The translations under genes were made by a program, and so were the position numbers. A stretch of 64,000 nt of DNA, taken from contig JAHBXH010000001.1 in the NCBI GenBank assembly GCA_019636555.1, positions 1,956,928-2,020,927 on the forward strand, in the 5' to 3' direction. Of the stretch, positions 1-64,000 are shown piece by piece. The stretch is from Phycisphaeraceae bacterium (lineage in GTDB: Bacteria > Planctomycetota > Phycisphaerae > Phycisphaerales > UBA1924). The notes beneath the pieces were generated by a model. That model made no database searches, was not told the origin of the DNA, and saw only the letters and a program-made list of their open reading frames with translations. How positions within the stretch are numbered: position 1 is the stretch's first letter; every line of letters begins with the position of its first letter.

Positions 1-668
1 GAGTTCTTCGATCCGACTACGAGCACGATATCGCACTCCGGCGCGATCTGACGCACCGCCTGCTGGCGGTTCGTCGTTGCGTAGCAGATGTCCGAACTCG
101 GCGGCTCTTTCAGATTCGGGAAGCGCTGTCTGAGCGCCGAGATGATGACCCCGGCATCATCGGTCGAAAGAGTGGTCTGTGTCAGATACACGAGCTTGTT
201 CTCGTCACGCACTCTCAGCGTCGCGACCTGTTCGACGCTCTCGACGACCGTCACCGCTTCCGGCGCTTCGCCCCTTGTGCCCACGACTTCCTGGTGATTC
301 GCATGCCCCACGAGCAGAATCTCGAATCCCTGGCGTGCATAACGGATGCATTCCGAGTGCACCTTGGTCACCAGGGGGCACGTGGCGTCAATTGTTTGAA
401 GTCGCCGGTTTCGCGCATACTCCCGTACTTCGGGAGATACTCCGTGGGCGGAAAAAACGAGGATGCTTCCCGATGGCACTTCAGCCAGATCTTCCACGAA
501 GACCACGCCCTGTTGCTGAAACCGATTGACGACGTGCCTGTTGTGGACGATCTCGTGAAAGACGTAGACCTTCTCGCCGGGCAAAAGCGAGATCGTTTGG
601 CTGACGACGTCCACAGCCATCTGGACGCCGGCGCAAAAGCCGCGGGGATTGGCAAGAATCAGTTTCAC
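1..668 (-). CDS. ispH: 4-hydroxy-3-methylbut-2-enyl diphosphate reductase (LytB/IspH), 3' end cut by window edge
   Basis: IspH is the last enzyme of the MEP pathway. It reduces HMBPP to IPP and DMAPP with a [4Fe-4S] cluster in the cytoplasm. About 222 N-terminal residues of a family usually near 300 are visible. The minus-strand translation begins MKLILANPRGFCAGVQMAVD, which holds the first cluster Cys. It then shows VYVFHEIVHN, SAHGVSPEV, IDATCPLVTKVH (second Cys) and DICYATTNRQ (third Cys). The start is GTG at 668, with GGAG about 8 bases upstream; the nearby ATG at 693 is out of frame. The gene is divergent from hpnC, and its IPP/DMAPP product feeds the farnesyl diphosphate that the hpn enzymes use. 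The stop lies beyond base 1. Confidence 0.93.
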   Translation of the reverse strand, partial: MKLILANPRGFCAGVQMAVDVVSQTISLLPGEKVYVFHEIVHNRHVVNRFQQQGVVFVEDLAEVPSGSILVFSAHGVSPEVREYARNRRLQTIDATCPLVTKVHSECIRYARQGFEILLVGHANHQEVVGTRGEAPEAVTVVESVEQVATLRVRDENKLVYLTQTTLSTDDAGVIISALRQRFPNLKEPPSSDICYATTNRQQAVRQIAPECDIVLVVGSKN

Positions 669-708
669 CGTTCGCTCCGTGCTGACCGTTCATGGTAGGT
701 TTCAACGC

Positions 709-1644
709 TTGCATCAAACCGGCGCCCCAACTTCCGTCGCAGTCGACTGCACCGATCACACTCTTGTGCTCCCACCCTCGGCGGCTTCGAGCGATCAGGA
801 GAACTTCTCGGTTCTCAGCCCTCTGGTTCCGTGCGACCTGCGACCTCACTTTGCCACCGTCTACGACTACTGCCGATTGATCGACGATCTTGCCGATGCG
901 CAGGGAGTCGGCGAAATGGCGCGTTCGCGGGCGCTCAAACTCCTCGAACTGGCGCGACAGGAATTGCGTCTTGCGGTTCGAGGCGATTCGCATCACCCGG
1001 TTTTTCAGAAGCTGGGCGAGACGATGAGAGCAAAGAATCTTCCCGTCGGTCCATTTGAAGACCTCATCCTCGCCTTCGAACAGGACCAGCGCGTCACCCG
1101 ATACGAGACCTGGGATCAACTTCTGGATTACTGCACGCGCAGCGCGAACCCGGTGGGACGCATCGTGCTGATGCTCGATGGATTTATTCCCGATCGGGAG
1201 CCGGAGCTCTTTTACCTGTCCGATCGTATTTGCACCGCGCTTCAGCTCACCAACTTCTGGCAGGATGTGCGACGCGATCTGGTCGAACGCGATCGAATCT
1301 ATCTTCCGCTCCACGATATTCACCGCTCGGAAGCCGAAATACGCGAATGGATGAGTCGCCCGAAAGACCCCGAAGCGCGCGTGCCTTTCATCCTTGCTCT
1401 TCGTCAGCTCGTCGAGCGCACGGACATTCTCTACGTTGAGGGCGGACAGATCGTCGGACACCTGAATCGCCGTCTCGGCCCCGTGGTGTACCTCTTTCAT
1501 CACGGCGGCCGCGAGACCCTCCGGCTGATTCTGCGCACGGGATGCACCACGCTGTGGGAGCGGCCAAGGCTTTCCAAAGTGGACAAGGCGGTCCTGATTT
1601 TGCGGGCGCTTGCGCTTCGCTCCCTGCGGCGATGGCGGGAATGA
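709..1644 (+). CDS. hpnC: Squalene synthase-like protein HpnC (hydroxysqualene synthase)
   Basis: This trans-prenyltransferase belongs to the squalene/phytoene synthase family. In the HpnCDE route, HpnD makes presqualene diphosphate from two farnesyl diphosphates, HpnC converts it to hydroxysqualene, and HpnE yields squalene. Both Asp-rich Mg-diphosphate motifs are visible: YCRLIDDLADA and, later, NFWQDVRRDLVERDRIYLP. The ENFSV...LRPHFATVYDY segment is typical of HpnC. The start is uncertain: the frame is open from TTG 649, with GTG at 679 and TTG at 709. I chose 709 because GGTAGG sits about 8 bases upstream and it leaves room for the divergent ispH. The gene heads hpnCDE. Confidence 0.88.
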   Translation: MHQTGAPTSVAVDCTDHTLVLPPSAASSDQENFSVLSPLVPCDLRPHFATVYDYCRLIDDLADAQGVGEMARSRALKLLELARQELRLAVRGDSHHPVFQKLGETMRAKNLPVGPFEDLILAFEQDQRVTRYETWDQLLDYCTRSANPVGRIVLMLDGFIPDREPELFYLSDRICTALQLTNFWQDVRRDLVERDRIYLPLHDIHRSEAEIREWMSRPKDPEARVPFILALRQLVERTDILYVEGGQIVGHLNRRLGPVVYLFHHGGRETLRLILRTGCTTLWERPRLSKVDKAVLILRALALRSLRRWRE

Positions 1645-1693
1645 TGGGCAAGCCTTGTTCGCCGCCGCGGGAATCTGCGATACTCTCCCGCGA

Positions 1694-2716
1694 ATGTCCC
1701 GTCTGGATCAATCCATCCCGGAACGGCTGAGCCGAACGACGTCCGCGCCCGGGCCGGTCCGGCGGTCGATGGAAGTCTGCCGCGAGATCACGCGCAAGCG
1801 TGCCGCTTCGTTCTACCGCGCCATTCGGCTTACGCCGGAAAAGCGCCGGGGCGAGATGTACGCGCTCTACGCCTGGAGCAGGCTCGCTGACGACATCGCG
1901 GACGATTCGCCGGATGCCGGCGCGGCGCGGAGCGGACTGGATCGATTCGCCAAATTCACCAAAGAAGCATTCGCGAATTGTCCGGCCGGAGACGACACCA
2001 CAATCTGGCCGGCGGTCACGTGGACATTTCGAACCTGCGCAATCAGGCCCCGCTGGTCCGAGGATTTGATCGAGGGAATGCGGAGAGAAGTCGGCGAGAG
2101 CGGCGGCGATTTTGCAATAGAGTCAATCGAACAGTTCGAAGACTACTGCTACCGCGTCGCCGGAACCGTGGGGCTCATGTGCATCAGCGTGTGGGGGCTC
2201 AAAAAGGGCGTGAATTTCGACGACATCGTGCCGCTTTCAAAGGCTCGGGGGCGGGCGCTCCAGACCATCAACGTGCTCCGCGATTTCGCCTCTGACTTTG
2301 ATCGCTCACCCAAGCGCGTGTATTTTCCTGCGGATGTTCTCGGCAAGTGCGGGCTGATCGCGGACGGACTGCGCCAATGGCGTGATCCCGTTCGGTGCGA
2401 GGCGGCTGTCCGAGAGTTGACAGGCTTTGCGCGCCGCAGTCTGAATGAATCGGCGCCGCTCGCCGACAAGGTGGACCCGAGCTGTTTCGCCGTGCTCGAC
2501 GGATTGACCAGGGTGTATTCGGCTCTGCTCGACCGGATCGAGAAAAAGCCGAAGCTTGTGATCGCGGCGCGACCGGTGCATCTGTCGCTCCCGATGAAAT
2601 CGTGGATCGCGGCGAGCTCGTACGCCAGAGGATGGAGCCGGCAACTGAGCGCCGCCGCAGAAGCTCGAAAGTCTTCCATCGAAAACGCCGTTCGGGCGAA
2701 GGCGGCGAAGAAGTGA
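1694..2716 (+). CDS. hpnD: Presqualene diphosphate synthase HpnD
   Basis: This is a squalene/phytoene synthase family enzyme of about 340 residues, expected to condense two farnesyl diphosphates to presqualene diphosphate. The first Asp-rich motif is in ALYAWSRLADDIADD. The second is in INVLRDFASDFDRSPKRVYF. REITRKRAASFYRAIRLTP is the usual N-terminal block. ATG 1694 is chosen; the frame is open upstream to 1610 inside the hpnC end, and a later ATG at 1770 is possible. It lies 49 bases after hpnC and 40 bases before hpnE, so the three genes form one operon. The C-terminus is Ala/Lys rich. Confidence 0.88.
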   Translation: MSRLDQSIPERLSRTTSAPGPVRRSMEVCREITRKRAASFYRAIRLTPEKRRGEMYALYAWSRLADDIADDSPDAGAARSGLDRFAKFTKEAFANCPAGDDTTIWPAVTWTFRTCAIRPRWSEDLIEGMRREVGESGGDFAIESIEQFEDYCYRVAGTVGLMCISVWGLKKGVNFDDIVPLSKARGRALQTINVLRDFASDFDRSPKRVYFPADVLGKCGLIADGLRQWRDPVRCEAAVRELTGFARRSLNESAPLADKVDPSCFAVLDGLTRVYSALLDRIEKKPKLVIAARPVHLSLPMKSWIAASSYARGWSRQLSAAAEARKSSIENAVRAKAAKK

Positions 2717-2756
2717 GCGTTCGAGCGGCTCACGTGAATACAGCGCGGAGCACTCG

Positions 2757-4058
2757 TTGAGCGTTCGTGTGCTCATTCTCGGTGGGGGAATCGCCGGAAT
2801 CGCCGCGTCGCTCGAGCTTTGCTCGGCGGGCGCTCGCGTCACGCTCATCGAATCGCGAGATCGACTCGGAGGCCGGGCTTCATCTTTCTTTGACGCAAAG
2901 TCCGGTCTCTGGCTCGACAACTGCCAGCACGTGACGCTCGGATGCTGCGAAGCATATCTACGTCTGTGCGGGCTGCTCGGAGTTTCGCATCTCATCCGGT
3001 GGGACGATCACCAGTATTGGGTTGAAGAAGGCGGCCGCACCTCCGTTCTCAAGCCCGCGGCGCTTCCGCCTCCGCTTCACGGGCTTCCGGCGTTCGCTCG
3101 GGCGAAGTTTCTCACGCTCGCGGAGAAATCGCGCATCGCGGCGGGTCTTGCACAAATTCGGTTTCTCAATCGCACCGATCATGAAGCCCGAACATTTGCA
3201 GACCTGCTCGAAGATCTTGGGCAGCACGAATCAGATCGTCTCAAGTTCTGGGATCCGATCGTCATCAGCGCCTGCAACCTGACGCCGCAACGGGTCTCGG
3301 CACTGCCGGCAATCCAGGTCTTTCAGCAGGCGTTTCTGGCCGGAGCCCGACCTTCGCGCATCGGCATCATGACGGTTCCGCTGGGGCAGATTTACGACCG
3401 CGCGCGCGGAGCGATCGCCGATTCCGGCGGAACTTTGCTGCTCGGAGAGTCGGTCGCGCGTTTCGACGGCCGAAGGGCGACGCTCGCGAGCGGACACACT
3501 TTGGAGGCCGACGCGGTTCTTTGCGCGCTGCCGTTTGAAAAAGCGGTTCTGCTGGCGGATGACGCGATCAGGCGACGCGACGCCCGATTCGAAGGCATGC
3601 AACGCATGAAGCACAGCCCGATCCTCGGAGTTCACCTGTTCTTTGATCGCCCCGTTCTGCGCGTACCGCACGCCGTGCTCGTCGGGGCCCAAACGCAATG
3701 GCTTTTCCGCAAGGACGAGGACGGGCGGAAGGTGCATGCGGTCGTCAGTGCCGCCGACGAATGGATGGGGCTCGATCAGGATGAGATTGTCGGGCGAGTG
3801 CTTCGTGATCTGCTCGCCCGTTTTCCCGAGGCCGCCGATGCGAAGCTCGAACTCGCGCGCCCCGTAAAGGAACGGCGGGCAACATTTGCCTTTACTCCCG
3901 GGTTTGAACCCCTGCGCCCCGAACCCCTGGCAGCTGTGAGCGAATCACCGGTGTTGGCCGGTGATTACACGCGCACGGATTGGCCAGCGACGATGGAAGG
4001 AGCTGCGCGGAGCGGATTCGCCGCGGCGAAAGCGACGCTGCAACTCGTGCGCCGGTAG
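2757..4058 (+). CDS. hpnE: Hydroxysqualene dehydroxylase HpnE (FAD-dependent)
   Basis: This is a flavin amine-oxidase/desaturase fold protein of 433 residues. The N-terminal dinucleotide-binding motif is VLILGGGIAGIAASLEL, followed by LIESRDRLGGRASSF, the FAD-binding signature of the phytoene desaturase superfamily. NCQHVTLGCCEAYLRLCGLLG is typical of squalene-associated desaturases. The C-terminal FAD motif lies in VLAGDYTRTDWPATMEGAARSG. The family converts hydroxysqualene to squalene. The start is TTG 2757 with GGAG about 9 bases upstream; GTG 2769 is the alternative. It completes hpnCDE. Squalene would feed hopanoid or sterol synthesis, but no squalene cyclase is in this window. Confidence 0.88.
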   Translation: MSVRVLILGGGIAGIAASLELCSAGARVTLIESRDRLGGRASSFFDAKSGLWLDNCQHVTLGCCEAYLRLCGLLGVSHLIRWDDHQYWVEEGGRTSVLKPAALPPPLHGLPAFARAKFLTLAEKSRIAAGLAQIRFLNRTDHEARTFADLLEDLGQHESDRLKFWDPIVISACNLTPQRVSALPAIQVFQQAFLAGARPSRIGIMTVPLGQIYDRARGAIADSGGTLLLGESVARFDGRRATLASGHTLEADAVLCALPFEKAVLLADDAIRRRDARFEGMQRMKHSPILGVHLFFDRPVLRVPHAVLVGAQTQWLFRKDEDGRKVHAVVSAADEWMGLDQDEIVGRVLRDLLARFPEAADAKLELARPVKERRATFAFTPGFEPLRPEPLAAVSESPVLAGDYTRTDWPATMEGAARSGFAAAKATLQLVRR

Positions 4059-4119
4059 GCAGTCTTCGATGCGGGCCGCCAATCGCGACAATCCCAGTCT
4101 GCTGCTTCTATCGGGAGGC

Positions 4120-4128
4120 TGGTATAGT
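4120..4128 (+). promoter_or_regulatory. Extended -10 promoter element
   Basis: TGGTATAGT matches an extended -10 (TGn followed by a TATAAT-like hexamer). It lies about 50 bases upstream of the ATG at 4178. No good -35 is visible. Similar TGGTAnnnT motifs precede several other genes in this window. Confidence 0.4.
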
Positions 4129-4177
4129 GCGCACGAAGTCGGACGCGTCCGGAGCGCCAGACGGAAACCTTGGGAGT

Positions 4178-4483
4178 ATGGCCATGGCAAGGAAACGTGA
4201 ATCGAGTCAATCTCTACTTCGAGCCTGGATCGGTTGTTGCGTGGTGGTCGCCTTCGCAGCCGGTGCGGGCGGCTGCAACAATGCGGGTCAAGGCGCAGTT
4301 TCTGGTGGCGCGATCGGCGCCTTGGGAGGCTTGGCGATCGGTTCTCTGAGCGGCAACGCGGGTGCAGGTGCCGCGATTGGTGCCGTTTCGGGTGCGATTG
4401 TCGGCGGTGTGATCGGCGATCAGAATCGGCGCGCTCAACAGAGCCAGCAGAACATGCGATACGGAGGGTCTTCGCAATGGTGA
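4178..4483 (+). CDS. Small glycine-zipper membrane protein
   Basis: The protein has 101 residues. The N-terminus has basic residues and then a hydrophobic stretch ending AFAAGAGGCNN, which may be a signal peptide with a poor lipobox around the Cys. The centre is a glycine zipper (GGAIGALGGLAIGSLSG, then AIGAVSGAIVGGVIGDQ), as in YMGG/SlyB-like envelope proteins that insert into membranes. The tail is Gln/Arg rich. ATG 4178 is preceded by GGGAG at close spacing; ATG 4184 is a possible second start. The ORF overlaps the next one at ATGGTGA, so the two are probably translationally coupled. The function is not known. Confidence 0.75.
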   Translation: MAMARKRESSQSLLRAWIGCCVVVAFAAGAGGCNNAGQGAVSGGAIGALGGLAIGSLSGNAGAGAAIGAVSGAIVGGVIGDQNRRAQQSQQNMRYGGSSQW

Positions 4484-5058
4484 AAGTGAATTCCGGCGTG
4501 ATTCGCGCCAGTGTGGGAATTGCTGCGATTGTCTCGCTCTTTGCTCAGTGGGGCTGTCAGGCAGGATCCTGCTGTGCGACGAATCGGTCCGTGACGACCG
4601 AGCGTGCCGATGCGGATCGCGGACAACTCGCCAAACTGGTGGGTGCTTGGAGATTTGAAGGTTCCTGGTCCGGGGAAGACGGCCAGAAACACAGCGTGCA
4701 GGGTCGTGCCGCGGGAGTGCTCGTCAACAACTTCTTCGTCCTGTTGGATGTCCAGACAACGTCGGGCGAACTCGCGGGGCAAACCAGCCGCCAAGAAGGC
4801 TCGCTCTTGTTTGCCTCCGAACCCGGAAAGGGTTTGACAGTCACCGCCTGGGGTGACGCATCGCCTTCAATCACGCACCTGATTGGTCATTCGGAAGAGG
4901 GCGGAAAAGTGCTGACGTATCTGCCCGCGAGCGGTCCGAGCAACGCGGTCGCGGTCGTTGTGCGCTTTGAGGGCGATAATCACTTCTCGACCGAGATCAG
5001 CGCCGGCTCCGGTGGTAAGGGCGTGGCCGAGTACACGTTTACCCGGGCGACAGAGTAA
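4477..5058 (+). CDS. Secreted or lipid-anchored protein of unknown function
   Basis: The protein has 193 residues. An N-terminal hydrophobic segment ends in FAQWGCQAGSCC, which may be a signal peptide with a lipobox Cys. The mature part has a W-rich beta-like start (LVGAWRFEGSWSGEDG) and resembles the layout of small DUF1579-like beta-barrel proteins, but I cannot assign a family. ATG 4477 has AGGAGGG-like bases about 9 upstream (4462-4468) and overlaps the stop of the glycine-zipper gene. A hairpin with a T-run follows at 5081-5118. Confidence 0.7.
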   Translation: MVKVNSGVIRASVGIAAIVSLFAQWGCQAGSCCATNRSVTTERADADRGQLAKLVGAWRFEGSWSGEDGQKHSVQGRAAGVLVNNFFVLLDVQTTSGELAGQTSRQEGSLLFASEPGKGLTVTAWGDASPSITHLIGHSEEGGKVLTYLPASGPSNAVAVVVRFEGDNHFSTEISAGSGGKGVAEYTFTRATE

Positions 5059-5080
5059 TCAATTCCTCCGGCACAGAGTC

Positions 5081-5118
5081 CAACGCCCGCACCGTACTTT
5101 CGGCGCGGGTTGTTTTTT
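5081..5118 (+). terminator. Rho-independent terminator
   Basis: An imperfect GC-rich stem (CAACGCCCGC... with ...GCGCGGGTTG) is followed by seven T. It lies 23 bases after the stop at 5058. Confidence 0.7.
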
Positions 5119-5170
5119 TCAGCGCTCGTTGATCCAGGTCGTACGATGAGCGTCAGCAATGGAGACTCCC

Positions 5171-6262
5171 ATGAGAATTGCCACACCGCTCGCCGCTCTC
5201 TTGTTCGCCGCAGCTTGTTTCGCCCAATCTGCTCCATCAATCGAGAAAACGGCGCCGTCCGTTCCCGCAACGAAGCAGGTCGATCGAACGACGGTGCGAT
5301 TCGGCGAAAAGACCGCGAGACCACGCACGAGTGGTCAGGTGCGGATCGCAACGTACAACGCCATGAACCTGTTCGATTCGGATCCGGTGACCCGCACGCA
5401 CAACGAGGGCGACCCGGCTCCCATCAAGCCGCAGGAGGAGCGCGAGGCAATCGCCGCGGGGATTCGCGCCGTCGACGCGGACGTTGTTGCGATGGAGGAA
5501 GTGGAGTCGCTGGCCGTGTTGAAGGAGTTTCGGGACAAGTACCTTCAGGATCTGGGCTACAAGTACGCCGAGCTTGTCGAGTCCGAAGATCCGCGCGGCA
5601 TCGACAATGCGGTGCTCTCGCGCTTTCCGATCGTGAAAACGGAGGCGTACAACGCTCGCAAGATCGGCGGCAAGCACCCCGCCCGCGACGGAAGCCGTCC
5701 GAATCCGCTCGCCGGCGAGGACATCAAGTTCCGTCGGACGCCGCTTCGCGTGGATGTCCAGATTCCTTCGGCTGCTTTCAATCTGAAAGGCGGAGAGGAT
5801 GAGACGTTGACGCTGCTGGTGGTGCACCACAAGTCCGGCCGGGGTTCCGACTACTGGCGAATCGCCGAAGCAAAGGGCGTGGTCGACATCGTCAAGGAAA
5901 TCGAAGCGGCGAATCCTGGTGCATTGATCGCCGTGCTGGGAGATTTCAACGGCATGGTGACGGATCCGAACGGGAAGATTTACACCGACGCCGGCCTGTT
6001 CGATGTCTTCAGCGGCCGCGACTCCGCCGATCCTCGCAACATCTCGCACGAGTCCGGTCGCAGAATCGATCTGATTTTTCTCAATCAGAATTTGCGCAAA
6101 CAGTTCGTGAATGATTCCGCTTTCATCTACGGCATGCCCGCTCGCCCGGAGGGCGCTGATTGGCGGACGACGCTGCCTCCCGAGGGTTACGCGTCGGATC
6201 ACTATCCGGTCGCCATCGATATCGATCGCAAAGGAAATCCGCCATCTCAGAATCCGAAGTAG
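5171..6262 (+). CDS. Secreted endonuclease/exonuclease/phosphatase family protein
   Basis: The protein has 363 residues with a Sec signal (MRIATPLAALLFAAACFAQ). The EEP (DNase I-like) fold motifs appear in order: RIATYNAMNLFDSD (first Asn), VVAMEEVES (metal-binding Glu), NAVLSRFPIV, LLVVHHKSG (His), IAVLGDFNGM (GDFN catalytic Asp/Asn), RRIDLIFLN and ASDHYPVAI (SDHxP with the catalytic His). All key residues are present, so it is probably an active extracytoplasmic nuclease or phosphoesterase. The substrate is not clear. ATG 5171 has GGAG 6 bases upstream; ATG 5159 is in frame but would put that Shine-Dalgarno inside the gene. Confidence 0.85.
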   Translation: MRIATPLAALLFAAACFAQSAPSIEKTAPSVPATKQVDRTTVRFGEKTARPRTSGQVRIATYNAMNLFDSDPVTRTHNEGDPAPIKPQEEREAIAAGIRAVDADVVAMEEVESLAVLKEFRDKYLQDLGYKYAELVESEDPRGIDNAVLSRFPIVKTEAYNARKIGGKHPARDGSRPNPLAGEDIKFRRTPLRVDVQIPSAAFNLKGGEDETLTLLVVHHKSGRGSDYWRIAEAKGVVDIVKEIEAANPGALIAVLGDFNGMVTDPNGKIYTDAGLFDVFSGRDSADPRNISHESGRRIDLIFLNQNLRKQFVNDSAFIYGMPARPEGADWRTTLPPEGYASDHYPVAIDIDRKGNPPSQNPK

Positions 6263-6278
6263 CGGAAGCGGGTGCGAG

Positions 6279-6287
6279 TGGTAAACT
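6279..6287 (+). promoter_or_regulatory. Extended -10 promoter element
   Basis: TGGTAAACT lies 67 bases upstream of the lipoprotein ATG at 6355. It has the same TGGTAnnnT form as the site at 4120. Confidence 0.35.
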
Positions 6288-6354
6288 CTCAGTACCCCGC
6301 TGGAACGCGGCATATCGGGGGGCACCAGTGCCGTACGCCGCCAAGGAGTCTTCC

Positions 6355-6801
6355 ATGAAACACCTGATTGCCACGTCTTTGTGCGCTGCACTTGCGATCG
6401 GGCTATGTGCTTGCGGAGAAGAAGGTGACAAGGCCGCTGCGAAGGCCAAGGAAGTGACCAATTCCGCCGCGAATGCCGCGAAGGATGTTGCCTCTTCGGC
6501 ATCGGAAAAGGTTTCCGAATTGCAGTCGGCAGCCGTCACGAACGCCACCGACATGTACAACGCGGCGAAGGCGAAAGTGGACGAACTCGCCTCAAGAGTC
6601 GATTCCCAGGCCGAACCCCTCAAGTCCTCCCTGAAGAGCGGGGTCGAGAGCGCCAAATCGCAACTCGCGAGTGTGGAGAAAAAGCTCGGCGAATTGAAGA
6701 CCGCCGCCGCGGATAAATGGAGTGACCTCAGCGCGGAGCTCACCGAACAAATCGGGAAGCTCAATTCCAGCGTCAGCGATTTGATGAGCAAACTCAAGTA
6801 G
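6355..6801 (+). CDS. Ala/Lys-rich helical lipoprotein
   Basis: The protein has 148 residues. The signal MKHLIATSLCAALAIGLCAC ends in a lipobox-like LCAC with lipidation Cys at about residue 20. The mature part is almost wholly amphipathic helix: Ala, Lys, Ser and Glu rich, with repeating AAKAKEVTNSA/AAKAKVDELAS-type 11-mers as in apolipophorin- or LEA-like proteins. It probably coats or spans part of the envelope, but no catalytic motif is seen. AAGGAG lies 8 bases before the ATG. A strong terminator follows, so this is a single-gene unit. Confidence 0.8.
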   Translation: MKHLIATSLCAALAIGLCACGEEGDKAAAKAKEVTNSAANAAKDVASSASEKVSELQSAAVTNATDMYNAAKAKVDELASRVDSQAEPLKSSLKSGVESAKSQLASVEKKLGELKTAAADKWSDLSAELTEQIGKLNSSVSDLMSKLK

Positions 6802-6827
6802 GCGACAGCGAGGATGCTAATTCACCC

Positions 6828-6855
6828 AAACCGGGCGATGCCGCCCGGTTTTTTT
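6828..6855 (+). terminator. Rho-independent terminator
   Basis: The perfect stem AACCGGGCG / CGCCCGGTT with a short loop is followed by a run of T. Confidence 0.9.
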
Positions 6856-7165
6856 GTTTGAGTAGTTCGACAATGCTGTCGGGAGTGCAGCCGATTGGTG
6901 CCGCGCGATCGATTTCAGTTCGAACTCATTCTGGCTTCATGGAAATCGGATATTCCATGATTTCTCGCGCACCGAAGCTTGAGATCGCGTCATCAAATGG
7001 CGGGTCAATGCTCGCGGCGCGCTGCGATGCACGACAAAAGCCGAGTTGCGGAGCAAGAGAGACTGGCGGAGGACACTGTTCGGGAGAGGCGGGAGCGGCC
7101 CCGCGTTGTGGCCGTATTCGACGGGGTGCTCGGAGCTGGTCTAGGGACCTGGTCAAGGAGGATCT
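6856..7165 (+). other. Intergenic stretch without a recognisable gene
   Basis: This 310-base gap separates the terminator at 6855 and the DUF2934 gene. Open frames here (for example from 6858 on the plus strand) have shadow-like Arg-rich composition and no Shine-Dalgarno. I see nothing else in it. Confidence 0.5.
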
Positions 7166-7519
7166 ATGGCGACGAATATCGTTCATAACACCGAAACATC
7201 CGCACGACAGGCATCATCCACGGCGGGTAGCCGCACCCAGATTGGGGCTTCTAGTGCCGAGATCACGCCTGAGCGGATTCAGGAGAGGGCCTATTTTATT
7301 TTCCTCTCGCGCGCGGGAGGCTCGGGGAGCGCAGAATCGGATTGGGTGCAGGCAGAGAAGGAGCTGCAGGCCGAGGGATTGCGCAGGTCACCCAATCCGC
7401 AGGATCGAGCCGGACGATCGCTTCCGCGGACACCGGCCGCAGCTCCTTCTGGTGCGGGCAACGCCGCATTTGCGGCGGGTTCGAGCGGGCGGAATCCGGT
7501 GTTGTTCAGCGGGGGCTGA
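7166..7519 (+). CDS. DUF2934 domain-containing protein
   Basis: The protein has 117 residues. Residues about 30-70 (ERIQERAYFIFLSRAGGSGS followed by ESDWVQAEKEL) match the DUF2934 pattern I(R/Q)ERAYxxxxxRGxxxGxxxxDWxxAExEL. The function of this domain is not known. The N-terminus is Thr/Ser rich and the C-terminus is Pro/Ala/Gly rich, both probably disordered. AAGGAGG lies 5-6 bases before the ATG, a strong start. It stands alone between non-coding stretches. Confidence 0.78.
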   Translation: MATNIVHNTETSARQASSTAGSRTQIGASSAEITPERIQERAYFIFLSRAGGSGSAESDWVQAEKELQAEGLRRSPNPQDRAGRSLPRTPAAAPSGAGNAAFAAGSSGRNPVLFSGG

Positions 7520-7852
7520 AGGCCTCGTCGGGTGCCGGTTTTGAGCTCCGCAGCTCTCGCGCTTGCTCTCGCTCAATAGCAGGAGCAAAGCATGTCGCAC
7601 GTTTCAGAGAGTCAAGAAGTCTCTGGCATTCTCGCGCTCCGCGGGCACCACAATTTGAACGCGCGAGCGCCCGTTTCTGAGTCAGGATCAACCGCGCACA
7701 GCAAATTGAGCCGAGCTGTGTCGCCTCAGCCTCGTTGATGTCGGACAGATTCAGACTTCCTTAGGCGCCGCGTGCGCCGCCTCGGCGGCGCTAGGCTACA
7801 AGTCGGCGCGATCGGTGCGCCGATGAGCAGAACATTCACCGGAGGGCTGACG
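7520..7852 (+). other. Intergenic stretch with one GC-rich hairpin
   Basis: About 330 bases without a supported gene. At 7774-7791 there is a near-perfect palindrome (GCGCCGCC / GGCGGCGC). It has no T-run, so it is a weak candidate terminator for DUF2934 or a regulatory hairpin before the OsmC gene. Confidence 0.4.
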
Positions 7853-8284
7853 ATGGCGACAATCAAACGAACAGCGCAGGCGCAGTGGAACGGTTCGATC
7901 AAGGACGGGGCGGGCACGCTTTCAGCTCCGGGGGGCGCACTCAAGAACACACCCTATTCATTCGCTTCCAGATTTGAGAGCGCCAACGGAACCAATCCCG
8001 AAGAACTGATCGCCGCGGCGCACGCCGGATGCTTCACCATGGCGCTCACGTTCATCATGTCGAACGCGGGGATCACTCCGACCAAGCTCGCGACGAACGC
8101 GACTCTCTCGATGGAGCAGGCGGGCGGCGGCTGGCAGATTGCCGCAATCCATCTCGATGTGACCGGAACCGTTCCGGGGATCGACGCGGCAAAGTTCCAG
8201 CAACTTGCGACCGAAGCCAAGACGAACTGCCCCGTGAGCAAGGTGCTCAACGCGAAGATTTCGATGGAAGCAAAGCTCGGGTAG
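7853..8284 (+). CDS. OsmC family peroxiredoxin-like protein
   Basis: The protein has 143 residues, the usual length for OsmC/OhrA. These thiol peroxidases reduce organic hydroperoxides with two Cys residues. Both are visible: AAAHAGCFTMAL (first Cys at about residue 60) and KTNCPVSKVLNAKI (second Cys near residue 125). NPEELIAAAHAGC is the classic OsmC block. ATG 7853 has GGAGGG 7 bases upstream; the ATG at 7823 is in frame but poorly placed. The OsmC subgroup (YhfA/OsmC/Ohr) cannot be fixed, but NPEELI and NCPVSK favour OsmC proper. Confidence 0.9.
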   Translation: MATIKRTAQAQWNGSIKDGAGTLSAPGGALKNTPYSFASRFESANGTNPEELIAAAHAGCFTMALTFIMSNAGITPTKLATNATLSMEQAGGGWQIAAIHLDVTGTVPGIDAAKFQQLATEAKTNCPVSKVLNAKISMEAKLG

Positions 8285-8318
8285 AACATTTTCGCCCTGC
8301 GCGACGGAATCAAAAGCA

Positions 8319-8348
8319 CCGGTCCGCAGACCGGCGGCTATTTTCTGT
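8319..8348 (+). terminator. Possible weak terminator
   Basis: The hairpin CCGGTC-CGCA-GACCGG lies 35 bases after the OsmC stop and is followed by a T-rich but interrupted tail. Confidence 0.4.
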
Positions 8349-8369
8349 TGCTCGAAATTGGGAGTAGAC

Positions 8370-8660
8370 ATGAACAGCGCCAACGACGAGGTCACGGTTT
8401 TGCAGAAAAGACTGCTCTTCTGGAAGCGCAGCGCGATCGGGTGCGTCACCGGCGCGCTCGCTCTGGGGATCTTCGGGCTCCAGAACCACTTTGAAAGAAA
8501 AGTCATCGGCGTCAGCGGGGGCGACAGCTACATCTATCGTGTCTACGACGACGGCTCGATTGACTTCATCCAGGCCGACAATCAGGTCAAGAGCGCGAAA
8601 GGAATCCCGGGTTGGCAGGCAATCCCGATCGATCCGTCCCTGAAGCGTCAGAGCCGGTAG
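8370..8660 (+). CDS. Small single-pass membrane protein, unknown
   Basis: The protein has 96 residues. A Lys/Arg-rich N-terminal stretch (LQKRLLFWKR) precedes one hydrophobic segment at about residues 20-40 (SAIGCVTGALALGIFGLQ). The soluble tail has alternating aromatic and charged residues (SYIYRVYDDGSIDFIQ). The Tyr/Asp-rich tail looks folded and extracytoplasmic. GGAG at 8361-8364 precedes ATG 8370. No known family is recognised. Confidence 0.65.
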   Translation: MNSANDEVTVLQKRLLFWKRSAIGCVTGALALGIFGLQNHFERKVIGVSGGDSYIYRVYDDGSIDFIQADNQVKSAKGIPGWQAIPIDPSLKRQSR

Positions 8661-8727
8661 GCTTCGAGGGAGAATCGCCGCTGGGTTTTCTTCGGCCATT
8701 TGGCCATGACTGTCCGGAGCCCACGCA

Positions 8728-9831
8728 ATGAAGTATCTCTGCTGCCTCGTCTTTGGGATTTGCGCGGGCATCGCGCTCGGTCAGCAGCCGACCGCAGAGG
8801 AGTTTGGTTCGACACGAAACGCTCGGGTCGCGTTCGCGATGCCGGCCGGCGATCAGGCGGAGCGAACACAACTGACGGTTCTCATGGGCCGTCTGCCGCC
8901 GGCGCAGATCGAGGCGTTCGAACGGCTCGCGCCCAACGTTCGGTTCATCAGCGGGCTGAACAGACAAACGGCCCTCGAGCACGCGGGCGAGGCGCACGGT
9001 GTCGCGGCGCACTTGCTGACACCCGAATTTCTCGAGAAGTCTCCCAAGCTGGTCTGGGTCATCAGTTTTTCGGCAGGTGTTGACCGCTATGTGCAGCTGG
9101 AAGGAATCGACAAAGAACGGATCGTGATGACGAACAGCCGCGCCGTGCACGGACCTGCAATCGCGGATCATGTCTTTGCGATGCTCCTGATGATCTCGCG
9201 CGATCTCGCCACGTACGCGAGGCATCAGGAGCAGCAGAAGTGGAGCGATCGCCCGGACGACACGGAGTTCCGCCCGTTCGCCCTCCAGGGAAAAACGATG
9301 CTTGTCGTCGGACTCGGCGGCATCGGCAGCGAAGTCGCAAAGCGGGCGGACGGATTCGGCATGCGCGTGATCGCGATGCGCCGCTCTGACGCTCCCTCGC
9401 CGGCATTTGTCGAAAGAGTTGGAAAACCGCAGGACCTGGCGGCCATGCTTCCCGAAGCGGACGTCGTCACGATCTGCGCCCCGCTCACAAAGGAGACCGA
9501 AAAGCTATTCAACGCCGAATTACTCGCGAAGGTGAAGCGCGGCGCGATTCTCATCAATATCGCCCGAGGCAAGATCGTCGACACCGATGCGTTGCTCGGG
9601 GCGCTCCGCAGCGGCGTGCTCGCCGGAGCGTGCCTCGACGTCACCGACCCCGAACCGCTCCCTTCATCGCACCCGCTCTGGAAACAGCCGCGCGTTGTGA
9701 TCACGCCGCACGTCGCCGCCGACTCGGACCTGACCGACGAACGGGAGTGGGGGCTTGTGCAGGAGAACGTCCGTCGCTTTGGAGCGGGTGAGCCGCTGCT
9801 CAACGTCGTCGATGTGAAATCCGGGTACTGA
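8728..9831 (+). CDS. D-2-hydroxyacid dehydrogenase with an N-terminal signal peptide
   Basis: The protein has 367 residues. The C-terminal two thirds form a complete NAD-binding D-isomer-specific 2-hydroxyacid dehydrogenase. Visible parts are the Rossmann motif LVVGLGGIGSEVAKR, then ILINIARGKIVDTDAL with the catalytic Arg region, CLDVTDPEPLP with the Glu, and VVITPHVAADS with the catalytic His. The family is normally cytoplasmic. Here the first 19 residues (MKYLCCLVFGICAGIALGQ) look like a signal peptide or membrane anchor, which is unusual. Substrate cannot be assigned; ghrA/serA-like subgroups are possible. The start at ATG 8728 lies 67 bases after the previous gene, with no strong Shine-Dalgarno. 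Confidence 0.85.
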   Translation: MKYLCCLVFGICAGIALGQQPTAEEFGSTRNARVAFAMPAGDQAERTQLTVLMGRLPPAQIEAFERLAPNVRFISGLNRQTALEHAGEAHGVAAHLLTPEFLEKSPKLVWVISFSAGVDRYVQLEGIDKERIVMTNSRAVHGPAIADHVFAMLLMISRDLATYARHQEQQKWSDRPDDTEFRPFALQGKTMLVVGLGGIGSEVAKRADGFGMRVIAMRRSDAPSPAFVERVGKPQDLAAMLPEADVVTICAPLTKETEKLFNAELLAKVKRGAILINIARGKIVDTDALLGALRSGVLAGACLDVTDPEPLPSSHPLWKQPRVVITPHVAADSDLTDEREWGLVQENVRRFGAGEPLLNVVDVKSGY

Positions 9832-9860
9832 GCTTGCGTCCGCAACGCCCGGCAGCCGTG

Positions 9861-9898
9861 AAAAAAAAGATCGGCGCCCACTCGCGGGGGCGCCGATC
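9861..9898 (-). terminator. Rho-independent terminator for minus-strand transcription
   Basis: The stem GATCGGCGCCC / GGGCGCCGATC (9869-9898) has eight A on its left side. It therefore reads as stem plus T-run on the minus strand, downstream of the kinase-WD40 gene. Confidence 0.75.
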
Positions 9899-10058
9899 GT
9901 GTGTGCCGCATGCTCCTTCCCTTGAACGGACGGGCGGCATGCCGGATCGGTGGTGCGTTCCGATTGGAGAAGCGAATTCCTCGCCGCCGCCCTGCAGAGA
10001 TTTCCCGCGACGGCTCAAAATCGCCGAAATCGTCGCGGGACTCTGCAAGGTCGTCTGC

Positions 10059-13000
10059 TCACGCGCCCGTCCGGCTGCGATCGTTCAGACGCTTCATCAG
10101 TTCCAGGATGTCATCCATCGGCAGGTCCGGCGGCAGTTCAGACCGGTGTCGGTCGAGCTGATACTGCATGTTGCCCCCCATGTGCCGGTTGAAGTAGCGC
10201 ATGTTCCAGACCTGAACATTCCCGACCGAGTCGCCCACAAGGAGTTTGCGACCGTCCGGGCTCCATTGCAGGCTGTTGACCTCCCAGCTGGAGAATCGAT
10301 CGATGGTGAGCATGCAGGGCTCGTTCATGTGAGTCATATCCCAGAGCCGCAGCGTCCCGTCGGTGCTGGTCGTTGCGAAGATCATGGGCTCGCGCTTGCG
10401 AATGGCGATATCCGTTGGCAACCCCCCGTGACCCGTAAAGGACTGGAGAAACTTGCACGTCGCGACGTCCCACAATTCGGCCCGCTTGTTCCAACTGGTC
10501 AGAAGAATCTTCGTCGAATCCGGCGTAAATTCCATCGACCACGGTTGAGGGGCGATCCCGCCCGGACGCATCGCTCCGATCGGTTTCCAATCGCCCACGC
10601 TCCAGAGCCGCAGCGCGCGATCGCGGTCGTTGGTCGCCAGCACTTTGCCATCAGGAGAAAAACGAGCGCTCAGCGCCTCTTCGCGTCCTGCCGTCGGGAT
10701 CCTGTGGATCTCGGTGCATTCCGGAAATCGCAGGACGCGATGGCATTCGTCGTGATACGGCAGCACGAGCAAGTCGCCTGAGGGCGAGAAGTCGATCGAC
10801 CGGGGTGAGAGCGCAAACGCGCCCCGCAACACAACCGAAGGTTCCGGGTTCGGCGAGTTCAAGTCGTAGACACGCGCGCTCGTGTCTTCACCCGCTACGA
10901 CGAGATAGCGAGACGTCCTGTCAAACCTGATCGCGCGCACGCGGGCCGAACTCCCGGTGAGCGTGCGGGCCAGCGACATCGTTGAAGCATCGAAGACGCG
11001 AACCGCCCCTTGCGAGTCTCCGGACGCAATGAACTTCGAGTCCGGGCTCCACGCCGCGACCGCTCTTCCCGCGTGGCCGGGGATCAGCTCCAACCCGGGG
11101 GTGGACGAGAAATCCCAGACGCGGATCGTGTCATCGACCGTGGTCCAGAGCTCTTTACCGCCGGCGAGCAGTGCCGCTCCCGTGCACGACTCGGGGCAGG
11201 AATAGGACCTCAGCTTGCGCTCGCGGCGCCAATCCCACACGTTCATGGTCCACCAGCCGCCTGCAACGAGTCGGGAGCCATCCGCCGTGAAATTGAGCGA
11301 GCGGACTGTTCCGTTTGGCGCGTCAAGGCTGGCAAGACCCTCGGATGTCTCGGGAGCCCACACCCTCACCGTGCGATCTCCTCCTCCCGATGCGAGCACC
11401 GATCCGTCCGGGCTGAACGCAATCACATTCGCCGGCATCGTGTGGCCCCGAAAAATCTGGATCGACTCCGGAATCCCCGCGTCGTCCCACGAAAAAAGCC
11501 GCACGGTCGAATCGCCCGCGGCAATCGCAAATCGCTTCCCGTCCGGAGACCACGCGACCTGGTTCACCCCCGTTTCGATCCGCAGAAGGGTCCGACGGAC
11601 ATCCAGCGTCGAGGGATCGAGCTCGAGGACTCTCCCGTCGCCCAGCCCGGCGAGCAACACGGAATCATCCGGCGAAAATTCAAGCCCGCGCACGAACCGA
11701 TCGCCAAACTTCACCGACTTCGTCGTCGAACCATCCGTCCCATCCACCAGCAGGATGCGACCGTCCTCGTACCCGATCGCGATGCGCTTCCCCGTTCGAT
11801 CGATCGCCAGCCCGCGTGACGTCGAATCCAGCGAGGTCGAAAACGGAATCGAAATGTCTCGGACCGCCGTTCGCGTGGAGACATCCCAGAGTTTGAGCGG
11901 CGGATCGCTCTCCGCGCCGGTGACCACGAACCTCCCGTTGCCCGACGCCGCCATCCCCCAGATCGTCGACGAGTGCGCTCGCACTGTCGCGAGGCAGGGT
12001 TCGTGCATGTAGAGTTCCCAGAGCGCGAAAAAAGTGTGCCGGGAATTAGGTTCGCGCAGGTGAGCCGGCCAGATCAGGTCCTCCGCCGCGAGCAGGTTTC
12101 CCGCGATGCCGAGCAGGCGCCCGCGCTCCACGTTCGATCGCGCCAGCTGCACCGCGAGCGATTCCGATGTCGCGTCCGCGCGCTTGCGCTCTGTTTCCGC
12201 CTGCTTGAGCGCGCTCAGCGCCTCGTTCTTTGCGAGCGCCTCGGTCGCCGCCAGCCGCGACGCGCGGAAGGCCTGAATCCCGGCGAACACGCCGAGGCAG
12301 ACCACGATGAGCAGGAAAAATGCGACGGTGGAGACGATTCCGCGATACCGCCGGAGCTGCTTCCGCAGGACGTACATCGCCGAATCGCGCCGCGCCGAGA
12401 TCGCCTGCCCGGCGAGGTACCGCGCGATGTCATCTCCCAGGTCGCTTGCCGACTGATACCGGCGCGTCCGGTCCTTGGCGAGCGCCTTCGAAACGATCAT
12501 CTCGACATCGCCGCGAAAATAGCGATCGATCGTGCTGAGTCTCGTCGGCTCTTCATCCCGGATAATCCGCGCTGCCTCGGGCAATGAGCGGCTCGCGAGG
12601 TCGTACGGTAGTTTCCCCGCGAGCAGTTCATAGATAATGACTCCCACGGCGTACACGTCGGATCGCGTATCGACCGCCGCCGGATCTCCGCTGACCTGCT
12701 CGGGCGACATGTAAGGCAGCGTGCCGATCAGCGCTCCGACCGCCGTGTGCTCGCTGGTCAATTGGAGATCCGAATCGGTGGTTCGCGCAACGCCGAAGTC
12801 GAGTACCTTCGGTCGCCCCGATTCATCCACGAGGATGTTCGCGGGCTTGAGATCGCGGTGGATGACGCCGTTGCGGTGCGCGTGCTGAACCGCCTCGCAA
12901 ATACGTTCGACCAGTACAAGCTTCTCCCGGTTCCCGAGATTGTGCTTCGCCGCGTACGCGAGCAGCGGATCGCCCCGGACCAACTCCATCGCGATGTACG

Positions 13001-13532
13001 GGTGGGTCACGCCATCGACGGCATACGTCCCCGCTTCGAAAATCTGCGCGATCCCCGGATGGTGCAGCCGCCCCAGCAATTCCGCCTCGTGCTCGAAGCG
13101 CCGCAGAATCCGTTGCGCCGAGAGTGAATGCGGATCGCCCAGCACGCGCCGCATCACCTTGAGCGCCACCGTGCGCTTCGGGCGTTCCTGCTGAGCGACA
13201 TACACCACGCCCATCCCGCCGCTTCCGAGCACCCCGAGAATCTGAAAAGTTCCGATCTTCTTGTCCGGCGGCAAGAGCGGCTCGGCATCCGAAAGCGCGC
13301 TCGCGCCGAGCTGGGTCAGCAGCCCTCGTCCCGGCGCCGCCTTCGAATCCAGAAACCCGCCCACGCCCGAATGGTGCTGCAGCAGCGATTCGACCTCGCG
13401 GCGCAGCTCCTCATCGCCTCCGCACACCCCATCCAGAAACGCCGGGCGTTCCAGCGCCGGGAGTTCCGTCGCGCGCAGAAAAATGTCCTCGAGTCGCTGC
13501 GGAGGTGTGCGTTGGCCCGGCGCGGTGCTCAC
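10059..13532 (-). CDS. Membrane-anchored serine/threonine protein kinase with C-terminal WD40 repeats
   Basis: The protein has 1157 residues. The start is GTG 13532, which overlaps the stop of the upstream sigma factor as GTGA. Residues 1-90 hold a helical segment often seen before planctomycete kinases (LEDIFLRATELPALERPAFL). The kinase domain runs from about 95 to 380: Gly loop LGSGGMGVVY near 103, Lys in VALKVMRR near 125, HRDLKPANILV near 225, DFGVA near 245, and MSPEQ. All catalytic residues are present. One membrane segment lies at about 400-420 (VAFFLLIVVCLGVFAGI) and is followed by a coiled coil. From about 530 to the end there are WD40 repeats (for example IAFSPDGSVLASGGGDRTVR). The coupling suggests it signals with or controls the ECF factor. 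A terminator follows at 9861-9898. Confidence 0.93.
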   Translation of the reverse strand: MSTAPGQRTPPQRLEDIFLRATELPALERPAFLDGVCGGDEELRREVESLLQHHSGVGGFLDSKAAPGRGLLTQLGASALSDAEPLLPPDKKIGTFQILGVLGSGGMGVVYVAQQERPKRTVALKVMRRVLGDPHSLSAQRILRRFEHEAELLGRLHHPGIAQIFEAGTYAVDGVTHPYIAMELVRGDPLLAYAAKHNLGNREKLVLVERICEAVQHAHRNGVIHRDLKPANILVDESGRPKVLDFGVARTTDSDLQLTSEHTAVGALIGTLPYMSPEQVSGDPAAVDTRSDVYAVGVIIYELLAGKLPYDLASRSLPEAARIIRDEEPTRLSTIDRYFRGDVEMIVSKALAKDRTRRYQSASDLGDDIARYLAGQAISARRDSAMYVLRKQLRRYRGIVSTVAFFLLIVVCLGVFAGIQAFRASRLAATEALAKNEALSALKQAETERKRADATSESLAVQLARSNVERGRLLGIAGNLLAAEDLIWPAHLREPNSRHTFFALWELYMHEPCLATVRAHSSTIWGMAASGNGRFVVTGAESDPPLKLWDVSTRTAVRDISIPFSTSLDSTSRGLAIDRTGKRIAIGYEDGRILLVDGTDGSTTKSVKFGDRFVRGLEFSPDDSVLLAGLGDGRVLELDPSTLDVRRTLLRIETGVNQVAWSPDGKRFAIAAGDSTVRLFSWDDAGIPESIQIFRGHTMPANVIAFSPDGSVLASGGGDRTVRVWAPETSEGLASLDAPNGTVRSLNFTADGSRLVAGGWWTMNVWDWRRERKLRSYSCPESCTGAALLAGGKELWTTVDDTIRVWDFSSTPGLELIPGHAGRAVAAWSPDSKFIASGDSQGAVRVFDASTMSLARTLTGSSARVRAIRFDRTSRYLVVAGEDTSARVYDLNSPNPEPSVVLRGAFALSPRSIDFSPSGDLLVLPYHDECHRVLRFPECTEIHRIPTAGREEALSARFSPDGKVLATNDRDRALRLWSVGDWKPIGAMRPGGIAPQPWSMEFTPDSTKILLTSWNKRAELWDVATCKFLQSFTGHGGLPTDIAIRKREPMIFATTSTDGTLRLWDMTHMNEPCMLTIDRFSSWEVNSLQWSPDGRKLLVGDSVGNVQVWNMRYFNRHMGGNMQYQLDRHRSELPPDLPMDDILELMKRLNDRSRTGA

Positions 13533-14209
13533 TCTTCCGAATCCGAAGTGTCGGCGCCCGCGACCTGGCGCTTCAGCCACGCGCGGGCGAACGTCCAGTC
13601 ATTCTTCACCGTCGCGGGCGACACTCCCAGCGCGTCCGCGGTTTCTTCGATCGACAAGCCCGCGAAATACCGCAGCATGACGACGTCGTACTTGCGCCGA
13701 TCGTGCTTCTCAAGTCCCTTCAATGCATCATCGAGCGCCAGCATCTCCTCCGCCGGCGGCTCGCTCGCGAGCACCGGAGAGATGTCCGCCATCTCGATGT
13801 CCGCACGCTGCAACCCGCCGCCGTGCTTGAGCCGCTTGCGGTGACGGGCACGCTCGACCAGAATCCGGCGCATCGCCAGTGCCGCGGCACCAAAGAAGTG
13901 CCCGCGCCCGTTCCAGCGCACCTCGTGATCACCGAGCAGGCGGAGGTACGCTTCGTGTACAAGCGCCGTCGGTTGGAGCGTCATCCCAGCGCCGCGCTTG
14001 GGTTCGCGCGCCATGCGCACCTGCGCGAGCCGCCGAAGTTCTTCGTACACCAAGGGCAATAGATCGCGCGCAGCCTGCGAATCTCCGCCCGCCGCCGCAA
14101 CGAGCAACTGCGTCACCTGCGCCGCAGCCGGAGAGGGCGGGGGCGTCGCAACGTGGGTCGCCGTTGTCGGCTTGTCGCCTGGTTTGGGTGGCGCGGGCCT
14201 GTGATCCAT
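13529..14209 (-). CDS. ECF-type RNA polymerase sigma factor (TIGR02999-like)
   Basis: The protein has 226 residues. After a Pro/Thr-rich leader of about 35 residues come region 2 (LLPLVYEELRRLAQVRMARE, LQPTALVHEAYLRLLG) and region 4 (YFAGLSIEETADALGVSPAT with a helix-turn-helix, then FARAWLKRQ). The RRLA...LVHEAYLRL...RILVERARHRKRLKHGGG layout is that of the sigma-70 ECF group common in planctomycetes. ATG 14209 has GGGGAG just upstream; the open frame extends to 14431. Its stop overlaps the start of the kinase-WD40 gene by four bases, a typical ECF-STK pairing. No anti-sigma factor is nearby, so phosphorylation may be the control. Confidence 0.9.
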   Translation of the reverse strand: MDHRPAPPKPGDKPTTATHVATPPPSPAAAQVTQLLVAAAGGDSQAARDLLPLVYEELRRLAQVRMAREPKRGAGMTLQPTALVHEAYLRLLGDHEVRWNGRGHFFGAAALAMRRILVERARHRKRLKHGGGLQRADIEMADISPVLASEPPAEEMLALDDALKGLEKHDRRKYDVVMLRYFAGLSIEETADALGVSPATVKNDWTFARAWLKRQVAGADTSDSEE

Positions 14210-14455
14210 CAAAGCTCCCCGGATTTGCCGCGGCGCGGGCCGTGGCGAGAACAAATATGCCAGCATCCCAAGTGTGACCGGCGGAGCCCCGAGTTGCAAG
14301 GCTTTGGCTTCATCTACGCATCGGATACCGGAAAGGAGCGGCCCAGGCCCGAGAAAGCAGCCGGAATCAGGCGAATGTCTCCGAATCGCACCGCCATTGC
14401 GAACACGTCTCTGCCCGCGCATTACCTCCAAGTTCTCGGATGCTGTCGTCTCGAT

Positions 14456-14926
14456 TCACGACGGTGCGCGGAATTCGCAAACGAGCTCGACCTCGACCGG
14501 CGCCCCTCGAGGCAGACTGGGTGCACCCACGGCCGCTCGGGCGTGTTTGCCCGCCTCGCCAAAGACCTGTTGCAGCAGTTCGCTCGCGCCGTTTGCAACC
14601 TGCGGATGATCGAAGAAGCCGCTGCCGCACGCGACGAAAACGCCGACGCGGACGATCTGCTTCACGCGCGCCAGTTCGCCCAGTTCAGCCTTGAGCGCCG
14701 CGAGCGCATTGATCGCACATTGGCGGGCGCACGCCGCGGCATCTTCCACCGAAACCTTGTCCGGTACTGTCCCGCTCGCCATCAGTTTCCCATCGCGCAT
14801 CGGAATCTGACCGGCGACAAATGCCAGATTTCCGACAAGGCGAACCGGGATGTACGCCGCGACCGGCGGCACCGCGGGAGGAAGCACAATCCCGATTTCC
14901 GAAAGCTGCACTTCTGGTGTTCTCAT
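14456..14926 (-). CDS. RidA/YjgF family enamine deaminase-like protein
   Basis: The protein has 156 residues and belongs to the Rid superfamily, the longer subfamily that starts with LSEIGIVLPPAVPPVAAYIP. LVGNLAFVAGQIPMRDGKL is the conserved core. KHARAAVGAPSLPRGAPVEV carries the Arg used by active RidA proteins, which hydrolyse reactive enamine/imine intermediates. ATG 14926 is chosen because it falls just before the conserved N-terminus, although the frame is open to 15235. The gene is followed on the same strand by the ECF-kinase pair at 246 bases distance, so co-transcription is uncertain. Confidence 0.88.
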   Translation of the reverse strand: MRTPEVQLSEIGIVLPPAVPPVAAYIPVRLVGNLAFVAGQIPMRDGKLMASGTVPDKVSVEDAAACARQCAINALAALKAELGELARVKQIVRVGVFVACGSGFFDHPQVANGASELLQQVFGEAGKHARAAVGAPSLPRGAPVEVELVCEFRAPS

Positions 14927-15429
14927 GTTTGGATTCCGATTGGTGAACACGGGTACAAAACCCAGCGTATCCATAACTTGCTGGAACCGTTTTCCTTGAC
15001 GTTCGAATCGGGATGTGTACGTTTTGGTGTTCCGGAGTCGCGCAAGCCGCGAACCCGGCTTGAAAATTTGGGTTTGGTGTTTGAATGGCAGGACGCACGC
15101 GTTCGGAAGACCGCTCTCGGGAATTCTGATCCGCACCGTTTGGATATTTTTCCACGGCGTTCTCATCGGGGTCCGTTGGGCTCCACCTTGTTCCGCCCGC
15201 TTGCTTGATTCGGGGCGTGAGCGACCTGCCGACAACTTGGTAGTCCGAAAGATGCGGCGTTCGCGGGTCTTGGACGACCCTCCGCGGTGTGCGTGTCGAT
15301 CGGACTGGACTGCAATGGCTGGTGGCGGTGATCCGCCGCTTCCATGCCCGGCATGTCGTCAAGTCGGTCGTCTTCGGTTTTTGAGTGTGCGAAGCCAATT
15401 CCGGCCTTCCACACTCGGGAGAATCAAGC
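14927..15429 (+). other. Divergent promoter region between ridA-like gene and pseudopilin
   Basis: This 500-base non-coding stretch holds one LacI-like operator at 14982-14995. A TTGACG hexamer follows directly at 14996. It could be a -35 for the pseudopilin, with a weak TGTACG about 16 bases on. The rest shows no gene; open frames across it are shadows. Confidence 0.45.
14982..14995. promoter_or_regulatory. LacI-family-like operator candidate
   Basis: TGGAACCGTTTTCC is a near-palindrome centred on CG, of the TGgAAnCGnTTcCA type. It is one of five such sites upstream of carbohydrate-block genes (see also 19543, 19903, 22470 and 28521). It lies next to a TTGACG hexamer upstream of the pseudopilin at 15430. 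Confidence 0.4.
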
Positions 15430-16512
15430 ATGAAGTCTCGCAAGTCTGCATTCACGCTGATCGAGCTGCTGGTCGTGATCGCGATCATCGCCCTGCTCAT
15501 CGGCATCCTGCTCCCGGCGCTCGGCAAGGCCCGCGCCGCCGCTCGTCAGATCAAGGACGGCACGCAGGTCCGCTCCATCCACCAGTCGATGGTGACGTGG
15601 GCCGGTCAGAACCAGGACAACTACCCGTTGCCCTCGTCGATCGACTCCAACGACACGATTCCGGGTATCACCACGACCGGAGCCAACGAAGCGAAGAACA
15701 AGTTCCAGAAGGACGTTCCGCGTTGGATGGTCTCGATGCTGATCTACAACGGTTCCTTCGGCCCCGAAATCTGCGTCAGCCCCGCCGAAGTCAACGGCAA
15801 CATCAAGGTCAATCCCTACTACCAGTTCAGCAAGCCTGCGGCCGTCAATACGACCAAGCAGGCGCAGGCGATCTGCGATCCCTCGTTCGCCGCGTATCCG
15901 ACGACGGACATCGGCGGCGATTTTGACATCAAGGGCGCCGGCGGCATCACTCCGGCTGGCGGGTTCTCGTACGCCTTCGTCCCGATGTACGGTGCACGCC
16001 GCTTCATGTGGCAGAGCACCTTCGATGCGGGTCAGGTGGTTCTCGGCAACCGTGGCCCGTGGTACACCGGCGATCAGGGCGCGTGGAAGCTTTCCGAAAC
16101 GACGCGCGGCAAGGACAGCATCAAGGCGACCCAGTCCAACACGCTGCTGATCCACGGCGCTCGCACCTCGTGGGAAGGCAACCTCGCCCGCAACGACAAC
16201 TCCGTGTCGTTTGAAACCCGACCCGATCCGGAAAACATCACGGTCGTCTACGACAAGGTGTCTTCTTCGAACACCGCCGGCGTGTTCAAGTACGACAACG
16301 TTTTCGCCAACGAAGACGAAGCCAATAGCACGGACGGCAAGACCTACAACGATTCCGAAGACGCTTTGCTCAAGGATAAGAACATCGGTCAGCGCCGCAA
16401 CAACTACCTTCGTTGCTGGGGCAACAACGGCGGCGTCGCGTCTTGGGCCACCTTCGATGCGAGCACCGGCCAGGTGCAGTCGATGACCACGCAGCAGTTC
16501 TGGTGGGACTAA
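15430..16512 (+). CDS. Prepilin-type N-terminal cleavage/methylation protein (type II pseudopilin)
   Basis: The protein has 360 residues. It begins [20 protein letters not shown], the prepilin peptidase site: a basic leader, cleavage before Phe, and Glu at position +5. The hydrophobic helix runs to [15 protein letters not shown]. The remainder is a large extracytoplasmic domain with no enzymatic motif. Such long proteins are abundant in planctomycetes, are distinct from classical GspG, and have no assigned function. It stands alone with a very strong terminator. Codons are strongly biased to C/G ending, as expected of a well-expressed gene. A LacI-like operator lies about 435 bases upstream, so a sugar-responsive role is suggested but not shown. 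Confidence 0.88.
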
Positions 16513-16557
16513 TTCCGAGCCTGAATATCTGAACTTGGTCCTTTGAACAGTTCGAAC

Positions 16558-16587
16558 GCGGCGGGCGAAAGCCCGCCGCTTTTTTTC
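16558..16587 (+). terminator. Strong Rho-independent terminator
   Basis: The perfect 9-bp stem GCGGCGGGC / GCCCGCCGC with GAAA tetraloop is followed by seven T, 46 bases after the pseudopilin stop. Confidence 0.95.
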
Positions 16588-17055
16588 AGTCCGATCCCGC
16601 GCCGCCGACGCATTCGGCGTCGAACCTCACCACGCACTGTCGACCGTGTATTGCGCGGCAATCATCGCATTTTCAAAGGGCGCGTGCTCGCCTCTCGATC
16701 CAACATCCCAAATCGAAAACCGCGTTCTTCCAACGCGCAGGCTTAAGCGCCTATAGCCGGTGGGGGATGGGGTCGCGGCGAAGCCGCACCACCGGTAATA
16801 GGCCGCCACAAGACCAGCAGGCCGAGGGCCTGTGCGTCGCCGCGCTCGTGACCGCGTGCAGACCTTCGGCCTGCGTTTCCTTGGTCGCATTCACACCGGG
16901 GCTGCCGCTTCGCGGCAAGCCCCGGCTATTCCGGCCGACGCCTTCAGCGTCGAACCGCGCCACATTCGCGACGAACGGGTGAAAGTCCGTCGCCATTCCT
17001 CGGAGCGAACCCAACTCAAGAATCTCAAAAAATCCCGCCCACATCCCAATTCCGG
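16588..17055. repeat. Non-coding stretch with short hairpin repeats
   Basis: There is no supported gene in 468 bases. Two similar units are seen, near 16604-16640 and 16931-16964. Each has a small hairpin (CGACGC / GCGTCG around a CATTC or CTTCA-like loop) followed by GTCGAACC. Between them lie more small palindromes built on GCCTTCGGC/GGCCGAGGCC-like bases. This looks like a cluster of REP-like or decayed repeats downstream of both convergent units. Confidence 0.45.
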
Positions 17056-18375
17056 TCATCTTGCGCCCGGCGTCAATCTTGCCTTCGCCTGATCGAGCAC
17101 AACCGCCGCGACGATCGCCGCGCCCTTGACGATCTGCGTGTAGCTCTGATCGATATCGAGTACGAGCATCCCGTTGCCGATCATCTGAACCAGGAGCGCC
17201 CCGAGCACCGCGCCGAACGCGCTGCCGCGCCCGCCCGAAAGCGATGCGCCGCCGATCACCGCCGCCGCGATCACATCGAGTTCATATCCCTGACCCGCGC
17301 CCGGTGCCGCGGCACCGTAATAGCCCAGGTACATCGCAGCCGAGAGGCCCGCGAGCGCTCCCATCGCGACGTACACGATGACCTTCACGCCGCCGACCGG
17401 AATGCCCGCGTACTTTGCAGCGATCTCGTTCCCGCCGATCGCAAAGATCCGCCGGCCCAACACGGTCTGGCTCAAGACGAACATGCCCGCAAGCATTGTG
17501 AGCACCATGATCGCCACCGGCACGGGGTAGACGTTCCCCGCCGGCATTTTCATAAAGCCCTTGGTGAAGCTCTCCGGGAAACCGGTGATCGATTGGCCGC
17601 GCGTCAGCACAAAGACGAGCCCGCTCAGCATCGCCATCATGCCAAGCGTGATGATGAACGGGTGGACGCGCAGACCGACGATCATCGACCCGCTCGCGGC
17701 ACCGCAGGCGGCACCCACAAGACAGCAGACGCCAATGCCGACCGGAATCGACATCCACCACGGCGCCCCGCCCGCAGAGGCATCGAGCGAGTTGGCCTCC
17801 GGCCCGAGCACGTGCATCTGTAGCGCTTTGAGCGCGAACGCCCCGACCACCGCGGCAAGCCCGTAAATCGAGCCGACCGAAAGGTCGATCCCCCCGAGGA
17901 TGATGACGGCCGTCATGCCGACGGCCATGACCGCGATGAAGCTGGCCTGGGTTGCGAGCAGCACAAGATTCTGCGTGTTGAGAAACTTGCTCTCGAAGCG
18001 CGAGACCATGAGGACTTGTGAACCCTCGAAGGTTCGGACGCGCGGATTGCTGGCGCTGCGGGCCTCGAGCTTGGCGGATCCTGCGACGATGCGGACATTG
18101 GCTCCGCTCGTGCCCGAATCGCCCAGTGTCGCCCGGACTTCTTTGAGGGGAGCGTCGGTGGGGGAGGTGACGACGAGCACGCCCCCGACCTCTTCAACCG
18201 AGGCTTCGGCCGGAATCGGGATGCGGATGATGTCGCCCGGCTTGCTGCCGCCCTTGATCGTGAGCACCGCCGCCATCAGCAGGATGACGAGAATGAGCCC
18301 GGATTCCTGGGCCTGCAGCAGGCGGCGAAAAAGCGATTTCCGAATCGCCGGATTCTTGTGCGGGGTGGCGGTCAA
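17056..18375 (-). CDS. Sugar ABC transporter permease (RbsC/CUT2 type) with a periplasmic insert
   Basis: The protein has 439 residues, against about 320 for RbsC. The permease core is clear: AVGMTAVIILGGIDLSVGSI, then HPFIITLGMMAMLSGL and GGASLSGGRGSAFGAVLGALL, all hallmarks of the BPD_transp_2 family. The extra length is a polar segment of about 95 residues between TM1 (LILVILLMAAVLTI) and TM2, predicted extracytoplasmic. It is unusual and may contact the binding protein. The start is TTG 18375 with no convincing Shine-Dalgarno, so the N-terminus is uncertain. The gene follows the pseudopilin at 18418 by 42 bases on the same strand. Its likely partners, binding protein (22534) and ATPase (23629), lie on the other strand. 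Confidence 0.88.
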   Translation of the reverse strand: MTATPHKNPAIRKSLFRRLLQAQESGLILVILLMAAVLTIKGGSKPGDIIRIPIPAEASVEEVGGVLVVTSPTDAPLKEVRATLGDSGTSGANVRIVAGSAKLEARSASNPRVRTFEGSQVLMVSRFESKFLNTQNLVLLATQASFIAVMAVGMTAVIILGGIDLSVGSIYGLAAVVGAFALKALQMHVLGPEANSLDASAGGAPWWMSIPVGIGVCCLVGAACGAASGSMIVGLRVHPFIITLGMMAMLSGLVFVLTRGQSITGFPESFTKGFMKMPAGNVYPVPVAIMVLTMLAGMFVLSQTVLGRRIFAIGGNEIAAKYAGIPVGGVKVIVYVAMGALAGLSAAMYLGYYGAAAPGAGQGYELDVIAAAVIGGASLSGGRGSAFGAVLGALLVQMIGNGMLVLDIDQSYTQIVKGAAIVAAVVLDQAKARLTPGAR

Positions 18376-18417
18376 GAGGGGTGAAGCGTAGCAAGTTGGC
18401 GCAGAGAGGACGACAAA

Positions 18418-19479
18418 TCAATCGACGGCTTCGATCCAGTTGCTGCGATAGGAGAGGATCGCGTTGATGTTCCGCGTGGTGTTGGCGGGCTTGTTGAAAG
18501 TCGGCTTGTCGAAGAAGGTGGACTGGATGTTCCCGGTCACGAACTCGCCGTGCCCATCGGAGAACATGAAGTTGCCGCCGTCGCGTCCGTGATTGTCGAC
18601 TTTTCCGTACGTGTCGGTCGAGAGAGCGCCCGCGGCCGCATAGCCGGACGGTGGTGAGCCGGACGGGTTTCCGCTGTTGTAGAACGAGAGTGTGCCGACA
18701 TCCGGGCCGTTGGTTTCGTCGCCCCAGACCGGCACCGACGAAATGACCGTCGGCTCATCCGTCTTCAGTCCGGCATAGTAAAAATAACTAATATTATAAG
18801 AAGCAATTTCGTCAATCTTTGAGGGGATTTTGGGGGTATACGAAGTGTATTGCGGTGGATCTGAAGTATAATATGCTTTGCCACCATCCCAGCCATTCGT
18901 GGAGGTATTGTGATAATAGTACCGACGGTCCTCTCGATCCGCCGGGCAAACCAAGGCGCCGAACCCATCCATGTACTTGCCCAGCACCGGCTGCGTCACT
19001 CTGTCCGAATAATATGGCGATACTTGGGCGAAGATCTTTCGGATGTAGCCGACTCGGGGATCGTTCGCGTCATCTCCCTGCCCCAACTGATTTAAAGTAA
19101 AGAAGCCCGCGAGCCCGCCGTACTTGTGTTGCCGACCCCATCGAGGCTTTATGTGATTGGCATCTTCCTTGTCCATCGCGGCTTCGCTCTCGCCCGAATC
19201 GGCGACGGGAAGCGCCGGGTACCAGCTCTTGTATTCGCCAGCGTACAGCGCCATCGAGGTCGCCATCGACTTGACGTTCGCGAGACACTTCATGTTTCGA
19301 GCAGAGTTGCGGGCCTTGCCCAGCGCCGGAAGCAGAATACCGATCAAGAGTGCGATGATGGCGATCACGACCAGCAACTCGATCAACGTGAAACCGCGCA
19401 CGCCTCCGCGCCGCGACCAACGCAGCCGCTCGGCGTCTCTGGGCGCGTGAAATCTTTCGGGCTGACTGGCGATGTGCAT
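18418..19479 (-). CDS. Prepilin-type N-terminal cleavage/methylation protein (pseudopilin)
   Basis: The protein has 353 residues. A long basic leader ([12 protein letters not shown]) ends in the prepilin motif [19 protein letters not shown]. The rest of the hydrophobic helix matches the first pseudopilin at 15430 through LLPALGKAR. The C-terminal part holds [17 protein letters not shown], close to the H-X9-DG motif of planctomycete prepilin-type proteins but with ten residues between His and DG. ATG 19479 has GAAGGA about 8 bases upstream; the frame is open to 20034 without purpose. It is followed by the ABC permease on the same strand, so pseudopilin and permease probably form an operon. A LacI-like operator lies 64 bases upstream. 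Confidence 0.88.
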
Positions 19480-19542
19480 CACATGTCCTTCTGGCACTGC
19501 CTGCGGCGGAACAAAGACGCCCGAACGGGCTGCGCTGCCGCG

Positions 19543-19555
19543 TGAAACGCTTCCA
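19543..19555. promoter_or_regulatory. LacI-family-like operator candidate
   Basis: TGAAACGCTTCCA (reverse complement TGGAAGCGTTTCA) is a CG-centred near-palindrome, 64 bases upstream of the minus-strand pseudopilin start at 19479. Confidence 0.45.
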
Positions 19556-19560
19556 AACCA

Positions 19561-19583
19561 TACGACGGAATCCGTCCGTCGTA
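19561..19583. repeat. Perfect 9-bp inverted repeat
   Basis: Arms TACGACGGA and TCCGTCGTA are separated by five bases. It lies just upstream of the pseudopilin-permease operon and next to the operator at 19543. It could be a second regulator site. Confidence 0.45.
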
Positions 19584-19902
19584 TCCCTCCGGATTCGGAA
19601 TCAACCCCCGGGACTCTGCAAACTAGCGGGAATACCGATCGCTTGTCAAGCGCCGCGATACTCGGGCCCGCTCGACCTCGCCAGTTCTCGACGATCGCCC
19701 CATGATTGATTGCAGGGTCCGGTCGCGGTTCAGACGGGGTTCCGGCGCGGTTCTGCCACGGTCGCTTGCATCGCTTCTTCGAGGTGAACTGTCCGCGGAT
19801 GAGCCCTGAGAGATGGTCGCACGCCCGGGCGGTTTTCGGGCCGGACTCGCAACCGTGCCGTGATTCCGAGGAGCTGGGTCTTAACAATTCGACGATCTGG
19901 TG

Positions 19903-19915
19903 TGGAAAGCGCTCC
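19903..19915. promoter_or_regulatory. LacI-family-like operator candidate (weaker)
   Basis: TGGAAAGCGCTCC is centred on GCGC and lies about 255 bases before the dockerin-like gene at 20158. It is the least symmetric of the five sites outside its core. Confidence 0.3.
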
Positions 19916-19999
19916 GCAGTAACACGGACAGGACGTTCGCGTGCGCGCTCGCGGGGAGGTAGCGTCGCGGAAATAGCGAAAACAACAGGATTTGTGAGT

Positions 20000-20015
20000 G
20001 AACACCGCGGTGTTC
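20000..20015. promoter_or_regulatory. Perfect 16-base palindrome upstream of a promoter
   Basis: GAACACCGCGGTGTTC is a full palindrome. It ends 12 bases before an extended -10 at 20027, covering the place where a -35 would be. It is probably a binding site for a dimeric regulator of the gene at 20158. Confidence 0.5.
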
Positions 20016-20026
20016 GGGCTCGTTTG

Positions 20027-20035
20027 TGGTACACT
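20027..20035 (+). promoter_or_regulatory. Extended -10 promoter element
   Basis: TGGTACACT lies about 120 bases upstream of ATG 20158, with the palindrome at 20000-20015 in the -35 position. Confidence 0.4.
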
Positions 20036-20157
20036 TGAAAACGGTGTCAGAAACACTCTGTCCGGGTCTGGGTGGGTGGTTTCTGCGCGTTTGGCTGCCG
20101 CCGGCTACCGGGTCGGTGGGTGGCGATTGGAAAGCTTCTTCGAGGGAGTATCTGCCG

Positions 20158-22359
20158 ATGCGTCAGTGTTTCATTGCCCCCGCCCTGATTCTCGCGGGCG
20201 TTTGCGGTCTTGCGGTTGCTCAACCCCTTGCCATCACCGGCGTCAAAAAGCCCCAGTACGGCAATCCTCGCTGGGTCAACGCCATTCCGACCAATGCGGG
20301 CGACAACAACGTCATCAACTGCGACAAGAACACGCTGGGCGGCGCCACCGTCAACACCGTGACGACGGGAATTGAGTTGGCGATTCCGCTCTCGGCGCTC
20401 GGCAACCCGAGCACGCTGCGCGTGACGGCTTTCATCAACAACCAGGACGGCGGATTCGTTTCCAATCAGTTCAGCGGCGTTCCGCTGGTTGGCACGGTCG
20501 TCGGCGAAGCCGCTCAGCCCGCCAACTTCGGCGAATCGCGCTCGGTCAACCTTCAGACCGATGCCAGGGCCGCGGGCTTGCAGTACTACACCGTGAATCT
20601 CGCCACCGTGGGCACCGCCCCGGTGATCGACGGCACCCGCGACTCTTCGGGTTGGACCACGCGCTTCCAGCAGGGTGCACGCACCGGCTTCGGCGACGCG
20701 GTCGGCGGAACCGTGGATTACGCCGGCGGCTCCGAACTCGACGGCGGATATGTCCGCATCGCCAACGGCAACCTCTACATGTTCTTCACCGGCAACCTCG
20801 AGTCGAACCACAACACGCTCGAAGTGTTCTTCGACACCGGCAGCGCGCAGGGCCAGAATCGCCTGCGCGGCGACAACCCCCCGGCCGGCGGCGACGGCAT
20901 GCACCTCAACCGCATGGGCGACGACGGTTCGGGCAACGGGCTCACCTTCGACACGGGTTTCAACGCCAGTTACTGGGTCGGCCTCAACTGCGGCGATTCG
21001 CCCTTTGCTCTCTATGTCGATTACGCAAAGCTCTCGAATAACGATGGATCCGGTGGCGGTTCCAGCTTCTACTGCGGCTCTTCCGGTGCTGCGAGCAACG
21101 GCGCGCTGACCGGCGGCACCGCGGGAGCACCGGCGATCCTCGCCACGATCAACAACTCCAACGTGCTCGGCGTTCCCGCGTTCTGCCCGCCCGCGGCCGG
21201 CAACCAGAACGTCTCGAATGGCTCGGAGCTGGACTGTGTGTATTCCTACGTGGACAAGACCAACAAGCGCCTCTACCTCCTGACGACCGGCAACGTCCGC
21301 ACCGACTACTCGAAGTACAACATGTTCATCGATGTCGGTGGGTTCATGACTCCGGGCGGAGTGGAGCACGGCCAGAACCGCATCCGGAACGACAACTCGG
21401 GCTTTGACTTCGGTCACCTGAACGGCATGGGAGGCGACGGCGTCAACCCCGTCGGCCTGACGCACGATGCTGATTTCAGCGCGACTTACTTCATCGACTA
21501 CACCAACGGCGACAATGTCAACAACTACTCGCACGCGACCGTGCTCCGCACCAACGGACGTGCGACGGTGTGCGACGCGATCGTTGATTACGGCATGTTC
21601 GACGGCGGTCCGAAACTCGTGGCGGGCGCGAACGGCCAGCTGTACGACGTGATCAAGTACAACGGTCTGCAGGGATATCCCGGCGGCACCACCGAGCCGT
21701 TCATCGGAATCCAGGAGCAAGACGGCACGCGCACCGAACTCGAAGGCAACTTCGCGCCGTACGCAGGTCACAAGTTCATGGTGGATTACATCGTCGCTCC
21801 GTGCGGCGGCGGAAACACCAATGCCCCGAAGCCGGCCGCCGGCATCATCCTCATGCGGATGGATCAGTCGAACCTCGCGGGCGTGACTTCCGCCAACGGC
21901 GGCGCCCCGTTCACCGAGGACGACGTGATCGCGGTGAACACGGGACTCGAGTTTTCCATCGACCTCGCCGAACTCGGCTACGACGGCACCAGCGACATCA
22001 AGCTCGCCGGCTTCATCGAGTCGAGCGGCAACGTGACGAACCAGGTGCTCGGCGATCTGCCCGCTTCCTACGGCACTTCGCCGGGTGCGAACGTCGGCGT
22101 GCCCAATCAGGTGAATTTCGCGAATATTGCCGGCAAGCAGTGGGTGCGGGTCTTCCAGAGCTGCCCCGCCGATCTGAACGGCGACTGGATTGTCGAAGAT
22201 GCGGACTTCGTGATCTTCGCGAACAAGTACAACGAGCTGATTGCCGATTCCCGCTTCGCCCCGGGCGACTTGAACGGCGACGGCTTTGTCGACGATTCGG
22301 ACTTCGTGCTCTTCGTCGCGGCCTACAACGACCTCGTCTGCCCGAACATCATGGAGTAA
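20158..22359 (+). CDS. Large secreted protein with internal repeats and a dockerin-like C-terminal tail
   Basis: The protein has 733 residues. The Sec signal is MRQCFIAPALILAGVCGLAVA. The body shows two pairs of internal repeats. The outer pair is TGIELAIPLSALG... near the N-terminus and TGLEFSIDLAELG... near residue 600. The inner pair centres on GQNRLRGDN...HLNRMGDDG and GQNRIRNDN...HLNGMGGDG. The C-terminus has two EF-hand-like dockerin repeats: a degenerate one (DLNGDWIVEDADFVIFANKY) and a good one (DLNGDGFVDDSDFVLFVAAY), ending soon after CP. Codons are strongly biased to C/G ending, as in well-expressed genes. GAGGGA lies upstream of ATG 20158. The function is unknown; a surface or extracellular structural/binding role is inferred from the tail and the neighbouring sugar genes. 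Confidence 0.85.
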   Translation: MRQCFIAPALILAGVCGLAVAQPLAITGVKKPQYGNPRWVNAIPTNAGDNNVINCDKNTLGGATVNTVTTGIELAIPLSALGNPSTLRVTAFINNQDGGFVSNQFSGVPLVGTVVGEAAQPANFGESRSVNLQTDARAAGLQYYTVNLATVGTAPVIDGTRDSSGWTTRFQQGARTGFGDAVGGTVDYAGGSELDGGYVRIANGNLYMFFTGNLESNHNTLEVFFDTGSAQGQNRLRGDNPPAGGDGMHLNRMGDDGSGNGLTFDTGFNASYWVGLNCGDSPFALYVDYAKLSNNDGSGGGSSFYCGSSGAASNGALTGGTAGAPAILATINNSNVLGVPAFCPPAAGNQNVSNGSELDCVYSYVDKTNKRLYLLTTGNVRTDYSKYNMFIDVGGFMTPGGVEHGQNRIRNDNSGFDFGHLNGMGGDGVNPVGLTHDADFSATYFIDYTNGDNVNNYSHATVLRTNGRATVCDAIVDYGMFDGGPKLVAGANGQLYDVIKYNGLQGYPGGTTEPFIGIQEQDGTRTELEGNFAPYAGHKFMVDYIVAPCGGGNTNAPKPAAGIILMRMDQSNLAGVTSANGGAPFTEDDVIAVNTGLEFSIDLAELGYDGTSDIKLAGFIESSGNVTNQVLGDLPASYGTSPGANVGVPNQVNFANIAGKQWVRVFQSCPADLNGDWIVEDADFVIFANKYNELIADSRFAPGDLNGDGFVDDSDFVLFVAAYNDLVCPNIME

Positions 22360-22394
22360 TCACGATCTGAGGATCGGACACTGAAGAACGAGGG

Positions 22395-22419
22395 GCCCGC
22401 CGAAAGGCGGGCTCTTTTC
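22395..22419 (+). terminator. Rho-independent terminator
   Basis: The stem GCCCGCC / GGCGGGC with GAAA loop is followed by TCTTTTCT, 35 bases after the stop at 22359. Confidence 0.8.
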
Positions 22420-22461
22420 TTTCGCGGCCGGGGAGGCGGTCTCCGCACACGCGCCGGTCTG

Positions 22462-22482
22462 TGATACGATGAAAGCGTTCCA
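22462..22482 (+). promoter_or_regulatory. Promoter element overlapped by a LacI-like operator
   Basis: The possible extended -10 TGATACGAT (22462-22470) runs directly into TGAAAGCGTTCCA (22470-22482), a CG-centred near-palindrome. A repressor bound there would cover the start of transcription of the binding protein-ATPase operon, 50-70 bases before ATG 22534. Confidence 0.45.
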
Positions 22483-22533
22483 ACACACGCTCGCGGCGGC
22501 GAAGTTGCCGCCCGAATTTCAGGGGATAGATTC

Positions 22534-23535
22534 ATGAAAATCGGCCTGCACAGGAAAGGGATGCTCGGAGCGGCGCTCGCACTCTTGACGGGAGCCGGCG
22601 CACTCGCGCTGATGGGCGCGGGCGAAGCCCCCAAGAAGACCTACAGAATCGGCGTCATCGCCAAGAGCCAGAGTAATCCGGTCTTTCAGGCGGCCCGCAC
22701 CGGCGCGCTCGACGCCGGCGAAGAACTCAGCAAAAAGCTCGGCGCCGATGTGAAAGTCGAATGGCGCACCCCGGTCAACGAGGATGCGCAGCAGCAGGCT
22801 CAGTACGTCGAGCAGCTCGCCAGCCAGGGCTTCGACGGTATCGCGATCAGCGCGAGCGACGCGAATGTGCTCACTGCGGCGGTCAACAGCGCGATCGATC
22901 GGGGCGTCGTCGTCATCACCTTCGACAGCGATATCCCCGCGAGCAAGCGTCTGGCCTATTACGGAATCAACGACGAAGAAGCCGGCCGATCGGTGATGCG
23001 CGAGCTGGCGAAGGCGATGAGCGGCAAGGGCGGCAAGATCGCCATCCTCTCCGGGAATCAGAACGCCACCAACCTCAACGCCCGTGTCAAAGGCGTGAAA
23101 GATGAGCTGGCGACCCTGAAGGATCAGGGTTTTACGCTGAAAGACGTGTACTACACCAAGGAGACGGCGAGCGATGCCGCGGCACTGGTGCAGCAGGTGC
23201 AGACCGCCAACCCCGACATCGTCGGCTGGGCGATGGTGGGGGGCTGGCCGCTCTTCACGCAGAACGCGCTCGACGGCGTGTATGAGAAGGCGAAGATCGT
23301 GTCGGTCGATCACCTTCCGGAGCAGTTGAACTACATCAAGAACGGAGAAGTCGCGGCGCTCATCGGGCAGGATTGCTACGGGTGGGGATACGAGAGCGTG
23401 GTCATGCTCGTCGACAAGCTCAATTCCAACAAGAACCCCGACAAAGTGATCAACAACTTCAAGCTGTCGGTGGTGACGAAGGACAACGTGGATCAGTACG
23501 AAGGCCTGTGGAACAAGTGGCTGCGAAAGAAGTAA
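22534..23535 (+). CDS. Periplasmic sugar-binding protein of an ABC importer (RbsB-like)
   Basis: The protein has 333 residues with a Sec signal ending near ALMGAGEA and no lipobox Cys. The Peripla_BP_4 fold is clear: YRIGVIAKSQSNPVFQAARTG, then QLASQGFDGIAISASD, GVVVITFDSDIP, GKIAILSGNQNATNLN and AALIGQDCYGWGYESV. The pattern is that of ribose/galactose/xylose CUT2 binding proteins, so the ligand is probably a monosaccharide. AGGGGA precedes ATG 22534. The ATPase gene follows 93 bases downstream on the same strand. The permease gene at 17056-18375 completes the importer but is on the other strand. A LacI-like operator covers the promoter. Confidence 0.9.
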   Translation: MKIGLHRKGMLGAALALLTGAGALALMGAGEAPKKTYRIGVIAKSQSNPVFQAARTGALDAGEELSKKLGADVKVEWRTPVNEDAQQQAQYVEQLASQGFDGIAISASDANVLTAAVNSAIDRGVVVITFDSDIPASKRLAYYGINDEEAGRSVMRELAKAMSGKGGKIAILSGNQNATNLNARVKGVKDELATLKDQGFTLKDVYYTKETASDAAALVQQVQTANPDIVGWAMVGGWPLFTQNALDGVYEKAKIVSVDHLPEQLNYIKNGEVAALIGQDCYGWGYESVVMLVDKLNSNKNPDKVINNFKLSVVTKDNVDQYEGLWNKWLRKK

Positions 23536-23628
23536 GCGCGTCCGTTTCGTTTTTCGCGTACGATGATTCTTCCGACCGCGCCGACTCTCGGGGCGGTCGG
23601 TTTCTTTCAGGGAAGGAAGCCTGGTCGG

Positions 23629-25233
23629 ATGGATCGTGAGACGCCTGCAGAACAGGAACCGACGACGCTGCTCGTCGCCGAAGGAATCTCGAAGCGATTC
23701 GGGATCACGCAGGCGCTTGATAACGTGAGCGTGTCGTTTCTTCGCGGCGAGGTGCACGCGCTCATGGGCGAGAACGGCGCCGGCAAGAGCACGCTCGGAA
23801 AAGTCATCAGCGGGCTGCACCGCCAGGATAGCGGCACAATTCGAATTCTTGACGCGCATCCCGACAAGATGCGAGAGCTTGTGCCCGGTTCGATCGACGA
23901 CGCGTTCCACGCGGGCGTCCGCATCGTGCACCAGGAACTTGCCCAGTGCCCGAACCTCTCAGTGGCGGAGAACCTGGCGCTGCACGATCTGCCCCGCACG
24001 CGTTTCGGGCTGCTCGATCGACGCGCCATGCTCGAGCGTGCCGCGGCGCTCGTGCACAAGCTCGAGCCCGCGATCGACGTTGCGGCGCCGCTCGGGACGC
24101 TCTCGCCCGGGCGCAGGCAGATCTGCCAGATCGCCTCGGCGCTCGACGATCGATCCGCGAGCGGGGGCAGCGCTCCACGCGTGATCGTGTTCGATGAACC
24201 CACGAGTTCGCTCTCGATCGCCGAGACGGAAAGGCTTCTCGAGATCACGCGTCGGCTGGCCCAAGGCGGCATCACGGTCATCTACGTCAGCCACCGGATG
24301 GGCGAGATCTTCGCGGTGTGCGATCGCGTCAGCGTGCTCCGCGACGGAAAATATGTCGCAACGAGCCGCGTGAAAGACATTGACGAGCCGACGCTGGTCG
24401 AACAGATGATCGGGCGGCGATTGAGCACTCCGACCGGGAAGTTGCCCTCGCTGGCCGCGGAAACCGGGCATGTCGCGGCGCCCGGGAGCGCGATGCTCCG
24501 CGTCTTTAGCCTCTCATCCGAGAAACTGTCGAACATCTCGCTGGAAGTCAGAGAAAGAGAAATCGTGGGGGTCGGGGGGCTGGTCGGGTCCGGGCGCTCC
24601 GAGTTGCTCAACGCGATCTTCGGGCTCGATCACAGTGCGCGCGGCCGAATGGAAGTTGATGGCGAACCAATCTCGGGCGGAGGCCCCCGCGAGGCGATCG
24701 CCGCGGGAATCGGCTATGTCCCCGAAGACCGGCGATTGCAGGGTCTTTTCTTTCTGCTGGGGGTGGGCGAGAACACCGTGATGCCGTTCATGTCGAGGCT
24801 CGCGCGTCTCATCGGGATCCGCGATCGCGGCGGCGAGCGACGGCTCGTTTCGGATCGGTTCGCCGAGTTCCGTGTGAAGGCGGCGAGCGCGGAGTCGTTG
24901 CCCGGCGAGCTGTCGGGCGGTAACCAGCAGAAGCTCCTGATCGCTCGATGGATGGGCAAGAACACCAGGGTTCTGCTGCTCGACGAACCGACGCGCGGGA
25001 TCGATGTCGGCACCAAGGCAGAGATCTATCGGCTTGTGCGCGGCGCCGCCGACGCCGGGGCCGCGGTGCTGCTGGTTTCGAGCGAAATGCCCGAGTTGCT
25101 CGCGCTCTCCGACCGAATCCTAGTCATGAGCGACGGGTGCATTACGGGCGAACTTTCCGGCGAGAAGATGACGCAGTCCAATATTCTCAAGTTGGCTACG
25201 GTCGAGCGGGAAACGGTCGGGGCGGGTGCGTGA
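23629..25233 (+). CDS. Sugar ABC transporter ATP-binding protein (RbsA-like, two ATPase domains)
   Basis: The protein has 534 residues, with two ABC cassettes in tandem as in RbsA/MglA. In the first half, Walker A is GENGAGKST and Walker B is VIVFDEPTSSL; the signature LSPGRRQ departs from the usual LSxGQxQ. In the second half, the Walker A region is degenerate (GLVGSGRSELL), the signature is LSGGNQQKLLIARW and Walker B is VLLLDEPTRGIDVG, the normal asymmetry for this family. ATG 23629 has GGAAGGAAG just upstream. It is in an operon with the binding protein and presumably pairs with the permease at 17056. Monosaccharide import driven by ATP is inferred. Confidence 0.92.
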   Translation: MDRETPAEQEPTTLLVAEGISKRFGITQALDNVSVSFLRGEVHALMGENGAGKSTLGKVISGLHRQDSGTIRILDAHPDKMRELVPGSIDDAFHAGVRIVHQELAQCPNLSVAENLALHDLPRTRFGLLDRRAMLERAAALVHKLEPAIDVAAPLGTLSPGRRQICQIASALDDRSASGGSAPRVIVFDEPTSSLSIAETERLLEITRRLAQGGITVIYVSHRMGEIFAVCDRVSVLRDGKYVATSRVKDIDEPTLVEQMIGRRLSTPTGKLPSLAAETGHVAAPGSAMLRVFSLSSEKLSNISLEVREREIVGVGGLVGSGRSELLNAIFGLDHSARGRMEVDGEPISGGGPREAIAAGIGYVPEDRRLQGLFFLLGVGENTVMPFMSRLARLIGIRDRGGERRLVSDRFAEFRVKAASAESLPGELSGGNQQKLLIARWMGKNTRVLLLDEPTRGIDVGTKAEIYRLVRGAADAGAAVLLVSSEMPELLALSDRILVMSDGCITGELSGEKMTQSNILKLATVERETVGAGA

Positions 25234-25549
25234 GCGATTCGCTCCGGTTCTGGTGACAAGGAAGAGAACGCGGAGAGCGCCGAGGGTGCGGAGTTTCGCG
25301 AAGGAGGAAGAGAGCGAAGCAAGAGTGGAGAATTCGCGAGGATCGAGCAGGATAGAGATTGTGCGATGGGCCGATCGACCGCGCATACATGCGTCAGCGA
25401 AGATCGCAATGATTTGTCGTCAATTCCCTTGACGCCTCAAGCTTTGAGTTGAGCCGCGAGTTTTTCTTTCCAGATCTCTTCTCTGCGCAACTCCGCGATC
25501 TCGGCACCTTCCGCGTTCTCTCTATCTCCCGCGTTGCACCTACCACCGG
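25234..25549. other. Intergenic stretch between convergent units
   Basis: This 316-base gap lies between the ABC ATPase and amylase 3' ends. It is less GC-rich and more irregular than its surroundings, with many AGAG/CTCT runs. No gene and no clear terminator is seen. Confidence 0.4.
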
Positions 25550-28384
25550 TTACGGGCAGAGCAGGTTGTTGTACGCTCCGGCGAAGATGACGAAATCCGA
25601 ATCGTCGGTCTGGCCGTCGCCGTTGAGGTCGCCCCGCAGATCGGTCAACGCGTCGTACGCCGCGGCGAAGATCACAAAGTCTGTGTCATCGACGAAGCCG
25701 TCCGCGTTGAAATCGCCCGGGCAAGTCGTGAAGTAATTGACGTAATAGTCTTTGACCGATGAGCGACCGGAAAGTTCGAACGACACGAGCGTGACGCGGT
25801 TCACGCCGTTCACGAATGAGACCGCTCGCGAGTAGTCAAACCGATCGCTTTGGGTGCACTGATTGAAGGAATTGGAGCTGGCGATCGGGTCCGCCGCGGC
25901 GGCGAGATTCATGATGATGTGCGTGCGCGTGACGGTCCGGTCGCCGGCCTTCACCAGGTAATTCGCCGATGGATTCGCGTTGATCACCGGCGCGATATTC
26001 GTGATATTGGCGATCGGGGGGAGTCGGTCCACGTAGAAGACCTGGCGGAATTCGCGGAAGAGAGGCGAGTCGTTCGCGCCGCGGTGACGGAACGCAACTA
26101 CCGAGAGATAGTGCACGCCCTCATCGAGCAGCGAGGCGTCGATCGTCTGCGCGTAATTGCCCTGATTGATGAGGTAGCCCTTGTTGTAGAGCGGGTCTTT
26201 CAGCGTCAGGAATTGCTCGTAGCCGGCGCCCGCCGCGCTCGTGTAGTCGAAGTCGACGACGCCGTTGCCGTTGAAGTCCTTGTAGCCCTGATCGATCTTG
26301 AAGAGGGCGTTGTCGTCGGTGTTGTCGTTCGCGCCGGGCTGGCCGACGATGCCGGTGTCGCCGTTGCTCGTCGTCAATTGAATCTGGAATGAGTTTCCGG
26401 TGATGACCGGGATCGGCGTCATGCGGCGGCGATAGGACGGCACGAAATTCGTGTCGGCGGCGATCGTCGAGGTGATGCCGGTGAGGTTGAGTGTGCCGCT
26501 CGGCAACGCGGGCGCATAGACGAGGTAGCCCTTGTTGTGCGTCGTGGTTCCTGTCTTGTTGCGCGGAGTCGTGACCAGCACCCAGCCCGGCGTGCCGTTG
26601 AAATCCGCCGTGGTCAGCACTTCGGGAATGATGTTGGTCGGATCGACCGTCGCATCCGCGGCATTGCCGGTGAGTTCGATCAGGCGCGTGCCGGTCGGAA
26701 AACTCGTCTTGACGAATCGCACGTCGGTGCCCGCGTCGTATCGGTCGTTGGTCGCGACGAGGCAACTCGCGGTGTAGCTGCCGAAGCCGAGAAACTTGCG
26801 GCGCTCGAAGATGAGCACATCGGCGTTCGACTGGTTCTGCGGATCGGTCGAGTTGATCAGGTTGATGTCGTTGCGTGCGACCCAGTTGTGAATTTGCACG
26901 AGTTTGGTGAGCGTGCCGTCGGGCGTATTTACAGCGGGATCGGTGTTGAAGCCGAGCGCTGTCGGCATTCCCTGGCGCGGCCAGAACCCTCCGGAGCGCG
27001 CGATGCCGCGGGCGTTGTGGTAGACGTTCGGAACTCCGGGGCGCGTGAGCAGATACGCGTGGGCGTACATTCCCTGCGCCGTTGCCGAGGGATAGGGCGG
27101 GGCGGAACCGCCGTCGCCCCCGTCGCCATTGTCATGGCTCCAGATGTGATTGACGCCGAGAGTTCCGTCGTTGTTGCCGTCCTGGTTGTCGAGGTGTGCG
27201 TTGATCACGTTCTGCCACGAGCCGTTGCCCGAAGCGTTGACCAGATCGCGCAGTTGGCCCGCGCCGTTCAGATCGAGGCAGTCGCGGTTGCCCCATGAAT
27301 CGCCGCTTCGATTGTTGTTGTTGGGCTTGCGAATGTAGTTGTCGTAGCAGAACTGGTTGCTCTCGACCGACTCGCCGAACGAGAACGGAATCACTTTTCG
27401 CCCGTCGGGTGTGGTGCGACGGTTGTACACGATCGAATCGAAGTACTGATCCCAGAACCAGCTCGGCACGTGCTTGATCGCGTCGAGTCGGAAGCCGTCA
27501 ACCTTGTGGACGTCCATGATCCACTGCGTCCAGCGCATGAGAAGCCCGGTTCCGTTGTCGGCGACCGCGGTTCCGTTGAGACCGTCATAGGGATAGAACG
27601 TGAAGTTGAGCGTGCCGCTGTAACGGAAGGTTCCGGGGTTTGAAACGGCGGTGCCGGCCAGCGAGCGATTCGAATAAAACTGAGCGTTCTTCGGGTCGGG
27701 CTTGTTGTAAAGAGTACCCGCGGGGATGTTCTGCGGATCTCCCGCGGCGACCGGATGGCGGATGAAGACGTTGTTGCTTTCCTGAGCGATGTCGATCAGT
27801 GAAACCAAGTCGCCGTTGTACAGGTTGTAGTTTGAGCCGCCGGGATTCTCTGACTGCAGATATCCGGAACCGTTGCCGTTGTGGAAGTCTCCCCAGTTGT
27901 CGGTGGGGAGTTTGCTCGGATTTCCGGGCGCGGAATTCATCCAGAAACCGGGCCAGCCTCCGTTCGCCTGAAAGCCCGAGGATGTATCGCGAGCGCCGTT
28001 GTGATTGTAAATCGCGTCGATGTAGACCTGTCCGTCGGCGCGCTGAAGTTCGCCGCGTGCCGCGTCGAAGAAGTCGGCGGTTCCGTATGCGGTGGGGGCC
28101 GAAGGGCTGCCCAGATCAAATCGATCAAAGGGGTTGTAGCCGGCCGAGCCAACATCAAGGCAACGGGAGATGGGCGGAAGCCAGACGGCGCCATAGCCCG
28201 CCATGAACCAGTCCGGCACCTTCTTTTCCATGTCCGTCCATTTGCACTCGAACCATTGCAAAATGACCGCATTGTCGCCGGGCACGACGTTTCCGGCGGC
28301 GGCTGTGAGACACAACGCGGCACCGGCGGCATTTGCGAGCAGAACTCCGAGAAAGTAAGAACGGCGGTTCGGGCTGATGGACAT
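25550..28384 (-). CDS. Secreted GH13 alpha-amylase with dockerin-like C-terminus
   Basis: The protein has 944 residues with a signal sequence (SYFLGVLLANAAGAALCLTAAAG). The GH13 barrel spans about residues 35-560. ILQWFECKWTDMEKKV starts the barrel and YIDAIYNHNG is conserved region I. GFRLDAIKH carries the nucleophile Asp301, FSFGESV the acid/base Glu338, and IWSHDNGD the third Asp418. The enzyme should cut alpha-1,4 glucans outside the cytoplasm. A long beta-rich C-terminal part is followed by two dockerin-like repeats (DFNADGFVDDTDFVIFAAAY and DLNGDGQTDDSDFVIFAGAY) and ends in LLCP. ATG 28384 has AGAGAGGA about 13 bases upstream. It is divergent from the GH31 gene across a LacI-like operator. 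Confidence 0.92.
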   Translation of the reverse strand: MSISPNRRSYFLGVLLANAAGAALCLTAAAGNVVPGDNAVILQWFECKWTDMEKKVPDWFMAGYGAVWLPPISRCLDVGSAGYNPFDRFDLGSPSAPTAYGTADFFDAARGELQRADGQVYIDAIYNHNGARDTSSGFQANGGWPGFWMNSAPGNPSKLPTDNWGDFHNGNGSGYLQSENPGGSNYNLYNGDLVSLIDIAQESNNVFIRHPVAAGDPQNIPAGTLYNKPDPKNAQFYSNRSLAGTAVSNPGTFRYSGTLNFTFYPYDGLNGTAVADNGTGLLMRWTQWIMDVHKVDGFRLDAIKHVPSWFWDQYFDSIVYNRRTTPDGRKVIPFSFGESVESNQFCYDNYIRKPNNNNRSGDSWGNRDCLDLNGAGQLRDLVNASGNGSWQNVINAHLDNQDGNNDGTLGVNHIWSHDNGDGGDGGSAPPYPSATAQGMYAHAYLLTRPGVPNVYHNARGIARSGGFWPRQGMPTALGFNTDPAVNTPDGTLTKLVQIHNWVARNDINLINSTDPQNQSNADVLIFERRKFLGFGSYTASCLVATNDRYDAGTDVRFVKTSFPTGTRLIELTGNAADATVDPTNIIPEVLTTADFNGTPGWVLVTTPRNKTGTTTHNKGYLVYAPALPSGTLNLTGITSTIAADTNFVPSYRRRMTPIPVITGNSFQIQLTTSNGDTGIVGQPGANDNTDDNALFKIDQGYKDFNGNGVVDFDYTSAAGAGYEQFLTLKDPLYNKGYLINQGNYAQTIDASLLDEGVHYLSVVAFRHRGANDSPLFREFRQVFYVDRLPPIANITNIAPVINANPSANYLVKAGDRTVTRTHIIMNLAAAADPIASSNSFNQCTQSDRFDYSRAVSFVNGVNRVTLVSFELSGRSSVKDYYVNYFTTCPGDFNADGFVDDTDFVIFAAAYDALTDLRGDLNGDGQTDDSDFVIFAGAYNNLLCP

Positions 28385-28701
28385 GATCGATCGGGTCCTC
28401 TCTGGACGAGTTCGGAAAAAATCAGGCGGCAGATAACCAACCGGTGACAAGAGAACGCCGTTGACACGGAAGATGTTCGTTCCGATCCGCCCTTGGGATT
28501 GTGAGAATCCCGGGCCGGAATGTAAACGTTTCTCCTCCGAGTACAAGATACCGGCAGAGAACGCGGCGGGCAACGGACAAATGCAGCGTCCGGCGAGAAT
28601 CTGGGGGTGTTCTCGGGCTGCAGGGCTTGAGGCGGGTCGGGATTGGCGTCATACTCCCCGCCTCGCCAGCGGCGCGAATGCAAACACAGGGAGTCTTACC
28701 G
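28385..28701. other. Divergent promoter region of the GH13 and GH31 genes
   Basis: 317 bases without a gene. It contains the best LacI-like operator of the window at 28521-28533 and a TTGACA hexamer near 28460. No convincing -10 is seen. Confidence 0.5.
28521..28533. promoter_or_regulatory. LacI-family-like operator candidate (best match)
   Basis: TGTAAACGTTTCT has the perfect core AAACGTTT and closely matches the general LacI/CcpA-type operator TGnAAnCGnTTnCA. It lies between the divergent amylase and alpha-glucosidase genes, so one bound repressor could control both. Confidence 0.55.
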
Positions 28702-30930
28702 ATGCGGAAAGCAGGAAGCGTGAAGGGTCGGCTTGTTCGAGTACTCGGCGCTGCGCTGATTCTTTCGGCAGGCGCGGCGGCTTCGGCAGCGGAGCTGGCC
28801 GCGGTAATCGCCGGCCCGATCGGTAAGGGGGTGTATTGCTACTTCGCCGATGCGGAGGCTCAGAAGAACGCGCTGCCGTCGCTCGCGATGGAGAAAGCCC
28901 GACCCGCGATCGGCGCGGCGAGCGGATCGATGCCCGAGGCTCCGCGCTTTGAAACGCAAGGCGAGAAGACCATTATTCGCATCGCGGTTGCGCCCAACAC
29001 GTCGCTGTATGGAACGGGATCGGTCGCAGGTCCGGTTCTGCGCAACGGGCGGACCGTGACTCTCTGGAACACCGACGCGTACGGCTACGACGATACCAAT
29101 CCGAGTTTGTATCAATCGCATCCGTGGATTCTCGCGGTTGCGCCCGACGGAAAAAGCAAGGGCATTTTGATCGACTGCTCGTATCGCATGACGATCGCGA
29201 TGCCGAGCCTTGGCGGCGGCGACATTGTCGTGACCGTCGATGGTGGACCGAAACCGCCGGTCATCATGATCGAGCGCGATACGCCGCAGGACGTGGTGAA
29301 AGCGCTCGCGGAATTGACGGGAACGATTACACTGCCGCCGAAGTGGGCGCTCGGGTATCACCAGTGCCGCTATTCGTACAACCCGGACACGAAGGTGAAG
29401 GAGATTGCGGACGGGTTCCGGTCGCGGAAGATTCCGCTCGATGTCATCTGGATGGACATCGACTACATGGACAAGTTTCGGATCTTCACGTTCGACAAGA
29501 GCCAGTTCCCCGATCCGAAGGGATTGAACACCTACTTGCACGGCAAGGGCGTTCACAACGTGTGGATGATCGATCCGGGCGTGGCGGCGGACAAGAGCAA
29601 GTTCGGACCCGAGGGGTATTTCGTTTTCGAGCAGGCGATGGCGGGCAATCACCCGGTGCAGCGCGCCGACGGAAGCACGTTCTTCGGCGAGGTGTGGCCC
29701 GGCAAGTGTGTGTTCCCGGATTACACGCGGAAAGAAACGCGTGAATGGTGGGGCGGCCTGTACAAAGACTTCATGGCGAACGGGATCGACGGGATCTGGA
29801 ACGACATGAACGAGCCGGCGGTGTTCAACGTTCCGAGCAAGACGATGCCGGAAGACAACCTGCACCGCGCGGACGCGGATCTCGGCGGGAACGGGCCGCA
29901 TCTCCGGTATCACAACGTGTACGGAATGTTCATGGTAAAGGCGAGCCGCGAAGGGATTATGAAGGCGAACCCGGACAAGCGGCCGTTCGTGCTGAGCCGC
30001 GCGAATTTCCTGGGTGGACACAGGTACGCGGCGACGTGGACTGGCGACAACAGCGCGAACTGGTATCACCTTGAAAACTCGGTGCCGATGGCGCTCAACA
30101 TGGGCATGAGCGGTCAACCGTTCGCGGGGCCGGATATCGGCGGATTTGCGGGTAACGGACCGAAGGGAGGCGAAGGAAAGCTCTTTGCGCGCTGGATGGG
30201 ATTCGGCGCGATGATGCCGTTTGCGCGCGGGCACACGGGCAAGGGGAACATCGACAAGGAGCCGTGGTCGTTCGGGCCGGAAGTTGAGAGCACGTGCCGC
30301 GACGCGATCAATCGGCGGATGAGGTTCATGCCTTACCTGTACACGCTGTTCCAGGAGGCGAGTGTCGACGGGTTGCCGGTGATTCGGCCGGCGTATTGGG
30401 CGGATTTGTCGAACCCGGCGCTGCGGAGCGAAGATGACGCGTTCCTGCTCGGGAGCGACCTGTTGATCGTGCCGGACATGGTGCCGGATCGCTCGCGCGT
30501 GAGCGCGATGCCGCGGGGGAATTGGGCGAAGTTTGACTTCACGAAGAGCGATTCGCCCGAGAAGGCGGACCCGGATTTGCCGAAGTTGTACGTGCGTCCG
30601 GGCGCGATCGTGCCGACGGGGCAGGTGATGCAGTTTGTGGATGAGAAGCCGGTCGAGGCGACGCTGATCGTCAATCTTGATGAGAACGGCAAGGCGATCG
30701 GCACGATGTACGAGGACGCCGGCGATGGATGGGGATACAAGAAGGGCGAGTACCTTCGAACAACCTATTCGGCGGAGCGCAAGGGCGATGAAGTGATTGT
30801 CAAGGTCGTAAAGACCGAGGGCGAGATGAAGCGGCCGGTGCGGAATGTGGCTGTCCGGCTTGTGGGCGGTGCCGGGGAAGCGGCGGGCAAAGGCAAGGAC
30901 GGCGACGAGATCAGGATCAAGACGAAGTAA
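28702..30930 (+). CDS. Secreted GH31 alpha-glucosidase family enzyme
   Basis: The protein has 742 residues. A signal sequence (RVLGAALILSAGAAASA) follows a basic start. The N-terminal beta domain (SLYGTGSVAGPV, VTLWNTDAYGYDD) precedes the barrel. LPPKWALGYHQCRYSY and PLDVIWMDIDYMD are classic GH31. The nucleophile is Asp368 in WNDMNEPAVF and the acid/base is Asp449 in TWTGDNSANW. The family releases alpha-linked glucose from non-reducing ends. Together with the secreted amylase it would turn starch-like glucan into monosaccharide for the importer. ATG 28702 has AGGGAGT 8 bases upstream; ATG 28678 is in frame but less well placed. There is no dockerin-like tail. Confidence 0.92.
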   Translation: MRKAGSVKGRLVRVLGAALILSAGAAASAAELAAVIAGPIGKGVYCYFADAEAQKNALPSLAMEKARPAIGAASGSMPEAPRFETQGEKTIIRIAVAPNTSLYGTGSVAGPVLRNGRTVTLWNTDAYGYDDTNPSLYQSHPWILAVAPDGKSKGILIDCSYRMTIAMPSLGGGDIVVTVDGGPKPPVIMIERDTPQDVVKALAELTGTITLPPKWALGYHQCRYSYNPDTKVKEIADGFRSRKIPLDVIWMDIDYMDKFRIFTFDKSQFPDPKGLNTYLHGKGVHNVWMIDPGVAADKSKFGPEGYFVFEQAMAGNHPVQRADGSTFFGEVWPGKCVFPDYTRKETREWWGGLYKDFMANGIDGIWNDMNEPAVFNVPSKTMPEDNLHRADADLGGNGPHLRYHNVYGMFMVKASREGIMKANPDKRPFVLSRANFLGGHRYAATWTGDNSANWYHLENSVPMALNMGMSGQPFAGPDIGGFAGNGPKGGEGKLFARWMGFGAMMPFARGHTGKGNIDKEPWSFGPEVESTCRDAINRRMRFMPYLYTLFQEASVDGLPVIRPAYWADLSNPALRSEDDAFLLGSDLLIVPDMVPDRSRVSAMPRGNWAKFDFTKSDSPEKADPDLPKLYVRPGAIVPTGQVMQFVDEKPVEATLIVNLDENGKAIGTMYEDAGDGWGYKKGEYLRTTYSAERKGDEVIVKVVKTEGEMKRPVRNVAVRLVGGAGEAAGKGKDGDEIRIKTK

Positions 30931-30970
30931 AGAAAGTCGGGAAAACTCGGCGTGTTTCGGTCTGATATGA

Positions 30971-30992
30971 TATGCAACCAGGAGGTTGCATA
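30971..30992. promoter_or_regulatory. Perfect 9-bp inverted repeat over the Shine-Dalgarno of the SRPBCC-arsR operon
   Basis: Arms TATGCAACC (30971-30979) and GGTTGCATA (30984-30992) flank AGGA. The Shine-Dalgarno GGAGG (30981-30985) sits in the loop and right arm, and the last base of the right arm is the A of the start codon. It can act as an ArsR dimer operator in DNA, or as an RNA hairpin that hides the ribosome site. Confidence 0.6.
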
Positions 30993-31456
30993 TGAGATCG
31001 TCGAGCGACCGGATAGAGAAGCAGATCGAGATAAGGTCCTCGGTTGATAGGATCTGGAAAGCGCTGACGGACCACCGGGAGTTCGGTGCGTGGTTCGGTG
31101 TCGCGCTCGAGGGGCCGTTTGTCGCGGGCAAAAAGACGCACGGACGCATCACCTATCCAGGCTATGAGCACCTGGTGTTCAAAGTCGAAGTAGTCGCGTT
31201 GAAGCCGATGGAGTACTTTGCGTTCCGTTGGCATCCGTACGCGATCAACCCGAAAGTGGATTATTCGGCCGAAACGCCGACGCTTGTCGAGTTTCATCTC
31301 CAGCCAAAGAACGACGGCGTCTTGCTGCGGGTCACCGAATCAGGCTTCGACAAAGTGCCGGCCCACCGACGCGATGAGGCGTTCCGGATGAACTCGGGCG
31401 GCTGGGAGATTCAGGTGAACAACATTCGGGAGTACATCGACAATGAGCGAGCGTGA
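30992..31456 (+). CDS. SRPBCC (AHSA1-like) domain protein
   Basis: The protein has 154 residues. The START/Bet v1-like SRPBCC fold is visible: KQIEIRSSVDRIWKALTDHR, then FGAWFGVALEGPF, KVEVVALKPMEYFAFRWHP, TLVEFHLQPKNDGVLLRVTE and a final helix GWEIQVNNIREYI. These proteins bind hydrophobic ligands; the ligand here is unknown. Pairs of AHSA1-type and ArsR-type genes are common, and the regulator overlaps this gene's end. ATG 30992 follows GGAGG by 6 bases. The perfect inverted repeat at 30971 overlaps the ribosome site. Confidence 0.88.
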   Translation: MRSSSDRIEKQIEIRSSVDRIWKALTDHREFGAWFGVALEGPFVAGKKTHGRITYPGYEHLVFKVEVVALKPMEYFAFRWHPYAINPKVDYSAETPTLVEFHLQPKNDGVLLRVTESGFDKVPAHRRDEAFRMNSGGWEIQVNNIREYIDNERA

Positions 31457-31790
31457 TGTGCTCCGAGACGTGCGCCGAAGGGTGCGTGTCTTTGCGGCGC
31501 TCGGTGACGACACGCGACTCTCGATTCTTTCGCGGCTTCGGGACGGCCGATCGATGTCGATCGCGGCCCTGTCGAAAGGGAGGAGTGTCACCCGTCAGTC
31601 GGTTTCAAAGCATCTGGCAGTCCTTGAGGATGCGGGGCTGGTGCGGAGCGTGAGGCACGGGAGAGAGAATCGATTTGCGCTTGTGCCGCGGGCGATTGAC
31701 GATGCAGCCCGCTCGCTCGAAAGTATTTCGAGGCAGTGGGATTCTGCGCTGCTCCGGCTGAAGGAGAGAACCGAGGCCGAGCAAGCTTGA
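31443..31790 (+). CDS. ArsR-family winged-helix transcriptional regulator
   Basis: The protein has 115 residues. The ArsR fold is clear: FAALGDDTRLSILSRLRDGR, then the recognition helix region VTRQSVSKHLAVLEDAGLV and the wing VRHGRENRFALV. No Cys/His metal site is present, so it is not a metal sensor of the SmtB/ArsR type. It is more like the SdpR group found with SRPBCC proteins. The ATG at 31443 lies inside the end of the SRPBCC gene (14-base overlap), so the two are translationally coupled. Auto-repression through the palindrome at 30971-30992 is inferred. Confidence 0.9.
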   Translation: MSERDVLRDVRRRVRVFAALGDDTRLSILSRLRDGRSMSIAALSKGRSVTRQSVSKHLAVLEDAGLVRSVRHGRENRFALVPRAIDDAARSLESISRQWDSALLRLKERTEAEQA

Positions 31791-31800
31791 GCGATGATCC

Positions 31801-32487
31801 TCAATCGTTTCGTGATTTGTCAGGAATGATCGGCGCGGGCTTGGCGGCGGGGGTTGCCTGCGGATTGGGAATCTGCTTAAGCGCCGTGGCGAGGATGCGA
31901 GCCGCCGAGTCGGTCGCCGAATCACTGGCGGCGGCCTTTGTGGTCGGAATCGACGAGGCGGTTTTCACTGCGGATTGCGCTTTTTCGTTCGCCTGAGCCG
32001 TGGCGTCGGGTGTGCACGGAGCGGTTCCGTTCTTTGCCGGGGCGAGCGCCGCCGAAGCGGACGGATTGATCCGGTTTACGGGCGTGCTGAAGGATCGCCT
32101 CGAAGCCGCGATTTCTTCCTCGGTGTATTCCTCGCCGTGCGAAGCGACAATGGCCGCCAAAGCGCCGGTTTCGATTGTGGTCGAGGTCTTCGCCGTTCCG
32201 ACGCGGCCGTCGGTCGTCGCGCTCGTGCCGGACGTTACGGCGATTCGCGGAGAAGCTGCCGCTTGCTGTTCGAACGCCGGCGCGGCATCGTCGGAAACCG
32301 CGGCGACAGTCGGCTCATCGGAAGCAGTGCCCGCGGGTTTCGACTCCGCCGGTTTGTTGGCGGCTTCGTAACGATCAGCGGCTTCTTTCAGCACGAGCGC
32401 GCCCGCAATCGGGAGCATCGCAGAACAACCCGCGAGCATGGAAACCAGCGCGAGGCCGATGAGCGAAAAAGCGAATCGAGATTTCAT
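31801..32487 (-). CDS. Lipoprotein of unknown function
   Basis: The protein has 228 residues. The signal MKSRFAFSLIGLALVSMLAGC has a good lipobox (LAGC), so Cys21 is lipidated. The mature protein is Ala/Ser/Thr/Pro rich with short segments such as GALAAIVASHGEEYTEEEI that could be the only folded part; the rest looks disordered. It probably sits in the envelope. It is convergent with arsR, with ten bases between the stops. No family is recognised. Confidence 0.75.
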   Translation of the reverse strand: MKSRFAFSLIGLALVSMLAGCSAMLPIAGALVLKEAADRYEAANKPAESKPAGTASDEPTVAAVSDDAAPAFEQQAAASPRIAVTSGTSATTDGRVGTAKTSTTIETGALAAIVASHGEEYTEEEIAASRRSFSTPVNRINPSASAALAPAKNGTAPCTPDATAQANEKAQSAVKTASSIPTTKAAASDSATDSAARILATALKQIPNPQATPAAKPAPIIPDKSRND

Positions 32488-32662
32488 GAGCGCACTCCCG
32501 CGGTCCGCGGGGCGGCCAGGCCGAAGGGCCGCACGAGGCGCCGACGACGAAGGCACTGCCACCACGCGGCATCTTCGACCGAGAACGAAGGTCCGTCTAT
32601 TCCGGCGCCGGGGATTGCACGTCCGCGTGTCCGTTATTTTCGGGCGAACAACCAGAACGCGC

Positions 32663-32695
32663 AAGAAAGAACCCACCTGCTGCGGTGGGTTCTTG
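32663..32695 (-). terminator. Terminator downstream of gap
   Basis: The stem AAGAACCCACC / GGTGGGTTCTT with a six-base loop lies 44 bases past the gap stop. On the minus strand it is followed by a T-rich tail (TTCTTTCTTG). It is near symmetric. Confidence 0.65.
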
Positions 32696-32738
32696 CGAGA
32701 TCAGAATCATTGCGATTCGCCGATGACCGGCGAGCGGC

Positions 32739-33875
<1,137 letters not shown>

Positions 33876-34013
33876 CTAGCAGGCTGTTGAAATTCTGATT
33901 GTGCCTACTGCGCCGACGCATTGCAGACAACTTTCTGGCCCTCAGACCCGGGTCGCGAGGGTAGATGGCGGTTCGAAATTGCGACTGGTTGGAGTTTTTC
34001 AACAGCCTGCTAG
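33876..34013. mobile_element. MITE-like element with 17-bp terminal inverted repeats
   Basis: The ends are CTAGCAGGCTGTTGAAA (33876-33892) and its exact reverse complement (33997-34013), 138 bases outer to outer. GGCTGTTGAAAAA-like ends are typical of several IS families, but no transposase is present, so this is a non-autonomous element or an IS remnant. The flanks GATT and GGAATC hint at slightly longer, imperfect symmetry. It lies between gap and the GrpB-like gene. Confidence 0.7.
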
Positions 34014-34032
34014 GAATCTGGATCGGGCGCTT

Positions 34033-34581
34033 CTAGTTTTTCGGGTGCGGCGTGCGCGAGCGCCTGCCGGCGAGAAGCGTCGCCAGGGGCTCTTTTTTCG
34101 CGATTCGTTCGAGCGCAGCCGCTTTGGCGCGGCGGTAGCGGGCCATGTTTTTTCCGGAGAACCTTCGCTTGATTCGGGCGAAGCTGCGACGGCAAGAGGC
34201 GCTCACGCGGAATTGATCGCGGATGAGATCAAAGTCATCATGCGCCGAGCCGATCGCGACAAGCTGAACACCCAGCGGCGGCGTCGAGCGGTTGTCCTCG
34301 AAAGATGCGAATTCCGAATTCCGCTCGCTCTGAAGATTGCGGCGATAGAGGCGAAGCAACCGGCGTTCTGCCTCGGAGAAGGACGCGGAATCCACGCGAA
34401 CCACGATGTCCAGATCGCTCTTGGTGGGCATCGCCCGAACCGACGTTGCACCGACGTGTTCGATGATCGCGCCGGGCAATCGCCGACGGATCCTGGTCCG
34501 CTCGCGCCGAAAACGCTTTTCCGCGGCGAGCGCCGCGTCACGGGTGCGCATTAATTGAAAAGTTTCACGCTGCAACAACAT
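34033..34581 (-). CDS. GrpB/UPF0157 family nucleotidyltransferase-like protein
   Basis: The protein has 182 residues. The motif EHVGATSVRAMPTKSDLDIV matches the GrpB/Dephospho-CoA-kinase-associated UPF0157 core (HxGSTSVxGLxxKxxIDI), where the DxD-like residues resemble nucleotidyltransferases. It departs from the usual Gly-Leu (RAM), so it is a divergent member. FSGKNMARYRRAKAAALERI at the C-terminus fits the family's Y...K...I tail. The function is not established for the family. ATG 34581 is chosen. It follows the CvpA gene on the same strand with a gap of about 40 bases and may be co-transcribed. Confidence 0.75.
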   Translation of the reverse strand: MLLQRETFQLMRTRDAALAAEKRFRRERTRIRRRLPGAIIEHVGATSVRAMPTKSDLDIVVRVDSASFSEAERRLLRLYRRNLQSERNSEFASFEDNRSTPPLGVQLVAIGSAHDDFDLIRDQFRVSASCRRSFARIKRRFSGKNMARYRRAKAAALERIAKKEPLATLLAGRRSRTPHPKN

Positions 34582-34623
34582 TCCTGAATGCCGATCGCTT
34601 TGGAACGAAATCAATCCGTCGGC

Positions 34624-35604
34624 TCATCGGCCTTCGAGAGCGATCTTCTTTGCTTCCTGCAGCGCGATTTCGATTTGCCCGACCTGAGGCGTCAGATCTT
34701 TCACGACCGACGTGGTGTCGAAGACTTCGAGCAGGGCTCTGCTGGTGAGTACGCCCCGGACGAAGCTCGGGCCGTAATCGCCCGCGCGGATCATCGCCCC
34801 CAATTCCGGATCCTTTTCAAGCCGGGCGATCGCATCCTGCACGCTGGGGGTTTCGCGAAGACTGCGCATGGCTTCGCTGGCGACAAAGTGCTCTCTTGCT
34901 TTGCGGTGACGCATCACAAGCGCGAAATCGCTCGTGAGAGCGAAGATCTTGGCGCCCTCCATCGGGTTCGTGCTCTCGGCGACGCCCCCCAGGCTGGAGT
35001 CTTTCACTTCTTCGGCGAAGCGCACGACCGCTTCGGCGACGGGGTTTGGCGGCGGGGTTTCGCCGCCGGGACCCGCGCCGAGTTGTCCGCGCGCGACGGG
35101 TTCCATCGCGAGCGGAACCCAGAGAACGATCAGGCCGAGGAAGCAGCCCTCCAGCAGCCCGATGCCGCCGCCGGCGAACTTGTCCATCCCCGAGAGTTGT
35201 GGGCGCTTCTTCAGCAATCGCTTTGCGACCAGGCTGATTGCGATTGCCACGATCGCTGAAATGATGAGTGCCGCCAGGCCAACGGAGATCAGTCGGGCGG
35301 AAAGTCCGCTGGTGCTGGTCATCGAAGTCAGGGCTGGCTCGAGCGCGCGTCCAATGGGGCGGCAAAGCAAAACACCGAAAATCATTCCGGCGACGATGCC
35401 GATCAATTCGGCGGCGCCTCGCCACAGTCCTTGAATGATACAGAGCCCGAGCACGAGCGCAACGACCTTGAGCGGCAGCGAGCCGAAGATGATGCAAACG
35501 AGCACGATCGCCGCGACAGCGATCATCAAGCCCGATCGAAGCTTCGCCTGAGGCTCGCTCAGAGTCGCGTCCGCCGCCTTGTCCGCCACGCCCGGCTTTG
35601 ACAT
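34624..35604 (-). CDS. CvpA family membrane protein
   Basis: The protein has 326 residues. Four hydrophobic segments lie in the first 190 residues (LMIAVAAIVLVCIIFG, ELIGIVAGMIFGVLLCRPIG, ISVGLAALIISAIVAIAISLVAKRL, GGIGLLEGCFLGLIVLWVPLA). This fits the CvpA/colicin V production fold. A soluble C-terminal half follows with charged helices. The role of CvpA is unclear; in other bacteria it is linked to envelope stress. ATG 35604 has AGGTGAC just upstream. An extended -10 (TGGTATCGT on the minus strand) lies at 35626-35634. Confidence 0.8.
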   Translation of the reverse strand: MSKPGVADKAADATLSEPQAKLRSGLMIAVAAIVLVCIIFGSLPLKVVALVLGLCIIQGLWRGAAELIGIVAGMIFGVLLCRPIGRALEPALTSMTSTSGLSARLISVGLAALIISAIVAIAISLVAKRLLKKRPQLSGMDKFAGGGIGLLEGCFLGLIVLWVPLAMEPVARGQLGAGPGGETPPPNPVAEAVVRFAEEVKDSSLGGVAESTNPMEGAKIFALTSDFALVMRHRKAREHFVASEAMRSLRETPSVQDAIARLEKDPELGAMIRAGDYGPSFVRGVLTSRALLEVFDTTSVVKDLTPQVGQIEIALQEAKKIALEGR

Positions 35605-35625
35605 TTGTCACCTCGGAAGAACAAG

Positions 35626-35634
35626 ACGATACCA
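35626..35634 (-). promoter_or_regulatory. Extended -10 promoter element
   Basis: On the minus strand this reads TGGTATCGT, 22-30 bases upstream of the CvpA start at 35604. It has the same form as the sites at 4120, 6279 and 20027. Confidence 0.4.
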
Positions 35635-35698
35635 CGAGGGATCGGGCGCTGTTGAAAGCGGCCGGCCCGCCTCTCGGCGGACCGGCCCTGACAATGAA

Positions 35699-36066
35699 TC
35701 AGTCATCCTTCCGACGAGGGCGGGTAAAGGCTTCCAGCCCGAACATCTCGGACAACTCCACGAGCGACTGACGACGCACGTCAAGCGTGGAGAGCCAGCC
35801 CTCGGCAGACTCAACCTGCACAAAGGGCAGGCACACGGAGAGAACCCGCCGCGGTTCTCCGTCGGCGCAGTCATAGCACGCAACCTTGATGGGGCGCACG
35901 CTCAGGCCGGGAGTGACGTCGAGCGCCTGCGGCGGCAGCACCTCGTGCGTTTCATAAAGGGTCGCAACGAACATGCCGAGCGGATGTCCTCGGGGCGCAG
36001 GATCTTCGCAACCGTCAGTTCATTCATCTCCCGGATGTTCGGGTCGATCTTCACGTTTGAGTTCAT
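35699..36066 (-). pseudogene. Conserved small protein split by an apparent single-base deletion
   Basis: Two overlapping frames read as one protein. The first (ATG 36066) begins MNSNVKIDPNIREMNELTVA and reaches LRPEDIRS. The second frame continues from 35974 as MFVATLYETHEVLPPQALDV and ends RPRRKDD at 35699. Joining them gives LRPEDIRS-GMFVATLYETHEV, a natural continuation. It needs one extra G at the run around 35975-35979 (GG instead of GGG). Neither half makes sense alone. I judge this to be one protein of about 120 residues that is frameshifted, either truly or by a homopolymer assembly error. I do not recognise a named family. Two Cys are spaced CYDC. Confidence 0.6.
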
Positions 36067-36467
36067 GGCGAACAGCCTTCCCGTTCTCCTGCGTGCAACG
36101 AGCGCGCGGAAAACACGAAAAACAAGCACCTCTTCAATGTTCAATTCTATAAAATGAGCGATGGCGACTCAGGCGTCGCGTTTCGACCACGCCGCCGGCG
36201 CTTGGCCGAGGCGAACGTGTGTGATGATGTGGCTGAAAAAGCGAGCCATTTCTAAATCGCCGTCTTGCGGAACGTGGAGTTTTGTCGCGGAATTCGGCGA
36301 AGTCAAGCCACCTGTCCTCGCACGAGCCAACTGAGACCCTTTCTCGCCGCGGAGCGGCGTCCTCGGCGCATTGGAGTGTGTGAAGTCAACCAAATGCTTC
36401 GTTTGGTGCGAACCTCGGGCGTGCCATTCGCGTCGCGTAAAATGAAAGCAGCACCGGAGATACTGCC
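36067..36467. other. Intergenic stretch upstream of the homogentisate dioxygenase gene
   Basis: About 400 bases. A minus-strand open frame (36169-36393, ending in RLGQAPAAWSKRDA) has slightly protein-like content. It has no clear Shine-Dalgarno or family, so I do not call it a gene. No terminator or promoter is clear. Confidence 0.4.
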
Positions 36468-37910
36468 ATGGCTTACTACACGAAACTCGGCCTTCTCCCG
36501 AAAAAGCGGCACGTGCAATTCCGCCGCCCCGACGGCGTGCTCTATTCCGAAGAACTGTTCGGCACCGAGGGCTTCACGGGCCCGACAAGCACGATGTATC
36601 ACATCCACCCGCCGACGCAGGTTGCGGGGTGGAAGCATCTCTACTCCACAAAGCAGGAGTACCTCGAGCAGAATGTGATGCGGATGCGCCACGTGATGAC
36701 CGGAGGGCAGAAATCGCCTCCGAAGGGAGACGCGGTGACGGGGCGAGTCGTGCTTTTCGGAAACACCGATTGCGAGATGGCGGTTTGTAATCCCGCGGAG
36801 CAGATGAACTATCACTTCAAGAATGCACAGGGCGACGAGTGCATTTTCATCCACTTCGGAACGGGTGTTGTCCACACGATGATGGGCACGCTGAAGTTTG
36901 GCCCCAAGGACTACATCATCATCCCCAAAGGGGTCATCTACAAGCTGACGTGGGACAAGCGCGATGCTTCGAAGATCGCGCAGGGCGAGCCGAGCCTTGA
37001 GAACACTCCGTTTGGCCGCATCCTTCTTATCGAAACCGCGAACGGATCGCACATCGGACCGCCCCGCCGGTACGTCGCGAAGGAGACGAGCCAGTTTCTC
37101 GAGCACGCGCCGTACTGCGAGCGCGATCTGCGGCTGCCGGAGATGCCGCTGACGTTTGATGAGAAGGGTGACTATCCCGTGCGCATCAAGGCGCGGGACA
37201 TGGTGCACGAGTACATCTATCACTACCACCCGCTCGATGTCGTCGGCTGGGACGGCTGCTACTACCCGTACATCTTCAACATCGACGATTTCAGCCCGAT
37301 CACCGGCAAGCTGCACATGCCGCCTCCGATTCATCAGACGTTTGAGGCGCACAACTTCGTCATCTGTTCGTTCTGTCCGCGGATGCTCGATTACCACCCG
37401 CAGTCGATCAAGGTTCCGTACAACCACAGCAATCTCGATTCGGACGAGGTGCTTTACTATGTGGAAGGGAATTTCGGCAGCCGCAAGGGGATCGAAGTTG
37501 GTTCTCTGACGGCGCACCCGCAGGGCATTCCGCACGGTCCGCATCCCGGGACGGTGGAGGCGTCGCTGACCGCAACGCACACGGCCGAACTCGCGGTGAT
37601 GTGCGATACGTTCCGGCCGCTGTTCCCGACCAAGGCCGCCATTGACCTCGACGATGCCAAGTACCCGGCATCTTGGCAGGGCGAGCACTTCCCGGGGCTT
37701 TCGAGCGGGAAGGTGCATTTGAACGGCGCAACGGTTCCGGCGGCGTCCGCCGCGGCATTCCCGAAGGAAGTGCACCCCGTCAACGTGATCAAGGCGGATG
37801 TAAGCAGCACGGAGATTCCGGCGCCGGGGGGCTATGGAAACGGAAACGGCGCGGCAAGCGGAACACCGAAGAGTGCGTCGACTTCCACTGCAAACGTGTG
37901 GGCGCCGTAA
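36468..37910 (+). CDS. hmgA: Homogentisate 1,2-dioxygenase family protein
   Basis: The protein has 480 residues. The family uses Fe(II) to open homogentisate to maleylacetoacetate in tyrosine/phenylalanine breakdown. The iron ligands are visible: His320 and Glu327 in YNHSNLDSDEVLYYVEG and His356 in GIPHGPHPG. The N-terminal cupin (KKRHVQFRRPDGVLYSEELFG, STMYHIHPP) is also typical. The C-terminal 45 residues are an Ala/Gly/Ser-rich extension (for example GGYGNGNGAASGTPKS) not needed for catalysis. GGAG precedes ATG 36468 by about 9 bases. No other gene of the homogentisate pathway (maleylacetoacetate isomerase, hydrolase) is nearby, so a related substrate is possible. Confidence 0.85.
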   Translation: MAYYTKLGLLPKKRHVQFRRPDGVLYSEELFGTEGFTGPTSTMYHIHPPTQVAGWKHLYSTKQEYLEQNVMRMRHVMTGGQKSPPKGDAVTGRVVLFGNTDCEMAVCNPAEQMNYHFKNAQGDECIFIHFGTGVVHTMMGTLKFGPKDYIIIPKGVIYKLTWDKRDASKIAQGEPSLENTPFGRILLIETANGSHIGPPRRYVAKETSQFLEHAPYCERDLRLPEMPLTFDEKGDYPVRIKARDMVHEYIYHYHPLDVVGWDGCYYPYIFNIDDFSPITGKLHMPPPIHQTFEAHNFVICSFCPRMLDYHPQSIKVPYNHSNLDSDEVLYYVEGNFGSRKGIEVGSLTAHPQGIPHGPHPGTVEASLTATHTAELAVMCDTFRPLFPTKAAIDLDDAKYPASWQGEHFPGLSSGKVHLNGATVPAASAAAFPKEVHPVNVIKADVSSTEIPAPGGYGNGNGAASGTPKSASTSTANVWAP

Positions 37911-37947
37911 GTCGCAGGTGAAATACTGACTCTGAAAAATGGCACTG

Positions 37948-39300
37948 TCAGCTTGATCCGGAACGCTCGTGCGGCGATGCAAACTTGCTGCCGATCACAA
38001 CTTCCCCTGCGCGAACTTCATCAACGCGAATATCGGTATCGCCCGTGATCAGCCGCGCCGACTTCGAGAAGAAGAACCACCCCCAAGCCCAGTTGAACAT
38101 CACGATCAATCGGTTTCGGAAGCTGATCAGGAAAGTGATGTGGACGAGCGACCAGACGAGCCAGGCGAAGAATCCGCTGAATTTGAAGCCTGCGACCTCG
38201 GCTACGGCTTTGGCTTTCCCAATCGTGGCGAGTGAGCCTTTGTCCCAATAGACGAACGGCTCGCGCGGCGGGGGCGGGTGCCCGGCTTCGATCTCGCGTT
38301 TGATGAGGTTTCCGACGTATCTGCCCATCTGGATGGCCGCGGGCGCGACGCCGGGCACAGGTTTGCCATCTGATTCGACCGACGCCATGTCGCCGACGAT
38401 GAAGACGTTGCGATGGCCCGGCACCGAGAGATCAGGACCCACTTTCACCTGACCGTTTTTCTCGACAGGAACACCGAGGGTTTCGCCGATCGGATTCGCG
38501 CGCACGCCGGCGGCCCAAAGAACCGACCGCGCTGGGAAGAACTCCTCGCCGACGTAAATTCCATCGCGGGTGATATTTGTCACGCGTGCGTTGAGATGAA
38601 CCTCAACACCCATTCTCTCCAGTGTCCGCTTGGCGCGCTCGCTCGATTCGCGGGAGAAGGTCGGTAGCAGCCGGTCGCTTCCGTCGAACAGAATGACACG
38701 GGTCGTGGTCGTGTCGATGAAGCGGAAATCTTTCGGGATCGTCTTGGCGGCGATTTCGATGATCGCGCCCGCTAGTTCAACACCGGTCGGTCCGCCCCCG
38801 ACGATCGCAAAGGTCAGTGCCGCTCTTCGCGCTTCTTCGCTCCCTTCGTATTCGGCGCTCTCGAATGCGAGCAGAATCCGCCGGCGGATTTCGGTCGCGT
38901 CTTCGACCGTTTTCAGTCCCGGGGCGATCTCTTCCCATTCATCATGCCCGAAATACGAGTGTGTCGCGCCCGCGGCGAGAACGAGCCAGTCATATTCGAG
39001 CGTCGGGCCGCCGTCGAATCGCACGTGCCTCTTCTCGAGATCGATCGCGGTCGGCTCGGCAAGTACAACGTGCGCGTTCTTCTGTTTGCGTAGAACGTGG
39101 CGGATCGGTGTGGCGATATCGGCGGGAGACAAGCCGGCGGTCGCGACCTGATAAAGAAGCGGTTGAAAGAGGTGGAAGTTGCGGCGATCGATGACGGAAA
39201 CATCCGCGGCGACGCCTTTCAAGGCCTGTGCGGCGTTCAGTCCGGCGAAGCCGCCACCGATGATCACGATCCGCGGCAGTGTCGCTCGCATTTGCTCCAT
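37948..39300 (-). CDS. ndh: Type II NADH dehydrogenase (NDH-2)
   Basis: The protein has 450 residues. Two dinucleotide-binding motifs are seen: FAD at the N-terminus (RIVIIGGGFAGLNAAQAL) and NADH in the middle (FAIVGGGPTGVELAGAI). DRRNFHLFQPLLYQVATAGL and NVFIVGDMA are family marks. The C-terminal amphipathic/membrane segment FAWLVWSLVHITFLISFRNR anchors it to the membrane. It moves electrons from NADH to quinone without pumping protons. ATG 39300 is chosen; ATG 39291 is in frame. It follows the glycosyltransferase gene by 45 bases on the same strand and ends convergent to hmgA. Confidence 0.93.
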   Translation of the reverse strand: MEQMRATLPRIVIIGGGFAGLNAAQALKGVAADVSVIDRRNFHLFQPLLYQVATAGLSPADIATPIRHVLRKQKNAHVVLAEPTAIDLEKRHVRFDGGPTLEYDWLVLAAGATHSYFGHDEWEEIAPGLKTVEDATEIRRRILLAFESAEYEGSEEARRAALTFAIVGGGPTGVELAGAIIEIAAKTIPKDFRFIDTTTTRVILFDGSDRLLPTFSRESSERAKRTLERMGVEVHLNARVTNITRDGIYVGEEFFPARSVLWAAGVRANPIGETLGVPVEKNGQVKVGPDLSVPGHRNVFIVGDMASVESDGKPVPGVAPAAIQMGRYVGNLIKREIEAGHPPPPREPFVYWDKGSLATIGKAKAVAEVAGFKFSGFFAWLVWSLVHITFLISFRNRLIVMFNWAWGWFFFSKSARLITGDTDIRVDEVRAGEVVIGSKFASPHERSGSS

Positions 39301-39345
39301 GGCTCTGGACTCTTCACCTGAACCGCGTCATTTTCGGGACAACGC

Positions 39346-40469
39346 TCACCCGCGAACGATATCTTTGGCGATGGTGAGCGCGGATTCGGGGCGGCCCAGG
39401 AGCAAGGCGTGATCTTTCAACGACTTTAAGCGGGCGCGATCTCCCAAGAGCTTTTCGAGCTTGTACGGCATGGCTCCGATGCTGTTGATTTTGATGCCGG
39501 CGCCGTTTTCGAGGAGGAAGTCGCTGTTGCGGGTTTCCTGGCCCGGAATCGGATTCACGATGACCATCGGCACGCCCCGCGCGAGCGATTCGGATGTCGT
39601 TAAGCCGCCGGGCTTTGTCACGACCGCATCGGCGATCGCCAGAAGCTCGTCCATTTCGCGCGTAAAGCCGAGCACCTTGACCGAGTGGTACGTCGGCACT
39701 GACACTTTGTCGAGCTTGGTTTTGAGCTGCGTGTTTTTGCCGGCGACGGCGATGACCTCAAGTCCGGTATCGACTTGCAAAATGGCATCGAGCAGCTTTT
39801 CAACAGGTCCGACACCGAACCCGCCGGCGAGCAGGAGCGCGATCGGGCGAACACCCTTCAGCCCGTGCTTTCGCAACAGCTCGGCTCTGGGCTTTGGCGC
39901 CGCGAACACTGGGTCGATGGGGATTCCGGTGACGAGGATGTCGGCCGATGGGATGCCGCGGGCCAAGAGGGTGTGGCGTGTTTCCTCAATCGCCACGTAG
40001 TAGCGGTCGCAGGGTTGGTTGTCCCAGAACGCGTGCGCATCGAAGTCGGTGACGACTGTGACGTGTCGCTGCTTTGTTTGATTCTTTCTTCGCTTGCGGG
40101 CGATGAGGCTTGCGGGCAGGAAATGCGTGCTGATGACGGCATCCCATGGTTCCTCGTCCAGCAACTTGTCGAAGCCGCGCATGTTGAGGCGATCGACGAG
40201 CAGCTGGAGCTTGTCTGCTTTTCCGCCACGGGGCCGCGCGCGGTCGGTCTTGTCGTAAAAATAACCGAGCAGGTGGGGGGCCCGGGTTACGAGATCGAGG
40301 TATGCCTTCGCGTAGACGCGGCGATACAGCACGTTGGTCAACTTCAAACGTCGACGTTTTTGACGAGAGCGTCCGGTGCGATTCTCTTGAGGCCGAGTTC
40401 AACCGCTTCCGCGGCTCGAAGGTGTCCCGCGCCCACGGATGCACTGAGAATCAGATAGTTCTTCGCCAC
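39346..40469 (-). pseudogene. MGDG synthase-like glycosyltransferase (GT28 type) split by an apparent single-base deletion
   Basis: The family transfers a sugar to diacylglycerol. The first frame starts GTG 40469 (GGAG about 7 upstream) and reads MAKNYLILSASVGAGHLRAA, the nucleotide-sugar domain start, then stops at TGA 40344-40346 after VKNVDV. The second frame starts at TTG 40347 and continues LKLTNVLYRRVYAKAYLDLV, then VVTDFDAHAFWDN, LLLAGGFGVGPVEKLL and VVTKPGGLTTSESLA up to 39346. MGDG synthases read DVLxxTN at the join, so one T is missing from a TTTT run. The break is either real or a homopolymer error. Alternatively TTGA is a coupling overlap, but a 41-residue first domain would be odd. 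The gene sits between MFS (2 bases apart) and ndh. Confidence 0.7.
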
Positions 40470-40471
40470 AT

Positions 40472-42091
40472 TCACTCCGCGGAGACGTGCGAGCCCTTTT
40501 CCGTCGGGGCCTTCTTCATAAGCAGCACCAGGAACAACAGGGAAGACGCGAGCACGGCGGCAACCCAGAAGATATCGAAATACGCCATGGCGGTCGCTTG
40601 CCGATCCCGCATGTTCGCCATGAGCTGATAGGCCATGAAGCGCGACGCGACCGGATCACCCGTTTGCGTCATGAAGATTCTCTGCCCAAGTTCGAGAATG
40701 TTCGCGACCGCTGGGTTCAGCGGGTCAAGGAATTCGTTCAGGCGAAGTGTATGGAATTGCTCGCGGCGTTCGAGCACGGTCTGCGCGACCGATGTGCCGA
40801 CGCTCCCGCCTTCGTTGCGAAGGAGCGCGAGCAGGCCGACGGCGGCGCCGCGGATCGCGATCGGAATCGTGGCGAACGCGGCGACGTTCAGCGGGGCGAA
40901 CAGAAACCCGAGTCCGATGATCATCACCACGCGGGGCCACACGACCTGCCAAGGGCTGATCGAGAGATTCATGAGCACCATCCAGTAGTTTCCGGCGGCA
41001 ATCAGGAACACGCCGATCGTCATCAGGATGCGAGCATCAGTTCCCCGATTCAGCATTCGCCCGATGAACAGCATCGTGACGATCGCAAACAATCCGGCCG
41101 GTGACAGAACGAGGCCTGACATAGTGGCGTTGTAGCCGAAGAGCGTTTGCAACATCGCTGGAAGCGAAGTGGTCCCCGCGTAGAGAACCCCGTACGAGCA
41201 CGCCAGGATGATGCAGCACGAGCGGAAGTTGGCGTCTTTGAGGGTGCGGAAGTTGACGAGCGGGTTCGCGACTCGAAGTTCGCGAATGACCAGCCCGATC
41301 AAACCGAGGAAGAACGCGGCGGTCAAAGTCTGCACGCGCCAGAACGGGTCGCCGAACCAGTTCCATTCCTGCCCCTTGCTGAGCACGACTTCCCACGAAA
41401 TCATCGTGATCGCAAGCAGCACCAACCCCGGGAAATCGAACGGCAACGGGTTCGCCCTCGCACGATCGGTTTGTGCGCGGAGATAAGGGGGGTCGGTGAC
41501 AACTGCGCGGCAATAGAAAAACGCCAGCAGGCCAACAGGCACATTGACGTAGAAAATCCAGCGCCAGCCGAAGTTGTCGGTCAGATAGCCGCCGAAGGTC
41601 GGTCCGATCACGGGGCCCAGGAGCGCCGCCATCCCGAACATCGTCATCGCGCCGCCTCGCTGCTCTTTGGGAAACGCATCGAGCAGGATCGCCTGGCTGC
41701 AGGGCTGGAGCCCGCCGCCGGCCAAGCCCTGCACCACGCGGGCGGCGATGAGCAGCTCCAAGCTGGGCGCCATGCCGCAGAGAGCTGAGGCAACCGTGAA
41801 GATGGCGATGGAGAGAAGGAAGTAGTTGCGTCGGCCCAATCGGGTGCTGATATACCCCGACATCGGGAGGATGATCGCGTTCGCGGCCAGATAGCTTGTG
41901 ATGACCCACTCGCTGTCCACCGCCGGAGCCGAAAGGCCGCCGGCGATATAGCGGAGCGCGACGTTCGCAATCGTCGTGTCGAGGATCTCCATGAATGTCG
42001 GGATGACGACGGCGAGGCCGACGACCCACGGCCGGACTGCCGCGGAGTCAGCGGTTCGGAACGCGGACGCGGTACTCGCCCGGTCCGTCAC
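40472..42091 (-). CDS. MFS drug efflux transporter, DHA2/EmrB type
   Basis: The protein has 539 residues with about 14 membrane segments. The conserved MFS motif A is LPMSGYISTRLGRRNYFLL, and motif C-like GPVIGPTFGGYLTDNFGWRW is seen; IPTFMEILDTTIANVAL is the start typical of EmrB. It exports hydrophobic compounds by proton antiport, working with the HlyD-like adaptor. The start GTG 42091 overlaps the stop of the adaptor gene (GTGA), a strong sign of coupling. The glycosyltransferase follows 2 bases later on the same strand. The specific substrate cannot be told. Confidence 0.92.
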   Translation of the reverse strand: MTDRASTASAFRTADSAAVRPWVVGLAVVIPTFMEILDTTIANVALRYIAGGLSAPAVDSEWVITSYLAANAIILPMSGYISTRLGRRNYFLLSIAIFTVASALCGMAPSLELLIAARVVQGLAGGGLQPCSQAILLDAFPKEQRGGAMTMFGMAALLGPVIGPTFGGYLTDNFGWRWIFYVNVPVGLLAFFYCRAVVTDPPYLRAQTDRARANPLPFDFPGLVLLAITMISWEVVLSKGQEWNWFGDPFWRVQTLTAAFFLGLIGLVIRELRVANPLVNFRTLKDANFRSCCIILACSYGVLYAGTTSLPAMLQTLFGYNATMSGLVLSPAGLFAIVTMLFIGRMLNRGTDARILMTIGVFLIAAGNYWMVLMNLSISPWQVVWPRVVMIIGLGFLFAPLNVAAFATIPIAIRGAAVGLLALLRNEGGSVGTSVAQTVLERREQFHTLRLNEFLDPLNPAVANILELGQRIFMTQTGDPVASRFMAYQLMANMRDRQATAMAYFDIFWVAAVLASSLLFLVLLMKKAPTEKGSHVSAE

Positions 42092-43587
42092 TTTGCCGAC
42101 TCCACGCCGGCGCCGCGGCCTTCGGGCAGGGGAGTCTGAATCGACGGTTGGAGGACGCGCCCGGCATCTGGTCCCGTCGCGGGCTGATCGATGAAGACCG
42201 TTGGGGTCACCGAAAGACCTACGAAGAGCGGGAATTCTTCGGGGTCATAGTCGATCAATTCGATCCGCACGGGTAGCCGCTGCACGACTTTGACGAAGTT
42301 GCCCGTGGCGTTCTCGGCGGGCAGAAGTGCGAGTGTTGAACCCGTTCCCATGGTAAAGCCGGTAATACGGCCCTTGAACCGGTGCGTGTCGCCATACATA
42401 TCGACGTCGAGAGTCGCTGTCTGCCCGATGCGCAGATAGGAAAGCTGGGTTTCTTTGAAGTTGGCGTCCACCCAGATCTCGGTGAGCGAGCGCACCGCCA
42501 TGAGCGACTGGCCGACGACGACATTGTTTCCGGGGTTGACGTTGCGACGGGTGACGACGCCGTCGATCTCAGCGATGACATCGCAGTAGCTCAGGTTGAG
42601 CTTTGCCTGTTCGAGTTGGCGCTGCGCTTCAAGAACCCTTGCCTCGGCCTGCTTAACGCTCGGCGCCTGCATCAGCAACTCGTTGTAAATCGTGTCGATA
42701 TTGCCGTCGGGTGCGCGCTTCTTGAAGTCGGCCAGCATTTCACGAGGCGAATGCTCGAACGAAGAAACGATCCCCATCTGGGCGGCAACCTGGATGAGCT
42801 GGGCCTGCGCTTCACGGACTGCGGAAAAGGTCTGGTCAAGATTTGCGGGAACATCGGTGAGCGGCCGGCCCTGTTCGGGCTGCACGGAAAGACCGAGCGA
42901 GGCCCGGATCTCGTGCACATTCTGCAAAGCCTCCGCGACCTTTGCTTGCGCGACCTGCACCGCCTGCTTTCGGTGATCGATTTCCTCCTGCGAGAGTCCG
43001 CCGGAGTCTCCCGTTTTGAGCGCTCGCTCGTAATCACTTTGCGCAAGAGTCATCTGCGCCTTCTGGGCATCGAGTGTGGCGGCCTTTGCTTTCAGGAGTT
43101 CGATCCGATCGTTCACGGATTCGATCGATCGTTCCAAAGCGAAACGCAGGCTGCGCATTTGTCCTTCGATGCCTCGGGCGGCGGCAATCGCGGCGACCAG
43201 ATTGGCCTTTGCTGTGCCCAGCGCCGCCCCCGAGATGTCCACCTGCAATTGATAAGGTGTCTTGTCCAGTTCGACGAGAAGATCGCCTTTCTTGACGCGG
43301 TTGTTGTCTTCGACCAGCACTCTGCTCACCTGGCCCGGCACGCGCGGGGCGACAAACGTCACGTGTCCGTTCACATAGGCGTCATCCGTCGAAACGGTGT
43401 GCAGCATCCGCCGAACCCACGGAGTCAAAAGAATCGCCGCGGCAATTGCCGTGACTATCAACGCGAGCCTGAATATCAGATGCGGTCCCGTCTTTCGCGT
43501 GGGTGCATTGACGGGGCGATCACCGTCGACCTGCGGACCGGAAGACGTAGCGACTGAAGTCGGTTCGCGGGCGGACTCGTCTGCCAT
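42088..43587 (-). CDS. HlyD/EmrA-type membrane fusion protein
   Basis: The protein has 499 residues. One N-terminal membrane segment (LIFRLALIVTAIAAAILLTPWV) is followed by the lipoyl half-domain VSTDDAYVNGHVTFVAPRVPG. A long coiled coil of about residues 130-330 and the second half GVVTRRNVNPGNNVVVGQSL follow. STDDAYV is a hallmark of EmrA. It links the inner-membrane MFS pump to an outer-membrane channel. The Pro-rich C-terminus is an extension. ATG 43587 is chosen; the frame stays open to 44301. It is divergent from the HerA-like ATPase. Confidence 0.92.
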   Translation of the reverse strand: MADESAREPTSVATSSGPQVDGDRPVNAPTRKTGPHLIFRLALIVTAIAAAILLTPWVRRMLHTVSTDDAYVNGHVTFVAPRVPGQVSRVLVEDNNRVKKGDLLVELDKTPYQLQVDISGAALGTAKANLVAAIAAARGIEGQMRSLRFALERSIESVNDRIELLKAKAATLDAQKAQMTLAQSDYERALKTGDSGGLSQEEIDHRKQAVQVAQAKVAEALQNVHEIRASLGLSVQPEQGRPLTDVPANLDQTFSAVREAQAQLIQVAAQMGIVSSFEHSPREMLADFKKRAPDGNIDTIYNELLMQAPSVKQAEARVLEAQRQLEQAKLNLSYCDVIAEIDGVVTRRNVNPGNNVVVGQSLMAVRSLTEIWVDANFKETQLSYLRIGQTATLDVDMYGDTHRFKGRITGFTMGTGSTLALLPAENATGNFVKVVQRLPVRIELIDYDPEEFPLFVGLSVTPTVFIDQPATGPDAGRVLQPSIQTPLPEGRGAGVESAK

Positions 43588-43692
43588 ATCCAGACAGTAC
43601 CAGCAATCGGAAGACGCCGACAACGCCGTTAAACCATGATTCATATTGATCTTTGCGCATCGGATACATTGTGGTCGGAAGGATGTGCCGCG

Positions 43693-46113
43693 ATGCCGAA
43701 TCCGGATTTTGAGAAGCTGGGTGTCTTCTATCTCGGAAAGGAGTTTGACCTTTCCGCTCGCCGGCGCTCGGAGAGCCTGATCCTTTACGATTCGAAAGAC
43801 CTCTGCACGCACGCCGTTTGCGTGGGAATGACCGGATCGGGAAAGACCGGGCTGTGCCTGGCGCTGCTGGAAGAAGCGGCGATAGACGGCATCCCATCCG
43901 TGATCATCGATCCCAAGGGCGATCTCTCGAATCTTCTGCTCACGTTTCCGAGCCTGAAGGCCGACGATTTCCGTCCGTGGATCAACGCAGAAGATGCAAA
44001 GAAAAAGGGTGTCTCGCCGGACGAGTACGCGGCGCAGCAGGCCGCCCTGTGGGCCAAGGGCTTGGAAGAGTGGGGGCAGGATGGCGCGCGGATCCAGCGT
44101 TTGAAAGACGCTGCCGAGTTCGCGATTTACACGCCCGGGAGCAGCGCGGGCCTTCAAGTCTCCATTCTCAAGTCGTTTGGTGCGCCAACGCCGGAAGTGA
44201 TCGAGGACGCAGAGGTCTTTCGTGAACGCGTAAACACGGTGGTCACAAGTCTCCTTGGGCTCCTTGGGATCGAAGCCGATCCGCTCAAAGGCCGTGAGCA
44301 CATCCTGCTTTCGGCACTGATCACGCGCTCATGGAGCGAAGGGCAAGATCTTGAGCTTTCGAGCCTGATCGCGCAGGTGCAGAATCCCCCGATCCAGCGG
44401 GTAGGGGTCATGAACATCGAGAGCTTCTATCCTGCCAAGGAGCGATTTGCGCTCGCGATGCAGATCAATTCCTTGCTCGCGTCGCCGGGTTTCTCACGCT
44501 GGATGGAGGGCGAGGCGCTCGAAATCGGCGCGATGATTCATTCTCCCACGGCAAAGCCCCGGTGCGTGATCTTCTCGATCGCCCATCTCCCGGATGCGGA
44601 GCGGATGTTCTTTGTCTCGCTCCTGCTCAATCAGGTACTTGGGTGGATGCGAACGCAATCGGGAACCTCGAGTCTTCGCGCGATTCTGTACATGGATGAG
44701 ATCGCCGGATATTTCCCGCCGACAGCGAACCCGCCGAGCAAACGGCCCTTGCTCACTCTCATGAAGCAGGGGAGAGCATTCGGAGTCGGGGTCGTGCTCG
44801 CGACCCAGAACCCGGTTGATCTTGACTACAAGGGGCTCGCCAACGCGGGAACATGGTTCATCGGCCGACTCCAGACCGATCGCGACAAGCAGCGCGTGCT
44901 CGACGGGCTTGAGGGAGCATCCACTCAGGCCGGTTCCGGCTTTGATCGCGCGGCAATGGATCGATTGCTCTCGCAACTGGGTTCGCGTGTGTTTCTCATG
45001 AACAACGTGCACGACGACGGGCCCGTGGTCTTCGAGACGCGTTGGTGCCTTTCATACTTGCGCGGGCCCCTCACTCGGACGCAAATCAAACTGCTCTCCG
45101 ATCCCGCGCGGATCGGTGATGCCGCGGTCGCGGAAACGGAGAGCGTGCCCACCAAACAGACTGCCGCAGCTTCTTCGGCGGCTCGGCCCGTGCTTCCCCC
45201 CGAAGTGCCGCAGTATTTTTTGGCTACGCGGGCGAGCGGTCCGGTCACGTACGTACCCATGCTGCTCGGGTTGTCGAGAATCTACTACAGCGATTCCAAA
45301 GTCGGAGTTGACACGGAGGTCAGCGCTTCGATGCTCGTTTCGTTCGAGGGCGGCCCGATCGCGATCGACTGGGATCGCGCCCAGGTTGCGGAGTTGTCGG
45401 AAGCAGACCTCGAACGCGAGCCCGCAACTCCCTCGTCATTTGCGGTACCTCCTGCGGATGTCGCGAAGCCGAAAAACTTTGATGCGTGGAAGAAGTCGCT
45501 TGTTGATGCGCTGTTCCGTGCGGAATCGATCGACATCCTTATTTGTGATGATCTCGAAGAGGTGTCCAAGCCCGGGGAGTCGGAACGCGATTTTCGTTTG
45601 CGGCTCGACCAGGCCGCGCGCGAAGCCCGCGACGGCGCGATCGACAAGATTCGCGCCAAGTACGCACCAAAGGCTGCGACGCTGGAAGAACGCCGAAGAC
45701 GGGCGGAAGCGAAAGTTCAGGTTCAGAAGGAGCAGGCGTCGGGAGCAAAGTGGAACACCGCGATTTCGGTTGGCTCGGCGATTCTCGGTGCTCTGCTCGG
45801 TCGAAAGACGATGAGCGCAGGGAACGTCAGCAAGGCCGGGACCGCCGCCCGGAGCGCGTCGCGCACGATGAAAGAATCCGCGGATGTCGGCCGGGCCGAG
45901 GAGGATGTCGCGGCGATCGATCAGCAGATCAGAGAACTCGAAGAAAAGGTGCAGGGCGAGATCGATGCTGCATCTGCAAGGGTGGACGCCGCCACGATTT
46001 CGCTGGAACGCATCACGCTCAAACCAAAGAAGACCAATATCACTGTGAAAGCCGTGGTTCTTGCGTGGGCGCCGCATACGTCGCATGGGGGCCGGTTGAC
46101 ACCCGCCTGGTGA
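43693..46113 (+). CDS. HerA/VirB4-like ATPase with C-terminal coiled coil
   Basis: The protein has 806 residues. Walker A is GMTGSGKTGLCLALLEEAA near residue 50; IDPKGDLSNLLLTFP and Walker B AILYMDEIAGYFPP near residue 350 follow. FGVGVVLATQNPVDLDYKGL is the sensor region of HerA/FtsK-type motors. A long middle domain of unknown fold lies before a Lys/Glu/Ala-rich coiled coil at the C-terminus (near 640-800), interrupted by a GSAILGALLGRKT glycine-rich hydrophobic patch. Motors of this type translocate DNA or protein, but no nuclease or type IV secretion partner is adjacent except the beta-CASP gene 25 bases downstream. The start at ATG 43693 has GAAGGA upstream; the frame is open from 43636. 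Confidence 0.75.
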   Translation: MPNPDFEKLGVFYLGKEFDLSARRRSESLILYDSKDLCTHAVCVGMTGSGKTGLCLALLEEAAIDGIPSVIIDPKGDLSNLLLTFPSLKADDFRPWINAEDAKKKGVSPDEYAAQQAALWAKGLEEWGQDGARIQRLKDAAEFAIYTPGSSAGLQVSILKSFGAPTPEVIEDAEVFRERVNTVVTSLLGLLGIEADPLKGREHILLSALITRSWSEGQDLELSSLIAQVQNPPIQRVGVMNIESFYPAKERFALAMQINSLLASPGFSRWMEGEALEIGAMIHSPTAKPRCVIFSIAHLPDAERMFFVSLLLNQVLGWMRTQSGTSSLRAILYMDEIAGYFPPTANPPSKRPLLTLMKQGRAFGVGVVLATQNPVDLDYKGLANAGTWFIGRLQTDRDKQRVLDGLEGASTQAGSGFDRAAMDRLLSQLGSRVFLMNNVHDDGPVVFETRWCLSYLRGPLTRTQIKLLSDPARIGDAAVAETESVPTKQTAAASSAARPVLPPEVPQYFLATRASGPVTYVPMLLGLSRIYYSDSKVGVDTEVSASMLVSFEGGPIAIDWDRAQVAELSEADLEREPATPSSFAVPPADVAKPKNFDAWKKSLVDALFRAESIDILICDDLEEVSKPGESERDFRLRLDQAAREARDGAIDKIRAKYAPKAATLEERRRRAEAKVQVQKEQASGAKWNTAISVGSAILGALLGRKTMSAGNVSKAGTAARSASRTMKESADVGRAEEDVAAIDQQIRELEEKVQGEIDAASARVDAATISLERITLKPKKTNITVKAVVLAWAPHTSHGGRLTPAW

Positions 46114-46137
46114 CAAGGCTTTTTTCAGGAAGAGTGC

Positions 46138-47535
46138 ATGATCCGTATTCAAGTTCTCGGTGCCGCGGGCGGTGTAACAGGTTCGTGCTACCTCGTTGAA
46201 ACCTTGAAATCGCGCGTGCTCGTTGATTTCGGGCAGTTCCAGGGCCCGGACGCGCGGGGCGGCGCGAACTTTGTGATGCCTCCCGCGCTCGATGAGCTCG
46301 ATGCCGTCGTTCTCACGCACGCGCACCTGGATCACTCCGGCCGCCTTCCGATACTTTGCAAGAACGGGTACAAAGGCGAGATCTTTTCGACGCCGGCATC
46401 TAGCGACCTAACGGATGCGGTGCTTGCGGATGCCGCGGGGATTCAGGAACAGGACGCGCTCGCGGAGAACAGGCGTCGGGAACGGGCGGGGCTGGAACCC
46501 ATACCGCCGCTGTTCACGCGTGCCGACGCGGAGTGCATCAAGGCTCGGACCAGAGATTGTCCATACTACGAACCTGTGCAGGTCGCCGAGGGCATTTCGG
46601 TGCTCTTTCGCGAAGCCGGCCACATTCTCGGCGCGACCTCGATCGAGATGACGGTGTCGGATGGAAACGATACCCGAGTCATCGCCTTTTCCGGTGACAT
46701 CGGCCCCCGTCATGTTCCGATCCTGCGCGATCCCGACCCTCCATCGAAGGCCGATCTTGTTTTTCTCGAATCGACCTACGGCGACCGGGAGCATCCGCCG
46801 CTGCAGCCATCTCTCGATGAGTTCATCCGGGTCATCCGCGAGACAATCTTCAACAAGCAGCGTGTGCTCATACCGGCGTTCGCCATCGGACGCACGCAGT
46901 TGCTGCTCTATTACCTCGGTCAGGCAGTACGGGACGGAAAACTGCCGGCGGACATCCCGATCTTCCTCGACAGCCCCGCGGCGATGCGAGCGACACAGGT
47001 CTACCGCAAGCACAGGGAGCTCTACGACAACGATGCGGCGAAGCTCGCGCGAACAGGAAACTTCGAGCAGGATTTGAAGCGTTTCCGCATCATCGAATCC
47101 GCGACCGAGTCGCGTGCGCTGAACGAATCGTGGGATCCCTGCGTCATCATCGCCGGCTCGGGGATGTGCGAGGGCGGCAGGATCGTGCACCACATCCGGC
47201 ACAACATCTGGCGCCGCGGCACGGCGCTCATCCTCGTCGGCTATATGGGTGAGGGCACCATGGGACGCCGCCTCGCCCAGGGAGCCAAACAGGTCTACAT
47301 CTTCAACGACCCGATCGTCGTTCGGGCGACTGTGCACAAGATCGATGGTTTCTCGGCGCACGCGGGTCGAACGGAACTCATCGAATGGATGTCGAAGCTG
47401 GCGGCGGGAAAGCCACGGGTGGCTTTGACGCACGGCGACGACGGTCCACGCGCTTCTCTCGCACAGGGCCTACTCGAACGCTACGGATTGAAGGCGGAAC
47501 TGCCGATGAGAGGAGACATCTTTTCGCTGGCGTAA
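46138..47535 (+). CDS. Beta-CASP metallo-beta-lactamase-fold ribonuclease
   Basis: The protein has 465 residues. The HxHxDH zinc motif is THAHLDHSG near residue 60, then EAGHILGAT, FSGDIGPRH, ESTYGDR and, in the beta-CASP insert, LIPAFAIGRTQLLLYYL. The final RMMBL motif is GFSAHAGRTELIEWM. This is the architecture of CPSF73/RNase J-related RNases that cut RNA endo- or exonucleolytically. ATG 46138 is 25 bases after the ATPase stop and is part of the same plus-strand run. The acyltransferase follows 13 bases on. A DNA-acting (SNM1-like) role is less likely. Confidence 0.88.
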   Translation: MIRIQVLGAAGGVTGSCYLVETLKSRVLVDFGQFQGPDARGGANFVMPPALDELDAVVLTHAHLDHSGRLPILCKNGYKGEIFSTPASSDLTDAVLADAAGIQEQDALAENRRRERAGLEPIPPLFTRADAECIKARTRDCPYYEPVQVAEGISVLFREAGHILGATSIEMTVSDGNDTRVIAFSGDIGPRHVPILRDPDPPSKADLVFLESTYGDREHPPLQPSLDEFIRVIRETIFNKQRVLIPAFAIGRTQLLLYYLGQAVRDGKLPADIPIFLDSPAAMRATQVYRKHRELYDNDAAKLARTGNFEQDLKRFRIIESATESRALNESWDPCVIIAGSGMCEGGRIVHHIRHNIWRRGTALILVGYMGEGTMGRRLAQGAKQVYIFNDPIVVRATVHKIDGFSAHAGRTELIEWMSKLAAGKPRVALTHGDDGPRASLAQGLLERYGLKAELPMRGDIFSLA

Positions 47536-47547
47536 TCGCTGTTCCGA

Positions 47548-48771
47548 ATGCCTTCCGCGATCCCCAATTTCCGCAAGCATCTGCCGCTGCTCGACGGCGT
47601 CCGCGGGGCCGCGATCCTGCTCGTCATGATCTTCCACATGTCGCTGCTCTCAAGCGAGCGCGGCATCGACGGCGTCGCTCGCACGCTGTTTTCCTCGGGT
47701 TGGTGCGGCGTGGATCTTTTTTTCGTGCTTTCGGGCTTTCTGATCACCGGCATTCTGTACGACACACGCGAGGATGCGAAATATTTCAAAACGTTCTACA
47801 TTCGCCGGGCGCTACGCATCTTTCCGCTCTACTACGCCGTGGTGTTCTTCTCGCTCATCGTGTTGCCCGCCGCGGCGGCGCATCTGCCGCATGCTGCTCA
47901 GGCGAAGCTCGACCGGTTCGGGCGAATCGAGGGCGACGAATGGATGTACTGGGCGTACTTGTCAAACTTCGCGATCGCCAAAGCGGGGCAGTTTCGGCAC
48001 GGGATTCTGGATATCTCGTGGTCGCTCGCGATCGAGGAGCAGTTCTACCTGGTGTGGCCGACGGTTGTGTTTTTCTTTTCCCGAACCGTACTGATCCGAA
48101 TCTGCATGGGGGCGATCGTGTTTTCCCTTGCGTTTCGATGCTGGCTTCTTTACACAGGGGTGAATCCGATCGCGCTGCATGTGCTCACGCCTAGCCGGCT
48201 TGATGCGTTGGCGGTGGGGGCCTTTATTGCACTCGTGGTGCGGCAGGCAGGAGGGCTCGAACGACTTGCGGCGGCAGCGCGCGTTGTCATCCCGGTCGTG
48301 GGTCTGTTGCTGATCGGCGACGGAGTCTTCCGCTACTGGACGCACTCGGGACGAATAGGAGAAGAAGGGCTCTTCAGCGCGAATCTGCCGGAGATTCAGG
48401 CAGCCGGTTTGACCGTTCTCGCTGTGTTCTTCGGTGCGATTCTGGTGCGCGCGGTCGCGGCATCGCAGCGTGAGATCGCCGATCCCGGTGCACGGCGGTC
48501 GCGACTCGTGAGAGTCTTCGAGTCCAGAGTGCTCCGTTCCTTCGGAAAATACTCGTACGCGATGTATTTGTTTCACTTGCCGCTGCGTGCGCTCGTTCGC
48601 GACTTGATCCTCAAGCAGAAGCAACTGCCGATGATCGCGGACTCGCAATTGCCCGCGCAATTGGCGTTCACTGTCGCCTGCATCGGAATCACGTACGCCG
48701 CGGCGTGGCTTTCATGGAACCTGTACGAAAAGCATTGGCTGGGACTCAAACGCTTTTTCGAATACCGCTAA
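47548..48771 (+). CDS. Acyltransferase 3 family membrane protein (OafA-like)
   Basis: The protein has 407 residues with about 10 membrane segments. The family starts LPLLDGVRGAAILLVMIFHM (DGxRG with His) and shows DLFFVLSGFLITGILYDTR and the catalytic region DISWSLAIEEQFYLVWP. The end is FHLPLRALV. These transmembrane enzymes O-acetylate or otherwise acylate polysaccharides, lipids or antibiotics at the cell surface. The start lies 13 bases after the beta-CASP gene, so it is co-transcribed. A strong hairpin follows at 48785. Confidence 0.9.
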   Translation: MPSAIPNFRKHLPLLDGVRGAAILLVMIFHMSLLSSERGIDGVARTLFSSGWCGVDLFFVLSGFLITGILYDTREDAKYFKTFYIRRALRIFPLYYAVVFFSLIVLPAAAAHLPHAAQAKLDRFGRIEGDEWMYWAYLSNFAIAKAGQFRHGILDISWSLAIEEQFYLVWPTVVFFFSRTVLIRICMGAIVFSLAFRCWLLYTGVNPIALHVLTPSRLDALAVGAFIALVVRQAGGLERLAAAARVVIPVVGLLLIGDGVFRYWTHSGRIGEEGLFSANLPEIQAAGLTVLAVFFGAILVRAVAASQREIADPGARRSRLVRVFESRVLRSFGKYSYAMYLFHLPLRALVRDLILKQKQLPMIADSQLPAQLAFTVACIGITYAAAWLSWNLYEKHWLGLKRFFEYR

Positions 48772-48784
48772 TTGCAAAAACGAA

Positions 48785-48820
48785 CCGTGGACGCCGACCC
48801 ACGAGAGCCGGCGTCCACGG
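48785..48820 (+). terminator. Strong hairpin, probable terminator
   Basis: The perfect 12-bp stem CCGTGGACGCCG / CGGCGTCCACGG with a 12-base loop lies 14 bases past the acyltransferase stop. There is no T-run on the plus strand; the T-rich side is on the minus strand. Confidence 0.55.
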
Positions 48821-49229
48821 AATTCTCGTATGTGCCCTTTCCCCTCGGGCACACACGACCATTTCCTCTCGACTCGGTGCGAGGCTGGCGCCTCGTGCCG
48901 AACCCCACTGCCGAGTTACCTTTTTTTCCTCCACCCCGTCCTGCTTCTACCTGACCACCGGCACAGCTCCAAACTCTCTTCCCTCTCTGTGCCCACTCCC
49001 CTCCCGAGTCAAAGCGGAAACGCGAGTCCGCGCCTGCGAACTTTTTGCAAAAAGGATGCAATCCAAACAAAATACGAATTTAGACTCTCTCGGACGCGAA
49101 TCGAACAGGATCTTGCAGTCAAGGCGTTCCGGCCCATGCCCCCATGCGGGGCGGAGTTTCTTTGTGCTCATGGCTGCAGCCGAATCCGGTCGATTTCGCT
49201 GTTTCAGGAAAGCGGGTAATGCGTTTCTG
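48821..49229. other. Non-coding stretch before the pseudokinase gene
   Basis: About 400 bases, locally less GC-rich. The kinase frame is open across it, but codon content is poor, so I start the gene at 49230. An alternative in-frame ATG at 49170 has GCGGAG about 13 bases upstream. Confidence 0.4.
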
Positions 49230-50513
49230 ATGCAGTCAAGTGACTTCGCCATTCCCAGGGCCACTTTGGACTCCGAGCGTTTCAAGCTCGTACGCGAGAT
49301 TTTTCTTGATGCGCAGCGCTTCCGCGGTGCCGCGCGGCAGGCATTTTTGTCTCAGCGGTGCGGTGGGGATCCAGCGCTCCAGAGGCAAGTGACGGACCTG
49401 CTGAAGTACGACGATTCTGAGGCTTCGGTACTCGACAAACCGGTGATCCGGGCGATCGAGGAAACTTCAGAGATTCCGCGGATGCGAGTTCCGCGTGAGC
49501 CGGTCGGCCGATTTAAGCTGCTCCAAGTGCTCGGCGAGGGAGCGAGCGGCGTCACGAGCCTCGCGCATAATCCCGAGGCGCGCAATCGGCGTGCTGTCGT
49601 CAAGGTTGTTCATTCGGCATTCTCATTCTCAACCGCCGAAGCCCGGGAGGTTGTTTCTCGTATTCAGGTGGATCAGCGGTCGCTGGCGCTCCTTCGCCAG
49701 TATCCTTCGCCGCGCCTTCTCGACGCCGCACAATTGACAGGCGGCGGAATGTTCGTCGCCACGGATTTCGTTCCCGGCGAGCCCATTTTAAACTACTGCG
49801 ATCGGGTCAGAGCTTCGATTCGCGCGAGGCTCCTTTTGTTTTTGGATGCCTGCGAAGCGGTGCAAGCGGCTCATCAATGCGGGGTCATTCACGGTGGCCT
49901 GGCGCCGGGAAACGCGTTGGTTCGCATGGCCGGCGATGTTCCGACAGTCACCCTCCTTGATTTTGGCATCGCCCGTGCGCTTCACGACCTGCTCGGGCAC
50001 CGCCGAACTTGGCTCGAAATGCGATTGAATCGCGGCGCCGTCGAGTACCTGGCGCCTGAGCAGGTCGCCGACCAGCCGCGTCTGACCGAGCCTGGTTCGG
50101 ATGTCTACGCCTTGGGGGCACTGCTCTACGAGATCCTCGTCGGCGTCGCGCCGTTCGACCGATTTGCTCTGCGGCGTGCCGGGATCGGCGATTTCTCGCG
50201 CATCATTCAGGAGCAGAAAGTTCTCGATCCTGTCGCACGGCTCTCTGAACTCTCGGATCGCTCGGACGAAATCGCCGCCCGTCGCTCGACAAGCTCCGGC
50301 GAGCTCTTCTCCGAACTCAACAAAGAGCTGGGCGCGATTCCGATGAAGGCCTTGCATAAAGCACCCACGAACCGGTACTCCGCGGTGTCTGCCATGGCCG
50401 AGGACATTCGGGGCTACCTTGATGGCAAACCGGTCGGCGCCGCGCACGGACTTGGCGGGAGGTTTCGGCGCATGCTCGATCGATTCCGCGGGCTTGACGG
50501 CAAATCCCGCTAA
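49230..50513 (+). CDS. Serine/threonine kinase-like protein lacking the catalytic Asp (pseudokinase)
   Basis: The protein has 427 residues. The N-terminal helical segment (LVREIFLDAQRFRGAARQAF) resembles the one in the kinase-WD40 protein. The kinase fold keeps the Gly loop (LGEGASGVTS near 101), Lys125 (AVVKVV), DFG at 244-246 and APEQV, but the catalytic loop is HGGLAPGN at 221-228 instead of HRDLKPxN. Asp and Lys of the loop are lost, so phosphotransfer is unlikely. It may act as a signalling scaffold. A C-terminal basic tail (RMLDRFRGLDGKSR) follows. The gene overlaps the stop of the convergent ECF sigma factor. The start could be ATG 49170. Confidence 0.8.
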   Translation: MQSSDFAIPRATLDSERFKLVREIFLDAQRFRGAARQAFLSQRCGGDPALQRQVTDLLKYDDSEASVLDKPVIRAIEETSEIPRMRVPREPVGRFKLLQVLGEGASGVTSLAHNPEARNRRAVVKVVHSAFSFSTAEAREVVSRIQVDQRSLALLRQYPSPRLLDAAQLTGGGMFVATDFVPGEPILNYCDRVRASIRARLLLFLDACEAVQAAHQCGVIHGGLAPGNALVRMAGDVPTVTLLDFGIARALHDLLGHRRTWLEMRLNRGAVEYLAPEQVADQPRLTEPGSDVYALGALLYEILVGVAPFDRFALRRAGIGDFSRIIQEQKVLDPVARLSELSDRSDEIAARRSTSSGELFSELNKELGAIPMKALHKAPTNRYSAVSAMAEDIRGYLDGKPVGAAHGLGGRFRRMLDRFRGLDGKSR

Positions 50514-51121
50514 TCCTGATCGTGTTCGCCGAGCGCTTCTCCCAATTCATGCCGCAGCCACGCACGCGCGAACCGCCAATCTTCGTGCACGGTGCGGGGC
50601 GAAATGCCGAGCACGCGCGCGATCTGGTCGATCGTCAGACCGCCGAAGAACCGCAGTTCCACAATGCGGGCCGATCGCTCGTTGAGCTGGCGAAGTTTCT
50701 CGATCGCGCCATCGATTTCGAGCAATTCCGCCACCGTGGACGGCCCGTGTTCGTCGGGTGCCGCGGCGTCGAAGTCGCCCAGTCGCCCAACTTCGCCGCC
50801 GCCGCGTTTGATCGCGTTTCGGCGCCGCGCGTGGTCTACGAGCACCCGGCGAATCACCGCTGCAGCGGCGGCAAGAAACTGTTCCCGATCGTTGACTTTG
50901 ATCGCTTTTTCCCAACCCGCGAGCCGGACAAAGGCTTCGTGCACGACCTCCGTCGCCTGCATGGAGTGATCCCGTCGCTCCCGGTTCATGTATCGCGCCG
51001 CGATCTCGCGCAATTGGTTGTACAGTTCGGGCATGACCTCGGCGACGTGCGCCTCGAGCGCTGATTTTGGGGTGTCGGTGGCGCTGCTCGGCGGCGGCTC
51101 GGTTGACTCGGGCTGATTCAT
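50510..51121 (-). CDS. ECF-type RNA polymerase sigma factor (TIGR02999-like)
   Basis: The protein has 203 residues. Region 2 reads LYNQLREIAARYMNRERRDH and TEVVHEAFVRLAGWEKAI, followed by AAAAAVIRRVLVDHARRR. Region 4 has the helix-turn-helix ELRFFGGLTIDQIARVLGIS and PRTVHEDWRFARAWL. It is the same ECF type as the one at 13529. The stop overlaps the end of the convergent pseudokinase gene by four bases. ATG 51121 is 40 bases from the divergent FUN14 gene. In this lineage such factors go with kinases; here the partner is a convergent pseudokinase instead of a coupled active kinase. Confidence 0.9.
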   Translation of the reverse strand: MNQPESTEPPPSSATDTPKSALEAHVAEVMPELYNQLREIAARYMNRERRDHSMQATEVVHEAFVRLAGWEKAIKVNDREQFLAAAAAVIRRVLVDHARRRNAIKRGGGEVGRLGDFDAAAPDEHGPSTVAELLEIDGAIEKLRQLNERSARIVELRFFGGLTIDQIARVLGISPRTVHEDWRFARAWLRHELGEALGEHDQD

Positions 51122-51161
51122 GACGACCACCACATGCGGATAACGCTAGGAGGACTCCCGG

Positions 51162-51686
51162 ATGATGGCTGAATCAAACTCACGGGCTACTTCCTCTCCG
51201 CCGGACCTCGGCCGCAAGCGGGGGCTGCTCTCATCCAAGTCGCTCTGGCTGGCGATCCTGATCACACTGGCGGGCGCTGCATGGTGGGCGTATTCCGCCA
51301 CCGGAGCAACGCGTACTCCGGCTGCTCCGGTGCCGGTTTCCGGATTCGCTGCTTCGCCGACAAACGCACCTCCCGAACCGCGCGTCCAAGCTCCCGCGGC
51401 GTTTCGCTACGGCGCGAGTTTCGTCGGCGCCTTTCTGATCGCTTTCGTCCTTAAGAAAATCATTCGGAGCGTTCTTCTCATCGCGGCGATCCTGGTCGGC
51501 GCCGTCCTCGCGCTGAAGTATTTCGGGCTCATGGACTTTGACTGGTCGAACGCTCAGCGACATGTCGAAGATGGCGCCGCGCTCGCGCGAGAAGAGAGCG
51601 AGAAGTATCGAACTCTTTTGTTGAGTTATCTTCCTTCTGGTCTCGCATCCGGCGCCGGAGCGCTTTTCGGCGCTAAGAGAGGCTAA
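51162..51686 (+). CDS. FUN14-like small membrane protein
   Basis: The protein has 174 residues. One membrane segment lies near residues 28-45 (SLWLAILITLAGAAWWAYS). After a Pro/Ala linker comes FVGAFLIAFVLKKIIRSVLLIAAILVG split across two helices, then LKYFGLMDFDW. This GF..GxxxKK...(hydrophobic)...LxYxGxxxxDW layout is that of FUN14 family proteins. Function in bacteria is unknown. ATG 51162 has AGGAGG 8 bases upstream; the ATG at 51165 is an alternative. It is divergent from the ECF factor. Confidence 0.7.
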   Translation: MMAESNSRATSSPPDLGRKRGLLSSKSLWLAILITLAGAAWWAYSATGATRTPAAPVPVSGFAASPTNAPPEPRVQAPAAFRYGASFVGAFLIAFVLKKIIRSVLLIAAILVGAVLALKYFGLMDFDWSNAQRHVEDGAALAREESEKYRTLLLSYLPSGLASGAGALFGAKRG

Positions 51687-51786
51687 TTCCGGACAATTCC
51701 TGCAATCCGCCTCACACATTCCGACATGCTCCCGTGGGGGCGGACGACAGGAGTCGCCCGCAAGCACATTGAGTGGGAGCGCAACT

Positions 51787-52617
51787 ATGCGGAAACGAAC
51801 GGTTTTCGGAGCGGTATCGGCCGGAGTGGTTTGCGGCGTGGCGGTCGCAAACCACCACATCATGCAGATACAACTGGTGATCGGCGGTGTCGGCGGCGAT
51901 ACGACGGCGCAGGCGATTCAACTCCGCCAGCGCTTTGCAGGTCAGAACCTGGTCTCGTTTGCGCGGCTCAAGGCATACGACGCCAACGGTCTGAACCCTG
52001 TCGTCTTGATCGACTTCACGTCGAACGTACCGAATGCCGCGGGCGGCGACACCGTTTTGGTTTGCACGAATTCCTTCAAATCGAAGACGAGCCCGATGAC
52101 CGTGCCGGATTTCATCATGACGAATCCGATTCCGGTTTCCTATCTCAACGCCGGACGCATCACGTTCGAATTTGACGGCGGCACAATCTGGTGGTCGCTT
52201 GCATATGGCGGCGCGTCCTACTTGGGCTCGAATTCAGTTGACCTGACGAACGACTCGGACGGCAATGCGGGGCCTCCGTTCGGGCAACCGTTGCCGACCG
52301 CTGGCACGATGGCCTTGCAATACAACGGCCCGGCTTCGGGCGCGAGCACAACGAATGCCGCCAACTACATCTTGTCGCCGGGAGCCGCCGTTGTGACCAA
52401 CAACGCTCGCGTGAGTTTCACGGTGAAACTGCCCTGCCCCGGAGATCTCAATAACGATGGATTTGTTGACGACGCCGACTTTGTGATCTTTGCCGCCGCA
52501 TACGACGAATTGATCTGTGGGCCGGTTTGCCCCGCGGACCTCAACGGCGACACGTTTGTGGACGACTCGGATTTCGTGCTCTTTGCCTCTGCGTATAACG
52601 AACTGCTTTGTCCGTAG
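51787..52617 (+). CDS. Secreted protein with tandem dockerin-like C-terminal repeats
   Basis: The protein has 276 residues. The signal is MRKRTVFGAVSAGVVCGVAVA. The middle part (about 25-200) is beta-rich with no known family (ITFEFDGGTIWWSLAYGG). The C-terminus holds two EF-hand-like repeats, DLNNDGFVDDADFVIFAAAY and DLNGDTFVDDSDFVLFASAY, each with Asp/Asn at calcium-coordinating positions, and ends LLCP. The tail closely matches those of the amylase (25550) and the large protein (20158). GGGAG precedes ATG 51787. A terminator follows at 52650. It is a single-gene unit outside the sugar block. Confidence 0.85.
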   Translation: MRKRTVFGAVSAGVVCGVAVANHHIMQIQLVIGGVGGDTTAQAIQLRQRFAGQNLVSFARLKAYDANGLNPVVLIDFTSNVPNAAGGDTVLVCTNSFKSKTSPMTVPDFIMTNPIPVSYLNAGRITFEFDGGTIWWSLAYGGASYLGSNSVDLTNDSDGNAGPPFGQPLPTAGTMALQYNGPASGASTTNAANYILSPGAAVVTNNARVSFTVKLPCPGDLNNDGFVDDADFVIFAAAYDELICGPVCPADLNGDTFVDDSDFVLFASAYNELLCP

Positions 52618-52649
52618 TCCAACCTCTCATTGCCCACCCCATGTGTTGC

Positions 52650-52687
52650 GTCGGTCGCGAGCACTTCGCGGCCGGCGCCCATTTTTC
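52650..52687 (+). terminator. Rho-independent terminator
   Basis: The stem GGTCGCGA / TCGCGGCC with a 4-base loop is followed by five T after a short GC stretch, 35 bases after the stop at 52617. Confidence 0.55.
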
Positions 52688-52735
52688 ACTTCGATTGCTG
52701 TCTGAGTCACCGCGCAGCGGAGCGTTCTTCTGAAC

Positions 52736-54082
52736 TCACGGCGCGGAATGAGCCATGTTGTGCTTTCGATGTCCATCGCGCACGCGTTTCACAACGATGG
52801 CCGATGCGACCACCAGCACGATGAGCACCCCCCAGAGAATAAAAGTGCTGACGGAATTCTCGCGGATGATCCCGCTCGAGCTTGCGCCGATCGCGAGCAC
52901 ACCCAAGAGCGGACCGCCGGTGTATCCGACACCGATCAGGGCCTCGTGCATGCCGCCGGCCTCGACCTCCGCGGCGCCGACCTCCATCGCGTAATAAATT
53001 GCTCCGGCATAGATGATGGCCATTCCTACGCCGAAGAGCGCGAGGCCGGCCAGCAGGATTTCGAGCGCGCGATAATCCATGCCCTGCGATGGATCGTTCT
53101 TCGCGATGCTCCATGCGAAGATCGCGAGCGCGAAACCGCCTGAAAAGAACGCGCCACCGACGATCGGCGCGGACCAGCGCCCGTGCCAACCGTGCCAACG
53201 CTCGAGCGCGAGAAACCCGAGACAGCGCGGCAAGAGCCAGGCCGAAATCACAACCATCTGCCATTCGGCCGGTACCCCGATAGCTTGACACGCCAGTGGC
53301 AGGATGGGGCCGAGCGCGCTGCTCACGACGTACGAGGTCGGCAGAAAGACCCGGAAGGTAGTGAGCAGATCGGCGTAGATCGGCGGGGTCTGCGAGTGCG
53401 ATTCATGCAGGTGGACGCCGGGTTCGCGAGGAAACCAGCGAAGAGCCGAGATCGACAACACCTGGAATAGTCCCAGGCCGACGAGTGCCGCACCCGGCGC
53501 GTCCTTGACGAATCGAGAAATCGCCCACGCGCCGATCACCAGTGCCGCGCTCCACAGCACATTCCAGAGCCCGATCGCGGCGCGCAGTTCGTGGCCTCTC
53601 CGGCCGCCGGAAAGGAACGACTCAACCATGGGCCACAGAATCCCCGTAATCGGGCTGTAGAAAACGACCATGATCCACACAGACCATTCACCGCCGGCGG
53701 AACGGTCGGGCTTTCCCAAGCCGCAAACAAGCGCCGGAAGCGTTGTGAGGGATCCCAACGCAATCATGACTCCAACGAGAATTCCGCGGCTGCTCAAACC
53801 GGGGATGGCGTTGCGGAGGAATCGCGTGAACGGCTGAGCCCCGAGCGCACCGATGATGTACATCACTCCGAGGACCGCGCCAAGCAGGAAGTTCTGCAGC
53901 GCGGAAAAGCCGAAGCCTTCGGCGGTGAGCACGAAGATTCCGCTTGTGACCAGTCCTGCGGAAAGGCTGTTAATGAACGTGAAGCCGTAAACCGCCAATC
54001 GCGGGGTGGGACGTGAAAAAAATGACGGCTCTGGCCCCGGAGCGATGGTCCTCGGGGCGTCGGCATGGGTCGCGGTGGACAT
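52736..54082 (-). CDS. MFS-type membrane transporter
   Basis: The protein has 448 residues with about 12 membrane segments. The N-terminal half includes [20 protein letters not shown] and a loop [18 protein letters not shown]. The second half includes [20 protein letters not shown] and [20 protein letters not shown]. No substrate motif is recognised; the [19 protein letters not shown] stretch near the C-terminus is conserved-looking. ATG 54082 is chosen. It is a single minus-strand gene between a terminator and the tRNA gene, running convergent to the dockerin-like gene. Confidence 0.85.
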
Positions 54083-54167
54083 GAGTGGGGGAGCGGTTTG
54101 CTTCCGGGAAGGGGCGATCGTAGCATCGGGCCGCCGTGTGTTCGAAAGCGGCAAGTTTTCGAGTCAC

Positions 54168-54244
54168 GTGCCCGTAGCTCAACTGGATAGAGCGCTGCCC
54201 TCCGAAGGCAGAGGTTACAGGTTCAACTCCTGTCGGGCATGCCA
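54168..54244 (+). tRNA. tRNA-Arg (anticodon CCG) with encoded CCA
   Basis: A full cloverleaf can be drawn. The acceptor stem is GTGCCCG paired with CGGGCAT (one G-T pair). The D arm is GCTC...GAGC and the anticodon stem is CTGCC/GGCAG around the loop CTCCGAA, giving anticodon CCG. The T arm is ACAGG/CCTGT around TTCAACT. Discriminator G at 54241 is followed by CCA at 54242-54244. The tRNA proper is 74 bases. Confidence 0.95.
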
Positions 54245-54592
54245 TTGGCAACGCAACTTCCTGCTTCGAGCCAAAAACACAACCACCGAGCCAAACACCA
54301 CTTGGCTCGGTGGCTGATGAGAATCAAACCTCCGCGCCCGCACCCAAATGTTGGGTTCGGACGACCGGAACGCCGAGGCGACGGCGCACGCGTACACGCG
54401 TGCGTGTACGCCGCGCGGGCGGAAATAGAAAACAAGCGGTTGCTTGTCTCCCTCCATCAATCCGGCGGCGGAAGCCAGCAAACCATTCTCATCGAACGCG
54501 CGGCGGCGGTCAACGAAAACCGGGCTCGAATGGACAAACTGGGTGTTATCCGGACGTTCGCTACCGTTTCGATAGCAGGATAAGTTCAATCC
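54245..54592. other. Non-coding stretch after the tRNA gene with two hairpins
   Basis: At 54283-54313 a perfect 12-bp stem (CCACCGAGCCAA / TTGGCTCGGTGG) has its T-rich side on the minus strand. At 54390-54411 a second hairpin has arms GCGTACAC / GTGTACGC. Open frames here start inside the tRNA and are not genes. No integrase or attachment site is seen. Confidence 0.5.
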
Positions 54593-55348
54593 GTGAAAAA
54601 GCAGCGATCCGAGAACCGAAGGGTGAGCGAAAAAGCGAGACAGCGGGGACTCCGGCTCGCCGATGTGCTGCGAGAGCGATATCCCGCCGCGCACTGCGCG
54701 CTCGAATACCGCAACGCCTTCGAGTTGCTGATCGCAACGATTCTCTCCGCTCAGACGACTGATGTTGCGGTGAACAAAGTTACGCTCGGGCTGTTTCGTC
54801 AGTTTCCGGATGCTCGCGCGATGGCGCAGGCCTCACCCTCGGAGCTCGAGCCATATCTACGTTCGATCGGACTCTTCAGAAACAAGGCGAAGAGCCTTGT
54901 TGGTGCCGCTCGGATGCTTGTCGAAGAATTCGACGGTGAAGTGCCGAGGACGATGGAAGAATTGATCCGCCTTCCAGGAGTCGCGCGGAAAACCGCGAAT
55001 GTTGTGCTCGGAAACTGCTTCGGTGTCAACGAAGGGTTCGTAGTGGATACGCACATCCAGCGGCTCGCCGTGCGGTACGGCCTGGCGAACGAGACCGACA
55101 ATGTTCAGGTGATCGAACGCAAGCTGATGGCCCTGTTTCCTCGCGAACGCTGGTGTGAGCTATCGCATCAGTTCATCTGGCACGGCCGGGCGGTCTGCAA
55201 GGCACGCGCCGGCTTGTGCGCCGACGATGAGATATGCAGCGAATTCGGCGTCTGCTGCGAACTCCGCACGAAACCGGGTGCAAGCGGGAACAAAGCTACT
55301 TCGGCGCGGCAAGCCGCGAGATCAGCGAAATCGGGTCCGGATCGATGA
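54593..55348 (+). CDS. nth: Endonuclease III (DNA glycosylase/AP lyase)
   Basis: The protein has 251 residues. It removes oxidised pyrimidines and nicks abasic sites. The helix-hairpin-helix LPGVARKTANVVLGNCFGV holds the catalytic Lys, and VVDTHIQRLAVRYGL holds the Asp. The C-terminal Cys cluster reads C-x6-C-x5-C-x5-C (CKARAGLCADDEICSEFGVC) instead of the usual C-x6-C-x2-C-x5-C, so the [4Fe-4S] site may be altered. The start is GTG 54593. The last 53 bases overlap the convergent LOG gene, so the extra C-terminal tail (ASGNKATSARQAARSAKS) is shared sequence. Confidence 0.88.
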   Translation: MKKQRSENRRVSEKARQRGLRLADVLRERYPAAHCALEYRNAFELLIATILSAQTTDVAVNKVTLGLFRQFPDARAMAQASPSELEPYLRSIGLFRNKAKSLVGAARMLVEEFDGEVPRTMEELIRLPGVARKTANVVLGNCFGVNEGFVVDTHIQRLAVRYGLANETDNVQVIERKLMALFPRERWCELSHQFIWHGRAVCKARAGLCADDEICSEFGVCCELRTKPGASGNKATSARQAARSAKSGPDR

Positions 55349-55841
55349 TGATGAACTCGCGGTGCGGCAGGCGGAGAAACCCGGCTTCGGCGGCGCGATC
55401 GAGAAAGTGCATAAGCGGATCAAAGAAGCCGCCGACATCGAGCATCCCAACTGGCTTGGTGTGAATCCGGAGCTGCGCCCAAGCGAGGATTTCGAAGAAC
55501 TCATCGAGCGTGCCGAAGCCACCGGGAAGCGCCACAAACGCATCGGCGATGTTGGCCATCGCCATCTTGCGTTCGTGCATGGTCGCCACGATGCGCATGT
55601 CGGAAACCGAGCGGTGCGCCAGTTCTTTGTCAACCAGTTGACGGGTGATTACTCCGGTGATGCGCCCTTGGTGTTCAAGGGCTCCATCAGCGACCGCTCC
55701 CATCAACCCCACGCTGCCTCCGCCGTAGACGAGCGCTCGGTCCGATCGCGCAATGGCGACCCCAAGGCTTCTTGCCGCGGCCACAAACGCGGGGTCATGG
55801 CCGCACGCGGCGCCGCAGAAGACTGCAATGGAACGGGGCAT
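55296..55841 (-). CDS. LOG family protein (TIGR00730)
   Basis: The protein has 181 residues. The two LOG motifs are present: YGGGSVGLMGAVADG and PGGFGTLDEFFEILAW (PGGxGTxxE with the catalytic Glu). LOG proteins are cytokinin riboside 5'-monophosphate phosphoribohydrolases; in bacteria they hydrolyse purine nucleotides (PpnN-like). ATG 55841 begins MPRSIAVFCGAACGHDP, which matches family N-termini. Its end overlaps the end of nth by 53 bases. The GT9 gene lies upstream on the same strand (36 bases). Confidence 0.92.
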   Translation of the reverse strand: MPRSIAVFCGAACGHDPAFVAAARSLGVAIARSDRALVYGGGSVGLMGAVADGALEHQGRITGVITRQLVDKELAHRSVSDMRIVATMHERKMAMANIADAFVALPGGFGTLDEFFEILAWAQLRIHTKPVGMLDVGGFFDPLMHFLDRAAEAGFLRLPHREFIIIDPDPISLISRLAAPK

Positions 55842-55876
55842 ATCGGACAGGTTCCTTCGACGGGTGTGGTTGGAGT

Positions 55877-56941
55877 CTATCGGGGGCGCGCGGAGGCGAG
55901 GTGGGCAGCGACCGGGTCGATTCGGCGCGGGGACGGGATTCTCTCAATCACTTCTTCAACAGAAATTCGGTGCATGAGCTGGTTGCTCGAAATCCCCTTG
56001 TGCCGGACCGCCCGAGGAGGTACGTGACTAACGACGTCGGCGTCGCGCTGATAGGGACCATCCGCTTTCGGATCGGTCGCACCGTAGAGCCCGATCAGCG
56101 GCCGTCCGAAACCGACCGCCATGTGGATCGCTGCGGAGTCATTGGCGATCACAAGCGATGACGCTTCGGTGAGCGCCATCAGATCAGCGATCGAAGTCGT
56201 TCCAATGCGATCAAGAATCCGGGGTTCCTTCGCCGCGAGATCGGTCAGCGGTGTGCACTGCTCGCGCTCTCCGGGAGCACCCACAAGTACAACACGTGAG
56301 TATCCCCTTCGAAGCAACTCCCGCGCCACCGAAGCAAAACGCTCGGCCGGCCATCGCTTCGAGAGCCAACGGCTCGTTGGAGCGACAACAGCAAAGAGGC
56401 CGTCTCGCAATTCCGGATCGGCAAGCACCCTCTCACGCGAAGCGGGCGCTGTATACAGACGCATGTCGATCACCGGCGGTACTCCGTCGCGTCGAAGTAC
56501 CTCGAGCATCCGATCGACCGTGTGGAGGGACCAGGACGCTTCGTACCGATGCGTCAATCCGAGCCATCCGAACTCGCGAGCGTTCTTGAGCCCGACCCGC
56601 CGCGGCGCGCGTGTCAACCACGCGAAGAATCCGGACCTGGCCAAGCCTTGCAGGTCATATACGACGTCGTAGCGATTGTGTCGAAGCAAGGCCGCGAACC
56701 TGAGCAACGGCGTCGCTGTTCCGCGCCACAGCCCTTCGCTGAGCTTCTTTCGATGAAAGTCAACGACGTTTGAGAGGGCCGGATGATGGCGCACCGCATC
56801 CGCGTTGGCGTCCTGTACAAGCCAATCGATCTGCGCGTGCGGAAACGCCGCGCGAAGGGAGACGAGCGCCGGAACCGTGCGGCACACATCGCCCAGCGCG
56901 CTGGGTCGAACGATCAGGATGCGTGACGGCGGCTGCGGCAC
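55877..56941 (-). CDS. Glycosyltransferase family 9 (heptosyltransferase-like)
   Basis: The protein has 354 residues. The N-terminus ILIVRPSALGDVCRTVPALV is the GT9 start, SRWLSKRWPAERFASVA is the core block, and LVIANDSAAIHMAVGFGRPLIGLYGATDP is the nucleotide-sugar binding motif. These GT-B enzymes add heptose or a related sugar to the LPS core at the cytoplasmic face of the inner membrane. This suggests a Gram-negative envelope with LPS. The start is GTG 56941. The LOG gene follows at 36 bases on the same strand. Confidence 0.9.
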   Translation of the reverse strand: MPQPPSRILIVRPSALGDVCRTVPALVSLRAAFPHAQIDWLVQDANADAVRHHPALSNVVDFHRKKLSEGLWRGTATPLLRFAALLRHNRYDVVYDLQGLARSGFFAWLTRAPRRVGLKNAREFGWLGLTHRYEASWSLHTVDRMLEVLRRDGVPPVIDMRLYTAPASRERVLADPELRDGLFAVVAPTSRWLSKRWPAERFASVARELLRRGYSRVVLVGAPGEREQCTPLTDLAAKEPRILDRIGTTSIADLMALTEASSLVIANDSAAIHMAVGFGRPLIGLYGATDPKADGPYQRDADVVSHVPPRAVRHKGISSNQLMHRISVEEVIERIPSPRRIDPVAAHLASARPR

Positions 56942-57027
56942 GGAGCACGAGCGTAGCGATCGCGAAGGTCAGGCGACACGCGGCGAGCGCGGCGGTTGCC
57001 CGGCTTCAGCCCGCTGCGCCGAACTCG

Positions 57028-60000
57028 TCACTCTGGTTCCTTCGCGCGATCAAGCAGTTCCTTGACCGCGGCTTCCAGCTGCGCATCCCGTCCGGCGGCC
57101 TCGTCGGCGGGGGTTTGCGGCACGCTGATGTCGGGTTGCGCGCCGTGATTCTCCATGTCAGTGTGGCTGCCGCTGATGTACCACCCGCGGCCCGGTGTGC
57201 GTACAGCCGTCCCGTCAATGAGCGTCGCGGCGCCGGTTGAGATCACGCCGCCGTATGTGGGAGTACCCACGAGTTTTCCGCGGTTGATCGTCTTGATCGC
57301 GTGAGCAAAAATCTCGGCGTTTGAGAACGAGTTCTCATTGATGAGAACCGAGATGTCGCGGGAGTAGCCGTAAATCAAGCGGCGATCGCGCGGGTACGCG
57401 TCCTTCTTCACTTCTTCGCCATGTGCGCCGCGCGAGATCGCATAGGCGTGGCGCGGCGCGGTCAGAGACGCCAACAGGATGTCGGCGGTGCTTCCTCCCC
57501 CGTTGTCTCGCACGTCGATGATCAGGCCGACTTTGCCGTCCGCCGCCGCGAACAGATCTCGCTCGTAATCGTCGACAGACGCCTGGCCCATCGCCCGGAT
57601 GTGCAGGTAACCCAGCTTGCCGTCGGACAGTTTATCGACGAGTTGTGCACGGCGCAGCGCTTCATCTTCGTAGCGCAGATCGACATCGGCGCCCGACGAC
57701 AGAGGTGTGATCAGCACGGCACGAGACTTGACTTCGTTGGTCGCAGGATCGGGCACATCCGATTTACGAGTGAACGAGAGCAGAGTTTCCTTGCCCGCCT
57801 TTCCGACAAGCGCGACAGCGAGGTCTGTGCTCGGCATCGATGTTGCATTCGCGGCGAGTTGTTGGGCATCAATAGCGGTGATCACGTCGCCCACTGCGAG
57901 ACGCATCGAGCGCAGTTTCTCGTCCGCGGCTTGCGAATTGTCGGCGGGAGAGCGGGGCAGAATGCGGACGACTTCAAAACCGCCCGGTACCGGCTTGGTA
58001 TCAAGGCCGAGGTAACCAACCGACAGCTGAGCCGGCGCGCTCCCCGGAGGATTGAAGACCCCGACGTGGGACCCCTCGAGCTCGCCAAAGAGCATCATGG
58101 TTACGCGTGCGAATTCCCCCACGGTGCGGGTGGATTGTGCGAGCGTCACATAACGGTCGGCCATTCCCGTCCAATTCAGGCCCTTCAGCGTCGGGTGATA
58201 AAAGAAATTGCCGAGAATGCGAGCGGCCTCCATGAATTTTTGCCGCTGCTGCGCGGCAACATCGACGACAAACGGAGCGTCGATCGGAAGCGCTTCGACC
58301 TTGCCGCCGGTCGGTGGCGCAGAAGACACGGTGCCCTGTCGGATAAAGAACACCTTGTCTCCCGTCAGCGAGACGGAAATGTTTGATACGCCGCCAGACT
58401 GAATGGTCTTGCGATCCTCACCCTTGTATGAGATCGAAACCAGCGAAGGATCGGTATCTCCCGGTGCGGAAAAAATGATGCGGTCGCCCGCGGGAGTGAT
58501 CGCGAGCTGCGGGGAAGAGAGCGGGATTCCATTGGTCACGCGGCGGATGCGCAGATACGCGTCTTCGGTGTCGAAGCGCAAGGGCTTGGGTGTGTCCGAT
58601 TTCTTGTCTTCCTTCTTCTCCGCTTCCGGCTTTGCCTCGCCACCGGTCGCCGCCGACTTGTCCCATTCAACTGGATCGATCGGCTTGCGCTTTTTGGCGG
58701 CTTCGGCGGCTTTGGTGAAGTACTCCTCGAGTTCGTAGGGGCGTAGCGCGTCGAGAGACTTATCGAGGGCCAGCGCATAAACCTGAAACTGATTGTTTTG
58801 CTCGGAGCGCTCGCTCTGGAAATAGAGAATCTTGCCATCGGCTGTCAGGCGTGGTGACACGTCGGAGTCTGGGTGACGTGTGAGGTTGATTGGTGCGGGG
58901 GTCTTCCCGTCGTCACCCGGCTTTGTATCGAGCAGCCAAATGTCCGCATTGAAATCAAGATCTTCCAGTTCGTAAACGATGTGACGCGAATCGGGCGCCC
59001 AGAGAATGTCCGGCGGGTTCCATCCGCTCCACAACACCCGGCAATCGCGGGACGCGAGGTCCATCAACACAGCGTCGCCCAGCCCGCGCGTAAAGATCAG
59101 CTTCTTTCCGTCGGGTGACGGAGTCGGGTCGCGGTATTCGGGTCCGAAGACTCCGTCGTTTTTGCCCGGAGCCAGATTCGCCGGCAGAAGCGGATGAATA
59201 TCGAAGGTGACCGCCTCGGCCCATCTCTTTGCGAATTCGTTCTTTGGCTTGTCGTCTTTCTTGGATTCCTTGCCGGTGTCTTTGTTTTCTCCATCAGCAG
59301 GCTTTGCGTCTTGTGCCTTCTCTTCTTTCTTTTCTTCCTTCTTCTCCTCGCCCTTGGTCTCGGGTTTCTTTTCTTCGGGCGGCAAGAGGTCCGACTTCGC
59401 CAGCGCCACCGTTGCGTAATACAACTGATACGTGCCGGTGTCGTCGGACGCAAAGAAGAGGACGCGATTGTCCGGCGACCAACTGAGTCCGCGCGCACGC
59501 CCGGAGCCCAGCGTGACCCGCCTCGTTGGGAAGTGCTCTTCTGTCGCGCGAACGAATATCTGCCCGCGTGCGATCACGGCGAGCGTTTTGCCATCCGGGC
59601 TGACCGCCTGTTCCGAGACTTCTTTTCCGAGATTCAGCCGCTGGGTATCCAAGTCGGCGAAATCGCCCGAGAACGCGATCGACACCGCTTGGGGCTTGGC
59701 GCCGGGCGTCTTCAGGTCCAGCGTGTACAGCGTGTCCCATACCACGAACGACGCGGTATCACCCGCAGCGTTCACCGTGAGATCGCGCGCACCGTGTCCG
59801 ATGGTGAGTTCATTCCCGGTCGGCTGAAAATTGGTAAGGTCGATGGCCTGTCCGTCGGTCTGTCCGGCCGCAATGCGTCGCACGTTGAATTCGCCCGACT
59901 TTGAAGACAGATAGACAACGGACCCGTCAGGAAGGGGCCAGCCATCGGCGTCCGAGCGCGGGTCAGATGTGAGACGCTCGAAATCCCCGGTTGAAACATT

Positions 60001-60624
60001 CATCTTCCACAGATCCGGCGCGCCCGAGCCGTTGTACTTGGGACGAGTGAAATCGGCGCGCCCGCGCGTGAACACGATGAACGAGCCATCCGGAGATACG
60101 TGCGGGAAAGTTCCGAAGGCGTCGCTGAGCCGCTCGATCGGGCCGCCTTCAACCGGCGCTTTATACAGCCTGTTTGAGCGGTAGATGCTCGGTTCATTTG
60201 TCGCAGAGAATGTGACAAACTTTCCGTCAGGAGTGAATCCGGTGAGATTCTGCGCCCGGTCGGTCGTCGTGACGCGACGGACCGGGCCAAGAGCGACGCC
60301 GGTCGGTGTCCGCTCAATCGACGCGATGTAGATCGAACGCGGACCATCTCGCTCGGACTCGAAGGCCAGCCATTTTCCATCCGGCGAAAAAGCCGATTCG
60401 CGCTCCTCCGACGGGTGCGATGTCAGCCGGGTCCCCGTTCCTCCGGATCGAGAAACCGCCCATAGGTCACCACCCGAGGAAAAAACCAGAAGTTTCCCAT
60501 CCGGGCTCACACTCGGGTATTGGATCAGGCCGGTTCGAGCGGCGGGGGACTGAGCGAGCACTGATCCCGCAAGGCCGGTGGCGAGAATGAGAGCCGCGAT
60601 CGAACGTGAGCGCTTGGTCTTCAT
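57028..60624 (-). CDS. Exported tricorn-type protease (S41 family, with beta-propellers and PDZ)
   Basis: The protein has 1198 residues. A signal peptide (RSIAALILATGLAGSVLAQS) makes it extracytoplasmic, unlike archaeal tricorn. The N-terminal half has propeller repeats of the WD40-like/TolB type (YPSVSPDGKLLVFSS, SAFSPDGKWLAFESE). A Lys/Glu-rich linker of about 50 residues (near 450, KKEEKKEEKAQDAKP) is followed by a second propeller. The C-terminal third has a PDZ-like part (VGDVITAIDAQQLAAN) and the S41 core GLIIDVRDNGGGSTADILLA. The nucleophile region is VLINENSFSNAEIFAHAI. It would trim peptides in the periplasm. ATG 60624 is chosen; the frame is open to 60717. Confidence 0.9.
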   Translation of the reverse strand: MKTKRSRSIAALILATGLAGSVLAQSPAARTGLIQYPSVSPDGKLLVFSSGGDLWAVSRSGGTGTRLTSHPSEERESAFSPDGKWLAFESERDGPRSIYIASIERTPTGVALGPVRRVTTTDRAQNLTGFTPDGKFVTFSATNEPSIYRSNRLYKAPVEGGPIERLSDAFGTFPHVSPDGSFIVFTRGRADFTRPKYNGSGAPDLWKMNVSTGDFERLTSDPRSDADGWPLPDGSVVYLSSKSGEFNVRRIAAGQTDGQAIDLTNFQPTGNELTIGHGARDLTVNAAGDTASFVVWDTLYTLDLKTPGAKPQAVSIAFSGDFADLDTQRLNLGKEVSEQAVSPDGKTLAVIARGQIFVRATEEHFPTRRVTLGSGRARGLSWSPDNRVLFFASDDTGTYQLYYATVALAKSDLLPPEEKKPETKGEEKKEEKKEEKAQDAKPADGENKDTGKESKKDDKPKNEFAKRWAEAVTFDIHPLLPANLAPGKNDGVFGPEYRDPTPSPDGKKLIFTRGLGDAVLMDLASRDCRVLWSGWNPPDILWAPDSRHIVYELEDLDFNADIWLLDTKPGDDGKTPAPINLTRHPDSDVSPRLTADGKILYFQSERSEQNNQFQVYALALDKSLDALRPYELEEYFTKAAEAAKKRKPIDPVEWDKSAATGGEAKPEAEKKEDKKSDTPKPLRFDTEDAYLRIRRVTNGIPLSSPQLAITPAGDRIIFSAPGDTDPSLVSISYKGEDRKTIQSGGVSNISVSLTGDKVFFIRQGTVSSAPPTGGKVEALPIDAPFVVDVAAQQRQKFMEAARILGNFFYHPTLKGLNWTGMADRYVTLAQSTRTVGEFARVTMMLFGELEGSHVGVFNPPGSAPAQLSVGYLGLDTKPVPGGFEVVRILPRSPADNSQAADEKLRSMRLAVGDVITAIDAQQLAANATSMPSTDLAVALVGKAGKETLLSFTRKSDVPDPATNEVKSRAVLITPLSSGADVDLRYEDEALRRAQLVDKLSDGKLGYLHIRAMGQASVDDYERDLFAAADGKVGLIIDVRDNGGGSTADILLASLTAPRHAYAISRGAHGEEVKKDAYPRDRRLIYGYSRDISVLINENSFSNAEIFAHAIKTINRGKLVGTPTYGGVISTGAATLIDGTAVRTPGRGWYISGSHTDMENHGAQPDISVPQTPADEAAGRDAQLEAAVKELLDRAKEPE

Positions 60625-60674
60625 AAATTGGTCTTCCGAAAATCGACTGCCGAGGGGGCGAGAATAGAACTGAT

Positions 60675-60683
60675 ACCGTACCA
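60675..60683 (-). promoter_or_regulatory. Extended -10 promoter element
   Basis: On the minus strand this reads TGGTACGGT, about 50 bases upstream of the tricorn protease ATG. It matches the recurring TGGTAnnnT form. Confidence 0.4.
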
Positions 60684-60721
60684 AAGTTGTCCGGCTGCGG
60701 CGAAAAGGGAGTGTCAAGCCG

Positions 60722-63517
60722 TTGGTTCAAAAGGTATTCATGGGGTGGGATCGATCGTTGCTCGAAAGTGCGGCCGCGTGGCTGGCCACTCGATTTCAGA
60801 CGCACGAATTGGGAGACGGAATCGACTGTCGCGGAGCGCTGATCGTCGTGCCGGGTCGACGATTCGGACGAGAGCTGATGGCGGAGCTGGTCGGGATCGG
60901 TGAAAAAACGGAGTTCTGGGTTTCGCCGGGTCGCGTTGCGACACCGGGAGAATTGTGCGGCGCGCTCCTCCTGGAATCTACCCAAACGGCTCCTTCGCTT
61001 GTCCGAGCGATGGCCTGGGGAATCGCGCTGCGCAAATTGAGAGCCGAAGAGTTCGAAGGACTGCACCGGCGCCGGCCGTTGGATGATGCCATCGGCGAGT
61101 GGGTGCGGCTCGGTGCCATGCTTGATTCCACGGCAGGAGAATTGGCGCGTGAATTGATCCTGCCCGGTGAGGTGCCGCAACGGTGCCGCGCTCTCGAGCA
61201 AACGGGTGATTCGAAGAGATGGGAGATCATCGAGCGCTGCCGCCACACGTACGAATCGCTGCTGAGTGAGAGGCGACTGACAGATTCGAATCTGGCAAAC
61301 TTGGCGAAACTCCGTGCCGCGGATTGCGAGATTACGCCGACCGTCCGCGAAATCGTCCTTGTCGGATTGGCGGAACTCGACGCTGCCTCGCGCGCCGCGA
61401 TCAAGCGGAGTCGGGCTGTTGTTTCCGCTCTGGTGTTCGGGCCGGAATCGGAGAACCGCTGGCTCGACGAGGACGGTTGTGTGCGTCGCGATATCTCGCG
61501 GGAGCGAATCTCCATCCCGCGTTCGATGGTTGAAATCGCGGACGACACCAAAGCGAGCGCCGATCGCGCCATCGGACGGATCGCAGCGTGGTCCGAACAG
61601 CACAGAGGGCTGACGCCCCGGGATGTCAGCGTTTGTGCTCCGGAACCGTCCTGGGCGCGAGATCTCGCGCTCGCGGCACGGGGGGTCGATGGGTTGCGAT
61701 TTCACGACGCCTCTGGAGAAGAGATCGGTCGGGCTTCCGTGGTGAAACTGCTTGTCGCCGCGGGCGAGCACCTTCGGGAAGGAACCCTCGAATCGCTTGC
61801 GGCGATTGTCAAACGACCCGAAGTTGAGCGGTGGATTGTCCGTCGCAGGCAGCCCTCACAGAATTGGGTCGCGAAAGTCGATGCCGCGGCGATCCTGAAT
61901 CCGGGGGCTCCGGCGAGCAGCCTGCAGGAAGACCTGCAACAGGTTGCGGATGCCGTCGAGGAGTTGCTTGGCCCGCTGTGCGCCGAAGACCGTGCCGAGC
62001 GCGAAACCGACCTGATACTGGACGAGATCATCGGGTTTGTTGATCGAGCGCTTGGTGGCGAAGATCAATCGGATCGCGAAGCAGAGGCCTTGGAGGCCAT
62101 CGCGGACTCGATCGCACAAGTGCGAATAGCCGCGGGGATGATCGGGGCGATGCCCGCGTGGAGATGGATCGAATTGCTCCTCGAGTCCATCCGCGCGGCG
62201 CGAATCGCGGCGGCTTCGAGCCGGGACGAAATCGAGGTCCTCGGATGGCTTGAGGCCGCGGTCGATCGTGCGCCGTTTGTGGTCGTTGTCGGATTCAACG
62301 AAGGAGCGATCCCCTTGGGACGAGTGGAAGACCCGCTCCTGCCGGATCGCGTGCGAGCCGAACTGGGAATGGCGACCGGCGGCTCGCGTGCCGAGCGCGA
62401 CGCATTCTTGCTCGAAGGGTTGATCCGGTCGCGAGAACACAAGGCGAAGACGCGCGCGGGTGTCTGGTTCATCTGCGCGAAGCGAGACAACGAAGGAAAT
62501 CCGCTGAAACCGAGCCGGATGCTCTTTCGTTGTGAGGATGGTGAAGCGATCGATCGGATTGAGCGCATGACGAGCGGGATCCCAGAGGCGGCACGATTTC
62601 TTGCGAAAAAGCATGGCGGCGCTGAGAACGAGGATCGGATGCCCGGTGTGGGTTTTCCCGTGGCGCCATTGCACGAAATCGCACTGCCGTCTGCCGTCCG
62701 TGCGACCGCATTCAAAGAATACATCCGCTCCCCGTATGTATTCTTTCTCAAGCACGTCGCGCGACTCGTGGAAGTGGACGAGCCCGACGCCGAGTCGGAT
62801 TCGGGCACGATGGGGACGTTGCTCCATCGGATTCTGAAAGACTTCGGCTCGGGAGAAGCGAAATCAGAACGGCGGGAGGCCGCGATCGCCGAGTGGGTGC
62901 TCTCGCAATTCGAGCGGGCTATTGCCGAGCTCCCGTTGCAGAAGTCTTCGGGTGTACGAGACATTCAGCTTGAGGTTGCCAGGCGTCGTCTGCGAACATT
63001 TGCTCGCGTTCAGGCATCGCATGCGAGTGATGGCTGGGAGATTCACGCGACTGAGTGGGAAGCCCCAAAGCCGATCGAGATCCAGGCCCCGAGTGGAACG
63101 ATCCTGCTGAAAGCCCGTCTCGATCGGGTTGATCGACGCGAGAAAGAATGGCTGGTTCTCGACTACAAGACCGGCGACACCGCAAAAGAGCCGGGAAAGG
63201 TCCATCTCAAATCGAAAAAGTGGATCGATCTGCAGTTGCCTTTGTACGTCTATTTGTTGCGTGCCAGCGGGCTGGCTCCGAATGGCGCCCGCGCGGGCTA
63301 CTTCCTGCTTCCCAAAAAGAGCGACGACGGACGTGTCGAATTCGCGGATTGGAACAAGGATCAGTACGCGGAAGCCGAGGCCCTCGCGGCAGAGATCGTG
63401 GAGCGTGTGCTCAGAAAACGATTCGAGCAAGGCGATGATCCGTTTGAAGAAGGCGCGATCGCAAGACTTTGCGGAGTGACGCTGCTTGAAGCGGACCCGG
63501 AGGAGGTCGAAGAATGA
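60722..63517 (+). CDS. PD-(D/E)XK nuclease family protein, AddB-like
   Basis: The protein has 931 residues. The C-terminal nuclease domain shows HRILKDF, LLKARLDRVDRREKEWLVLD and DYKTGD (metal-binding Asp and the D/E-x-K). The middle resembles AddB/RexB helicase-fold parts (FVVVVGFNEGAIPLGRVEDP, LPDRVRAELGM). There is no N-terminal Walker A and no evident iron-sulfur Cys cluster. The start is TTG 60722 with GGGAG upstream, giving MVQKVFMGWDRSLLESAAAW; ATG 60740 is possible. It overlaps the next gene (ATGA). With AddA it would form a DNA end-resection machine for recombinational repair. Confidence 0.85.
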   Translation: MVQKVFMGWDRSLLESAAAWLATRFQTHELGDGIDCRGALIVVPGRRFGRELMAELVGIGEKTEFWVSPGRVATPGELCGALLLESTQTAPSLVRAMAWGIALRKLRAEEFEGLHRRRPLDDAIGEWVRLGAMLDSTAGELARELILPGEVPQRCRALEQTGDSKRWEIIERCRHTYESLLSERRLTDSNLANLAKLRAADCEITPTVREIVLVGLAELDAASRAAIKRSRAVVSALVFGPESENRWLDEDGCVRRDISRERISIPRSMVEIADDTKASADRAIGRIAAWSEQHRGLTPRDVSVCAPEPSWARDLALAARGVDGLRFHDASGEEIGRASVVKLLVAAGEHLREGTLESLAAIVKRPEVERWIVRRRQPSQNWVAKVDAAAILNPGAPASSLQEDLQQVADAVEELLGPLCAEDRAERETDLILDEIIGFVDRALGGEDQSDREAEALEAIADSIAQVRIAAGMIGAMPAWRWIELLLESIRAARIAAASSRDEIEVLGWLEAAVDRAPFVVVVGFNEGAIPLGRVEDPLLPDRVRAELGMATGGSRAERDAFLLEGLIRSREHKAKTRAGVWFICAKRDNEGNPLKPSRMLFRCEDGEAIDRIERMTSGIPEAARFLAKKHGGAENEDRMPGVGFPVAPLHEIALPSAVRATAFKEYIRSPYVFFLKHVARLVEVDEPDAESDSGTMGTLLHRILKDFGSGEAKSERREAAIAEWVLSQFERAIAELPLQKSSGVRDIQLEVARRRLRTFARVQASHASDGWEIHATEWEAPKPIEIQAPSGTILLKARLDRVDRREKEWLVLDYKTGDTAKEPGKVHLKSKKWIDLQLPLYVYLLRASGLAPNGARAGYFLLPKKSDDGRVEFADWNKDQYAEAEALAAEIVERVLRKRFEQGDDPFEEGAIARLCGVTLLEADPEEVEE

Positions 63518-64000
63518 CCGCTCCCGCCTCTGTGATTCTCGCTTCCGCGGGCTCCGGAAAAACGTTTGAGCTCGCGGGTCGCTACGTGCGGGCGCTCCTC
63601 GAATCGGGCGGATTGCCCGACAAGATCCTCGCAACAACGTTCACGCGCAAGGCCGCGGGCGAGATGTTCGCCAAAGTACTCGAGCGATTGATCGGGGCAA
63701 GCAAGGGAGACAATGTCGCCGCGGGGAGTCTCGGTTGCACTCCGCAAGAGGCGCGCGAGCTGGCGCTCGGTTTGGCACGCCGCATCGATCGCGTTCGCGT
63801 TCAAACGCTCGATTCGTACTTCGCGGAGATAGGTCGTTTCGGCGCCTCGGAACTTGGCCTGACACCGGGATGGCGGATTCTGGATGAAGTGGAGGTTGAC
63901 GAAACGCGTGAACAGGCAATCGATCTGCTTTGCTCAAGGGTAGAGGCAAGGGCGCTTCTGCGAATCATCGAATCGATGAATAACGGCGGGTTGCCGATGC
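63514..64000 (+). CDS. UvrD/AddA-like helicase-nuclease subunit, 3' end cut by window edge
   Basis: About 162 residues are visible. The N-terminus MTAPASVILASAGSGKTFEL carries the Walker A motif ASAGSGKT typical of UvrD/AddA helicases. ILATTFTRKAAGEMFAKVLE (motif Ia) and RVRVQTLDSYFAEIG follow. The ATG overlaps the stop of the AddB-like gene by four bases. The rest, including motifs II-VI and a nuclease domain, lies beyond base 64000. AddA in complex with AddB processes double-strand breaks. Confidence 0.88.
   Translation, partial: MTAPASVILASAGSGKTFELAGRYVRALLESGGLPDKILATTFTRKAAGEMFAKVLERLIGASKGDNVAAGSLGCTPQEARELALGLARRIDRVRVQTLDSYFAEIGRFGASELGLTPGWRILDEVEVDETREQAIDLLCSRVEARALLRIIESMNNGGLPM

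Follow-up and report, generated by a model that had tools for sequence, protein, structure and literature searches.

A conserved pseudokinase encoded tail-to-tail with an ECF sigma factor in a genus of uncultured planctomycetes

In the kinase-linked sigma factors of group ECF43, the acidic residues of the DxxD motif in region 2.2, which contact RNA polymerase, have given way to other residues, and a phosphorylated threonine in this region has been proposed to restore the charge (PMC13147305; PMC8999054; PMC8103513). The kinase PknS is described as phosphorylating the sigma factor EcfK at sites that include Thr51 of region 2.2, and this was proposed to enable contact with the polymerase (PMC13147305). 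It should be noted that the same source reports a QATE tetrad in EcfK alongside an active kinase, a Thr51Ala variant that still works, and an acidic fourth tetrad residue in 15.8% of ECF43 (PMC13147305).

A review of bacterial pseudokinases describes GLW in place of HRD together with a replaced beta3 Lys in the GLW family, a beta3 Arg and an Asp-to-Asn exchange in HRD in the ActPs2 family, and a retained catalytic Asp with degraded ATP- and DFG motifs in the DLHK family (PMC12599244); neither "sigma" nor "Planctomyc" occurs in its main text. According to the figures reported for one planctomycete, 525 of 610 kinases carry all three key residues (PMC11032199), which documents, at the level of counts, that the phylum has kinases lacking them. 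The titles and abstract openings of the open-licence papers listed on pseudokinases, ECF43 and sigma-kinase pairs yielded no description of an ECF-paired pseudokinase, and one may have been reported elsewhere.

The pseudokinase and its sigma factor

The window, that is, the whole stretch of 64,000 nucleotides that was analysed, is part of a 3.8-Mb genome and encodes a kinase-like protein with the following features.

49230 to 50513, plus strand: pseudokinase gene, 427 aa, with an N-terminal helical domain and a kinase fold (profile match, alignment and AlphaFold2 model)
49269 to 49409, plus strand: domain of three helices at the N-terminus (residues 14-60), the best conserved stretch of the pseudokinase family
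49533 to 49550, plus strand: glycine loop GEGASG, retained
49602 to 49604, plus strand: beta3 Lys125 (VVK), retained in all eight genomes of the genus
49671 to 49673, plus strand: alphaC position, Asp148; Asp in all eight, Glu in nine aligned HRD kinases
49890 to 49913, plus strand: catalytic loop HGGLAPGN, residues 221-228, replacing HRDLKPxN
49959 to 49967, plus strand: DFG, residues 244-246; Asp244 in all eight, FG absent from two relatives

An earlier, sequence-only reading had pointed to HGGLAPGN in place of HRDLKPxN in a protein that keeps the glycine loop, the Lys and DFG, and each of these elements was recovered at the places listed. HRD has lost its Arg and its catalytic Asp, the Lys that follows is gone as well, and the metal-binding Asn228 is present. 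Among the residues that mark an active Hanks-type kinase, the beta3 Lys, the DFG Asp and the loop Asn are thus retained and the HRD catalytic Asp is missing, and the protein, as judged from its sequence, is without an ordinary catalytic base. The kinase fold itself is recognised by profile, with 68.6 bits to Pfam Pkinase (cut-off 31.7). An AlphaFold2 model built from 17 sequences, which superseded one from eight sequences with a pLDDT of 56, has a mean pLDDT of 83.3 and a pTM of 0.73 and consists of three N-terminal helices and a bilobal kinase. Its top PDB match in Foldseek is PknS (9eed, E 6.7e-17), with a TM score of 0.87 when normalised by target length and 0.57 when normalised by query length, and PknS is also the top match by sequence among solved structures (E 7.4e-33). 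The C-terminal end of the pseudokinase lies approximately where the usual partner kinases enter a membrane helix (identified by eye) and continue into long C-terminal regions; reading its sequence by eye revealed no evident membrane helix or sensor part, and the protein is probably cytosolic.

The gene converges with a sigma factor gene on the other strand:

50510 to 51121, minus strand: ECF sigma factor gene, TIGR02999 / Sigma70_ECF, 203 aa
50510 to 50513, unstranded: overlap of the two stop codons, four bases
50948 to 50959, minus strand: region 2.2 tetrad QATE (Thr57, Glu58); the other TIGR02999 ECFs of the genus mostly have QPTA or QATA

The identification of this gene as TIGR02999-like holds, with 179.7 bits to TIGR02999 (cut-off 126.15) and 154 bits to Sigma70_ECF. 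The four-base overlap of the stops was also correctly seen, the TAA of the pseudokinase occupying 50511-50513 on the plus strand and the TAG of the ECF gene 50512-50510 on the minus strand. The shared bases 50510-50513 are, however, private to this genome, and the stops do not overlap in the seven other genomes of the genus.

TIGR02999 presumably overlaps with ECF43, and the sigma factor has the Thr for DxxD in region 2.2 that is typical of the latter. Two further traits of ECF43-type sigma factors are absent: the fourth place of the tetrad is not free of acid but holds Glu58 in 8/8 genomes, an exception shared with EcfK, and the kinase encoded alongside is without the catalytic Asp, likewise in 8/8. 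The tetrad QATE is present in all eight partner sigmas, whereas an acid occupies the fourth place in only one of the 66 other TIGR02999 ECFs of the genus (in 65 of these the residue is Ala 56 times, Ser five times, Val three times and Glu once, and the 66th has SATA). The simplest view is therefore that the acid of QATE is a derived state, which has become fixed in this lineage. A Thr occupies the phosphosite position in 74/74 TIGR02999 ECFs of the genus, the eight partners included.

Several other region 2.2 variants were observed. Apart from the partners, a single ECF of the genus (L156, in genome G006) was seen to have an acidic fourth residue; its tetrad is HPTE and it adjoins a co-directional HRD kinase, and three TIGR02999 ECFs (L175, L176 and L179) have EVTS on a very long branch and HRDVKPSN kinases downstream. 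Outside the genus, the strict pattern QxTE was found in five of 392 phylum genomes, the present one and four others. Within about 1.5 kb, two of the four non-genus ECFs have a co-directional downstream HRD kinase, one has a divergent HRD kinase and one has none. Independent replication of a rule that an acid in region 2.2 accompanies a dead kinase thus failed, as three of the four adjoin an HRD kinase, and the rule was rejected. The occurrence of QATE with an active kinase in EcfK, and of QxTE beside HRD kinases in the phylum, implies that it is compatible with both modes.

Conservation, orientation and spread of the pair

The genus was sampled with eight genomes including that of the window (Phycisphaerales MAGs, uncultured planctomycetes). 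All eight contain an orthologue of the pseudokinase, the seven relatives being 40-74% identical to it; in G007 the orthologue ranks second by E-value and was picked out by its motif and its ECF neighbour. The position of the former HRD Asp is Gly in every one of them, and the Lys of HRDLKP is also gone in six of the eight. The expectation that relatives keep HGG was borne out for the loss of the catalytic Asp (8/8) and not for HGG itself, which is confined to the present genome and G006, the other six having HAG. Because H[AG]G, and not HRD, stands at this place in all eight genomes, chance or a private mutation can be ruled out as the cause of the loss, and the pseudokinase reading withstands the comparison with relatives. 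Lys125, Asn228, the DFG Asp244, the APE Glu277, Asp291 and Arg382 are invariant.

The gene had been called degenerate, but decay is not what the genomes indicate. The reading frames are intact in 8/8, and dN/dS (NG86) is 0.08-0.29 in eight genome pairs, with dS near saturation, which together rule out a sequencing error or a pseudogene; an assembly error is ruled out, as the H[AG]G loop and the ECF gene facing it recur in 8/8. The corresponding values (NG86) are 0.009-0.13 for the partner sigma in seven pairs, one further pair being undefined, and 0.03-0.09 in eight pairs for a single orthologous group of active kinases, of which the kinase core was used. Among the four closest genomes (five pairs), dN is 0.16-0.23 for the whole pseudokinase and 0.02-0.04 for the kinase core of the active group. 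A dN/dS that is low and yet above that of the active group means that the pseudokinase evolves faster but is constrained, and these substitution rates place it under purifying selection.

The constraint is unevenly distributed along the protein. Mean identity is 0.73 in the N-terminal helical domain, 0.50 in the N-lobe and 0.66 in the C-lobe of the pseudokinase, whereas in five of five groups of active kinases it is the N-terminal part that scores lowest (0.54-0.72 versus 0.76-0.91; for three of these groups a fallback rule set the N-terminal window, and their values are rough). The order of conservation, with the N-terminal domain best conserved, is thus the reverse of that in the active kinases compared.

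The orientation of the pair was compared with that of all other TIGR02999 ECFs in the eight genomes. The search yielded 73 ECFs that exceed the cut-off with a single match and a further one (G007:C28) that passes only with its two pieces joined, matches below the cut-off being left out; the resulting 74 comprise the eight partners and 66 others, which were inspected with up to 2.2 kb per side. Kinases beside 65 of them were detected by phmmer (E at or below 1e-8) in frames of at least 90 aa, and beside the 66th by the catalytic motif only. The convergent neighbour of the pseudokinase is the same ECF orthologue, tail-to-tail, in 8/8 genomes, whereas a converging kinase was found within up to 2.2 kb per side at none of the 66 other ECFs. 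A downstream kinase on the same strand accompanies 59 of the 66 (four of these 59 also have a divergent kinase), one has a kinase only upstream on the same strand, and at six, one of them at a contig end, no kinase was found within this distance. The catalytic motif of the 59 downstream kinases is HRD in 53, HLD in four and HRDLKSGN in one, and one is a fragment without the motif. The HRDLKSGN kinase (L126) had been considered motif-less, which was rejected, as the first pattern had missed the motif. With 0/66 convergent and HRD or HLD elsewhere, the pair stands out in its orientation as well as in the loss of the Asp. Fisher tests gave 7e-11 for orientation and 7e-10 for the acid; they treat orthologues as independent and were not used as evidence. 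Five ECFs (L157, L159, L162, L165 and L190) were observed to carry the tetrad SATA in region 2.2; no kinase was detected beside them in up to 2.2 kb per side, for L190 by motif only.

In a tree of 73 ECFs built with a quick method, the eight partner sigmas form one clade (SH-aLRT 99), as do the eight pseudokinases in an equally quick tree of 66 kinases, 58 of them active (SH-aLRT 99). The stem of the pseudokinase clade is long, 1.3 changes per site, and was flagged for long-branch attraction; the point at which the clade joins is uncertain and the deep forks are weak. The view that the pair is a version of the ECF-kinase pair at 10-14 kb of the window found no support: that pair is co-directional, and its kinase, a 1173-aa WD40 protein, lies elsewhere in the quick tree with its weak deep forks. 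It should also be noted that the eight genomes share a single origin, so that QATE and the constant neighbourhood amount to no more than one evolutionary event.

Two further elements flank the pair:

51162 to 51686, plus strand: FUN14-family protein gene, divergent from the ECF gene with about 40 bases between them
49176 to 49199: GCAG-N11-CGATTTCGC, a non-coding block conserved ahead of the pseudokinase gene in five of eight genomes

The FUN14-family match reaches 24.3 bits (cut-off 22.5). Pseudokinase, ECF and FUN14-family gene occur together in 8/8 genomes; that the latter belongs to the module is a guess, and it may be a target of the sigma factor. On the left-hand side, an acyltransferase gene is common to five of the seven relatives, with a beta-CASP gene beyond it in four of seven, and neighbours on both sides of the pair are syntenic in five of seven. 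Neither left-hand gene was found at the locus in G006 or G007, where the pair is still present; the contig of G007 is only 6.4 kb long, and that of G004 stops inside the acyltransferase gene. The upstream block is possibly the promoter of the pseudokinase, and its pattern recurs at 14 further places in the eight genomes. A promoter scan returned no promoter-like site, and a terminator scan returned six terminator-like sites against a shuffle mean of 3.9.

Beyond the genus, the H[AG]G pattern matched nine genomes in a sample of 400 from the order, the eight of the genus and G333, whose match lies in an 88-codon frame without a kinase match and was rejected. In a sample of 392 phylum genomes it matched four, namely the present one, G746, G462 and G555; the match in G746 was discarded, as no kinase match was found. 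The proteins in G462 (L188, 1111-3033) and G555 (L189, 212-1840) are more distant, kinase-like proteins with HGG loops from other planctomycete families. They have no ECF match within about 1.2-1.5 kb on each side and are probably independent pseudokinases. With a threshold of E at or below 1e-50 and no more than 19 candidates scored in each genome, the partner ECF was found in 8/163 genomes of the family, every one from this genus. As the H[AG]G pattern is blind to other degenerate motifs, restriction to the genus applies to the H[AG]G motif in these samples and, at the threshold and candidate limit just given, to the sigma factor.

Possible modes of action

A conserved pseudokinase occupies the place that an active receptor kinase has in ordinary ECF-kinase pairs. 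A residue needed for the chemistry is lost, and the pair therefore probably works by binding and not by phosphorylation. The reading that we favour, with about even confidence, is that the pseudokinase may regulate its sigma factor by binding alone, perhaps gated by ATP and most likely as a trap for region 2.2. It would recognise the sigma factor as an active kinase recognises its substrate, but would hold it without phosphorylating it; the holding would probably be gated by ATP binding, with Lys, Asn and the DFG Asp kept, and the N-terminal helical domain would take part in it. In the likeliest case, the result would be a soluble, anti-sigma-like trap that covers region 2.2, the surface touching RNA polymerase, and a sigma factor with QATE and its fixed Glu would need release, not a phosphate, for activity. 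The net effect on the sigma factor could be that of an inhibitor or of an activator. The sequences show the lost base, the purifying selection, the fixed pairing and the altered sigma surface; nucleotide binding, direct contact with the sigma factor and the outcome of that contact are what we infer. A binding-only regulator had already been suggested in the earlier reading; the pattern of conservation fits such a putative role, and relatives retain the paired pseudokinase.

The fixed loss of the Asp, the intact frames, the fixed ECF partner, the conservation of the N-terminal domain, the acid in region 2.2, the persistence of the pair in G006 and G007 without the left-hand neighbours and the precedent of PknS-EcfK all speak for a binding-only regulator. 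Against it stand the single origin of the eight genomes, the synteny in five of seven relatives, the occurrence of QATE with active kinases, the Thr kept in 74/74 and an evolution of the pseudokinase several times faster than that of the active group. More specifically, the protein might be a kinase turned anti-sigma, trapping the region that its active ancestors phosphorylated, while the sigma factor compensated with a built-in acid, so that a phosphorylation switch became one of bind and release; this extended scenario is possible but doubtful.

Pseudokinases commonly act by regulating other kinases, and the protein could thus serve as an allosteric activator, scaffold or decoy for an active kinase that phosphorylates Thr57 of the sigma factor. 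As the position of Thr57 is conserved, down to a Thr at this site in every TIGR02999 ECF of the genus, such phosphorylation in trans is conceivable, and candidate kinases exist in the same genome, which contains 22 matches to the pseudokinase at E at or below 0.001 (itself included, and a few being pieces of one gene). Nevertheless, regulation in trans is unlikely, as the pseudokinase is tied to one sigma factor in 8/8 genomes and no active kinase gene was seen fixed beside it.

The two genes might also be mere neighbours, with the fixed-Glu sigma factor controlled via its own expression and the pseudokinase doing something else. Two convergent genes do not share a transcript, gene order around the pair is conserved as well in five of seven relatives, and QATE would provide the sigma factor with a permanent acid, all of which suit such independence. 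It is nevertheless a distinctly unlikely explanation, because the pair is kept in the two genomes in which the left-hand neighbours were not found, and because 59/66 of the other TIGR02999 ECFs lie just upstream of a kinase, which makes ECF-kinase linkage a rule of the family.

SelO, which is without the catalytic Asp, AMPylates. Residual catalysis of this kind, as nucleotidyl transfer or as weak phosphorylation with another base, agrees with the retention of the ATP and metal ligands Lys125, Asn228 and Asp244 in 8/8, but it is the least probable explanation, given the alphaC Asp in 8/8, the loss of the loop Lys in 6/8 and of FG in 2/8, and a catalytic loop with no conserved substitute acid.

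If the pseudokinase is a binding-only regulator, this lineage would be a natural experiment on how kinase-linked sigma factors make contact with RNA polymerase. With the shape of a kinase and the partner sigma factor retained, the catalytic base dropped and the sigma factor changed to match, it would separate the binding role of the kinase from its catalytic one.

Comparison with known systems

Kinase-linked ECFs are common in the genus, and in the cases described, EcfK and EcfP, the kinase is reported to act by phosphorylation. The module is an ECF-kinase pairing in which a kinase without the catalytic Asp faces the sigma factor. The closest likeness is to PknS-EcfK of Xanthomonas citri and PknT-EcfP of Vibrio parahaemolyticus, pairs of an ECF43 sigma factor and a Hanks-type kinase; here too, a sigma factor with Thr for DxxD is combined with a similar kinase. 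The N-terminal helices recall those predicted in PknS according to its description, and the QATE tetrad is that of EcfK. However, PknS spans the membrane and, as an active kinase, phosphorylates EcfK, while the pseudokinase is without the catalytic Asp and without an evident membrane helix or sensor.

The co-directional TIGR02999 ECF-kinase pairs of the same genomes, such as that at 10059-14431 of the window, resemble the pair in that members of the same families adjoin; unlike the pseudokinase pair, they have the ECF upstream of an HRD or HLD kinase on the same strand. With the described pseudokinase families ActPs1-3, GLW, CP1, DYD and DLHK the protein has in common a kinase fold with degraded catalytic motifs, and CP1 and DLHK are, like it, described as without membrane segments (PMC12599244). 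As far as the family descriptions go, the combination of H[AG]G with a retained Lys and DFG Asp sets it apart from GLW, ActPs2 and DLHK.
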